A stretch of DNA of 39,389 nucleotides from an uncultured Bacteroidia bacterium (lineage in GTDB: Bacteria > Bacteroidota > Bacteroidia > Bacteroidales > UBA932): contig CADBYT010000019.1 in assembly GCA_902798975.1 (NCBI GenBank), positions 1-39,389 on the forward strand. Reading direction: 5' to 3'. A program made the translations under genes and the position numbers. The notes below the pieces were generated by a model, which was not told the DNA's origin, did no database searches, and was given only the letters and a program-made list of their open reading frames with translations. Shown here in pieces: positions 1 through 39,389 of this stretch (position 1 is its first letter; each line of letters begins with the position of its first letter).

Positions 1-888
1 CGAGTGCGCGAAGGCGTTGCGGCCCACGATGGCCTTGTTGGCCTGCACGGGCATGTTCATCAGGCTCGACACCATCCGGCTGACCGGATAGATGCGCGTG
101 GTGTTGATGTTGGTCTGCAGGGGGATGTCGGAGTGGCTCTTGAGGATCATGGCGATCTCCTCGAGCGCGGTGTTGCCCGCACGCTCCCCTACGCCGTTGA
201 TCGTGACCTCGCACTGGCGTGCGCCGTTCAGCAGGCCGGCCATCGTGTTGGCCGTGGCCATGCCGAGATCGTTGTGGCAGTGCGTGGAAATGATGGCCTT
301 GTCGATGCCGTCCACGTGATCTATCAGGTACTTGATCTTGGCACCGTATTCCGACGGCAGGCAGTAGCCCGTGGTGTCGGGAATGTTGACCACCGTGGCG
401 CCCGCCTTGATGACGGACTCGACCACGCGGGCCAGGAATTCATTGTCCGTACGGCCGGCATCTTCGGCGTAGAATTCCACGTCATCGACGAACTGCCGGG
501 CATACTGCACGGCGCGCACGGCCCGCTCCAGGATCTCCTCGCGCGTGGAGTTGAACTTGTAGCGGATGTGCGAGTCGGAGGTGCCGATGCCCGTATGGAT
601 GCGCTTGTGCTTGGCGTACTTGAGCGCTTCCACAGCCGCGTCGATATCCTTCTGCACCGCCCGGGTGAGGGCGCAGACGGTGGGCCAGGTCACGGCCTTG
701 GAGATCTCCACGACCGAGTTGAAGTCGCCGGGACTCGAGACCGGGAAGCCGGCCTCGATGACGTCCACGCCGAGCTCCTCCAGCGCCTTGGCCACCTGGA
801 TTTTCTCCACGGTGTTGAGCTGGCAGCCGGGAACCTGTTCGCCGTCACGCAGGGTGGTGTCGAAGATATAGATCCGGTTGTTATCCAT
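1..888 (-). CDS. leuA: 2-isopropylmalate synthase, N-terminal part (cut by window edge)
   Basis: Condenses acetyl-CoA with 2-oxoisovalerate, the first committed step of leucine synthesis in the cytoplasm. The minus strand reads 296 codons from the ATG at 888 with no stop before the window edge. The protein opens with [18 protein letters not shown], whose DTTLRDGEQ is the family's metal and substrate signature. It continues through [24 protein letters not shown] (the metal-binding HxH region) and NGVGERAGN, and ends at GRNAFAHS, which normally precedes a conserved GIHQDG. The regulatory C-terminal domain would lie outside the window. The start codon is 3 bases after the ilvC stop, so it is the last visible gene of the ilv operon. 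A homocitrate or citramalate synthase relative is possible, but the ilv context favours LeuA. Confidence 0.95.
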
Positions 889-891
889 GAT

Positions 892-1935
892 TTATTTGTT
901 TTCAGGACGGAGTTCGCGGACGGCTGCGCCGGTGCGCCACAGTTCGCTGTCGCGCAGGGCCTTCAGTTCCTTCTCCAGACCCTCGCGGTAGTCCGGCTTG
1001 GAGTTGGAATCGATGGAGCGCTGGGCTTCACGGCCGCTGGCGACCTCGTTGTAGAGCTTCTCAAACACGGGTTTGGTGGCGTCGTGGAACGGGCCCATCC
1101 AGTCAAGGGCGCCGCGCTGGGCCGTGGTGGAGGTGTTGGCATACATCCAGTCCATACCCTTCTCCGCGAAGAGCGGCATCAGGGACTGGGTCAGCTCCTC
1201 GACGGTCTCGTTGAAGGCCTCCGACGGGGAATGGCCGTGCTCGCGGAGCACTTCGTACTGGGCGGAAAGGATGCCCTGGATGGCGCCCATCAGGGTGCCG
1301 CGCTCGCCCGTCAGGTCGGAGTAGACCTCACGCTTGAAGTCGGTCTCGAAGAGGTAGCCGGAGCCGATGGCGATACCGAGGGCCAGGGTGCGCTCGAGGG
1401 CGCGGCCGGTGGCGTCCTGGTAGACGGCGTAGGAAGAGTTGATGCCGCGGCCCTGCAGGAAGAGACGGCGCACGGAGGTGCCGGAGCCCTTCGGGGCCAC
1501 CATGATCACGTCCACATCCTTCGGCGGGATGATGCCGGTGCGGTCGTTGAAGGTGATGCCGAAGCCGTGGGAGAAATAGAGCGCCTTGCCGGGGGTCAGG
1601 TGCTTCTTGACCACGGGCCACTGGGCGATCTGGGCGGCGTCGGAGAGCAGGTACTCGATTACGGTTGCCTTCTCGCAGGCCTCCTCGATGCTGAAGAGGG
1701 TCTTGCCGGGCACCCAGCCGTCAGCGACGGCCTTGTCGAAGGTCTTGCCAGGACGCTGGCCGACGATGACATTGATGCCGTTATCCTTGAGGTTCAGGGA
1801 CTGTCCGGGGCCCTGGACACCATAGCCGATCACGGCCACAACCTCATTCTTAAGGACCTCACGGGCCTTTTCAACCGAAAATTCATCGCGGGTGACAACA
1901 TTCTCGATCACGCCGCCGAAATTCATCTTTGCCAT
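892..1935 (-). CDS. ilvC: Ketol-acid reductoisomerase
   Basis: Isomerises and reduces acetolactate or acetohydroxybutyrate to the dihydroxy acids of the valine and isoleucine pathway. The 347-residue protein has an N-terminal Rossmann fold with GYGVQGPGQSLNLKDNG near residues 38-54. This differs from the more common GYGSQGHAHALNL form and resembles the variant I associate with Bacteroidota and plant-type enzymes. The catalytic region includes APKGSGTSVRR and, later, ETDFKREVYSDLTGERG, which carries the metal-binding acidic residues. The all-alpha C-terminal knot domain appears once, so this is a class I (short) enzyme. The gene lies 12 bases after ilvN and 3 bases before leuA in one operon. 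Cofactor preference (NADPH or NADH) cannot be decided by eye. Confidence 0.96.
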   Translation of the reverse strand: MAKMNFGGVIENVVTRDEFSVEKAREVLKNEVVAVIGYGVQGPGQSLNLKDNGINVIVGQRPGKTFDKAVADGWVPGKTLFSIEEACEKATVIEYLLSDAAQIAQWPVVKKHLTPGKALYFSHGFGITFNDRTGIIPPKDVDVIMVAPKGSGTSVRRLFLQGRGINSSYAVYQDATGRALERTLALGIAIGSGYLFETDFKREVYSDLTGERGTLMGAIQGILSAQYEVLREHGHSPSEAFNETVEELTQSLMPLFAEKGMDWMYANTSTTAQRGALDWMGPFHDATKPVFEKLYNEVASGREAQRSIDSNSKPDYREGLEKELKALRDSELWRTGAAVRELRPENK

Positions 1936-1947
1936 ACTCTTAAGTTT

Positions 1948-2256
1948 TTATTGGTTTCTGTTTTGTAAATATTCTTCCATGATGCCGTGCTCGGCCGCAC
2001 TCGTGGAATTGTCCGGGAAATAGAAGGCGCGCACCACCTCCACTTCCTTCTCGATGAAGCCCACCACCTGCTGCGCGGCGCGCTCGGTGGTGATGGCCCG
2101 GAAGGTGAAGTGGTGGATGCCCGGGAATTCCGACGGGAACACCGTCAGGCTTTCGATGTTGATGCCGCGGCGGGTGAAGATGTTGGAGATCGAACTCAAC
2201 AGACCCACCTGGTTCTCGGAGTACACCGAGATGATATACATACTGCTATTCTCCAT
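1948..2256 (-). CDS. ilvN: Acetolactate synthase small (regulatory) subunit, short form
   Basis: Regulatory subunit of acetolactate synthase, expected to carry valine feedback control. It consists of one ACT domain: MYIISVYSENQVGLLSSISN, then FTRRGINIESLTVFPSE, then HHFTFRAITTE. At roughly 97-102 residues it resembles short IlvN forms and lacks the second C-terminal domain found in many homologues of about 160-190 residues. The start is uncertain. ATG at 2256 overlaps the end of ilvB; ATG at 2241 lies just after the ilvB stop with GGAG about 9 bases upstream; 2271 is also open. Overlap with ilvB implies translational coupling of the two subunits. Confidence 0.88.
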   Translation of the reverse strand: MENSSMYIISVYSENQVGLLSSISNIFTRRGINIESLTVFPSEFPGIHHFTFRAITTERAAQQVVGFIEKEVEVVRAFYFPDNSTSAAEHGIMEEYLQNRNQ

Positions 2257-3964
2257 CGCGATACCATTCATCTTTGTTCAACAGGATCTCGTCCAGCCGG
2301 CGTCCGCCGGGGACCATCGGATAGACCATGCCCATCTCGCACACGTGTGCGTCAAGGATGTAGGCCTCGTCGGCGTCCAGCATCTCCTGCACGGCCGCGT
2401 CGAGTTCCTTGCGGTCCTCCAGGAGGCGGTAGCGGATGTGGTAGGCCTGGGCGATCAGCGAGTAATCGGGGTTCAGCAGGCGCGTCTGGGAGTAGCGCTC
2501 GCCGAAGAAGAGCTCCTGCCACTGGCGGACGTTGCCCAGCCAGTTGTTGTTCAGGATGACGATCTTGACCGCCGTCTTCTCCTGCATGATGGTGCCCAGC
2601 TCCTGGATGGTCATCTGGATGCCGCCGTCGCCCACGAAGAGGACGACCTGGCGGTCGGGAGCGCCGGTCTTGGCGCCGAAGGCCGCCGGAAGGCCGAAGC
2701 CCATGGTGCCGAGGCCGCCGGAGCTGATGAAGCTGCGCGTCTCCGCGAAACGGGAATAGCGGGCGCTCATCAGCTGGTTCTGGCCCACGTCGGTGACGAT
2801 GATGGCCTTGCGGCCGGAAAGCTCAGCCACCTTGGACACCACCTCGCCCATGTTGATGGCGCCGCTGTCGGGTTTCGTCTCGATCGAAGCCACCTTGGCC
2901 TTCTCCACGGCGTCGTAGCGGCGCGCGGAGGCGGCCCACTCGTCGTGGAAGGAGAACTTGATCTTGGCTGTCAGGCGCTCCAGCACCTCGGCGGCATCGC
3001 CCAGGATGCCCACTTCCACCGGAATGATCTTGCCGATCTCAGTGCGGTCCACGTCGATGTGGATGACCTTGGCATTCGGGGCGTAGTGGGAAGGATTGCC
3101 CGTGACGCGGTCGCTGAAACGCATGCCGACCGCAATCAGCACGTCGCACTTCTGCGTCATCAGGTTGGAGGCGATGTTGCCGTGCATGCCGGCCATGCCC
3201 ACGTAGTACGGGAAGTCGGACGGGAGGGCGCTCAGGCCCAGCATGGTGGAAGCCGCCGGGATGCCGCCCTTCTTCAGGAAGGCCTTCAGCTGCTCTTCCG
3301 CGTGGGAGATCACCACGCCCTGGCCGAACACCACGAAGGGACGTTCGGCGTTATCGATCAGTTCCGCCGCCGCATTCAGGGCCGCCTCGTCGGCGGGCGC
3401 CGGAAGGGCGTAGCTGCGGATGTGCGTACATTTCTCGTATTCGAACCAGCCCACACCGATCTGCGCGTCCTTGGTGAAGTCGAGCACCACGGGGCCGGGA
3501 CGGCCCGTGGAAGCGATGTGGAAGGCCTTGGCGACCGCCGGAGCCACGTCTTCGGGCCGGCGGATCTGGTAGGTCCACTTGTCGATAGGGCCGGTCATGC
3601 CGACCACGTCGGTCTCCTGGAAGGCGTCGGTACCCAGGGAGGCATTGCCCACCTGGCCCGCGATCACGATAACCGGGGTGGAATCCACCATGGCGTCGGC
3701 CACGCCGGTGATCACATTGGTGGCGCCCGGACCCGAGGTCACGATCACGACACCGGGCTTGCCCGTCGCACGGGCATAGCCCTGCGCGGCATGGATGGCG
3801 CCCTGCTCGTGGCGCACCAGGATGTGCTTCAGGCGGTCCTGATAGCTGTACATCTTGTCATAGACGGTGATGATAGAACCACCCGGGTAGCCGAAGACGG
3901 TATCCACCCCCTCGGCGATGAGAGACTCCAGCAGAATCTCCGCTCCTGTCAAACGCTGTCCCAT
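2246..3964 (-). CDS. ilvB: Acetolactate synthase large (catalytic) subunit
   Basis: Thiamine-diphosphate enzyme that joins two pyruvates, or pyruvate and 2-oxobutyrate, in the common first step of branched-chain amino acid synthesis. The 572-residue protein has the three expected domains. The N-terminal Pyr domain contains FGYPGGSIITVYD and RHEQGAIHAAQGYARATGK, with the catalytic Glu near residue 53. The central domain carries the FAD-region motif GMRFSDRVTGN. The C-terminal PP domain carries the ThDP motif GDGGIQMTIQEL through NNNWLGNVRQWQ. The usual residue in the latter motif is often F or M, so the W is a small variation. The start is 4 bases beyond the ilvD stop. The full domain set argues for a functional synthase rather than another ThDP enzyme. 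Confidence 0.97.
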   Translation of the reverse strand: MGQRLTGAEILLESLIAEGVDTVFGYPGGSIITVYDKMYSYQDRLKHILVRHEQGAIHAAQGYARATGKPGVVIVTSGPGATNVITGVADAMVDSTPVIVIAGQVGNASLGTDAFQETDVVGMTGPIDKWTYQIRRPEDVAPAVAKAFHIASTGRPGPVVLDFTKDAQIGVGWFEYEKCTHIRSYALPAPADEAALNAAAELIDNAERPFVVFGQGVVISHAEEQLKAFLKKGGIPAASTMLGLSALPSDFPYYVGMAGMHGNIASNLMTQKCDVLIAVGMRFSDRVTGNPSHYAPNAKVIHIDVDRTEIGKIIPVEVGILGDAAEVLERLTAKIKFSFHDEWAASARRYDAVEKAKVASIETKPDSGAINMGEVVSKVAELSGRKAIIVTDVGQNQLMSARYSRFAETRSFISSGGLGTMGFGLPAAFGAKTGAPDRQVVLFVGDGGIQMTIQELGTIMQEKTAVKIVILNNNWLGNVRQWQELFFGERYSQTRLLNPDYSLIAQAYHIRYRLLEDRKELDAAVQEMLDADEAYILDAHVCEMGMVYPMVPGGRRLDEILLNKDEWYRDGE

Positions 3965-3968
3965 AAGC

Positions 3969-5798
3969 TTAGTCTTCTATGATCCGGATGGCACCCTTGT
4001 CCGCACTGCTGACCATGGCGGCGTACGCCTTCAGGCTCTTGGAAACCTCGCGCTGGCGCAGCGGCGGCGTGAAGGCCTTGCGGCCGCGCGCTTCCTCCGC
4101 CTTGCGGCGCTCTGCGAGCTCCGCGTCGCCGAGCTTTACCGCGATGCTGCGGGAAGGGATGTCGATGACGATGATATCTCCGTCGCGGACCAGGGCGATG
4201 TTGCCGCCGGACGCCGCTTCGGGTGAAATGTGTCCGATGCTCAGGCCGGAGGTACCGCCGCTGAAACGGCCGTCCGTCAGCAGGGCGCACTCCTTGCCCA
4301 GGTGCATCGATTTGATATACGAAGTCGGATACAGCATCTCCTGCATGCCGGGGCCGCCCTTGGGGCCCTCGTAGGTGATCACGACCACGTCGCCGCTGCC
4401 CACCTTGCCGCCGAGGATGCCCTCACAGGCCGCCTCCTGGGAGTCGAACACGCGGGCCGGGCCCTCGAAATGGAAGATGCTCTCGTCCACGCCGGCCGTC
4501 TTGACGATGCAGCCGTCCCGGGCGATGTTGCCGAAGAGCACGGCCAGGCCGCCGTCCTTGGTGTAGGCATGCGCCACATCGCGGATGCAGCCCTCTGCGC
4601 GGTCGGTGTCGAAGCTGTCATAATACATTTTCTGCGAGCCGAGCTCGATGTTGAAACGGCCGCAGGGCGCCACGCGATAAGTCTTGCGCGCCTCTTCCGT
4701 GCAGTTCGGGGAGAGGATGCACCACTTGTCGATCTCTTCGGCGAGGGTCAGGCCGTCCACGCGCTTGAGCGTCGTGTCCACGAGACCCGCGGCGGCCAGT
4801 TCGGCCATGATGGCCACGATGCCGCCCGCACGGCCCACATCCTGGATATGGTACTTCGCCGTGTTCGGGGCCACCTTGCAGATGCAGGGCACCTTGCGGG
4901 AAAGGGCGTCGATGTCCGCCATCTTGAAATCGGCTCCCGCCTCGGCCGCCACGGCCAGAAGGTGCAGCACCGTGTTGGTCGAGCCGCCCATGGCGATGTC
5001 GAGCGTCATGGCGTTCAGGAACGCGGCGCGCGAGGCGATGCTGCGGGGCAGCACGGACTCGTCGCCGTCTTTATAATACTTGTAGGTATTCTCTACAATC
5101 TGGCGCGCCGCCTTGCGGAAAAGCTCCGCGCGCATGGCGTGCGTGGCCAGGATGGTGCCGTTGCCGGGCAGGGCCAGGCCGATGGCCTCGGAGAGGCAGT
5201 TCATCGAGTTGGCCGTGAACATGCCGGAGCAGCTGCCGCAGGTCGGGCAGGCGTGCGCTTCGATCTCCGCCACCTGGGCGTCGCTCACGGACGGGTCGGC
5301 GGACTTGATCATCGCGTCGATGAGGTCAAGCCTGCTCTCCCCCAGCACGCCGGCCTCCATCGGGCCGCCGGACACGAAGATGGTCGGAATGTTGAGCCGC
5401 ATGGCGGCGAGCATCATACCCGGGGTGATCTTGTCGCAGTTGCTGATGCACACGAGCGCATCCGCCTTGTGCGCGTTGACCATATATTCTACGCTGTCGG
5501 CGATGATGTCGCGGGACGGAAGGGAATACAACATGCCGTCGTGGCCCATGGCAATGCCATCGTCCACGGCGATCGTATCGAATTCAGCCGCAAAACAGCC
5601 CAGTTTTTCAATTTCAGCTTTTACGATCTGGCCTGCATCGTGCAGATGGGTGTGTCCGGGAACGAACTGGGTAAAGGAATTGGCGATCGCGATGACCGGC
5701 TTGCCGAACTGGCTGCGCTTCATCCCGTCCGCCATCCAGAGCGCACGAGCCCCGGCCATCCTGCGGCCTTCGAAGGTTACACTACTACGATATTTCAT
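3969..5798 (-). CDS. ilvD: Dihydroxy-acid dehydratase
   Basis: Iron-sulfur enzyme that dehydrates dihydroxy acids to 2-oxoisovalerate and 2-oxo-3-methylvalerate. The start at 5798 ([20 protein letters not shown]) matches the family's usual N terminus. An upstream in-frame ATG at 5876 would add 26 residues of low-complexity, non-homologous sequence, so I reject it. The 609-residue length is normal. The cluster-binding motifs are [12 protein letters not shown] and [18 protein letters not shown]. It is the first gene of the ilvD-ilvB-ilvN-ilvC-leuA operon. The upstream gap is shared with the divergent thr operon. No Ile/Val/Leu-rich leader peptide was found in front of it. Confidence 0.97.
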
Positions 5799-5808
5799 GA
5801 CTAACAGC

Positions 5809-5823
5809 GGGGTACAATACCCC
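5809..5823 (-). repeat. Perfect 6-bp inverted repeat upstream of ilvD
   Basis: GGGGTA and TACCCC flank a 3-base spacer, with the repeat ending 10 bases before the ilvD start codon. It could be a small operator or an mRNA hairpin near the start site. It has no U-tract on the ilvD side, so it is not an intrinsic terminator. The function is unknown. Confidence 0.35.
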
Positions 5824-5891
5824 CTTACCTGTGGCGAATCTCGGGATTTTTTGCGGAAAAAGCAAGGAAAGTGCAAAATATTTATTAAAAT

Positions 5892-5923
5892 TTTGAAAAA
5901 TTGCCAAAAAATGCTTTACTTTG
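5892..5923 (+). promoter_or_regulatory. Promoter of the thr operon
   Basis: TTTG at 5892-5895 and TTACTTTG at 5916-5923 are separated by 20 bases. This closely matches the Bacteroidota pattern TTTG-N19/20-TAnnTTTG, with one mismatch in the -7 box. Transcription should start about 5 bases downstream, leaving a 5' leader of roughly 20 bases before thrA. The surrounding stretch is very AT-rich and must also serve the divergent ilvD. Confidence 0.6.
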
Positions 5924-5947
5924 GAGTAACAAACGCGTTAGTTAGTC

Positions 5948-8386
5948 ATGAAAATCCTGAAATTCGGCGGTTCTTCGGTGGGCACACCGGAGAGCATCCT
6001 CAGAGTCAAAGAGATTGTAAGTTCCCGTCAGGAACCCTCCATCGTCGTAGTTTCCGCCCTGGGTGGCGTCACGGACCAGCTGATCCGTGCCTCCAGGCTG
6101 GCGGAGGCGGGCGACGTCGCCTTCCGCGACGAGGTCGCGCAGCTGCGCGCCCGGCATCACACGGTGTGTGAGGCCGTCGTGCCCGCCGCCGGCGTCCGCG
6201 CCGTCGAAGCCGAGATGGATGCCCTGCTGGACCAGCTGGAGCGCATCTGCGAGGGCATTTACCTGCTGCACGTCCTTCCTCCGAAGACCGCGCACGAGGT
6301 GATGAGCTTCGGCGAAAGGCTTTCTTCGCGCATCGTCACCGCGACCCTCCCCTGCGCCCTGCGCTACGACGCCGTGGACTTCATCAAAACCCGCCACCAC
6401 GGCCACAGGGACGAGGTGGACACGGGCCTTACTTACGATCTGATACAACAGGCTTTCAAGGGCTGGAGCGCGGCCGGTGCCACGGCCGTCGTGCCCGGAT
6501 TCATCGCCTCAGACGCCGCCAGCGGCGATATTACGACCCTGGGACGCGGCGGATCCGACTACACCGCCAGCCTGATCGCCGCCGCGCTTGACGCGGAACT
6601 GCTTGAGATCTGGACCGATGTGGACGGCTTCATGACGGCCGATCCGCGCATCATCAAGACCTCCTACGTCATCGACGAAATGACCTACGAGGAGGCCATG
6701 GAGCTCTGCAATTTCGGAGCGAAAGTGGTCTATCCTCCTACCTTATACCCGGTTTGCGCGAAAGGGATCCCCATTCTCATCAAAAATACTTTCAATTTGA
6801 AAGCAAAGGGTACGATCATCAAGAAAAACGTTACCCCCGGAACCACTTCCATCAAAGGCATTTCATCCATCGACGACATCGCCCTGATCACCCTCTCGGG
6901 TACCTCCATGGTCGGTATCGTGGGTGTGGACAGCCGCATTTTCGCCTCGCTCGCCCAGGAACAGATCAGCGCCTTCCTCGTGAGCCAGTCGGCATCCGAA
7001 ACCGGCATCTCCATCGGCGTGAGCCGCAGCGACGCCGCCCGCGCCCGCGAGGTCCTCGACGAGGCCTTCGCCCGCGAAATTGAAAGCGGCGCCATCAACC
7101 CCGTGGACATCCGCGAGGAGCTGGCCGCCGTGGCCGTGATCGGCGAGAACATGAAGCAGCACGCGGGCATCGCCGGCAAGCTCTTCACCACCCTGGGACG
7201 CAACGGCATCAGCGTGATCGCCCTGGCACAGGGCGCCGCCGAGTCCAACATCTCCTTCATCGTGGAGCGCCGCCAGCTGCGCAAATCCCTCAACGTCATC
7301 CATGACAGTTTCTTCCTGTCCGAATACCAGGAACTCAACCTCTTCCTCTGCGGCACCGGCACCGTGGGCGGCCGCCTCATCGAGCAGATCGCCCAGCAGC
7401 GCGACACGCTGATGCGCACGCGCGGCCTCAAGATCAACATTGTCGGTATCGCCCGCAGCACGCGCGCCGTCTTCGACCGCGCCGGCATCGACCTCGCCCA
7501 CTGGCAGGAGCGCCTGCAGCAGGACGGAATCCCCATCGATCCGCTGCGCCTCAAGGAGGAGATCATCGGCATGAACATCTTCAATTCCGTGTTCGTGGAC
7601 TGCACCGCCAGCCCGGCCGTCGCGGCCCTTTACGGCGATTTCTTCGAGCACAGCATCTCGGTGGTCGCGGCCAACAAGATCGCCGCCTCCTCCGACTACG
7701 AGAACTACCGCCGGCTCAAGGAGCTGGCACGCAAGCGCGGCGTCAAGTGGCTCTTCGAGACCAACGTGGGCGCCGGCCTGCCCATCATCGGCACGATCAA
7801 CGACCTGTGCAACTCGGGCGACTCCATCCGCAAGCTGGAGGCCGTGCTGAGCGGCACGCTCAACTTCATCTTCAACACCCTGTCCGCCGACATTCCGTTC
7901 AGCGAGACCGTCCGCATGGCCAAGGAGCAGGGCTTCTCCGAGCCCGATCCGCGCATCGACCTCTCCGGCAAGGACGTCATCCGCAAACTGGTCATCCTGT
8001 CCCGCGAAGCGGGCTATGAGGTCAACCAGGAGGACGTCGAGGCCAACCTCTTCATTCCCAAGGAGTTCTTCGACTGCAGCGAAGAGGAGTTCTGGGCCAA
8101 ACTCCCGACCCTCGACGCCGGTTTCGAGGAGCGTCGCCGCAAGCTCGAGGCGGAAGGCAAGCGCTGGCGCTTCGTCGCCAAGATGGAGGACGGCAAGTAT
8201 TCCGTCTCCCTGCAGGCCGTCGAGAACCAGCATTCCTTCTACGTGCTGGACGGTTCCAACAACATCGTCCTGCTGACCACCGAGCGCTACAACCGCCATC
8301 CTATGCTCATCCAGGGCTACGGTGCGGGCGCGGACGTGACGGCCGCCGGCGTGTTCGCCGACATCATGAGCATCGCAAACATCTAA
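5948..8386 (+). CDS. thrA: Bifunctional aspartokinase / homoserine dehydrogenase
   Basis: Catalyses the first and third steps of the aspartate pathway to threonine. The aspartokinase domain (about residues 1-285) starts with MKILKFGGSSVGTPE, the KFGGSS ATP-site motif, and contains GRGGSDYTASLIAAALDAE and WTDVDGFMTADPR. ACT-type regulatory repeats follow at about 300-455. The dehydrogenase domain (about 460-810) has the nucleotide-binding FLCGTGTVGGRLIEQ, then FETNVGAGLPIIGTIND and SGTLNFIFNTLS, and the catalytic-region sequence GFSEPDPRIDLSGKD. The 812-residue length fits the fused enzyme. It is the first gene of the thrA-thrB-thrC block. No threonine/isoleucine leader peptide is visible, so control is more likely through the ACT domains or the promoter. 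Confidence 0.98.
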   Translation: MKILKFGGSSVGTPESILRVKEIVSSRQEPSIVVVSALGGVTDQLIRASRLAEAGDVAFRDEVAQLRARHHTVCEAVVPAAGVRAVEAEMDALLDQLERICEGIYLLHVLPPKTAHEVMSFGERLSSRIVTATLPCALRYDAVDFIKTRHHGHRDEVDTGLTYDLIQQAFKGWSAAGATAVVPGFIASDAASGDITTLGRGGSDYTASLIAAALDAELLEIWTDVDGFMTADPRIIKTSYVIDEMTYEEAMELCNFGAKVVYPPTLYPVCAKGIPILIKNTFNLKAKGTIIKKNVTPGTTSIKGISSIDDIALITLSGTSMVGIVGVDSRIFASLAQEQISAFLVSQSASETGISIGVSRSDAARAREVLDEAFAREIESGAINPVDIREELAAVAVIGENMKQHAGIAGKLFTTLGRNGISVIALAQGAAESNISFIVERRQLRKSLNVIHDSFFLSEYQELNLFLCGTGTVGGRLIEQIAQQRDTLMRTRGLKINIVGIARSTRAVFDRAGIDLAHWQERLQQDGIPIDPLRLKEEIIGMNIFNSVFVDCTASPAVAALYGDFFEHSISVVAANKIAASSDYENYRRLKELARKRGVKWLFETNVGAGLPIIGTINDLCNSGDSIRKLEAVLSGTLNFIFNTLSADIPFSETVRMAKEQGFSEPDPRIDLSGKDVIRKLVILSREAGYEVNQEDVEANLFIPKEFFDCSEEEFWAKLPTLDAGFEERRRKLEAEGKRWRFVAKMEDGKYSVSLQAVENQHSFYVLDGSNNIVLLTTERYNRHPMLIQGYGAGADVTAAGVFADIMSIANI

Positions 8387-8399
8387 CGGGCAGATCATT

Positions 8400-9326
8400 A
8401 TGAAGAAGATCAAGGTATTCGCCCCCGCTTCCATCGCCAACCTCGGCTGCGGATTCGATATCATGGGCATGGCCCTCGACGAAGTCGGGGACGTGCTCGA
8501 AATGAGCCTCGACGAAGACGGCTCCGGCATCAGCATCGTCAACGAGACCGATGTCCCGCTGCCGGAGGACATCGACCAGAACGTCATCACGCCCGTGATC
8601 CGCAAGTTCTTCGAGATGACCGGCCACAGCGGACGCGTGGAGGTGCGCGTGCTGAAGAAGATCTACCCCGGCTCCGGCATCGGCTCCAGCGCCGCATCCA
8701 GCGCCGCGGCCGCCTTCGGCATCAACGAGCTCTTCGGCGCTCCCCTCTCCGAGGAGGACGTGGTGGTCTGCGCCATGGAGGGCGAGAACCTCGCCAGCGG
8801 CGGCTACCATGCCGACAATGCGGCTCCGGCCGTGATGGGCGGCATCATCCTGATCCGCGGCTACGAACCGCTCGACGTCATCAAGCTGCCCGTCCCGGGC
8901 AATCTCTACTGCCCCGTCATCCACCCGCACCTGATGGTCTCCACCAAGGAGGCGCGCAGCATTCTCCCCAAGGAGATCCCCATGCACACCGCCATCACCC
9001 AGTGGGGCAATGTGGGCGGCCTCGTGGCCGGCCTCTGCAGCGGCAATATCGAGCTCGTGGGCCGCGCCATGCGCGACGCCGTGGCGGAGCCCTACCGCAA
9101 GGGCTTCATTCCGGGCTTCGACGAGCTGCGTGCCAAACTGCTCGGCGCCGGCGCCCTCGCCATGAACATCAGCGGCTCGGGCCCGTCCGTTTTCGCCCTG
9201 GCGAACCGCAGCGACATCGCCCAGCGCGTGGGCGCCATCATGGAGCGCCATTTCGCCCAGCAGGGCATCCTTTCTGAAACTTACGTGGTCAAGGTGTCCA
9301 ACAAGGGCGCCCGCCTCATCGCCTGA
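8400..9326 (+). CDS. thrB: Homoserine kinase
   Basis: GHMP-family kinase that phosphorylates homoserine. The 308-residue protein starts MKKIKVFAPASIANLGCGFD, the family's N-terminal substrate loop. The ATP-binding glycine-rich motif PGSGIGSSAASSAAAAFG lies near residues 92-109. A C-terminal glycine-rich GHMP segment (AMNISGSGPSVFAL) is also present. It sits 13 bases after thrA and 5 bases before thrC, in pathway order. Confidence 0.97.
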   Translation: MKKIKVFAPASIANLGCGFDIMGMALDEVGDVLEMSLDEDGSGISIVNETDVPLPEDIDQNVITPVIRKFFEMTGHSGRVEVRVLKKIYPGSGIGSSAASSAAAAFGINELFGAPLSEEDVVVCAMEGENLASGGYHADNAAPAVMGGIILIRGYEPLDVIKLPVPGNLYCPVIHPHLMVSTKEARSILPKEIPMHTAITQWGNVGGLVAGLCSGNIELVGRAMRDAVAEPYRKGFIPGFDELRAKLLGAGALAMNISGSGPSVFALANRSDIAQRVGAIMERHFAQQGILSETYVVKVSNKGARLIA

Positions 9327-9331
9327 CGCCT

Positions 9332-10639
9332 ATGCAATACTACAGCACCAACGGACAAGCGCCCCGCGCCAGTCTCGAGAAAGCCGTCATCCGCGGCTTG
9401 GCCGAGGACCGGGGACTCTATATGCCGGAACGCATTCCCGTGCTGCCGGACGAGTTCTACGAGAACATCCAGACGATGACCTTCCACGAGATTGCGTGCA
9501 CCGTCGCCGAAGCCCTCTTCGGCGAGGACATTCCCTTGAAGGAACTGGACCGCATCGTCGAGGAAACCCTTTCCTTCGACTGCCCCGTGGTCCCCGTGAC
9601 GCGCAGCATCGGCGCGCTGGAGCTCTTCCACGGTCCCACCCTCGCCTTCAAGGACGTGGGCGCGCGCTTCATGGCCCGGCTCCTGCGGCATTTCACGAAG
9701 CACTCCGACGACCCGCGCACCATCCACGTGCTCGTGGCCACTTCGGGCGACACGGGCAGCGCCGTGGCGAACGGCTTCCTCGGCGTCGAGGGCGTCCAAG
9801 TGCACGTGCTCTACCCCAAGGGCAAGGTCAGCCCCATCCAGGAATGCCAGTTCACCACCCTCGGCAAGAACATCACCGCCCTCGAGGTGGACGGCAATTT
9901 CGACGACTGCCAGGCCCTCGTCAAGAACACCTTCATGGATTCGGAGATCAACTCGAAGCTGCGCCTGACATCCGCCAACAGCATCAATGTCGCGCGGCTG
10001 CTGCCGCAGTCGTTCTATTATTTCCACGGCTACGCCCAGATGAAGCGTCTCGGTCTGGCCGGACAGCTGGTCGTGTGCGTGCCGAGCGGCAATTTCGGCA
10101 ACATCTGCGCCGCCCTCTTCGCGAAGCGCATGGGCCTGCCGGTGAAGCGCTTCATCGCGGCGAACAACGCCAACGAGGTCTTCTTCGACTACCTGCAGAC
10201 CGGGCAGTACATCCCGCGTCCCAGCATCCCCACCCTCGCCAACGCGATGGACGTGGGCGATCCGAGCAACGCCGCCCGCATTTTCGAGCTGTACAACAAC
10301 GACTGGAATGCCATCACGGCCGACATCACGGGCTCCGTGTGCAGCGACGAGCGCATCCGCGAGGTCCTGAAGTACTGCCGCGAGAAGTACGGCTACCAGC
10401 TCGACCCGCACGGCGCCTGCGGCTTCCACGCCGTCTACCACAACCTCGGCAAGGGCGAAGCCGCCCTGCTTTGCGAAACCGCGCATCCCGCCAAATTCAA
10501 GGATACCGTCGAAGCGGCCACCGGTGCGGAAATCGAGATTCCCGCCCGTCTGGCCGCGTTCATGAAGGGCACGAAACAATCCGTCCCGATGGGCCGGGAA
10601 TACTCAGATTTCAAAGATTATTTATCAAAACTTCAATAA
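9332..10639 (+). CDS. thrC: Threonine synthase
   Basis: PLP enzyme converting O-phosphohomoserine to threonine, the last step of the pathway. The 435-residue protein starts MQYYSTNGQAPRASLEKAV. The PLP lysine lies in HGPTLAFKDVGARFMARL. The PLP-phosphate loop follows in VATSGDTGSAVANGFL, and SANSINVARLLPQ and VPSGNFGNICAALFAKRMG are further family motifs. Its stop is followed by a hairpin repeat and then by asd. The sequence resembles the E. coli-like class rather than the SAM-activated plant class. Confidence 0.97.
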   Translation: MQYYSTNGQAPRASLEKAVIRGLAEDRGLYMPERIPVLPDEFYENIQTMTFHEIACTVAEALFGEDIPLKELDRIVEETLSFDCPVVPVTRSIGALELFHGPTLAFKDVGARFMARLLRHFTKHSDDPRTIHVLVATSGDTGSAVANGFLGVEGVQVHVLYPKGKVSPIQECQFTTLGKNITALEVDGNFDDCQALVKNTFMDSEINSKLRLTSANSINVARLLPQSFYYFHGYAQMKRLGLAGQLVVCVPSGNFGNICAALFAKRMGLPVKRFIAANNANEVFFDYLQTGQYIPRPSIPTLANAMDVGDPSNAARIFELYNNDWNAITADITGSVCSDERIREVLKYCREKYGYQLDPHGACGFHAVYHNLGKGEAALLCETAHPAKFKDTVEAATGAEIEIPARLAAFMKGTKQSVPMGREYSDFKDYLSKLQ

Positions 10640-10644
10640 CAAAC

Positions 10645-10672
10645 CGTCATTCCGGGCTTGACCCGGAATCTC
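10645..10672 (+). repeat. REP-like hairpin element, copy 1 (thrC-asd gap)
   Basis: Begins with CGTCAT and ends with ATCTC. The stem is ATTCCGGG paired with CCCGGAAT around a CTTGA loop. Three related elements occur at 15512-15540, 20515-20542 and 38075-38105, with different but still complementary stems. It lies 5 bases after the thrC stop and 15 bases before the asd start. Confidence 0.75.
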
Positions 10673-10687
10673 AAAACCTTTGGTATT

Positions 10688-11689
10688 ATGAAAGTAGCTA
10701 TCGTAGGTGCAAGCGGAGCCGTGGGACAGGAGTTCCTGCGGGTCCTCGATGAACGCAATTTCCCCATGGACGAACTGGTTCTCTTCGGCTCCGAGCGGAG
10801 CGCGGGGACCAAATATACCTTCCGCGGAAAGGAATACGAAGTGAAGCTGCTCCAGCACAACGACGACTTCAAGGGCGTGGACTACGCCTTCGTGTCGGCC
10901 GGCGCCTCCACTTCCAGGGAATTCGCGGAGACCATCACCAAGTACGGCGCCGTGATGATTGACAATTCCAGCGCCTTCCGCATGGACGCCGACGTGCCCC
11001 TCGTGGTGCCTGAGTGCAACGCAGAGGACGCCCTCAACCGTCCGCGCGGCATCATCGCCAACCCGAACTGCACCACCATCATGATGGTCGTGGTGCTCAA
11101 GCCGATCGAGAAGCTTTCCCACATCACGCGCATCCACGTGGCCAGCTACCAGTCCGCCTCCGGCGCCGGTGCACAGGCCATGGCCGAGCTGCAGCAGCAG
11201 TACAAGGAGATCGTCGAGGGCAAGCCCGTGACGGTGAAGAAATTCGCCTACCAGCTGGCCTACAACGTCATTCCGCAGATCGATGTCTTCCAGGACAACG
11301 GCTACACCAAGGAGGAGATGAAGATGTTCAACGAAACCCGCAAGATCCTCCACTCCGACGTGCGCTGCAGTGCGATGTGCGTGCGCATCTCCTCGCTGCG
11401 CTCCCACTCCGAGGCCGTCTGGATCGAGACCGAGAAGCCGCTCAGCGTCGAGCAGGTGCAGGCGGCCATCGCCGCCGCCCCGGGCGTGACGCTGCAGGAC
11501 GATCCGTCCACGCAGACCTACCCGATGCCGCTCTTCACCGGCGGCAAGGATGACGTCTATGTGGGCCGTGTCCGCAAGGACCTCGCCAACGACAACGGCA
11601 TCACCCTGTGGCTCTCCGGCGACCAGATCAAGAAGGGCGCAGCTTTGAATGCAGTCCAAATTGCAGAGTACCTGATTTCCAAGAAATAA
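10688..11689 (+). CDS. asd: Aspartate-semialdehyde dehydrogenase
   Basis: Reduces aspartyl phosphate to aspartate semialdehyde, the step between the two activities of ThrA. The start at 10688 ([20 protein letters not shown]) gives the expected N-terminal Rossmann motif. An in-frame extension to 10658 would read through the repeat element and is unlikely. The active-site cysteine is in [10 protein letters not shown] near residue 128. The catalytic histidine region is [12 protein letters not shown]. The 333-residue length is normal. A weak -7-like AACCTTTG at 10675-10682, five bases before the ATG, may let it be transcribed separately from thrABC. Its stop overlaps the purU start by one base. 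Confidence 0.97.
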
Positions 11690-12555
11690 TGGCGGAAGGA
11701 AAAGCGATTATCCTGCTGCACTGTCCTGACCAGCAGGGCATCATCACCGACGTGACGGGCTTCATCACCCGCAACCACGGCAACATCGTCTACATCGACC
11801 AGTACGTGGATACCATCGAAGGGCACCTCTTCATGCGTATCGAGTGGGAGCTCAAGGGATTCTTCATCCCGCGCGAGCACATCAAGGAAGTCGTGGACGA
11901 GTTGTTCGCCGAGCGCTACGGCATGGTGTCCAGCATCTTCTTCAGTGACGAGCGGCCGCGCATGGCCATTTTCGTGAGCAAGATGAGCCACTGCCTGTAC
12001 GACCTGCTGGCCCGCTACCGGGCGGGTGAATGGGATGTGGACATTCCCTGCATCATCAGCAACCACGAGGACCTGCGCTATGTCGCCGACCAGTTCGGCA
12101 TCCCCTTCTACGTATGGAGCATCGCGCCGGACAAGTCCAACCGGGAGCAGGTGGAGCGCGAGGAAATGGAATTGCTGGAGCGCGAGCACATCAGCTTCAT
12201 GGTGCTGGCCCGCTACATGCAGGTGATCAGCGACGAGATGATCGAGCGCTACCCGCACCATATCATCAACATCCACCATTCCTTCCTGCCGGCCTTCATC
12301 GGGGCGAAGCCCTATCACCAGGCCTACGAGCGCGGCGTCAAGATCATCGGTGCCACGAGCCACTACGTCACGCGCGAGCTGGACGCGGGCCCCATCATCG
12401 AGCAGGACGTGGTGCGCATCAGCCACAAGGACACGCCCGACAGCCTCGTGCTGAAGGGACGCGACCTGGAGAAGATCGTCCTCAGCCGGGCGGTCACCAA
12501 GCACATCGAGCGCAAGATCCTGACCTACAAGAACCGGACGATCGTCTTCGGTTAG
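11689..12555 (+). CDS. purU: Formyltetrahydrofolate deformylase
   Basis: Hydrolyses 10-formyltetrahydrofolate to formate and tetrahydrofolate, supplying formate and balancing one-carbon units. Residues 1-80 form an ACT domain (AIILLHCPDQQGIITDVTGF). The C-terminal formyltransferase-type hydrolase fold contains MAIFVSKMSHCLYDLL, INIHHSFLPAFIGAKPYHQA (catalytic-site Asn/His region) and GATSHYVTRELDAGPII. Of 288 residues, all family blocks are present. The start ATG overlaps the asd stop as TAATG, so the two are translationally coupled. Confidence 0.96.
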   Translation: MAEGKAIILLHCPDQQGIITDVTGFITRNHGNIVYIDQYVDTIEGHLFMRIEWELKGFFIPREHIKEVVDELFAERYGMVSSIFFSDERPRMAIFVSKMSHCLYDLLARYRAGEWDVDIPCIISNHEDLRYVADQFGIPFYVWSIAPDKSNREQVEREEMELLEREHISFMVLARYMQVISDEMIERYPHHIINIHHSFLPAFIGAKPYHQAYERGVKIIGATSHYVTRELDAGPIIEQDVVRISHKDTPDSLVLKGRDLEKIVLSRAVTKHIERKILTYKNRTIVFG

Positions 12556-12565
12556 CCGCTTCTGC

Positions 12566-12982
12566 ATGGACGGGCAGCGCAAGAGCATCGAGGTCGTGGC
12601 GGCCATCATCCGCCAGGGGGACAAGATCTTTGCCACCCAGCGGGGATACGGTGACTGGAAGGACTGGTGGGAGTTCCCGGGCGGGAAAATGGAGCCCGGC
12701 GAGACGCCCGAAGCGGCGCTCACGCGCGAAATCCGGGAAGAGCTGGCCGCGGAAATCCGCATCGACAAATTCCTCTACACGGTGGACTGGGACTACCCCC
12801 AGTTCCACCTGACCATGCATTGCTACATGGCTTCCCTGCTGGGCGAATCTCTCCAGCTCATCGAGCACGAAGCCGCCCGCTGGCTCTCCCGGGAGGAGAT
12901 CCACTCCGTCCGCTGGCTTCCGGCCGACGAAATCCTGCTTCCGCTGATCGCGGAAGAATTGCAACAGCAACCAAAACCATAA
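12566..12982 (+). CDS. NUDIX hydrolase, MutT-like
   Basis: Probably a nucleotide-sanitising pyrophosphohydrolase, for example acting on 8-oxo-dGTP. In 138 residues the Nudix box reads GKMEPGETPEAALTREIREE followed by LAAEI. The catalytic REIREE acids are intact, while the usual glycine after them is alanine. FPGGKMEPGE and the final WLPADEILLPLI are typical of MutT/CTP-pyrophosphohydrolase relatives. It starts 10 bases after purU and ends 5 bases before the next gene, so it is likely cotranscribed. The exact substrate cannot be read from the sequence. Confidence 0.9.
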   Translation: MDGQRKSIEVVAAIIRQGDKIFATQRGYGDWKDWWEFPGGKMEPGETPEAALTREIREELAAEIRIDKFLYTVDWDYPQFHLTMHCYMASLLGESLQLIEHEAARWLSREEIHSVRWLPADEILLPLIAEELQQQPKP

Positions 12983-12987
12983 ACGAT

Positions 12988-13899
12988 ATGAAAAAGCACT
13001 TCATCCTCCTTACCCTTTTGCTGGCAGCGCTCAGCTCCTGTTCCCTGTTTGACAATCAGGGGACGCCGAACGGTTATGTGAAACATTGCGTGCGCCTGCT
13101 GGACAGCCGCGCCCTGTATGCCGACAGCCCGGAATGGAGCGCCAAAAAGGCGGAAATCCTCGCAGCGGCGAAGGACTTCACCTCGATGGACGAGGCCCAT
13201 GAAGCCGTCCGGGAGGCGGCGAAAGTCGCCGGCGGGAAGCACTCTTCCCTGACCGAACCGGTCCGGGACACGTCCTCCTACGAGGAAGCCGCGCCTGAAG
13301 TTAAACTGCTGGGGCAGAACATTCTGCACATCGTACTACCGGCCCATATGGGCGTCAAAGTCAGCGATTCGCTATACGTGTACACCGTACTGAACTTCCT
13401 GCGGGAGCATGCCGACGCCCGGGGTGTCGTGCTGGATCTCCGGGACAACCGGGGCGGCAACATGTACCCGATGATCGCAGCCGTTTCTGCCCTGATACCC
13501 GACGGGGATGTTCTCCGCTTCAAGAGCCGCACCCGTACATCCCCCGTCCCCCTCGATTACGTGACGCGCAGCCAGGGATTGTCCCAGGACGGCTTCAAGT
13601 TCCCCGCATCCACCCCCGTCGCCATCCTGACGAACGACTGGACCGCCAGCTCCGGCGAAGCCACGCTGCTCTGCTTCCGCGGCCTGGACAACGTGAGGAC
13701 CTTCGGCATCCCCACGGCGGGATATGCCAGCGGCAACACGCCGTATCCGCTGGCCGACGGCTACAGTCTCGTGATCACGGAATCCTGCGACGAGGCCCGT
13801 ACGGGCGAGGTGTTCTGCGACGATCCCATCGCACCGGACGTGCGGACCGAAACCCCGCTGGAAGACGCTGTCAGCTGGATTTCCGCAGTGAAGCAGTAG
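12988..13899 (+). CDS. S41-family peptidase-like lipoprotein
   Basis: Predicted secreted lipoprotein: MKKHFILLTLLLAALSSC is a signal peptide with a lipobox ending at Cys18. The rest resembles the catalytic domain of C-terminal-processing (tail-specific) serine peptidases. GVVLDLRDNRGGNMYPM is the conserved strand, TNDWTASSGEATLLCFRG carries the likely nucleophile serine, and TAGYASGN matches the region of the general base. At 303 residues it has no obvious PDZ domain, so it is a compact member. It is the last gene of the plus-strand block, ending 13 bases from the convergent yfiH/pgeF. Whether it is active, and on what substrate, is unknown. Confidence 0.85.
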   Translation: MKKHFILLTLLLAALSSCSLFDNQGTPNGYVKHCVRLLDSRALYADSPEWSAKKAEILAAAKDFTSMDEAHEAVREAAKVAGGKHSSLTEPVRDTSSYEEAAPEVKLLGQNILHIVLPAHMGVKVSDSLYVYTVLNFLREHADARGVVLDLRDNRGGNMYPMIAAVSALIPDGDVLRFKSRTRTSPVPLDYVTRSQGLSQDGFKFPASTPVAILTNDWTASSGEATLLCFRGLDNVRTFGIPTAGYASGNTPYPLADGYSLVITESCDEARTGEVFCDDPIAPDVRTETPLEDAVSWISAVKQ

Positions 13900-13912
13900 C
13901 CCTGTCGGGCGC

Positions 13913-14596
13913 TTAGACCAAACGGATAAAACTGATGGTGCGGCCGCAGGTGATGCCTTCGCGGCGCGCAGAGAAGAAGCTGGGATCGGTGTAGGAATCG
14001 ATGCCGGCAATCTGGATATAGGCCTCCGGAACACCCGCTTCCTGCAGGAGCCAGCGGTTCGCCTTGAACAGGTCGAGATGGTGCCCGTCGGCCATGGGAA
14101 TGCCGCTGAAGCCCGAGCGGAAGCTCCAGATCTCCTCCAGCGGGAAATTCTGCTCCTTGAAGAACTGGACGACTTCCTCCCCCACCTGGAAACTCGCCGG
14201 CCCGATGGCAGGGCCGATAGCTGCCCGGATACCCTCCGGACGGCAGCCGAAAGTCTGCTTCATGACGAACAGCACCTTCTGCGAGATGCGCTGCACCGTG
14301 CCCTTCCAGCCGGAATGCACGGCGGCGACCACGCGATGCTGCGGATCGTACATCAGGATGGGCACGCAATCCGCCGTGTGCACGCCGATGGCGCAGCCGG
14401 GCAGGGCCGTCACCAGTGCATCGTAGCCCTGCAGCTCCTCCTTGCGGGTATCCGGACGGTCCACCACGGCCACACGGAAGCCGTGGACCTGATGGGCCTG
14501 GATAACAGGACAGGGAAGCTCGGAATCCCGGCGCGTGGAGAAGGCCTCGACACCCGGACCGAGATCGTATTGCAGCAGCGTACTTTCAGTCGTCAT
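13913..14596 (-). CDS. pgeF: YfiH/PgeF family protein (laccase-domain purine nucleoside phosphorylase / peptidoglycan editing factor)
   Basis: Members of this family remove misincorporated muropeptide residues or act on purine nucleosides. The start at 14596 (MTTESTLLQYDLGPGVEAFS) is chosen because a -7 promoter box lies just upstream, making 14626 implausible. In 227 residues the metal-site motifs are HQVHGFRV, GVHTADCVPILMYD and VHSGWKGTVQRISQ. The end reads DSYTDPSFFSARREG. The neighbouring gene encodes a DUF1460 peptidoglycan amidase-like protein, which fits a cell-wall role. The gene appears to have its own promoter. The exact activity of this copy is not decidable here. Confidence 0.92.
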   Translation of the reverse strand: MTTESTLLQYDLGPGVEAFSTRRDSELPCPVIQAHQVHGFRVAVVDRPDTRKEELQGYDALVTALPGCAIGVHTADCVPILMYDPQHRVVAAVHSGWKGTVQRISQKVLFVMKQTFGCRPEGIRAAIGPAIGPASFQVGEEVVQFFKEQNFPLEEIWSFRSGFSGIPMADGHHLDLFKANRWLLQEAGVPEAYIQIAGIDSYTDPSFFSARREGITCGRTISFIRLV

Positions 14597-14603
14597 AGCA
14601 ATA

Positions 14604-14611
14604 CAAATATA
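14604..14611 (-). promoter_or_regulatory. -7 promoter box of pgeF, close to the start codon
   Basis: The minus strand reads TATATTTG, a perfect TAnnTTTG, followed by only 7 bases before the ATG at 14596. No good TTTG box was found 19-21 bases upstream. If used, the mRNA would have almost no 5' leader. Confidence 0.5.
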
Positions 14612-14636
14612 CGCTTTTTTCGGCAAAATTGTCCGC

Positions 14637-15506
14637 CTAATCCGCCACGCGAAGCACAGAAATTCCCAGTGCGCGGCTATTTGCCTGCAGATAAGCCAGA
14701 AGCGAACGCGGCTCGACGATTACCTTCTTCGCAGACGTGGACGCATGGATGAATCCGAGCGGCGCGCCGGGTTTCTCGCGGTACGCGATCACGACGTGGG
14801 AATAGTCCAGGCCGTCGATCGAGGTGGCCAGGCAGAGGATGTCACCGCTCTGGATGCGGTCCTCCACGGCGGCGAGTTTATCCTTCGGGATATACCAGCG
14901 GGACAGTCCGTTCACGCGTTCTTCCATGGCCCGGATCTGCCGGAGATTCTCTTTCGCGTAGGAAGACTCCCCTTTCAGCGGGGCGTAGCTGTCCGGATGC
15001 GCAGACATGTAGTTGATCGGGCGCGTGTCCGGCACGCCGCCCAGTTCTTCCGTCATATCCCGGAAGAAGCCGTTCCGCTCGCCTTGGCGGATCCATTCCG
15101 TCGTGTAATGCAGCCGGGAGGCATATCCATCCACCACGCCCCCGCGGTAGCGCGTCTGCCGGAGCGTGCGCGCCAGGTCCTCGAAGGTCGCAAGCGGGCC
15201 GCAGACCTGCACGGTCCGCACCAGGCCCAGGCAGGTCTCGGCGAAGAGGATGCAGTCCGTCCGGGTCAGGTAGATGCGCAGGCGCTCTTCCCTGCCCTCC
15301 TGGGTGCCGGCCTCATAGGGCTGGTTCAGCAACTGCCTGGCAGCCAGGATCATCTGCGAGGCGGCGTCCTGTTTCGGCGAAGCCGCCAGCCGCTCCAGGA
15401 CCAACTTCCCCAGCGCGATGTCGTCCGCCGTGGACACGTAGTCCTGGGCCCCTGCGAGAAGGGGCAGCAAAAAGCAGATGGTGGCAAATATCTTCTTCAT
15501 ATTCAT
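14637..15506 (-). CDS. DUF1460 family protein, probable secreted peptidoglycan amidase/peptidase
   Basis: The family has an NlpC/P60-like papain fold, and some members cleave the amide bond of muropeptides. An N-terminal signal peptide (MNMKKIFATICFLLPLLAGA) predicts export. The likely catalytic cysteine is in TRTDCILFAETCLGLVRTV and the histidine in LDYSHVVIAYRE. GDILCLATSIDG and GFIHASTSAKKVIVE are further family blocks. Of 289 residues, the length is normal. The start could be 15506 or 15500. A REP-like hairpin lies 5 bases upstream of the start. The gene follows the broken PEP-synthase-like gene on the same strand. Secretion to the periplasm is inferred. Confidence 0.88.
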   Translation of the reverse strand: MNMKKIFATICFLLPLLAGAQDYVSTADDIALGKLVLERLAASPKQDAASQMILAARQLLNQPYEAGTQEGREERLRIYLTRTDCILFAETCLGLVRTVQVCGPLATFEDLARTLRQTRYRGGVVDGYASRLHYTTEWIRQGERNGFFRDMTEELGGVPDTRPINYMSAHPDSYAPLKGESSYAKENLRQIRAMEERVNGLSRWYIPKDKLAAVEDRIQSGDILCLATSIDGLDYSHVVIAYREKPGAPLGFIHASTSAKKVIVEPRSLLAYLQANSRALGISVLRVAD

Positions 15507-15511
15507 ATTCT

Positions 15512-15540
15512 AGATTCGCCGATCAAGTCGGCGAATGACG
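15512..15540 (-). repeat. REP-like hairpin element, copy 2 (upstream of the DUF1460 gene)
   Basis: On the minus strand it starts CGTCAT, has the stem ATTCGCCGA / TCGGCGAAT around the shared CTTGA loop, and ends ATCT. It is the same family as 10645-10672 but with a different stem. On the plus strand it runs into a tandem array of its 3' half. Confidence 0.75.
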
Positions 15541-15590
15541 TAACAGTCGGCGAATGACGTAACAGTGGCAAATGACGCAACAGTCGGGGA
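15526..15590 (+). repeat. Short tandem array of about 19-bp units
   Basis: The unit AGTCGGCGAATGACGTAAC occurs at 15526-15544 and again, identically, at 15545-15563. A diverged third unit follows at 15564-15581, then a degenerate fragment. The first unit is one half of the adjacent REP-like element, so the array looks like a local duplication of that half. It fills the gap between the broken PEP-synthase-like gene and the DUF1460 gene. There is nothing CRISPR-like here, since the units have no spacers. Confidence 0.75.
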
Positions 15591-15602
15591 ACGCCCCCCC
15601 GG

Positions 15603-16772
15603 TTATTTAATCAGGGCCCGGCCCGTACGGCCGTCGATGCAGATCTGCAGATCTTCCTCGAAGTGCACCTGGCGCAGGAAATCCGTCTCGAAGGATGCAG
15701 GCATGGCATCCAGGCGCGCCACATCGAAGCACTCGCCCTCGCGGGCGAAGGGATTCACATTGACGTAGCCGGCGTTGAAGGAGGTCATGTTCTGGAAGAA
15801 ATGCGTGCCCTGGCTGGGATCCACGCGGAAATTCTCCAGGCAGCACTCCACGATGGCGCGGGCCTCGGAGATGTCGCTCCACTGCACCGGCACGCCCAGC
15901 GTCGGGATGCTGGAGCCCCAGCGGCCGTAGCCCACCAGGACGTAGTTGCGGCCTTCCTGCCGCATCTGGGCGTTGAGCGCCTTGAGCTCGGCGGCCATTT
16001 CGCGGGTCTTGAGCACGTCGAAGGCGGACTCGCGCAGGTACACGATGTCGCGTACGCCCTGAATCCAGCCCGGACCAATGGCGCTGCCGGAGCTGACCAG
16101 GGCCCCGTCGGTGTCGATACCGTTCCAGTCCACCTCGGCGTCCAGGCCGTCGGCGGAAATGGGCCGTACCTGCAGGACGTTGAAGATGGCCGGACTGTCG
16201 TTGCCGACGTCCAGATTGGCGGCGAACTCGATCTCGACGCCGCATTTCACCTCCTTCTGCGTGATGTCCAGCAGTTCGTTCAGGATGTCCGCGAGCGGGA
16301 AGGTGTTGTATTTGAGGATGTGCGCGAAGGTGACGAATTTCGGCCCGGCAGGGGCCGGAGAATCCACCATGCGCTGGTTCTCGTAGTCATAGGTGGAGAC
16401 CACGCGGGAGAAGTTGCGGAACGCCCCGCAGTCCGTGACGGGAATGCGGTCCAGGTTGACCGCGTCGTCCACGGAGGTCTTGAATTTGTCCGGCTGCAGG
16501 TCGAGCGCGTACATGGCCTGCTGCGTCTCGGTCATCACCAATTCCGGCGTGGAGGTCTGCAGGACGTTGCGCGGGTACTTCGGCGAGAAGCGGAGCACCT
16601 GGTCGCCGTCCACGACGGCCTTACCCAGGCCGAAGGCGATCTTGGCCACGCCGTCTTCCGGTGTCTCGTAGCCGATCGGGTAGAAATTGACCGAGCGGGC
16701 CACGCCCGAGAAGGTCGGGAAGAAATAGCCCCGGTCCTCGCTGCCGCAGATCTCCTGCAGCACGATGGCCAT
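15603..16772 (-). pseudogene. PEP-synthase-like protein, C-terminal fragment after frameshift
   Basis: Continues, in another frame, the protein whose N-terminal part is read from 18474. It begins MAIVLQEICGSEDRGYFFPT and carries the rest of the PEP/pyruvate-dikinase ATP-grasp domain: FSGVARSVNFYPIG, LGKAVVDGDQVLRFSPKYP and CGVEIEFAANL, and the domain-closing LQVRPIS. It then has a further roughly 170-residue region with GPGWIQGVRDIVYL and LVGYGRWGSSIPTLGVPV, and ends DGRTGRALIK. No phosphohistidine or PEP-barrel domain follows. The ATG at 16772 is at an internal methionine conserved in the family from memory, so it is not evidence of a natural start. It could be expressed separately only by reinitiation. 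Confidence 0.8.
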
Positions 16773-18474
16773 CTTCTCTCTTGATGGCCTTGGAGAGCAG
16801 ACGGAGCTGCTGGTCCTCGTTCTCCGTGTGCGGGATCATATAGGTCGAATAGACCCCCGCAAACGGCTGATAGTAAGAATCTTCCAGCTTCGACGAAGAG
16901 CGGACGGCCAGCGGCTTGCGCACGTTGCGTATGAACACGCGCAGCGCCTCGGTCAACTCCTGCGGCAGCGTGGAGGCCACGAATTCCGAGAGGATCTCGG
17001 CGTCCGACAGGTCGGCGTTGATGACGTATTTCAGGCCGTTCTCCCGGATGAAGCGGTCGAAGAACTCCGTGGTGATCACGAGGGTCCGCGGCACGAGCAC
17101 CCGCACATCCTCCCATTTGTCGTAGAGGTCGTATTTCTGGAGAATGTGGTTCAGGAACGCGAGGCCGCGCGCCTTGCCGCCCAGCGAACCGGAGCCGATG
17201 CGGGAGAACCAGATGGCGTCGTTGTACGATTCGGGATCGAAGCGCGCCACCACGCCGAGTCCCTGGCTGATGCGGTAGTCGCGTATCATGCGGAGATTCA
17301 TCTCGCGCACGTGGGCCACGTCTTCGTCGGAATGAATGCGGATCGGGCGGAACATGTCGCCGATCTGGAAGATACCGCGGCCGTAGAGCCAGCGGGAAAT
17401 GTAATTCTTGTCCGCGAGTTCGCGCAGCGCGCGGTCGGACATGCCGGCCACCACCTGCTCGAATTCGTAGAGGTTGCGTGCCCGCGCGGTCACTAGACCC
17501 GTGTCGGGATCGGTGACGACGAAGTCGCCGAAGCCGAATTCCCGGCCGATGTACTCGGACACCTCCTGGGTGAGGGTCTTGGAGCGCTTGTGCACGAAAC
17601 CCACGCCCAACTGCTCGGCCACGGCGCGCATGCTCTCCTGCGAAGACTGCATCAGGAAAGGCAGCATCGGGTCCTCATTGCGCACCATGCGGCAGAGGTC
17701 GATGCCCGCGTCGATCTTCTCCTGCTCCGGCTTGTCGCCCTTGTGCAGGACGAACCCGATGTCGGAGATGATGCCGATGACGTTGGACTTGTATTTCTGA
17801 TAATAATCATAGGCCTCGTCGTAGCACGTGGCCATGAGGATCTTGGGCCGGGCGCGCTTGCGCAGGAACTGCTGCTCCTCGTTGAGCGCGTCGCGCACCG
17901 CCTCGCTGTTCTGCTGGAGCACGAGGCGGTACAGCAACGGCAGATAAGTCGAATAATAACGCACGGAGTCCTCCACAAGCAGGATCACGCGGGCTCCCAT
18001 CTCCAGACAGTCGTGCTCCGCGTTGAGCTTGTCCTCGAGGAGCTTGATGATGGCGATGAGCACGTCGGTGCTGTTGTTCCAGCAGAATACATAGTCGATG
18101 CCGGCGTGGTCGCATTCCGCGATCTTGCGATAGATCTCCCGGGAGAACGAAGAGAGCAGGACGATCGGGGTGTCCGGCGCGAGTTTCTTCGCTTTCAGCG
18201 AGAAGGAGAACACGTCGAACTTGCCGACATTGTACATCGTAATGATGAGGTCGAAGCCCTTGCCTTCCTTGAGCACCTCCAGCGCGTCCAACGTGGACTC
18301 GGCCCGCACAATGGCGGGCGGGTTGCTCAGGTTCAGCTCGGAGTACTCCTGCGTGATCAGGGCCTCGATGTGTCCGTCCTCCTCCAGGGAGAAGCTGTCA
18401 TAATTGTTACAAACCAGGAGGATTCGGCGAATCCTCCTGGCCATTAATTGTGTGTAATCCGTGTTATTGCTCAT
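16621..18474 (-). pseudogene. Receiver/PEP-synthase-like protein, N-terminal fragment with deletion and frameshift
   Basis: Starts 9 bases after gdhA. Residues about 10-140 resemble a response-regulator receiver (RRILLVCNNYDSFSLEEDGH, FDLIITMYNVGKF, TPIVLLSSFS). A second receiver-like module spans about 160-330 (ARVILLVEDS, NVIGIISDIGF). The start of a PEP-synthase-type ATP-grasp domain follows, with GSLGGKARGLAFLNHI and AVRSSSKLEDSYYQPFAG. Family-like sequence stops near 16781 (LLSKAIK); the remaining codons to 16621 are arginine/glycine-rich out-of-frame translation. The downstream frame resumes at EKMAIVLQE, and about 23 residues that the family normally has between these points are missing. 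A deletion with a frame change is therefore likely. An assembly error is the main alternative. Confidence 0.8.
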
Positions 18475-18483
18475 AGAGTCGAT

Positions 18484-19839
18484 TTAGACCAGACCCTGCG
18501 CCACCATCGCGTTGGCCACCTTGATGAAGCCGGCGAGGTTGGCACCCTTGACGTAGTTGATATAGCCGTCCTCCTCGGTGCCGTACTTCAGGCAGGCAGC
18601 GTGGATGTCGGACATGATACGGTGCAGGTGCTCGTCGACCTCCTCGGAGGTCCATTTCTGGCGGATCGAGTTCTGGGTCATCTCCAGGCCGGATGTCGCC
18701 ACGCCGCCGGCGTTGGACGCCTTGCCCGGCGAGTAGAGCATCTTGTGCTCCTGGAAGATGGCGATGGCCTCGGGCGTGGAGGGCATGTTCGCACCCTCGA
18801 CGACGCACCAGCAGCCGCCCTTCACCAGGTTCTCCGCGTCGGCCTTCTCAATCTCGTTCTGCGTGGCGCAAGGGAGCGCGATGTCGCACGGGATTCTCCA
18901 CGGGCGCTCGCCCGGGAAGTACTGGGCCTTGGGATATTTGGTGACATACTCCTTGATACGTCCGCGGCGGATGTTCTTGAGTTCGAGCACGTACTGGTGC
19001 TTCTCCTCGTCGAATCCGTCAGGATCGTAGATAAAGCCGTCGGAATCGGAGAGCGTGACCACCTTGGCACCCAGGCGCATGGCCTTCTGGGCTGCATACT
19101 GGGCCACGTTGCCGGAGCCGGACACGACCACGGTCTTGCCCTCGAAGCTCTCGTTGCGGGTAGCGAGCATCTCCTGCGCGAAGTAGCAGACGCCGTAGCC
19201 CGTGGCTTCCGTACGGAGGAGGCTGCCGCCGAAGGGCAGGCCCTTGCCGGTCAGCGTGCCCGTGAACTCGTCGCGGAGGCGCTTGTACTGGCCGAAGAGG
19301 AAGCCGACCTCACGGCCGCCCACACCGATATCACCAGCCGGCACGTCGGTGTCGGGGCCAATGTGGCGGGAGAGCTCGGTCATGAAGCTCTGGCAGAAAC
19401 GCATCACTTCGGCGTCGGACTTGCCGCGCGGGCTGAAGTCGGAACCACCCTTGCCGCCGCCCATCGGGAGCGTGGTCAGGGAGTTCTTGAAAGTCTGTTC
19501 GAAGGCGAGGAACTTCAGGATGCTGAGGTTCACGCTGGCGTGGAAGCGGATACCGCCCTTGTAGGGGCCGATCGCGCTGTTCATCTGAACGCGGTAACCG
19601 CGGTTGATGTGGATCTCGCCCTTGTCGTCGGTCCAGGGCACGCGGAACATGATGACGCGCTCGGGCTCGACCATGCGCTCGAGGATCTTGAGATCCATCA
19701 GATGAGGATAAGAGGTGACATAAGGTGCAACACTTTCCACCACCTCACGGACGGCCTGGTGGAATTCCTTCTCGCCAGGGTTGCGTGCGATCAGTTCATC
19801 CATGAACCGGTCGACGTAGTTCTGTGTGAATTTGTCCAT
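18484..19839 (-). CDS. gdhA: Glutamate dehydrogenase, hexameric type
   Basis: Interconverts 2-oxoglutarate plus ammonia and glutamate. The 451-residue protein has the substrate-domain motifs YRVQMNSAIGPYKGGIRFH and LPMGGGKGGSDFSPRGKSD, the latter with the catalytic lysine. DVPAGDIGVGGREVGFLFG follows, and then the nucleotide domain with VVVSGSGNVAQYAAQKA. It ends NYVKGANLAGFIKVANAM. Length and motifs fit the NADP-type enzyme common in Bacteroidota, but cofactor use is inferred. Its own promoter lies upstream. The receiver/PEP-synthase-like gene follows after 9 bases, suggesting one transcript. Confidence 0.97.
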   Translation of the reverse strand: MDKFTQNYVDRFMDELIARNPGEKEFHQAVREVVESVAPYVTSYPHLMDLKILERMVEPERVIMFRVPWTDDKGEIHINRGYRVQMNSAIGPYKGGIRFHASVNLSILKFLAFEQTFKNSLTTLPMGGGKGGSDFSPRGKSDAEVMRFCQSFMTELSRHIGPDTDVPAGDIGVGGREVGFLFGQYKRLRDEFTGTLTGKGLPFGGSLLRTEATGYGVCYFAQEMLATRNESFEGKTVVVSGSGNVAQYAAQKAMRLGAKVVTLSDSDGFIYDPDGFDEEKHQYVLELKNIRRGRIKEYVTKYPKAQYFPGERPWRIPCDIALPCATQNEIEKADAENLVKGGCWCVVEGANMPSTPEAIAIFQEHKMLYSPGKASNAGGVATSGLEMTQNSIRQKWTSEEVDEHLHRIMSDIHAACLKYGTEEDGYINYVKGANLAGFIKVANAMVAQGLV

Positions 19840-19864
19840 ACGTTGGGATTTAACTAACCGGATT

Positions 19865-19895
19865 CAAATGTAAGAAAAAATTTTAAAAAGTCAAG
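19865..19895 (-). promoter_or_regulatory. Promoter of gdhA
   Basis: On the minus strand CTTG (19895-19892) and TACATTTG (19872-19865) are separated by 19 bases. The -7 box matches TAnnTTTG perfectly and the upstream box has one mismatch. The 5' leader would be about 20 bases. It is divergent from the hsp20 promoter. Confidence 0.65.
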
Positions 19896-19935
19896 ATATT
19901 TTGCTGAAAAAATGTCAGCGTTTTTGACAAAATGT

Positions 19936-19966
19936 CTTGATTATCAGGCGTTTAAATATAGTTTTG
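19936..19966 (+). promoter_or_regulatory. Promoter of hsp20
   Basis: CTTG at 19936-19939, then 19 bases, then TAGTTTTG at 19959-19966, a perfect TAnnTTTG. It would produce a 5' leader of about 110 bases containing the hairpin at 20018-20037. No CIRCE heat-shock operator is visible in the gap. Confidence 0.55.
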
Positions 19967-20017
19967 CGCCAAATTGTCGCTGTATGGCAGGTGGTCTGCG
20001 AATTGTAAGCATGTAAG

Positions 20018-20037
20018 TCGTCCCCCGGACGGGACGA
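20018..20037 (+). other. Hairpin in the hsp20 5' leader
   Basis: TCGTCCC pairs with GGGACGA around a 6-base loop. It lies about 30 bases upstream of the hsp20 Shine-Dalgarno-like AGGAG at 20069-20073. It may stabilise the mRNA or take part in temperature control, but it does not itself cover the ribosome-binding site. No function is proven. Confidence 0.4.
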
Positions 20038-20081
20038 AAGAAAAAAGTTCAACCATATTTAAAATGATAGGAGATTTGATT

Positions 20082-20513
20082 ATGTATCCCGCAAGAAGAA
20101 ACCAGGCTTGGATTCCGAGCGTTTTTGGAGATCTGTTCGACGATTTCGTCGTGATGCCCGCGAAGCAGTTCGCTTCCCCGGCCGTCAACATCAAGGAGAC
20201 CGACAAGGCTTTCGAAATTGAGATTGCGGCCCCGGGCATGACCAAGGAGGACTTCACGATCCGCGTCGACAACGACGAGGAGCTGGTGATCGCCCTGGAG
20301 AAAAAGCATGAGAACAAAGACGAGCACAAGGGAGAGAATTACCTGCGCCGCGAGTTCTCCTACACATCCTACCACCAGGCATTCACACTGCCCGACAACA
20401 TCGACGTCGAGAACATCAAGGCGACCATGACCAACGGCGTCCTGGGCATCGAGCTGCCCAAGAAGACTCCGGAGAAGCAGATTCCCGCTTCGAGGCAAAT
20501 CGCCATCGCGTAA
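20082..20513 (+). CDS. Small heat-shock protein, Hsp20/alpha-crystallin family
   Basis: ATP-independent chaperone that holds unfolding proteins. The start at 20082 (MYPARRNQAWIPSVFGDLFDDF) is preferred because AGGAG lies about 8 bases upstream and the N terminus then matches Bacteroidota Hsp20 proteins. ATG at 20064 is also open. Of 143 residues, about 35-130 form the alpha-crystallin domain: ASPAVNIKETDKAFEIEIAA, PGMTKEDFTIRVDNDEELVI, and the closing NGVLGIELPKK. The C-terminal tail has an IPAS-type I-x-x motif region. A REP-like element and an intrinsic terminator follow the stop. Confidence 0.95.
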   Translation: MYPARRNQAWIPSVFGDLFDDFVVMPAKQFASPAVNIKETDKAFEIEIAAPGMTKEDFTIRVDNDEELVIALEKKHENKDEHKGENYLRREFSYTSYHQAFTLPDNIDVENIKATMTNGVLGIELPKKTPEKQIPASRQIAIA

Positions 20514-20514
20514 A

Positions 20515-20542
20515 GAGATGCCCGATCAAGTCGGGCATGACG
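20515..20542 (-). repeat. REP-like hairpin element, copy 3 (after hsp20)
   Basis: On the minus strand: CGTCAT, stem ATGCCCGA / TCGGGCAT around CTTGA, then ATCTC. It shares flanks and loop with copies at 10645 and 15512, but the stem sequence differs and remains paired. It begins 2 bases after the hsp20 stop and is followed by a separate terminator. Confidence 0.75.
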
Positions 20543-20548
20543 AAAGAG

Positions 20549-20590
20549 ACCGCCGTAGGAGCATTCCTGCGGCGGTTTCTTTTTATTTTA
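20549..20590 (+). terminator. Intrinsic terminator of hsp20
   Basis: ACCGCCGTAGGA pairs with TCCTGCGGCGGT (12 bp, one G-U pair) around a GCAT loop, followed by a T-rich tract (TTCTTTTTATTTT). It is a classical Rho-independent terminator, 35 bases after the hsp20 stop. Confidence 0.9.
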
Positions 20591-20624
20591 TGGAGAAATC
20601 CGTATATTGCCGTCTCAAAACCTC

Positions 20625-21374
20625 ATGATGATGACCAAGCTCGTATCCATCCTGCTCGCCGCCGCCGTCGCCGGCTGCAGTTCCCAGAGTCTCCCCTTCC
20701 CGGTGGAATCCTTCGACACGCCGACAGGCAACAAAGTCGAAATCGCCATGATCCATCACGGATCCATCGCCCTGAGCTACAAGGGCTTCCACATCCAGAT
20801 CGACCCGGTGATGCAGATGGGTGACACGCAGATCGACTATTCCGCCTTCCCGAAGGCGGACTGCATCCTCGTGACCCACGAGCACGGCGACCACCTGGAT
20901 CCGGCCGCCATCGACTTCCTCTCCAAGGACGGCACCCGGGTGCTCCTCAACCCCGCTTCCCGGGAGAAACTGGGCAAGGGCGAGGCCGTCTCCAACGGTG
21001 ACACGCTCCGCGTCGGGCCCGTCGGGATCATCGTCGTTCCCGCCTACAACATCAGCGAGGACCACCTGCAGTTCCACCCCCAGGGCCGGGACAACGGCTA
21101 TATCCTGGATTTCGACGGCTTCCGCGTGTACGTGTCGGGCGACACGGAGGATATTGACGAGATGGCCGGCTTCGGCCCGCTGGATGTCGCCTTCCTCTCC
21201 GCGAACCAGCCCTACACGATGACCACCACGCAGTGCGTCGATGCGGCCATGACCCTGGACCCGAAGGTCCTGGTCCCCTACCACCTCTCCAATACGGACA
21301 TGCAGGAAATCAAGAACGTCCTCGATTCCAACGATTCCGGGATCGAGGTGCTCCTGTTCGAAGAATTGCGTTAG
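20625..21374 (+). CDS. Metallo-beta-lactamase-fold hydrolase, lipoprotein
   Basis: UlaG-like metal-dependent hydrolase of unknown substrate. The ATG at 20625 (with further ATGs at 20628 and 20631) gives MMMTKLVSILLAAAVAGC, a lipoprotein signal peptide with Cys18. The TTG at 20607 is an unlikely start. The metal-binding motif THEHGDHLD lies near residues 83-91. VYVSGDTEDIDEM and VLVPYHLSNTD supply further ligands. The 249-residue length is normal. It converges on the nucleosidase gene, with only 2 bases between the two stops, and no terminator is seen between them. Confidence 0.9.
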   Translation: MMMTKLVSILLAAAVAGCSSQSLPFPVESFDTPTGNKVEIAMIHHGSIALSYKGFHIQIDPVMQMGDTQIDYSAFPKADCILVTHEHGDHLDPAAIDFLSKDGTRVLLNPASREKLGKGEAVSNGDTLRVGPVGIIVVPAYNISEDHLQFHPQGRDNGYILDFDGFRVYVSGDTEDIDEMAGFGPLDVAFLSANQPYTMTTTQCVDAAMTLDPKVLVPYHLSNTDMQEIKNVLDSNDSGIEVLLFEELR

Positions 21375-21376
21375 TT

Positions 21377-22000
21377 TTACAGGCTTTCCAGCAGCTGGCG
21401 GACGAAGGCGAAGGAATCTTCCCCGATCTTCTGCCAGAAATCATTGTACACCGCCTCGGATTTCTTTTCGGCATGGCGGGCGTCGCTGATAATGCGGAAG
21501 CTCAGGAAGGGTACGCCGTAATGCCGGCAAACCTGGGCGATGGCCGCAGATTCCATGTCGCAGGCCAGCGCGTCGGGGTAGATGTCCAGCACGCGCGCAT
21601 CCTCCTCGGAGGAGGTCAGGAACTGGTCCCCGGTGCAGATCAGGCCGCTGTGCAGCGTGCACCCGGTCTGCAGGCCGAGGGCAGCCGCAAGCAGGGACGG
21701 GTCCGCATCGAAACGCTGCGGAAGCCCCTGCACCTGACCGGGAAGGTTCCCCTCGCCGCACCACACGTCGTGGTACGCCGTCTGCTTGCCCAACACGATG
21801 TCAAACACCCCCACGCCGGCACCGATGCCCCCGGTGCAGCCGGAATTAATGATGCAGTCGGGGTGTTCGGCAAGGATGAATTCCGTCGCGGCCCGGGCGG
21901 CGCCCGCCTTGCCGATGCCGGACTTGATGACATCCGTCACCCCGGCACGGCGAAGGGCCTCGTATTCCGAGCTCATCGCGACGATCAGTCCCGTCTTCAT
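21377..22000 (-). CDS. mtnN: 5'-methylthioadenosine/S-adenosylhomocysteine nucleosidase family protein
   Basis: Cleaves adenine from MTA or SAH, recycling methionine and the activated methyl cycle. The start at 22000 (MKTGLIVAMSSEYEALRRAG) overlaps the previous stop as ATGA. Family motifs are the N-terminal Glu in MSSEYEAL, NSGCTGGIGAGVGVFD, YHDVWCGEGNLPGQVQGLP, the catalytic ACDMESAAIAQVC near residue 150, and FRIISDARH. It is rather short (207 residues). A futalosine hydrolase (MqnB) relative is the main alternative. It is the last gene of the operon starting with the ThrE-like exporter. Confidence 0.85.
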   Translation of the reverse strand: MKTGLIVAMSSEYEALRRAGVTDVIKSGIGKAGAARAATEFILAEHPDCIINSGCTGGIGAGVGVFDIVLGKQTAYHDVWCGEGNLPGQVQGLPQRFDADPSLLAAALGLQTGCTLHSGLICTGDQFLTSSEEDARVLDIYPDALACDMESAAIAQVCRHYGVPFLSFRIISDARHAEKKSEAVYNDFWQKIGEDSFAFVRQLLESL

Positions 22001-23466
22001 TCCGGCAGCATTTTGAAGCCGTCGAGGATCAGCAGATCGGACAGGCAGAGATCCTTGTATTTCGTGCCCGGCTCGACCTCCAGGACAGTTATACGGATGG
22101 AAGAGACGTATTCGGAGCTGAAGGGGACCTTGTCGAAGAGGATGATGCCATTTTCGTCTTCGCCTGTCGGGCGGCCGTCCTGCTCCCGGAACAGCGTCGT
22201 GACCGGAATCATCACAATGCTGCCGAAGCGCGGACTGTCCGCCTCGGAGAGGGCGAAATGATTGCCGTCCCACTCCGTGAGCTCGAGCTCCAGCGGCTCG
22301 TCCTTGTAGCCGTCGGCCCGGGTGATCTCGAGGCGCATGCGCTTGATACGGCTGTTGGCCGACCAGAGCGACGCGGATTTATGGTAGCCGTTGTAGAGGC
22401 CGATGTCGGAGACGCGGCAGGGAGTCGGGAAATCAATGGAAAGCGTGGCGCCCACCCCGTTGCCGGGGGCCACCCAGGCCGTGGTGAGGTCGCCGTCCTG
22501 CATGTTGGAAGCTGGATATTTATCCTGCGAACCGGACACGTTGAGCCGGTATTTCGAGTTGGAGACCAGGCAGTTTTTGAGCGGTTCGCCCCAGGACGGG
22601 AAAGGCTCTTCCGCCACGGAGTAATTGCGGTAGAAATTCACGACCAGTCCGTTTGCGGTGGCGAAGTCATAGTTCTTCGCGTCATAGGTAAAGACGTTGC
22701 CGTTGCGCACGAAGTCCGCGCCGTACACGCTCGGGCTCTCGGGGCTTTCCTTGTGAAGAAAACCCTTCGGCAGGCCGGAGCAGTCCACTTTGAGGGAAAG
22801 GACGTCCGCCTTGCCGTTGCCCCAATGCCTGGCCGGCGTGAAATCATAGTAAAACTCCCCGTCATGCGGGAAATAGCGGGTCAGGGGCGAGCCTCCCAGG
22901 GAAAAGAGGGGGGCCGACCAGTTGCAAAGGACAGAATAGTTTACCTCCAGGGTCACCGTGGCGCCGGCCGGAATGTCCAGCACCGTATAGGTCCAGAGGC
23001 GGCAGACGTTCATGTCGACCATTTCGCCCTCTTCATTCTCATATTCGTCGATTTTGACGATGCTGTCGGCGTGCGTCCAGCCGAGTTCCTTTCCTTCCAG
23101 GCGGAAGTGGATGTCGCGCAGCGCCCGGTCGGCGATGCCGGTTTCGAACATCGACTCGCTCATCTCGGAGCTGTCAAACCCCTCCAGGTCGTCCATGTTT
23201 CCGCTGAAGTCCAGCGGGAAGCCGTAATCCACGTGGATGTCCCGGGAGGAACCGTTGCGCAGGCGATAGGCCACCGAAACCTCGGTGTAAGGGACCATGA
23301 CCTTGATATTGAGGTCTTCCCGGACCACCTGCACATCGGACACTTTCAGCGGAACCGGGTTGCAGGAGCGGATCGAAGCGGAAAACGAGATGACCGGATC
23401 GCCGTTGGCGAGGGACAGCCAGGGCAGGATCACAAAAACCAGCAGGGAAAGGAAATACTTTTTCAT
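21997..23466 (-). CDS. Secreted protein with a discoidin-like (NADase-type glycan-binding) domain
   Basis: Function unknown. The start at 23466 gives a signal peptide (MKKYFLSLLVFVILPWLSLA); the protein is 489 residues. The N-terminal region of about 300 residues (PVPLKVSDVQVVREDLNIKV, VDYGFPLDFSGN) looks beta-rich and related to proteins with dual immunoglobulin-like folds. The C-terminal part, from about 325, has the discoidin-like block YPASNMQDGDLTTAWVAPG, ATLSIDFPTPCRVSDIGLYN and RIKRMRLEITRADGY. That block resembles the NADase-type glycan-binding domain. The gene lies between the ThrE-like gene (18-base gap) and the nucleosidase gene (4-base overlap). Confidence 0.75.
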   Translation of the reverse strand: MKKYFLSLLVFVILPWLSLANGDPVISFSASIRSCNPVPLKVSDVQVVREDLNIKVMVPYTEVSVAYRLRNGSSRDIHVDYGFPLDFSGNMDDLEGFDSSEMSESMFETGIADRALRDIHFRLEGKELGWTHADSIVKIDEYENEEGEMVDMNVCRLWTYTVLDIPAGATVTLEVNYSVLCNWSAPLFSLGGSPLTRYFPHDGEFYYDFTPARHWGNGKADVLSLKVDCSGLPKGFLHKESPESPSVYGADFVRNGNVFTYDAKNYDFATANGLVVNFYRNYSVAEEPFPSWGEPLKNCLVSNSKYRLNVSGSQDKYPASNMQDGDLTTAWVAPGNGVGATLSIDFPTPCRVSDIGLYNGYHKSASLWSANSRIKRMRLEITRADGYKDEPLELELTEWDGNHFALSEADSPRFGSIVMIPVTTLFREQDGRPTGEDENGIILFDKVPFSSEYVSSIRITVLEVEPGTKYKDLCLSDLLILDGFKMLPE

Positions 23467-23484
23467 ATCGCAATACAACTTTTA

Positions 23485-24786
23485 TCAATGAACGGAATGC
23501 TTTTTCCGCCTGTCATGGCCCGAGAAGAGACGCTGGGGCAGTTCCATGGCCAGGATGATGCCGAGCACGATGGCGACGGCGGCCTTGGCTGCGCCGAAAC
23601 CGCTGGTGAGCGATGCAGCAAGCCGTCCGGAGACCAGGTAATAGGTGCACCAGAAGATACCGGCTCCCGGCACCAGCGGGAAGATGCCGCAGAGCAGGAA
23701 GACCTGGGCGGGGCACTTGTGGCCGATGGCGGCGAAACGAGCCAGCACGCAGATCAGGACAGAAGCCAGGATGACGGAAATGACGGGGCTGACGGCAAGG
23801 TAACGGACCAGCACCAGATACAGGCACCAGCCGACGGCACCGATCAGGCCGGCGGTCAGGTATTGCGCACGCGGCACGCCGAAGAGGTCGGCAAAGGCAA
23901 GCGTGCCCACGAAGGCCGCCACCGTCTGGGTGAGCAGGCCGGCCGTGGCCGGATTGACGCTCATGCCCTGCAGGACGACCATCCCGCCGAAGCACCAGCC
24001 GTCCAGCATGAAGCTGAAGGCCACGCCGAGCGCAATGCACACGAAGCCGAGCATGGCGTCGGTCAGCCGGGTCAGGCCGGCGATGTAGTCGGAATTCGCC
24101 AGGTCCCGCACTCCGTTCACGAAGGGAACGCCGGGGACCAGGGGCATGATCGAACCGATGATCATGTTGCTGAGACTCTCCCCGAAACCGATGCGGTGGA
24201 AGAGCAGGCAGAGGAAGGTGGCCAGCAGGGCGTTGCACACCCCGCCCACGATCTTGGACAGGTAGCGGCTGCTGACGAAAAGGATAAATGCATACAGGAG
24301 TGCGCCAACGGCGAAAGCGGCGGCGCAGTCCAGCCAGCCGCCGCCGAATACGGCGCAGAAGCCGGCTGCGCCCAGGGCGGAGCCCAGGATCTGCTCCCAG
24401 TTCGGCTTGGGGGCGGACAGGCGGATGAGATGCAGGCGCTCGCGGGCCTGCTCCAGCGAGCAGACGCCGTAGGCGATATCGTAGCTCAGGCGGTTGACGG
24501 CGATGACCTTGGAGAGCTGAATTCCGCGGATGGGGATGAACTCGACGTTGGCGTAGGTCTGCGCCTGTCCGCCGCCCTGCCGGACCTTGTCCACCGAGCC
24601 GGTGGTGAAGATGCCGTTGCTGAGCACGAAGAAACTCCCCGAATCAACGCCGAAGTGCGATGCAATCCGGGACATGATGTCCTCCACGCGCGAAATCTCG
24701 GCGCCGTTCTCCAGCAGAATGTGCCCGGCCTCAGCCGCCACTTCCAGCACCTCTGCCAGATCGACTTCCTGTCGTGTGTTTTCCAT
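23485..24786 (-). CDS. Threonine/serine exporter family membrane protein (ThrE-like)
   Basis: Fused form of the ThrE family: the N-terminal DUF1212-type half contains AAEAGHILLENGAEISRVED, FFVLSNGIFTT and MPLVPGVPFVNGVRDLANSDY. The C-terminal DUF3815-type half repeats a GIFPLVPGAGIFW motif. About ten hydrophobic segments are visible from residue 130 on. Members export threonine or serine, but the substrate here is inferred only. The start at 24786 (MENTRQEVDLAEVLEVAAEA) follows a perfect -7 box by 5 bases. It is divergent from the phosphatase-kinase-clpP block. The presence of thrABC elsewhere in the window fits threonine export but does not prove it. Confidence 0.9.
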   Translation of the reverse strand: MENTRQEVDLAEVLEVAAEAGHILLENGAEISRVEDIMSRIASHFGVDSGSFFVLSNGIFTTGSVDKVRQGGGQAQTYANVEFIPIRGIQLSKVIAVNRLSYDIAYGVCSLEQARERLHLIRLSAPKPNWEQILGSALGAAGFCAVFGGGWLDCAAAFAVGALLYAFILFVSSRYLSKIVGGVCNALLATFLCLLFHRIGFGESLSNMIIGSIMPLVPGVPFVNGVRDLANSDYIAGLTRLTDAMLGFVCIALGVAFSFMLDGWCFGGMVVLQGMSVNPATAGLLTQTVAAFVGTLAFADLFGVPRAQYLTAGLIGAVGWCLYLVLVRYLAVSPVISVILASVLICVLARFAAIGHKCPAQVFLLCGIFPLVPGAGIFWCTYYLVSGRLAASLTSGFGAAKAAVAIVLGIILAMELPQRLFSGHDRRKKHSVH

Positions 24787-24791
24787 AATTG

Positions 24792-24799
24792 CAAAGATA
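24792..24799 (-). promoter_or_regulatory. -7 promoter box of the ThrE-like gene
   Basis: The minus strand reads TATCTTTG, a perfect TAnnTTTG, five bases before the ATG at 24786. The upstream box is weak. Transcription would begin at or next to the start codon. Confidence 0.5.
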
Positions 24800-24811
24800 C
24801 GATATTTCCCG

Positions 24812-24819
24812 TATTTTTG
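24812..24819 (+). promoter_or_regulatory. -7 promoter box of the HAD phosphatase gene
   Basis: TATTTTTG, a perfect TAnnTTTG, lies 6 bases before the ATG at 24826. ATTG at 24788-24791 is 20 bases upstream and could be a weak -33 box. It overlaps the divergent ThrE-like promoter, so both cannot easily be occupied at once. Confidence 0.5.
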
Positions 24820-24825
24820 CAGGTC

Positions 24826-25482
24826 ATGATACGCAATATCTTTTTTGACTTCGACGGTACGCTGGCCGACACCAGCGAGGGTATCGTCCGCTGCACGCAG
24901 GCCACGCTGCAGGAGATGGGCCTGCCCGCCTCCACCCCCCAGCGCATCAAGGCCACCATCGGCCTGCCGTTGGGCCAGTGCTTCGCCCGGGGTACGGACA
25001 CGCCGCCGGAGCGCGTCGACGAGGCCTGCGCCACTTACAGGCGGATCTTCGGCGATATTGCCATCCCCTGCATCACGCTCTATCCGGGCGTCAAGGAAGT
25101 CCTCGCGCAGCTGCATGCTTCCGGCCTGCTACTGGCCATCTGCACCTCGCGCAGCCGCGCCTCCCTGGAGACCCTGATCCGCATGCTGGAGATCGAGCCG
25201 TATTTCTGCGCGCTTACCAATAACGAAGACGTCTCCCATCCCAAGCCCGCTCCCGATCTCGCACTCCTGCTGCTGGAACGGCTCGGAGCACGGGCGGAAG
25301 AATCCCTCGTGGTCGGCGACACGATCTTCGACCTGCAGATGGGCCGCGCCGCCGGGTGCCGCACCTGCGGCGTCACCTGGGGCAACCAGGACCGCCCTAC
25401 CCTCCAGACCGCATCTCCTGACTGGATCCTTGACGATATCCGCGATCTTTTCGTATATTTGCGTACACACCAATCACTATGA
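24826..25482 (+). CDS. HAD-family phosphatase, phosphoglycolate phosphatase-like
   Basis: Small-molecule phosphatase of the haloacid dehalogenase superfamily. The start at 24826 (MIRNIFFDFDGTLADTSEGI) places motif I DFDGT with the nucleophile Asp at residue 8. Motif II is ICTSRSR, motif III lysine is in SHPKPAPDLALLLLE, and motif IV is VVGDTIFDLQMG. At 218 residues, with a helical cap between motifs I and II, it is Gph/PgmB-like. Its stop overlaps the kinase-AAA start as ATGA, so translation is coupled and the genes likely form an operon with clpP. The substrate is not predictable. Confidence 0.92.
   Translation: MIRNIFFDFDGTLADTSEGIVRCTQATLQEMGLPASTPQRIKATIGLPLGQCFARGTDTPPERVDEACATYRRIFGDIAIPCITLYPGVKEVLAQLHASGLLLAICTSRSRASLETLIRMLEIEPYFCALTNNEDVSHPKPAPDLALLLLERLGARAEESLVVGDTIFDLQMGRAAGCRTCGVTWGNQDRPTLQTASPDWILDDIRDLFVYLRTHQSL
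25454..25461 (+). promoter_or_regulatory. Possible internal -7 promoter box before the kinase-AAA gene
   Basis: TATATTTG lies inside the end of the phosphatase gene, 17 bases before the kinase-AAA ATG. The matching upstream box is weak (CTTG with about 21 bases spacing). It could allow the kinase-AAA-clpP pair to be transcribed without the phosphatase. Confidence 0.35.
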
Positions 25483-27221
25483 CACGGCTTCCGGAATTCA
25501 CCCCCTTCGGGGACTATACCATTCACCGCTTCATCAAGGCGGGCCTGTTCAACGACAGCTACATCGTGAAGGACGCCCAGGGCACGTCCTTCTTTATGAA
25601 ATTCTTCGACGTGTCGCGCATGCCGGACAAGATGCTGGTGGACGGCGTCGTGGAGGAAATCGTCCACGCCCGCCGCATCTCGCACCCGAGCATCATCCGC
25701 TATGTCGCGGACGGTTCCGGCAAGATCAACGGCAGGGAATTCCAATACCTGATCACGAAATTCTTCGAAGGCAAGCTCCTGTCGGAAGTGCTGCGCGAAG
25801 GGCGCAAGTTCACCGCCGCCGAGGCCAAATCCATCCTCATCCCCATCCTGGAGGGGCTCGTGTACCTGCACGACGATCTGGACCTGAACCACAACGACCT
25901 CACCCCGCGCAACATCCTGCTGGAGTCCACCCCGGACGGCGTCACGCCGAAAATCATCGACCTGGGCCACACCCACGGCGACCTGAACGGTCCCGTTCCC
26001 TTCCCGATGGAGGACCTCAACCTCTTCTTCGTGGCCCCGGAGGCCCTGAAAGACACCTTCAACGAGAAAAGCGACATCTTCTCCCTCGGCGCCATCCTCT
26101 TCAACATGCTCACCGGCCAGGAGCCCTGGCACTGCCACATCGGCCCGCACGACTCCTTCTATTCCCGCAAGATCAGCATCGGACGCGCCCGCCAGAACGC
26201 CCTGGAATATCCAAAAGGCGCCACCTACGATCCCGAACTGGACGCCGTCATCGACGTCTGCCTGGATTTCGACCCGGCACAGCGGCCGGACGCAACCGTC
26301 CTGCTCAAGACCCTCACGGAAGATTTCTCCCCCGCGGAGATCACCCTGAAGGAGGACAGCGCGCCCCAGCCGGACCCGACCCAGGAGCCGGCAAACCAGC
26401 CTCGCGAAGACCAGGTCTCGCTCCAGGCGCAGAAGAACCGCGCCGGACACGGAGGCTTCGCCGACGTGGCGGGCATGGACGCGCTCAAGCAGGAACTGCT
26501 GCGCCGCGTCATCTGGGTCCTCCGGGACAAGGAGAAGGCCGCCAAGTACCGGCTGCTGCCGCCGAACGGCATGTTGCTCTACGGCCCTCCGGGCTGCGGC
26601 AAGACCTTCTTCGCCAAGAAATTCGCCGAGGAATCCGGCTTCAACTACTACCTCGTGAACGGCTCCGACCTCGGCAGCACCTATATCCACGGCACCCAGG
26701 GCAAGATTGCCGATCTCTTCAAGAAGGCCGCCGAGAACGCCCCGTCCGTGATCTGCTTCGACGAATTCGATTCCTTCGTCCCGGCCCGCGGATCCGATTC
26801 AGCGCGGAACCGCGCCGAGGAGGTGAACGAATTCCTCTCCCAGCTGAACAACTGCGCCGAGCGCGGCGTCTTCGTGATCGGCACGACCAACCGCGTCGAC
26901 ATGATCGACCCGGCCGTGCTCCGCAAGGGCCGCATGGACCTGAAATACGAGATTCCGGCTCCGGATCCCGAGACGCGCCGGGCCATGTTCGCGCTGCACC
27001 TGAAGGGCCGCCCCACCACCGAGGACATCGACCTGAACCGCCTCGCCCTCCTGTCCGACGGCTACGCCTCGTCCGACATCGCCTTCGTCGTCAACGAATC
27101 GGCCATGGTGGCGGCACTCGCCGACGAGCCCATCTCGCAGCAGATCCTGGAGGAATCCCTCCGCTGCAATCCTTCTTCCCTGTCAGCCCCCAAACGGCCC
27201 AAAATCGGTTTTGACAACTAA
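25479..27221 (+). CDS. Ser/Thr protein kinase fused to an AAA+ ATPase, with an IGF-type C-terminal tail
   Basis: 580 residues in two enzymatic parts. The kinase (about 10-285) keeps the ATP lysine (MKFF, K41), the catalytic loop NHNDLTPRNIL (D140, N145) and the metal-binding Asp in IIDLGHTH (D161). Its glycine loop is degenerate (KAGLFNDSY). A Pro/Gln/Asp-rich linker (about 290-320) leads to a classical AAA domain (327-560): Walker A GPPGCGKT at 369-376, Walker B VICFDEFDSF from 424, sensor GTTNRVDMIDPA and arginine finger RKGRMD. Its closest fold relatives are FtsH/Cdc48-type ATPases. The C terminus reads PKIGFDN. The stop is 12 bases before clpP. No transmembrane segment is present. The substrate is unknown. 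Confidence 0.9.
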   Translation: MTRLPEFTPFGDYTIHRFIKAGLFNDSYIVKDAQGTSFFMKFFDVSRMPDKMLVDGVVEEIVHARRISHPSIIRYVADGSGKINGREFQYLITKFFEGKLLSEVLREGRKFTAAEAKSILIPILEGLVYLHDDLDLNHNDLTPRNILLESTPDGVTPKIIDLGHTHGDLNGPVPFPMEDLNLFFVAPEALKDTFNEKSDIFSLGAILFNMLTGQEPWHCHIGPHDSFYSRKISIGRARQNALEYPKGATYDPELDAVIDVCLDFDPAQRPDATVLLKTLTEDFSPAEITLKEDSAPQPDPTQEPANQPREDQVSLQAQKNRAGHGGFADVAGMDALKQELLRRVIWVLRDKEKAAKYRLLPPNGMLLYGPPGCGKTFFAKKFAEESGFNYYLVNGSDLGSTYIHGTQGKIADLFKKAAENAPSVICFDEFDSFVPARGSDSARNRAEEVNEFLSQLNNCAERGVFVIGTTNRVDMIDPAVLRKGRMDLKYEIPAPDPETRRAMFALHLKGRPTTEDIDLNRLALLSDGYASSDIAFVVNESAMVAALADEPISQQILEESLRCNPSSLSAPKRPKIGFDN

Positions 27222-27233
27222 TAGCCCACGAAT

Positions 27234-27905
27234 ATGCAAAAGAGTGAATTTGAAAAGTATGCCACCCTCGGCCGCGGCGTCAATTCCATGACCCTGCACG
27301 ACTATCGTTCCGCCCTGGACGCCTACATCAATCCCACCATCATCGAAGAGCGTCCCCTGAACGTGGCCTCGATGGATGTTTTCAGCCGCCTGATGATGGA
27401 TCGCATCATCTTCCTCGGCGTGGCCATCAACGACGATGTCGCCAACATCATTATGGCCCAGCTGCTCTTCCTCTCCTCCACCGACCCGAACAAGGATATC
27501 TCCCTGTATATCAATACACCGGGAGGAAGCGTCTCCAGCGGACTCGCCATCTATGACACCATGCAGCTGGTCCAGCCCGACGTGGCCACCATCTGCACCG
27601 GCATGGCTGCTTCGATGGGCTCCGTGCTGCTCTGCGCCGGCACCCCCGGCAAGCGCTCCGCCCTGCCCCACTCCCGCGTACTTATCCACCAGCCGCTCGG
27701 CGGCGCGGAAGGCCAGGCCTCGGACATCCTGATCGCCGCCAAGGAGATCGAGAAGACCCGCAAGGAGCTCATCTCCATCATCGCCCAGCACAGCGGCCAG
27801 TCCTACGACAAGGTCTTCGCCGACGCCGACCGCGACTACTGGATGAACTCCGAAGAAGCCCTCCAGTACGGTATGATCGACAAGATTTTGAATTTCCGGA
27901 AATAA
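27234..27905 (+). CDS. clpP: ATP-dependent Clp protease proteolytic subunit
   Basis: Serine peptidase that forms the degradation chamber for AAA+ unfoldases. The 223-residue protein has all catalytic features: TGMAASMGSVLL (nucleophile Ser), LPHSRVLIHQPLGG (His) and DADRDYWMNSEEAL (Asp). SLYINTPGGSV is the oxyanion strand. In many Bacteroidota clpP lies between tig and clpX; here it follows the kinase-AAA gene and is followed by the his operon. The his promoter overlaps its last codons. No clpX is present in the window. Confidence 0.97.
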   Translation: MQKSEFEKYATLGRGVNSMTLHDYRSALDAYINPTIIEERPLNVASMDVFSRLMMDRIIFLGVAINDDVANIIMAQLLFLSSTDPNKDISLYINTPGGSVSSGLAIYDTMQLVQPDVATICTGMAASMGSVLLCAGTPGKRSALPHSRVLIHQPLGGAEGQASDILIAAKEIEKTRKELISIIAQHSGQSYDKVFADADRDYWMNSEEALQYGMIDKILNFRK

Positions 27906-27917
27906 TCCATATCTTTG
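27887..27917 (+). promoter_or_regulatory. Promoter of the his operon
   Basis: TTTG at 27887-27890, exactly 19 bases, then TATCTTTG at 27910-27917: a full match to the Bacteroidota consensus. The upstream box lies within the last codons of clpP. Only 7 bases separate the -7 box from the leader peptide ATG. Confidence 0.8.
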
Positions 27918-27924
27918 CGAAAGT

Positions 27925-27966
27925 ATGACCCAACTGCGCGCATATCACCATCACCACCGAATCTGA
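27925..27966 (+). CDS. hisL: Histidine operon leader peptide
   Basis: A 13-codon reading frame, MTQLRAYHHHHRI, with four consecutive His codons (27946-27957) and a TGA at 27964-27966. It lies between a perfect promoter and a terminator in front of hisG. This is the arrangement of ribosome-mediated attenuation: a ribosome short of charged tRNA-His stalls at the His codons and changes the folding of the RNA behind it. The stop codon is directly followed by the GGATCCGG segment of the proposed antiterminator. No Shine-Dalgarno is visible, and the predicted transcription start is at or within a few bases of the ATG. Confidence 0.8.
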   Translation: MTQLRAYHHHHRI

Positions 27967-28039
27967 GGATCCGGTAGGTCGTCGTGTGCGTGCGTGTTGC
28001 GTTGAGAGAGGCTTGCCGGAGATCCGGGAAGCCTTTTTT
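27967..28039 (+). terminator. Transcription attenuator of the his operon (antiterminator and terminator)
   Basis: Terminator: AGGCTT (28009-28014) pairs with AAGCCT (28029-28034) and CCGGA (28016-28020) with TCCGG (28023-28027). There is one G-G mismatch, a small loop and a run of six T at 28034-28039. Alternative: GGATCCGG at 27967-27974, just after the leader stop, can pair with CCGGA...TCC at 28016-28025, breaking the terminator. A further stem of 27936-27945 with 27984-27993 (including G-U pairs) could form when no ribosome is present. The pairing was done by eye, without energy calculation. Confidence 0.75.
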
Positions 28040-28059
28040 ATGTTAGTAGTAAGACAAGT

Positions 28060-28911
28060 ATGATCAGATTAGCCATTCAATCCAAGGGCCGCCTGAACGA
28101 AGACAGCACCGCCCTGCTGCGCGAGATCGGAATCGACATCGACGATTCGCGCCGGAAATTCCTGTCCCAGGCCCCCAACTTCCCCCTGGAACTCCTTTAT
28201 ATGCGCGACGACGACATCCCCGGCGTCGTTTCCAGTGGCACGGCGGGCCTCGGCATCGTCGGCCTCAACGAGGTCGAAGAGCGCGGTTTCGACGTGCAGA
28301 TCGTCAAGAAGCTCGGTTTCGGCGCCTGCCGCATTTCGCTGGCCGTGCCCAAGACCGCGGACTACACCGGCCCGCAGTGGTTCGCCGGCAAGCGCATTGC
28401 CACCTCCTATCCCCGCATCCTGAAGAAATGGCTGGACGAACAGGGCATCCAGGCTCGGATCGAAGTAATCACGGGCTCCGTGGAGATCGCCCCCGCCGCC
28501 GACATCGCCGACGCCATCTTCGACATCGTCTCCTCCGGCGGCACGCTTGTGTCCAACGGCCTGGTGGAGGTGGAGAAAGTATTCTGGTCCGAGGCCGTGC
28601 TTATCTCGAACGGCCAGTTGACCCCCGACCAGCAGGAAACTCTGGACGAGATGCTCTTCCGCATCGATTCGGCCATGGTCAGCCGCCGCAAGAAATACAT
28701 CCTGATGAACCTCCCGCAGGCCTCCGTCGAGGAAGCTACACGCATCCTGCCCGCCATGCGCAGCCCGACCGTGATGCCGCTCGCCGCCGAAGGCTGGTGC
28801 TCCATGCACTCCGTCGTGGACGAAGACGACCTCTGGGACAAAATCAAGCAACTCAAGGCGATCGGCGCCGAGGGCATCCTGATCCTGAATATCGACAAAA
28901 TCATTCCGTAA
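28060..28911 (+). CDS. hisG: ATP phosphoribosyltransferase, long form
   Basis: First enzyme of histidine synthesis: joins ATP and PRPP. The 283-residue length and the C-terminal region from about 205 (KYILMNLPQASVEEATRILP, ending GAEGILILNIDKIIP) show the long form with its own regulatory domain, so no HisZ is needed. Catalytic-domain motifs are IQSKGRLNEDSTALLREIGI, GTAGLGIVGLNEVEERGFD, ATSYPRILKKW and the PRPP-loop region ADIADAIFDIVSSGGTLVSNGL. It is expected to be feedback-inhibited by histidine as well as controlled by the attenuator. The start lies 20 bases after the attenuator T-run. Confidence 0.98.
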   Translation: MIRLAIQSKGRLNEDSTALLREIGIDIDDSRRKFLSQAPNFPLELLYMRDDDIPGVVSSGTAGLGIVGLNEVEERGFDVQIVKKLGFGACRISLAVPKTADYTGPQWFAGKRIATSYPRILKKWLDEQGIQARIEVITGSVEIAPAADIADAIFDIVSSGGTLVSNGLVEVEKVFWSEAVLISNGQLTPDQQETLDEMLFRIDSAMVSRRKKYILMNLPQASVEEATRILPAMRSPTVMPLAAEGWCSMHSVVDEDDLWDKIKQLKAIGAEGILILNIDKIIP

Positions 28912-28914
28912 ACC

Positions 28915-30198
28915 ATGCTGGAAAGCTATATCAATCCGTCCCGGGAGCAGTGGGAGGCGCTCTGCCGCCGTCCCGCAGACAGCAATCCGCTCGTGCGCAG
29001 CCGCGTAGAAGCCATCCTGCAGCGCGTGCGCGAACAGGGCGACGATGCGCTCCGGGCCCTGTCGGAAGAGATCGACGGCCGTCCGCTGGACGCCATCGAA
29101 GTGAGCCCCGAGGAAATCCTCGAAGCGGAAGTGCGCGTGAGCGGCAGCGTCAAGCGCGCCGTGGCGCAGGCCGAAGCCAACATCCGGGTCTTCCACGCAG
29201 CCCAGCAGCCGCGGGAGATCTCCGTGCACACGGCCCCCGGCGTGCGCTGCGTCCAGCGTCCCGTGCCCATCGGACGCGTGGGACTCTATATCCCCGGAGG
29301 CACCGCTCCCCTCTTCTCCACCGTGCTGATGCTCGCCGTGCCGGCGAAGATCGCCAAGTGCCCGGAAGTCGTGCTCTGCACCCCTGCGGGCAAGGATGGG
29401 AAGGTCAACGCGGAAGTGCTCTACACAGCCGCCTACTGCGGTGTGAAGCGGATTTTCAAGCTGGGCGGCGCCCAGGCCATAGCCGCCATGGCCTATGGCA
29501 CGCAGAGCGTCCCGAAGGTCGACAAGATCTTCGGCCCCGGCAACCAATACGTCACCACGGCCAAGCAGCTCCTGTCGGCCGGCACCGTGGCCATCGACAT
29601 GCCTGCCGGGCCGTCCGAGGTGATGGTCGTCACGGACGGCTCGTCGCCGGCCTCCTTCGCCGCCGCGGACCTGCTCTCGCAGGCCGAGCACGGCGTGGAC
29701 AGCCAGGTCATGCTGGTCTGCACCGATACGCAGACGGCCGACGCCGTCCGTGAAGAAGTGGAGCGGCAGACCCGCGAGCTGCCCCGCGCGGACTTCGTGC
29801 GGCAGGCGCTCGAGAAGAGCCGCTGCGTCGTTTTCTCCGACGAGGAGGACCGCATCGCCTTCGCGAATGCCTACGCCCCGGAACACCTCATCCTCGCCGT
29901 CCGCGACCCGTGGGCGTTCGCGGAGCGCATCACGGCGGCCGGCAGCGTCTTCGTGGGCGCCTGGACTCCGGAAAGTGCGGGCGACTACGCCTCCGGCACC
30001 AACCATACCCTGCCCACCTGCGGCTGGGCCCGCTCCTTCAGCGGGGTCAACCTGGACAGTTATTACCGCAAGATGACCCTGCAGGAACTCACCCCGGGGG
30101 GCCTGCGCGACCTCTCGGCAACCATCGTCACGATGGCTGAAGCGGAGGGCCTCCAGGCCCATGCCAACGCCGTCAAAATCCGTCTCGCAGATGAATAA
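28915..30198 (+). CDS. hisD: Histidinol dehydrogenase
   Basis: Zinc enzyme that oxidises histidinol to histidine in two NAD-dependent steps. The 427-residue protein contains VGLYIPGGTAPLFSTVLMLA, GGAQAIAAMAYGTQSVPKVD, FGPGNQYVTTAKQ, DMPAGPSEVMVV and LSQAEHGVDSQ, which contains the zinc/base-region Glu and His. NHTLPTCGWARSFSGVNLDS contains the C-terminal zinc His region. It begins 3 bases after hisG and overlaps hisC by 8 bases. Confidence 0.98.
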   Translation: MLESYINPSREQWEALCRRPADSNPLVRSRVEAILQRVREQGDDALRALSEEIDGRPLDAIEVSPEEILEAEVRVSGSVKRAVAQAEANIRVFHAAQQPREISVHTAPGVRCVQRPVPIGRVGLYIPGGTAPLFSTVLMLAVPAKIAKCPEVVLCTPAGKDGKVNAEVLYTAAYCGVKRIFKLGGAQAIAAMAYGTQSVPKVDKIFGPGNQYVTTAKQLLSAGTVAIDMPAGPSEVMVVTDGSSPASFAAADLLSQAEHGVDSQVMLVCTDTQTADAVREEVERQTRELPRADFVRQALEKSRCVVFSDEEDRIAFANAYAPEHLILAVRDPWAFAERITAAGSVFVGAWTPESAGDYASGTNHTLPTCGWARSFSGVNLDSYYRKMTLQELTPGGLRDLSATIVTMAEAEGLQAHANAVKIRLADE

Positions 30199-31237
30199 GA
30201 TCGAAGCGCTCGTACGTCCCAACATCCGCGCCCTCTGCCCGTACAGCACGGCGCGCGACGAATACCAGGGGGCCCTCGGCATCTTCCTGGATGCCAACGA
30301 AAGCCCCTATCCTACGGGCTGGAACCGTTATCCGGATCCGCACCAGAAGGCCCTCAAGGCCAAGCTGGCCGCCATCAAGGGCGTCCCGGCGGAATGTCTG
30401 TTCCTCGGCAACGGCAGCGACGAAGCCATCGACCTGATGTTCCGCATCTTCTGCACGCCGGGGGTGGACAACGCCGTCGCGATCGATCCCAGCTACGGCA
30501 TGTACAACGTGGCCGCCGACATCAACGACATCGAGATGCGGCGCATTCCGCTCGGGGCGGAGTTCTCTCTCCCGGCAGAAGAACTGCTCGCCGCGGCGGA
30601 TGCGCACACCAAACTGCTTTTCCTCTGCAGTCCCAACAATCCTTCGGGAAATGCCTTCCCGACGGAGGCGTTGGAATCGCTGATCCGACGTTTCCCCGGC
30701 ATCGTGGTGCTGGACGAGGCCTATGCCGACTTCAGCGCCAAGGGCAGCCTGCGCGGCCGCCTGGCCGAATTCCCCAACCTCGTCATCTTCCAGACGCTGT
30801 CCAAGGCCTACGGGCTCGCGGGACTGCGCCTGGGCATGGCCTTCGCCAGCCCCTACATCATCCGGCTGATGTCCATGGTCAAATATCCCTACAACATCAA
30901 CCAGTCCACCCAGCAGCTCGTTTCCGAGGCGCTGGACCGCCCGATCGACGCGCAGGTGGCCGAGATTATCGCACAGCGCGCCCGCGTGGCGACTGCCCTC
31001 CCCGCCTTCGCTTTCGTGCGCCGCGTGTATCCGAGCGACGCCAATTTCCTGCTGGTGCAGGTGGACGATGCGGACGCACTCTATGCGCACCTGATCGCCG
31101 ACGGCATCATCGTGCGCAACCGCAACCGCGTGACCGGCTGCGCGGGCTGCCTGCGCATCACCATCGGACTCACGTCCGAGAACGACCGACTCCTTCAATC
31201 TCTCCAAGCTTATGAAAAAGGCGATATTCATCGATAG
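30191..31237 (+). CDS. hisC: Histidinol-phosphate aminotransferase
   Basis: PLP aminotransferase converting imidazole acetol phosphate to histidinol phosphate. The start at 30191 (MNKIEALVRPNIRALCPYST) overlaps the hisD stop by 8 bases; a start at 30161 would overlap further and adds non-homologous sequence. Motifs: FLDANESPYP, LFLGNGSDEAIDLMFR, SPNNPSGNAFP, VVLDEAYADFS and the PLP lysine in FQTLSKAYGLAGLRLG. The 348-residue length is normal. Its end overlaps hisB by 26 bases. Confidence 0.97.
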   Translation: MNKIEALVRPNIRALCPYSTARDEYQGALGIFLDANESPYPTGWNRYPDPHQKALKAKLAAIKGVPAECLFLGNGSDEAIDLMFRIFCTPGVDNAVAIDPSYGMYNVAADINDIEMRRIPLGAEFSLPAEELLAAADAHTKLLFLCSPNNPSGNAFPTEALESLIRRFPGIVVLDEAYADFSAKGSLRGRLAEFPNLVIFQTLSKAYGLAGLRLGMAFASPYIIRLMSMVKYPYNINQSTQQLVSEALDRPIDAQVAEIIAQRARVATALPAFAFVRRVYPSDANFLLVQVDDADALYAHLIADGIIVRNRNRVTGCAGCLRITIGLTSENDRLLQSLQAYEKGDIHR

Positions 31238-32270
31238 GGACGGCACCCTGCTGTGCGAACCCACCGACGAGCAGATCGACGCCCTGGACAAGGTCGTCTT
31301 CGTGCCCGGCGCCATCTCCGGCCTGAAGGCCCTCACGGGTCTGGGCTACGAGCTCGTCATGGCCTCCAACCAGGACGGACTCGGCACGCCCGCCTTTCCG
31401 GAAGAGGACTTCCTGCCGGCCCAGAACCTGCTGCTGCACACCCTGGAGGGCGAAGGCATCGTCTTCGACGACATCCTGATCGACCCGTCCTTCCCGGCGG
31501 ACAAGTCCCCCAACCGCAAGCCCGGCACGGGCATGTTCGGCAAGTACCTGGACGGTTCCTATGACCTCGCCGCGAGCTGGGTCGTCGGGGACCGCGAGAC
31601 GGACCGCCAGCTGGCGGAAAACCTCGGCGCACAGGCGCTCCTGGTGAGCGAAAAGAGCTGGGCCGAGATCGCCGAGACCATACGCAGCAGCGCGCGCAGC
31701 GCCACCGTGGCCCGCAAGACGAAGGAGACGGACATCTACGTCCGCGTGGACCTGGACGGCAAAGGCCCGTCCGGCGTGGACACCGGTCTGAAGTTCTTCG
31801 ACCACATGCTCTCGCAGCTGATCACCCACGGCGGCATCGCCCTGGACATCCGCTGTAAAGGCGACCTGGAGGTGGACGAACACCACACCATCGAGGACGT
31901 GGGCATCGCCCTCGGAGAGGCCCTGCGGCAGGCACTGGGCGACAAGCGCGGCATCGACCGGTACGGCTTCGCCCTGCCCATGGACGAGAGCCGAGCCATC
32001 GTGCTGCTGGATTTCGGCGGACGGAGCGAACTCGTCTGGGACGTTCCGTTCACCCGCGAATATGTGGGCGACGTGCCCACGGAAATGTTCAAGCATTTCT
32101 TCAAGTCACTTTCCGACGCCATGCGCGCCAACCTGTACGTGCAGGCGCGCGGCGAGAACAACCACCACCTGGCCGAGGCCGTCTTCAAGGCGTTCGCCCG
32201 CTCGCTGAAGCAAGCCGTGCGGCGCGACGTGTTCAGCTACGATTTACCTTCAAGCAAAGGATTGCTATGA
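31212..32270 (+). CDS. hisB: Bifunctional histidinol-phosphatase / imidazoleglycerol-phosphate dehydratase
   Basis: Two enzymes in one chain. Residues 1-165 are a HAD phosphatase: IDRDGTLLCEPTDEQ (motif I), a NRKPGTGMFGKYL segment and VVGDRETDRQLAENLGAQ (motif IV). Residues about 170-352 are the dehydratase: RVDLDGKGPSGVDTGLKFFD, HMLSQLITHGGI, DEHHTIEDVGIALGEAL, and near the end RGENNHHLAEAVFKAFARSL, with the His-rich metal ligands. The fusion is common in Gammaproteobacteria and Bacteroidota. Overlaps: 26 bases with hisC and 4 bases (ATGA) with hisH. Confidence 0.98.
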   Translation: MKKAIFIDRDGTLLCEPTDEQIDALDKVVFVPGAISGLKALTGLGYELVMASNQDGLGTPAFPEEDFLPAQNLLLHTLEGEGIVFDDILIDPSFPADKSPNRKPGTGMFGKYLDGSYDLAASWVVGDRETDRQLAENLGAQALLVSEKSWAEIAETIRSSARSATVARKTKETDIYVRVDLDGKGPSGVDTGLKFFDHMLSQLITHGGIALDIRCKGDLEVDEHHTIEDVGIALGEALRQALGDKRGIDRYGFALPMDESRAIVLLDFGGRSELVWDVPFTREYVGDVPTEMFKHFFKSLSDAMRANLYVQARGENNHHLAEAVFKAFARSLKQAVRRDVFSYDLPSSKGLL

Positions 32271-32854
32271 TCGCCATCATCGACTACGACGCCGGCAACA
32301 TCCGCTCGGTCGGCAACGCCCTGCAGCGCCTGGGCGCGGAATACGAGCTCACGGCGGATCCCGCGAGGATACTCGCGGCCGACAAGGTCATCCTGCCCGG
32401 CGTGGGCAACGCCGCCGAGGCGATGGCCAACCTGCAGGCGCGCGGTCTCTGCTCCCTCGTCAGGAGCCTGCGCCGGCCGGTGCTGGGCATCTGTGTGGGC
32501 ATGCAGCTGATGTGCCGCGACTCCGAGGAGGGGCCGACGCAGTGCCTGGGCATTTTCGACGCCCATGTGCGCCGTTTCCTGGAGACGCCCGGCGCCAAGG
32601 TCCCCCACATGGGCTGGAACGCCCTGGGCAACCTGGACAGCAAGCTGTTCAAAGGCCTGGAAGGCGGCAGTTTCGTCTATTTCGTGCATTCCTACTACCC
32701 GGAGCTTTGTCCCGATACCATCGCGACCTGCCGGCACGGAGAGCGCCTGTTCAGCGCAGCGCTCAAATATGAAAACTTCTACGGTACGCAGTTTCATCCC
32801 GAGAAGAGCGGCTCCGTCGGGGCGGCCATTCTCCAGAATTTCCTCGCCTTATGA
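32267..32854 (+). CDS. hisH: Imidazole glycerol phosphate synthase, glutaminase subunit
   Basis: Releases ammonia from glutamine for HisF. It is a class I amidotransferase of 195 residues: the nucleophile Cys is in VLGICVGMQLMCRDSEEG near residue 78. The His and Glu of the triad lie in FYGTQFHPEKSGSVGAAIL near the end. The N terminus, IAIIDYDAGNIRSVGNAL, is typical. It overlaps hisB and hisA by 4 bases each. Confidence 0.97.
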   Translation: MIAIIDYDAGNIRSVGNALQRLGAEYELTADPARILAADKVILPGVGNAAEAMANLQARGLCSLVRSLRRPVLGICVGMQLMCRDSEEGPTQCLGIFDAHVRRFLETPGAKVPHMGWNALGNLDSKLFKGLEGGSFVYFVHSYYPELCPDTIATCRHGERLFSAALKYENFYGTQFHPEKSGSVGAAILQNFLAL

Positions 32855-33594
32855 TCAAGATCATCCCTGCCATCGACCTCATCGACGGACGCTGCGTGCG
32901 CCTGACGCGCGGTGACTATCTCCAGAAGAAAGTTTATGACGCCTCCCCCGTCGACATGGCACGCAGCTATGCCGACTGCGGCGTGGAGCGCATCCACGTC
33001 GTGGACCTGGACGGCGCCAAGGCCGGCGAACCGCATAACCTCCGCACCCTCGAAGCCATCGCTTCGGCGGTGTCCTGCGAGATCGAGTGGGGTGGCGGCC
33101 TCGGCAGCGACCAGGCACTCCGGGGGGCCTTTGACGCCGGCGCCACCCATGCCATCATCGGTAGCGCCGCCGTGCTGCGCCCGGATCAGTTCGCCACCTG
33201 GCTCAAGCAGTACGGTGCCCGGATGATTCTCGGCGCCGACGTGCGGGACGACCGCGTCGCCATCTCGGGCTGGCAGGATTCTTCTCCGCTGGGCATCGAG
33301 GATGTCATCTCCCAGTTCGCACCCATGGGCCTGCAGGAGTGCATCGTCACGGAGATTTCCCGCGACGGGACGCTGGAAGGCCCTGCTGCCTCCCTCTACG
33401 TACGCCTGCAGCGCCAGTTCCCGTCATTGAGTTTCACGGTGAGCGGCGGCATCTCCTGCATGACGGACATCCACATGCTGGATGCGCTGCACCTGCGCAA
33501 GGTGATTGTGGGCAAGGCCGTTTATGAGAACCATATCAGTCTGGAAGAGATCAAGTCATGGTCGCAAAACGCATCATCCCCTGCCTCGATGTAA
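32851..33594 (+). CDS. hisA: ProFAR isomerase (HisA)
   Basis: TIM-barrel Amadori isomerase of histidine synthesis. In 247 residues the catalytic Asp of the first strand is in IPAIDLIDGRCVRLTRGDY. The second catalytic Asp lies in LGADVRDDRVAISGWQDSS near 130. TEISRDGTLEGPA and the phosphate-binding SGGISCMTDIHML and VIVGKAVYENHI complete the pattern. Its end overlaps the start of hisF by 37 bases, an unusually long overlap, so part of its C-terminal tail is coded by the hisF start region. Confidence 0.97.
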   Translation: MIKIIPAIDLIDGRCVRLTRGDYLQKKVYDASPVDMARSYADCGVERIHVVDLDGAKAGEPHNLRTLEAIASAVSCEIEWGGGLGSDQALRGAFDAGATHAIIGSAAVLRPDQFATWLKQYGARMILGADVRDDRVAISGWQDSSPLGIEDVISQFAPMGLQECIVTEISRDGTLEGPAASLYVRLQRQFPSLSFTVSGGISCMTDIHMLDALHLRKVIVGKAVYENHISLEEIKSWSQNASSPASM

Positions 33595-34313
33595 AGGACG
33601 GGCAGGTCGTCAAGGGCATTAACTTCGAGGGGCTCCGTGAAGTCGGGGATGCCGTCGAAATGGGCGTGAAATACGCCCGGGACGGCGCCGACGAGCTGGT
33701 CTATCTCGACATCAGCGCCACGCAGGAGGGCCGGCGCACATTCGCCGCCCTCGTGGAGCGCATCGCCCTGGGGATCGACATCCCCTTCACCGTCGGCGGC
33801 GGCATCGGCAGCATCGAGGATGCGGCCCGGCTGCTGGACGCCGGCGCGGACAAGATTTCCGTGAACAGTGCCGCCATCGCGGATCCCTCGCTGATCGGGC
33901 GTATCGCCGGGAAATACGGCAGCCAGTTCGTCGTGGTGGCGATCGACGCCAAGTGCATCGACGGGCGCTGGACCTGTACGACACACGGCGGGAAGCGCCT
34001 GACGGACGTGGAACTGTTTTCCTGGGCCCGGGAGGCACAGGAGCGCGGCGCCGGCGAAATCCTGTTCACTTCGATGGATCATGACGGCACCCGTTCCGGC
34101 TATGCCGATGCGGTGTATGCGCGACTGGCGGACGAACTCACCATTCCGGTGATCGCCTCGGGCGGCGCCGGTTCCGTGAAGGATATCCGCCGGGTGCTGA
34201 CCGAAGGGCGCGCCGACGCCGCCCTCGCTGCCAGCATCTTCCACTACGGGCAGATTCCCATCCCGACCCTCAAACAGGCGCTCCGCGCCGCAAACGTCAA
34301 TGTCAGAATGTAG
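33558..34313 (+). CDS. hisF: Imidazole glycerol phosphate synthase, cyclase subunit
   Basis: TIM barrel that uses HisH-derived ammonia to form the imidazole ring and AICAR. The 251-residue protein starts MVAKRIIPCLDVKDGQVVKG, with catalytic Asp11. Phosphate-binding motifs are TVGGGIGSIEDAARLLDAGA and IPVIASGGAGSVKDIR; the second catalytic Asp lies in LFTSMDHDGTRSGYA. It begins within hisA (37-base overlap), which suggests translational coupling. hisIE starts 4 bases after its stop. Confidence 0.98.
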   Translation: MVAKRIIPCLDVKDGQVVKGINFEGLREVGDAVEMGVKYARDGADELVYLDISATQEGRRTFAALVERIALGIDIPFTVGGGIGSIEDAARLLDAGADKISVNSAAIADPSLIGRIAGKYGSQFVVVAIDAKCIDGRWTCTTHGGKRLTDVELFSWAREAQERGAGEILFTSMDHDGTRSGYADAVYARLADELTIPVIASGGAGSVKDIRRVLTEGRADAALAASIFHYGQIPIPTLKQALRAANVNVRM

Positions 34314-34317
34314 TGTT

Positions 34318-34917
34318 ATGAAATTTGTCGATTTTAAGTTGGACAAGACCGGAGACGGACTGCTCCCGGTGATTGTGCAGGATGCGTGTACCCTGAAGGT
34401 GCTGATGCTGGGGTACATGAATGAGGAAGCGTTCACGAAGACGGCCCGGACCGGGCTGGTGACTTTCTGGTCACGCAGCCGGCAGACGCTCTGGACCAAG
34501 GGTGAGACAAGCAACAATTTCCTGCATGTGGTGGAGATGTATGCGGACTGCGACGCCGACACGCTGCTCATCAAGGCACGCCCGGACGGACCGACCTGCC
34601 ACCGCGGCACCACGGCCTGCTTCGACACGCCGGAGGACGAGGGCTTCATCCGCACGCTGGCCGGCGTCGTGGCGGACCGCCACGCCAACATGCCGGAAGG
34701 ATCCTATACCACCAAACTGTTCATCAAGGGCCCCAAGGCCATCGGCAAGAAGGTGGTCGAGGAAGCCGGCGAGGCCGTCATCGAGGCGGTGGACGGCAAG
34801 CGCGACCGCTTCGTCTATGAAGCGTCCGACCTCATCTACCACCTGCTCGTCCTGCTCGAGAGCCAGGGCGTCAGTCTCGCCGAGCTCGAACGCGAACTCG
34901 CCTTCCGGCACCGGTAG
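34318..34917 (+). CDS. hisI: Bifunctional phosphoribosyl-AMP cyclohydrolase / phosphoribosyl-ATP pyrophosphatase
   Basis: HisIE fusion for steps two and three of histidine synthesis. The start at 34318 (MKFVDFKLDKTGDGLLPVIV) is preferred to an in-frame start at 34300 inside hisF. Residues 1-110 form the cyclohydrolase: LMLGYMNEEAFTKTARTGLV, TFWSRSRQTLWTKGETSNN, and metal-binding DCDAD and CHRGTTACF. Residues about 115-199 form the pyrophosphatase: SYTTKLFIKGPKAIGKKVVE, EAGEAVIEAVDGKRDRF and YEASDLIYHLLVLLES. It ends the his operon, 16 bases from the convergent esterase gene, with no clear terminator between. Confidence 0.97.
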   Translation: MKFVDFKLDKTGDGLLPVIVQDACTLKVLMLGYMNEEAFTKTARTGLVTFWSRSRQTLWTKGETSNNFLHVVEMYADCDADTLLIKARPDGPTCHRGTTACFDTPEDEGFIRTLAGVVADRHANMPEGSYTTKLFIKGPKAIGKKVVEEAGEAVIEAVDGKRDRFVYEASDLIYHLLVLLESQGVSLAELERELAFRHR

Positions 34918-34933
34918 TCTCCGGACGGGGATC

Positions 34934-35830
34934 TCATTCTGCGAAAAAGGCCGCCATGCGGTCACGGATTTCGTAGAAGCGGGGCGTGAAGCCGCCGTCC
35001 GGACCGATGTGCAGGCGGTGTCCCGTTTCCGGGCAGGGATGGTGTTCCACCCGCAGGCCGAGTTCCCGCGCCCGTTCATAGACGGCCAGGGTGCCGTACA
35101 TTTCCTCCGAGAACCATTGCGTTGGAAGATGCACGCCCTTCTCCCCGGTCCGGAAGGGATAACCCTCACGGTAGGGTACGGCCGGGTCATGCTCGGACTG
35201 GAACGACAGGATGGCCGTGTCGGAATTCTCCAGCAGCTTCAGGTCATGGACGGAACCCCAGAGATTGGCCACCGCGCGGATGTGCGGATGATCTCCGGCC
35301 GGCCGGAACGCCAGGTTCAGCGCCAGGATGGCGCCGGCACTGGTCCCGGCAGCAAAGATATAATCCGGATCAACCCGCAGGTCCTCGCGGGACAGCAGAT
35401 AGCGCAGCGCAGCATCGGCATCTTCCAGGGCACGCGTTTCCGCCGCGGCGATGTCCCTGCGGACCGGGTGATACCCTTCGCGGTAATTGATGGAAGCAGC
35501 CACGTAACCCAGCGAAGCGAAGTACTCGCACCAGGCCACCTGCCCCTTTTCCTCCTTATGCCCGACAAAAAAGGAACCGCCATGCATCATCAGCAGCAGC
35601 GGGCGGCTTGACGCGTCTCCATCCTGCGGCAGATAGATATCCATTTCCAGATAGAGCGTACGCATGCGCCCCAGCTGGGGCAGCAGCCGTGAAACGGTCC
35701 GCTTCTCTCCCACCGGCGCATGGCTCCAGTAGCCCTCTGCCGTGGCGTAGACGGTGTTCTGTTCCACGGTCACTTCGTATTTCGGGACGGTACCCGGCAT
35801 CAGCAATGACATGAGCAGCAAACTTAACAT
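34934..35830 (-). CDS. Secreted alpha/beta hydrolase (esterase/lipase family)
   Basis: The start at 35830 overlaps the acyltransferase stop by 7 bases (ATGTTAA) and gives a signal-like N terminus, MLSLLLMSLLMPGTVP. Upstream in-frame starts lie inside the acyltransferase gene and are rejected. Of 298 residues, the oxyanion motif is MMHGGSFFVGHKEEK, the nucleophile elbow FAAGTSAGAILALNL, the acid in FQSEHDPAVPY and the His in CPETGHRLHIG. These fit carboxylesterase/feruloyl-esterase-like hydrolases. Pairing with a membrane acyltransferase suggests opposite roles in acyl-group addition and removal, but this is an inference. The substrate is unknown. Confidence 0.88.
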   Translation of the reverse strand: MLSLLLMSLLMPGTVPKYEVTVEQNTVYATAEGYWSHAPVGEKRTVSRLLPQLGRMRTLYLEMDIYLPQDGDASSRPLLLMMHGGSFFVGHKEEKGQVAWCEYFASLGYVAASINYREGYHPVRRDIAAAETRALEDADAALRYLLSREDLRVDPDYIFAAGTSAGAILALNLAFRPAGDHPHIRAVANLWGSVHDLKLLENSDTAILSFQSEHDPAVPYREGYPFRTGEKGVHLPTQWFSEEMYGTLAVYERARELGLRVEHHPCPETGHRLHIGPDGGFTPRFYEIRDRMAAFFAE

Positions 35831-36933
35831 GGTTTCTTCTTTTCTCCGAAAACGCACCAGCGGACGAAGGGAATCCTGCGCAGGATTTCGTACAGGAGCG
35901 GGGAAAGCGTGAAAACGGCTACGGTGAGGATCAGGTACATCACCACCGGCGGCAGCTGGGTGTACATTTTCATCATGTAGCCCAGGCTGGCGACAACCAG
36001 GTAGTGGACGATGTAGAGGCCGTAGCTGCTGCGCGTCATGTAGCCGGCGAACCTGCCGGTTCGGTCGAATCTGGCGCTGAACCAGCCCATCATCGCCAGG
36101 CACATCAGCCAGCCGTAGAGGCAGTTCAGCGGGGTACCCATGTACTGCGGCGTCGTGTTGTTCTGCCCGAACGTGGTGACGATCAGCACGATGCCGGCGA
36201 GGGCGGCGCAGACCAGCAGCGGGATCCAGGCCTGTTTCACCTTCTCCTGCACTGCATCGTGCGAGAAGACGAAATAGCCCAGCAGGAAACAGATCAGGTA
36301 GAAGACCGGCTTGTAGAGGTTCAGGAGGCCGTCCGCCGAGTCGGGACGCGGATCCTGGACGAGCGTTTTTTCACCCAGCCAGAAAAGCACGCCCAGCATG
36401 ATAATCCAGACGATGTTCGCCTTGCCGCACCAGGTCCAGAACCTGTCCTTGCCGTCCAGCGCACGGACAAGCAGCAGGAGCAGCGAGAGCAGCCAGAGCA
36501 GCTGGATGAACCAGAGGGGTCCCGTGCCGCTGACCGCCATGATGCCGTATTTCACCGCGCCAGGCACACCGTCGAACACACCCTGGTTGTCCGCCACGAC
36601 GGTATTAAAATAACCGACCATCCAGTGGAACACAAAGAGGCCGATGGTGCCCGGCACCAGCAGCTTGCGCGTGCGGGTCTTGAACCATTCTTTGGCGCTT
36701 TTGCGCTGCAGCGCATAACGGGCGCTGACGCCCGCCAGGATGAACAGCAGGGGCATGAACCAGGGATAGAGGATATACATCACAACATCCTGATACTGCG
36801 GGCATTCCGGGTACTCGCCAAAGCCTCCGATGCCGCCGAAGACACCCTTGTTGTTATAGAAATAAATGACGTGATAGAACAGCACCAGGAGCACCGTCAC
36901 CCAGCGCAGATTGTCAATCCAGTGCTTTCTCAT
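35824..36933 (-). CDS. Acyltransferase 3-family membrane protein
   Basis: Integral membrane O-acyltransferase that typically acylates cell-surface glycans or lipids. The 369-residue protein starts MRKHWIDNLRWVTVLLVLFYH, where the family's catalytic-type His follows the first membrane segment. FGEYPECPQYQDVV, LYPWFMPLLFILAGVSARYA and RTRKLLVPGTIGLFVFHWM are further family blocks. About ten hydrophobic segments are visible. The start ATG overlaps the AbrB-like stop as ATGA, and the end overlaps the hydrolase start, giving a tightly coupled three-gene operon. Confidence 0.9.
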   Translation of the reverse strand: MRKHWIDNLRWVTVLLVLFYHVIYFYNNKGVFGGIGGFGEYPECPQYQDVVMYILYPWFMPLLFILAGVSARYALQRKSAKEWFKTRTRKLLVPGTIGLFVFHWMVGYFNTVVADNQGVFDGVPGAVKYGIMAVSGTGPLWFIQLLWLLSLLLLLVRALDGKDRFWTWCGKANIVWIIMLGVLFWLGEKTLVQDPRPDSADGLLNLYKPVFYLICFLLGYFVFSHDAVQEKVKQAWIPLLVCAALAGIVLIVTTFGQNNTTPQYMGTPLNCLYGWLMCLAMMGWFSARFDRTGRFAGYMTRSSYGLYIVHYLVVASLGYMMKMYTQLPPVVMYLILTVAVFTLSPLLYEILRRIPFVRWCVFGEKKKPC

Positions 36934-37139
36934 TGGGTAAGGCCCTCCATCACCTGGTCAACTGCGTCCTGAAAGATTTCCGTCTTGACGATCGCGATGC
37001 CCCGCTGATCTCCCAGGAGCAGCAGGGCATCGCCCGGCTGGATGCCGTAAAGCTTCCTGGCGTCCCTGGGAATCACGATCTGCCCCTTGTCGCCCACTTT
37101 CACCACGCCGAAGATGTATTTCCCGTCTTTCTCTTGCAT
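36930..37139 (-). CDS. AbrB/SpoVT-type DNA-binding protein
   Basis: 69-residue swapped-hairpin regulator: VVKVGDKGQIVIPRDARKLY and GIQPGDALLLLGDQRGIAIV form the AbrB/MraZ-like fold. Helical residues (FQDAVDQVMEGL) follow. It is the first gene of an operon with the acyltransferase and esterase. A -7 box about 26 bases upstream is present. Proteins of this fold are either transition-state regulators or antitoxins; no toxin partner is adjacent on its strand, so a regulator role is more likely. Confidence 0.88.
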   Translation of the reverse strand: MQEKDGKYIFGVVKVGDKGQIVIPRDARKLYGIQPGDALLLLGDQRGIAIVKTEIFQDAVDQVMEGLTQ

Positions 37140-37165
37140 TTGTAGGAATTGTTAGAAATTTCCCA

Positions 37166-37199
37166 CAAATATAACAGTTTTCCGGAAAAAACACCCAAA
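37166..37199 (-). promoter_or_regulatory. Promoter of the AbrB-acyltransferase-esterase operon
   Basis: On the minus strand TTTG (37199-37196) and TATATTTG (37173-37166) are separated by 22 bases, slightly longer than the usual 19-20. The -7 box is a perfect TAnnTTTG. The region is AT-rich and shared with the divergent hicAB promoter. Confidence 0.5.
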
Positions 37200-37244
37200 A
37201 GCGTAGAAAACATATAAGGGGCATCAAACAACCCTTCATTATTA

Positions 37245-37276
37245 TTTGGATTGTAACTAAATTTTAGTTACATTTG
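37245..37276 (+). promoter_or_regulatory. Promoter of hicAB
   Basis: TTTG at 37245-37248, 20 bases, then TACATTTG at 37269-37276: a full match to the Bacteroidota pattern. Only three bases (CAC) separate the -7 box from the hicA ATG at 37280, so the mRNA would be leaderless or nearly so. Confidence 0.75.
37252..37272. promoter_or_regulatory. Perfect palindromic operator of hicAB
   Basis: TGTAACTAAA and TTTAGTTACA are exact inverted repeats around a single central T (10-1-10). The site covers the promoter spacer and the first half of the -7 box, so a bound repressor would block RNA polymerase. The likely binder is HicB, which has a ribbon-helix-helix segment, as in autoregulated HicAB systems. 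Binding has not been shown. Confidence 0.75.
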
Positions 37277-37279
37277 CAC

Positions 37280-37555
37280 ATGAGTACAAAAGATAAACTA
37301 TTAGAGCGGTTCAAGAACCTGCCATCGGACTTCACGTTCGATGAACTGGTAACGTTACTATGCCGATTAGGATACAAGAAAGAAGATAAAGGGAAAACCT
37401 CCGGGTCAAGAGTGATCTTTATCGGTGATAATAGCTTCCCTATTATGGTGCACAAACCGCATCCGGGGAACATTGTACAGAAATTTGTAATGAAGCGCAT
37501 TCACAGACAATTAATTGATGATGGAAAAATCAAAGAACAAAATGAAAACTCTTAA
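37280..37555 (+). CDS. hicA: HicA-family mRNA interferase-type toxin
   Basis: 91-residue protein from the ATG at 37280 (a TTG at 37274 is rejected). The compact double-stranded-RNA-binding-like fold is suggested by FDELVTLLCRLGYKKEDKGK, TSGSRVIFI and MVHKPHPGNIVQKFVMKRI. In classical HicA the catalytic His follows GS; here that residue is Arg (SGSR), while the HKPHP motif is kept. This matches a GSR variant subgroup as I recall it. HicA toxins cleave mRNA during translation arrest. The gene overlaps hicB by 14 bases and is more AT-rich than its neighbours, which suggests acquisition. Confidence 0.9.
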   Translation: MSTKDKLLERFKNLPSDFTFDELVTLLCRLGYKKEDKGKTSGSRVIFIGDNSFPIMVHKPHPGNIVQKFVMKRIHRQLIDDGKIKEQNENS

Positions 37556-38066
37556 GTACAAAGGGTATCTCGGTTCTGTTGAGTTCAGCGAAGAGGACAA
37601 CGTGCTTTTCGGTGAAATTCTGGGGATAGATGGGTTGGTCAATTACGAAGGAAATACAATACAGGAACTTACAGAATCCTTCCACGAAGCAGTGGAAGAT
37701 TACCTTGCTTTCTGCAGTGACCATGGAAGGACACCGCAGAAAAGTTTTTCCGGGGCTTTCAACGTCCGTATTGCTCCCGAAACCCATAGGGACATCGCTA
37801 ACCTCGCCGCCGAGGAGGGCGTTTCCATCAATGCATTCGTCAAGCGGGCACTCTGTGAGGCCGTAAAACACTCGTGGGTAACGCCCAGTTCCCTGGTGCA
37901 GGGATATGGCGCAGAGGTTCCCGAGCCGGCCATGCTGATGGACCCGGGGTCGAAGGCTCATTACGGCGCCTGGGACGAATTCAAACTCTCCGTCCCGCAC
38001 AAGGATGCAAAGCTAGCCAAAGAACTGGCGGAGCGTATGGGTTGGGATCTTAAAAATCATTCTTAG
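37542..38066 (+). CDS. hicB: HicB-family antitoxin with ribbon-helix-helix region
   Basis: Neutralises HicA and probably represses its own operon. The start at 37542 (MKTLKYKGYLGSVEFSEEDN) is preferred, because the three ATGs at 37515-37521 lie inside hicA. Residues 1-60 form the HicB partial RNase-H-like fold (GYLGSVEFSEEDNVLFGEIL, IQELTESFHEAVEDYLAFC). Residues about 70-105 look like a ribbon-helix-helix (FNVRIAPETHRDIANLAAEE, then SINAFVKRAL). The tail of about 40 residues ends in KLAKELAERMGWDLKNHS, resembling helical tails found in other small Bacteroidota antitoxin-like proteins. Of 174 residues in all, it is longer than minimal HicB. Confidence 0.88.
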   Translation: MKTLKYKGYLGSVEFSEEDNVLFGEILGIDGLVNYEGNTIQELTESFHEAVEDYLAFCSDHGRTPQKSFSGAFNVRIAPETHRDIANLAAEEGVSINAFVKRALCEAVKHSWVTPSSLVQGYGAEVPEPAMLMDPGSKAHYGAWDEFKLSVPHKDAKLAKELAERMGWDLKNHS

Positions 38067-38074
38067 CATCTTAT

Positions 38075-38105
38075 CGTCATTCGCCGGCACTGACTGGCGA
38101 ATCTC
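38075..38105 (+). repeat. REP-like hairpin element, copy 4 (between hicB and the ABC permease)
   Basis: CGTCAT, stem ATTCGCCGG paired with CTGGCGAAT (one G-U pair), loop CACTGA, then ATCTC. It fills the convergent gap and its last base is the first base of the permease stop codon on the opposite strand. The loop differs from the CTTGA of the other three copies. Confidence 0.7.
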
Positions 38106-39389
38106 TATTCTTTTTTCAACTCTACCGCCGGATTCGTCTTTGCCGCCTTCAATACCTGCCAGATGACGGAGACAAAGGCGATAAGCCCGGTGAGCAGCAC
38201 GGCCACCACGAAAATCCACCAATAGCCTTCCAGCCTGTAAATGAAATCCTTGAGGTATTCCTGAGCCGCATAGACGGCGATTGGAATACCGATGACGCAA
38301 GCAATCCCCACCAGCATCAAATATTCACGGATCGTGCGACCCGCTTCAGTTTCTATCGTTCCTCCAAACACCTTCCGCACGGCAATGTCGCGGCTCTTTT
38401 CATCGGCATAATAGGTACTCATGGCCACCAGGCCCAGCAAGGCGATAAGAATGGACAGGAGCATAAAAATCTCCACCAGCCTCATATTGTTGCGGGCCGG
38501 TCTCCATGCCTCGGCGATGTTCTCGTCAACCCAGAAAGCCAAGCTTCCGTAAATCGGCTTGCCCTTGATATAGTTATCGTAAGCTTCCATGATCTGCGCT
38601 TTCGCCGCTTTCCGGTCCGGGGTGGTTTCTATGACCCATCCGGCAAAAGGAATGTCATCAGAGCGCATCAGCGAAACGATGGCATAATCTTCTTCCCCAA
38701 TATTGGCGTTGTTGGTCGGAAAAGATTTGAAAACTCCGGCAACCTGTTCGCAGCCCTTCGTCCGTCTGCTCAGCGTGCCACTGATGTCATGATAGTCCAA
38801 GTCGAAACCGGTAGCAGTAAAACTCTTGTCCGAGAACCAGACGCTATTGAATTGCGGGGCATGGAAGTCTTCCAGAATCTCAAATCCGAACATCGAGAAT
38901 GCGGTACTGTCCATCCTGATCAGTTTGTAAAGGATGTCCTGTCCATCCCGGGTGGTGCTGTACTGGCCCATATTGATACTGCCTGGCACGCCCGAACTTC
39001 TTCCGATCCGTCTTACGCAAGGAAGCGCCTCAAGTGCATCTTTCAAAGAAGCATCGTCTTCACCGGAAAAATCCTTGAGGAAGAAGATGTTATCAATATT
39101 GCAGTTCATCGGCCGCTCCTGTGTCTTTCGCATCTGTGCCTCCATCGTGATGGCCAGCGCTATCAGGATGACCGCAAGTGCATTCTGCAGCACGATGAAT
39201 ACCTTGCTGAATACCATTTTGCTACGGCGCCGGTATCCACCTTTCATTACATCCACGGGTTTATAGCGGCCCGCCATCATTGCTGGGAACATACCGCAGA
39301 GCACTCCCACAAGCAGAATGATGACGATATATGCAAATACATAACCAGGAGACCAGATGACTTTAATCGGGATATCCGGATTGTTCAAA
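38105..39389 (-). CDS. ABC transporter permease, FtsX/MacB family (C-terminal part, cut by window edge)
   Basis: Open from the right edge of the window to a stop at 38105, at least 427 residues. It starts within an FtsX-type membrane domain (YVFAYIVIILLVGVLCGMFP), followed by AGRYKPVDVMKGGYRRRSKM and a second membrane segment (ALAVILIALAITMEAQM). An extracytoplasmic domain follows and then a C-terminal FtsX domain: MLLSILIALLGLVAMSTYYA, DEKSRDIAVRKVFGGT and ending AKTNPAVELKKE. The layout with two FtsX domains is that of the Bacteroidota MacB-like permeases, often found in signalling or antimicrobial-peptide export operons. The N-terminal part, and any ATPase partner, are outside the window. 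Confidence 0.9.
   Translation of the reverse strand, partial: LNNPDIPIKVIWSPGYVFAYIVIILLVGVLCGMFPAMMAGRYKPVDVMKGGYRRRSKMVFSKVFIVLQNALAVILIALAITMEAQMRKTQERPMNCNIDNIFFLKDFSGEDDASLKDALEALPCVRRIGRSSGVPGSINMGQYSTTRDGQDILYKLIRMDSTAFSMFGFEILEDFHAPQFNSVWFSDKSFTATGFDLDYHDISGTLSRRTKGCEQVAGVFKSFPTNNANIGEEDYAIVSLMRSDDIPFAGWVIETTPDRKAAKAQIMEAYDNYIKGKPIYGSLAFWVDENIAEAWRPARNNMRLVEIFMLLSILIALLGLVAMSTYYADEKSRDIAVRKVFGGTIETEAGRTIREYLMLVGIACVIGIPIAVYAAQEYLKDFIYRLEGYWWIFVVAVLLTGLIAFVSVIWQVLKAAKTNPAVELKKE

Follow-up and report, generated by a model that had tools for sequence, protein, structure and literature searches.

A kinase-fused classical AAA protein encoded beside clpP as a candidate ClpP unfoldase in Bacteroidota

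Introduction

The known motors of ClpP, namely ClpX, ClpA, ClpC and ClpE, belong to the Clp-type ATPases and dock through an internal loop. In the available text of PMC7112951 and PMC8745299, the ClpP anchor of Clp ATPases is a tripeptide of the (L/I/V)-G-(F/L) type. A different placement is described in the available parts of PMC6008533, where the HbYX docking element of the archaeal Cdc48-20S and PAN-20S systems lies at the extreme C terminus. Here we analysed a 39,389-nucleotide stretch of DNA from an uncultured Bacteroidia bacterium (the window), in which the gene for a protein kinase-AAA fusion, here termed KAAA, directly precedes clpP. Among titles and the beginnings of abstracts, mostly of papers outside subscription journals, we found no description of a kinase-AAA protein with ClpP.

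Results

An initial annotation of the window had described a kinase-AAA fusion ahead of clpP, coupled by a 4-base overlap to an upstream gene and ending in PKIGFDN, and the open reading frame coordinates and Pfam matches confirmed each of these points. The KAAA gene (25479..27221, + strand) encodes 580 residues, and its stop lies 12 bases before the ATG of clpP (27234..27905, + strand; 223 residues). Twelve genomes of the same genus have a close KAAA, and in ten of them clpP is directly downstream (G000, G080, G008, G058, G344, G355, G438, G489, G529 and G535; hereafter the linked genomes), always with 10-14 bases between stop and start. The upstream gene (24826..25482, + strand) overlaps KAAA by 4 bases (ATGA). 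It had been called a phosphatase; the coupling stood, and domain matches refined its identity to a HAD_2/PGP-like hydrolase. Since this gene adjoins KAAA in only four of the ten linked genomes (G000, G344, G058 and G535, in the last on the opposite strand), we rejected it as a member of the KAAA-clpP unit; it is probably a neighbour that takes no part in the system.

We then characterized the domains of KAAA. The kinase domain spans residues 22-277 (25542..26309, + strand; Pfam Pkinase PF00069, E 3.9e-32) and has K41, E60, D140, N145 and D161, the residues expected of the protein kinase superfamily. Among 24 aligned sequences, K41, E60, N145 and D161 are kept in all, and the D140 position holds D in 16, E in 7 and A in 1. 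The glycine-rich loop appears degenerate, with no GxGxxG seen among the aligned sequences and G22 in 18/24, which refines the earlier description of this domain as intact. A linker predicted to be disordered (residues 284-322; 26328..26444, + strand; pLDDT < 50 at 284-286 and 289-322) leads to the AAA domain at residues 365-493 (26571..26957, + strand; Pfam AAA, E 4.4e-35). With Walker A GPPGCGKT, Walker B ICFDEFD, arginine fingers R482/R485 and an aromatic-hydrophobic pore loop (Y402-I403-H404-G405; model below pLDDT 50 at 400-404), this domain is of the classical AAA, Cdc48/p97 D2-like type. In the predicted monomer model, the folded AAA domain is followed by a disordered C-terminal tail (residues 571-580; 27189..27218, + strand; pLDDT < 50 throughout), which carries the tripeptide I576-G577-F578 (27204..27212, + strand), the proposed ClpP-docking motif.

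The ClpX model TIGR00382 is absent from the 21 NCBIfam matches of KAAA, so KAAA is not ClpX. Its conserved tripeptide is C-terminal, whereas ClpX/ClpA/ClpC-type ATPases carry their (L/I/V)-G-(F/L) motif in an internal loop. It has a single AAA domain and scores 183 bits against the cut-off of 803 for the Cdc48 family proper (TIGR01243); it also falls below the cut-offs of the NCBIfam PAN models. The window tail IGFDN and the family tails IGF, IGY or VGF are not of the HbYX type. In defence libraries, the KAAA kinase or AAA has domain-level matches to the kinases MAD6 and PD-T4-6 and to the ATPase IetA/IteA, but KAAA is below the curated NCBIfam cut-offs and the PADLOC matches are single-domain. 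A defence system was rejected on the ground that these matches are domain-level, and no linked defence genes were identified among the genes scanned.

The downstream gene encodes a ClpP peptidase with an intact Ser/His/Asp triad and a Clp_protease family match, and it is the sole ClpP found in its genome assembly. All ten linked ClpPs keep the triad, and at the positions that we take to form the cleft their residues are nearly those of 43 comparison ClpPs. A divergent ClpP gene lies directly downstream of a kinase-AAA gene in G021 and RUG11067; this pair is one evolutionary event and differs at I90T, M92L and L189V in the cleft. Arg192 of E. coli ClpP is required for ClpX binding (available text of PMC7112951); the window ClpP has Arg at this position, but the position is variable in both ClpP groups.

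To determine how far the tail is conserved, we compared homologues and controls. An (I/V)G(F/Y) tripeptide lies at most 22 residues from the C terminus in 63 of 68 distinct kinase-AAA homologues, and the terminal motif seen in the initial annotation is thus kept across the family. This count sets aside FtsH loci, the 5'-only fragment L210 and L056 of another family, and removes sequences identical over the last 300 residues while keeping near-identical ones; tails were read in 40 of 43 genomes (all but G559, G562 and G580). Within the last six residues, [IV]G[FY] occurs in 57/68 homologues compared to 2/465 background ORFs, which were called mechanically from the neighbourhoods at a length of at least 150 residues and certainly include frames that are no genes. 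We therefore rejected a chance tripeptide. Among the five exceptions, three are in genomes without detected ClpP (G408, G434 and G555; one evolutionary event), and the other two, L013 and L099, adjoin a divergent second ClpP that goes with SGL/QGL tails. Some clades lack the helix that precedes the tail, so the distance between the last lid motif and the tripeptide falls into two groups, 8-12 and 27-32 residues, as would fit a docking motif carried by a flexible arm.

Other observations count against docking. Tailed homologues are mostly not beside clpP, and in the ClpP-bearing genomes G062 and G348 AAA relatives with another N terminus have no such tail. The motif is at the chain end, outside any internal loop, and each of the correlations amounts to a single evolutionary event. 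Such relatives were counted apart (motif in 5/10); two acidobacterial ones end in RGF and RGL. Sixty Cdc48-like controls gave eight pattern matches, seven of them terminal and one (L153) within the last 22 residues yet short of the terminus. Five controls, all haloarchaeal, have the ending (R/K)IGFQ, and the endings IGYR or VGYG occur in two further archaeal controls; with so few matches, we rejected the idea that such an ending is general among Cdc48-like proteins. To our knowledge haloarchaea lack ClpP, so the motif alone is no proof of ClpP docking, and judged from these sequences the KAAA tail may serve another role.

That role might be an inherited one. The tail could be an element of the Cdc48/p97 D2 domain that acts in ring packing, ATPase support or other binding without docking on ClpP, with the clpP linkage incidental or reflecting a looser tie. 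The haloarchaeal endings argue for this, as do the retention of the motif without an adjacent clpP, its presence in the acidobacterial relative L110 and the RGFGSF segment that follows D2 in human p97. However, a terminal tripeptide of this kind is absent from 53 of the 60 controls, the helix preceding the tail is lacking in some clades, with the spacing noted above, and the monomer model shows the tail as disordered. Moreover, the three kinase-AAA proteins of genomes without detected ClpP have lost the tail while the AAA domain persists, and an inherited element would leave unexplained why neither ClpX nor ClpC is found where the KAAA-clpP pair is conserved. We consider this explanation unlikely, though it deserves to be taken seriously.

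Next, we searched for other ClpP motors. The initial annotation had noted that the usual clpX neighbour of clpP is absent, and clpX was found nowhere in this genome assembly (G000; TIGR00382, E<=1e-15). With all candidates scored at the same threshold, ClpX was detected in none of the ten linked genomes, for which the product of incompleteness is 6e-8 if independence is assumed; this all-candidate recheck covered the 12 KAAA genomes and G023, G035, G065, G087 and G097. ClpC was not found in the 12 close-KAAA genomes in a PF17871 search of double-ring Clp matches, which returned ClpB without its N domain in ten, another, loop-less protein in G529 and nothing in G344. The ClpB frames, some cut by contig ends, show no (I/V)G(F/Y) loop in the second ring at the place of the ClpC loop. 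By the same reading, ClpC with the loop is present in 4/5 ClpX-bearing comparators (in the fifth, G090, the reading covered the first of its matches) and in both ClpX-less, ClpP-bearing comparators. KAAA is thus the only candidate ClpP partner found in the ten linked genomes. Against replacement, the clade also includes G513, whose ClpX carries an IGF loop.

ClpX was undetected in 109/400 genomes of the genus, a search that scored at most four candidates per genome and so possibly missed some ClpX. ClpP was likewise undetected in 26 of 28 ClpX-less genomes without kinase-AAA, for ten of which the lack of ClpX was read from absence in the ClpX match list. In G035 and G087 ClpX is missing and ClpC remains; G019 has ClpC without detected ClpP, at 5% contamination. 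Outside the clade, a hand comparison of lists gave 18 genomes that keep ClpP without detected ClpX, two of which were examined for ClpC. In most of the cases examined ClpX is thus missing together with ClpP, and it can be missing where ClpC is kept; we therefore rejected its loss as sufficient proof of replacement. The replacement argument rests on ClpP being kept without both ClpX and ClpC.

Alternatively, KAAA and ClpP could share a stress or quality-control pathway without contact. KAAA would then resemble its Hsp70-linked relatives as a disaggregase or adaptor under kinase control, and ClpP would work alone or with ClpB. Kinase-AAA relatives lie near Hsp70 genes in 11/44 neighbourhoods and near the YbjN/TY-Chap-like family in 11/44, counted from 49 loci after five were dropped where the ORF caller missed KAAA, and with one locus counted twice (L107 and L249). 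The available text of PMC7159879 mentions neither ClpP nor YbjN. The ClpB found in ten of the 12 genomes also fits a shared pathway, but its frames are those without the second-ring loop. This pathway leaves the tripeptide unexplained, and ClpP that lacks an unfoldase can degrade no more than peptides and unfolded chains. Such an arrangement without contact seems to us improbable.

Finally, we examined the history of the linkage. Ten of the 12 close-KAAA genomes were placed in a tree (eight linked ones together with G410 and G513) and form one branch with fork support of 100/93; the linked clade is one evolutionary event. In G410 and G513, clpP lies away from KAAA. One member of this uncultured Bacteroidales lineage, JAFTCB010000062.1, is from goat rumen. 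In G180, a gene run of Hsp70 and kinase-AAA closes with an extra ClpP. The adjacency to clpP reported for this window thus recurs in the other linked genomes and in two linkages on other family branches. That clpP came to lie beside KAAA by chance as a clpPX locus broke up, and was kept there by descent, would suit linked genomes that belong to one clade in the tree and a linkage that can be undone, as in G410 and G513, but is very improbable given the two further linkages and a 10-14 base gap kept while the flanks change (hisG downstream in 6/9 linked genomes with enough sequence, the HAD gene adjoining KAAA in 4/10).

Discussion

Taken together, these data partly support the interpretation given in the initial annotation, and the homologues strengthen its docking hypothesis. 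In our judgement, KAAA is probably an unfoldase of the classical AAA type whose C-terminal IGF tail docks on ClpP and which replaces ClpX and ClpC in this lineage. As an ATP-driven unfoldase of the Cdc48 D2-like class, KAAA would form a hexamer offering up to six flexible C-terminal tails that end in (I/V)-G-(F/Y). These tails would enter the hydrophobic ClpP clefts that normally take the IGF loops of ClpX or ClpC, in a mode comparable to that of the HbYX tails that attach PAN and archaeal Cdc48 to the 20S proteasome. KAAA would be co-transcribed with clpP, unfold substrates and pass them on for degradation, and its putatively active N-terminal kinase might supply substrate selection or regulation.

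If this is true, one motor can unite ClpP docking chemistry with the tail architecture known from proteasomal ATPases, ClpP can exchange ClpX and ClpC for another motor, and a kinase within the motor offers a direct route to signal-controlled proteolysis. On a wider scale, we see it as an even call whether these proteins form a new AAA+ protease class: a kinase-fused classical-AAA unfoldase family of Bacteroidota, its tail shared by an acidobacterial relative, that uses a C-terminal IGF/IGY tail for docking on ClpP. In one lineage this family would have displaced ClpX as well as ClpC; elsewhere it would have gained a second ClpP of its own or become part of a gene run with Hsp70.

Among described systems, actinobacterial Cpa resembles what is proposed for KAAA, being a bacterial Cdc48-like partner of a peptidase chamber. 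According to the available text of PMC6017811, however, Cpa binds the 20S proteasome and its last five residues are dispensable in a two-hybrid test; that text mentions no kinase domain. Archaeal Cdc48-20S and PAN-20S share with KAAA the AAA class and the C-terminal position of the docking element, which in KAAA is a proposed one, but the partner of KAAA would be ClpP instead of 20S, its motif is IGF/IGY instead of HbYX, and it has one AAA domain and a kinase domain. With ClpXP and ClpCP, KAAA has in common an AAA+ motor beside clpP and a tripeptide of the (L/I/V)-G-(F/L) type. It differs from both in being a classical, Cdc48 D2-like AAA protein and not of the Clp type, in bearing on a C-terminal tail the motif that they have in an internal loop, and in having an N-terminal kinase domain and no ClpX zinc domain.

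A kinase-AAA gene beside clpP

The G000 assembly is 71% complete in 39 contigs, of which the window is contig C19. Three plus-strand genes follow one another closely there: a HAD hydrolase gene (24826-25482), the gene for a 580-residue kinase-AAA protein, KAAA (25479-27221), and clpP (27234-27905). The first two frames overlap by ATGA, and 12 bases separate the KAAA stop from the clpP start. Pfam places Pkinase at residues 22-277 and AAA at residues 365-493; in searches by sequence and by fold, the AAA part comes out nearest to Cdc48/p97 D2, FtsH and PAN. Its motif set is complete (Walker A, Walker B, R482, R485 and the pore loop Y402-I403-H404-G405). The kinase part carries the catalytic Lys, Glu, Asp, Asn and Asp and no regular glycine-rich loop. 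Among 24 aligned relatives, 8 have Glu or Ala in place of the HxD Asp, so that pseudokinases may occur among them. The AlphaFold2 model, built on 16 sequences (mean pLDDT 82.9), showed both domains folded; pLDDT is below 50 at 284-286, 289-322, 400-404 and the ten C-terminal positions, 571-580.

Of 400 genomes drawn from the genus, 43 gave a KAAA-type match at E<=1e-48. We observed a close relative in twelve genomes, with at least 63% identity over the aligned part except for a split gene in G058, whose N-terminal piece is 58% identical. This gene (L012) changes frame near codon 175, so the gene is disrupted or the sequence is in error. The tree included 10 of the twelve, all on a single branch (fork support 100/93); the two outside the tree are G080, whose protein is 95% identical to that of the window, and G529, whose KAAA is split over two contigs. 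Ten of the twelve, the linked genomes, have clpP 10-14 bases downstream of KAAA, and it is the sole clpP found in each; in G410 and G513, which are sister genomes, the downstream gene is hisG and clpP lies elsewhere. Flanking genes are variable: hisG lies 3' of clpP in 6 of 9 linked genomes with enough sequence (the G489 contig ends too soon), and HAD adjoins KAAA in 4 of 10.

Between clpP and hisG (27925-28040), the window holds the frame MTQLRAYHHHHRI, with four consecutive His, followed by a strong hairpin and a T run (fold z-score -6.0). These resemble a histidine-operon attenuator; Rfam gave no match anywhere in the window.

G180, from another genus, has an operon-like run with tiny gaps (L174, 4216-15800) encoding, in order, a divergent Hsp70, a CpXC zinc-ribbon protein, KAAA, a TerB-like protein, two more proteins and an additional ClpP. 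The latter shares 79-80% identity with that of the window; the other clpP of G180 adjoins clpX. About ten further loci across Bacteroidota have a similar set minus ClpP. Of the 44 neighbourhoods examined, 11 have Hsp70 genes close to KAAA, those of Empedobacter and Daejeonella among them, and 11 have a member of a YbjN/TY-Chap-like family. With such neighbours, the family is often in protein quality-control surroundings.

The C-terminal tail and ClpP

The initial annotation proposed, as a hypothesis, that the IGF tail of KAAA docks on ClpP. In published work, IGF residues pack into clefts between ClpP subunits, a peptide carrying IGF activates ClpP, and its effect is not abolished by a cleft-binding drug in excess (PMC7112951, PMC8745299).

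We counted tails in distinct kinase-type homologues whose C terminus is complete, 68 in all. The tripeptide (I/V)G(F/Y) lies inside the last 22 residues in 63 (IGF 46, IGY 15, VGF 2), with at most two residues beyond it in 54 of these. It falls inside the last 6 residues in 57 of 68 homologues versus 2 of 465 other ORFs. The arm from the last lid motif to the tripeptide, measured in 59 proteins, is mostly 8-12 or 27-32 residues, and four longer values are probably pattern artefacts. Two relatives with a different N terminus, in the ClpP-bearing G062 and G348, have no tail. In the genus sample, reading a tailed relative singled out 34 genomes, and ClpP is present in all 34, against 318 of 400 overall (hypergeometric 0.0003, not a true probability because the genomes are related).

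The five exceptions are informative. Three proteins (L107, L247 and L248) have the ending N(D/N)KILN, and no ClpP was found in their genomes (G555, G408 and G434; 89%, 93% and 82% complete, respectively). The other two have altered tails, VSGL in L013 (G021) and QGLS in L099 (RUG11067). The gene directly downstream of each encodes a divergent ClpP that shares 42-44% identity with the window ClpP and has I90T, M92L and L189V at the cleft (E. coli numbering); G021 also has a canonical clpP adjoining clpX. This divergent ClpP, the second one in G021, and the kinase-AAA protein ending in SGL or QGLS (L175 in G021, L099 in RUG11067) are possibly a co-evolved pair. The ten linked ClpPs all keep Ser, His and Asp and, at the residues we take to line the cleft, agree with 43 comparison ClpPs at nearly all positions.

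Candidate partners of ClpP

ClpX was not detected in any of the ten linked genomes, which are 56-94% complete, nor in G410; G513 has one ClpX, beside clpP, without the zinc domain and with an RIGF loop. We searched for double-ring Clp proteins with PF17871. Because the matches were N-domain-less ClpB in 10 of the twelve (some of them fragments at contig ends) and another, loop-less protein in G529, and G344 had none, none of the 12 yielded a ClpC. ClpC with a VGF, IGF or VGY loop was read in four of five ClpX-bearing comparators, G021, G070, G095 and G332 (the fifth, G090, has a further match besides the one read), and in both ClpP-bearing, ClpX-less comparators, G035 and G087. The ClpPs of these last two (L195 and L194) have Asn at the aligned catalytic Asp. 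Among six genomes with neither ClpP nor ClpX (G019, G023, G047, G065, G076 and G097), ClpC occurs only in G019, which has 5% contamination. From these readings, none of the 19 ClpP-bearing genomes tested with PF17871 lacks all three of ClpX, ClpC and a tailed KAAA.

Genus-wide, ClpP was undetected in 26 of 28 ClpX-less genomes without KAAA, the remaining two being G035 and G087. Hand comparison of two scans gave 29 genomes with ClpP and no detected ClpX; 11 belong to the twelve, and ClpC was tested in two of the other 18. ClpP went undetected in 82 and ClpX in 109 of the 400 genomes, mostly together. With the caveat that the genomes are incomplete, ClpXP appears unusually dispensable in this genus.

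An older role for the tail, and the favoured reading

Alternatively, the tail may be an old element of the Cdc48 family that serves a different function, perhaps docking on the 20S or supporting the ring. This is suggested by sixty Cdc48-like control loci from the same scan: eight matched the pattern, seven with a terminal tail, and five of these seven, haloarchaeal proteins (L130, L141, L143, L154 and L159), end in (R/K)IGFQ. Haloarchaea are not known to have ClpP. These ends differ from most archaeal Cdc48 proteins of the control set. Moreover, the linked clade, the ClpP-less trio and the divergent-ClpP pair are one event each, and the majority of tailed KAAA genes do not adjoin clpP. Together with the haloarchaeal tails, this holds our confidence in docking to moderate at most.

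We nevertheless favour, at somewhat better than even chances, the reading that KAAA is an unfoldase docking on ClpP. It would work toward ClpP as ClpX does, with a one-ring, Cdc48/PAN-like build bearing tails; for the kinase domain we assume a role in regulation or in the selection of substrates. The literature searched gave no description of a kinase-AAA protein with ClpP. Tested for membership, KAAA belongs to neither the ClpX nor the ClpC family; with ClpP it would be a variant of the AAA+ protease kind.
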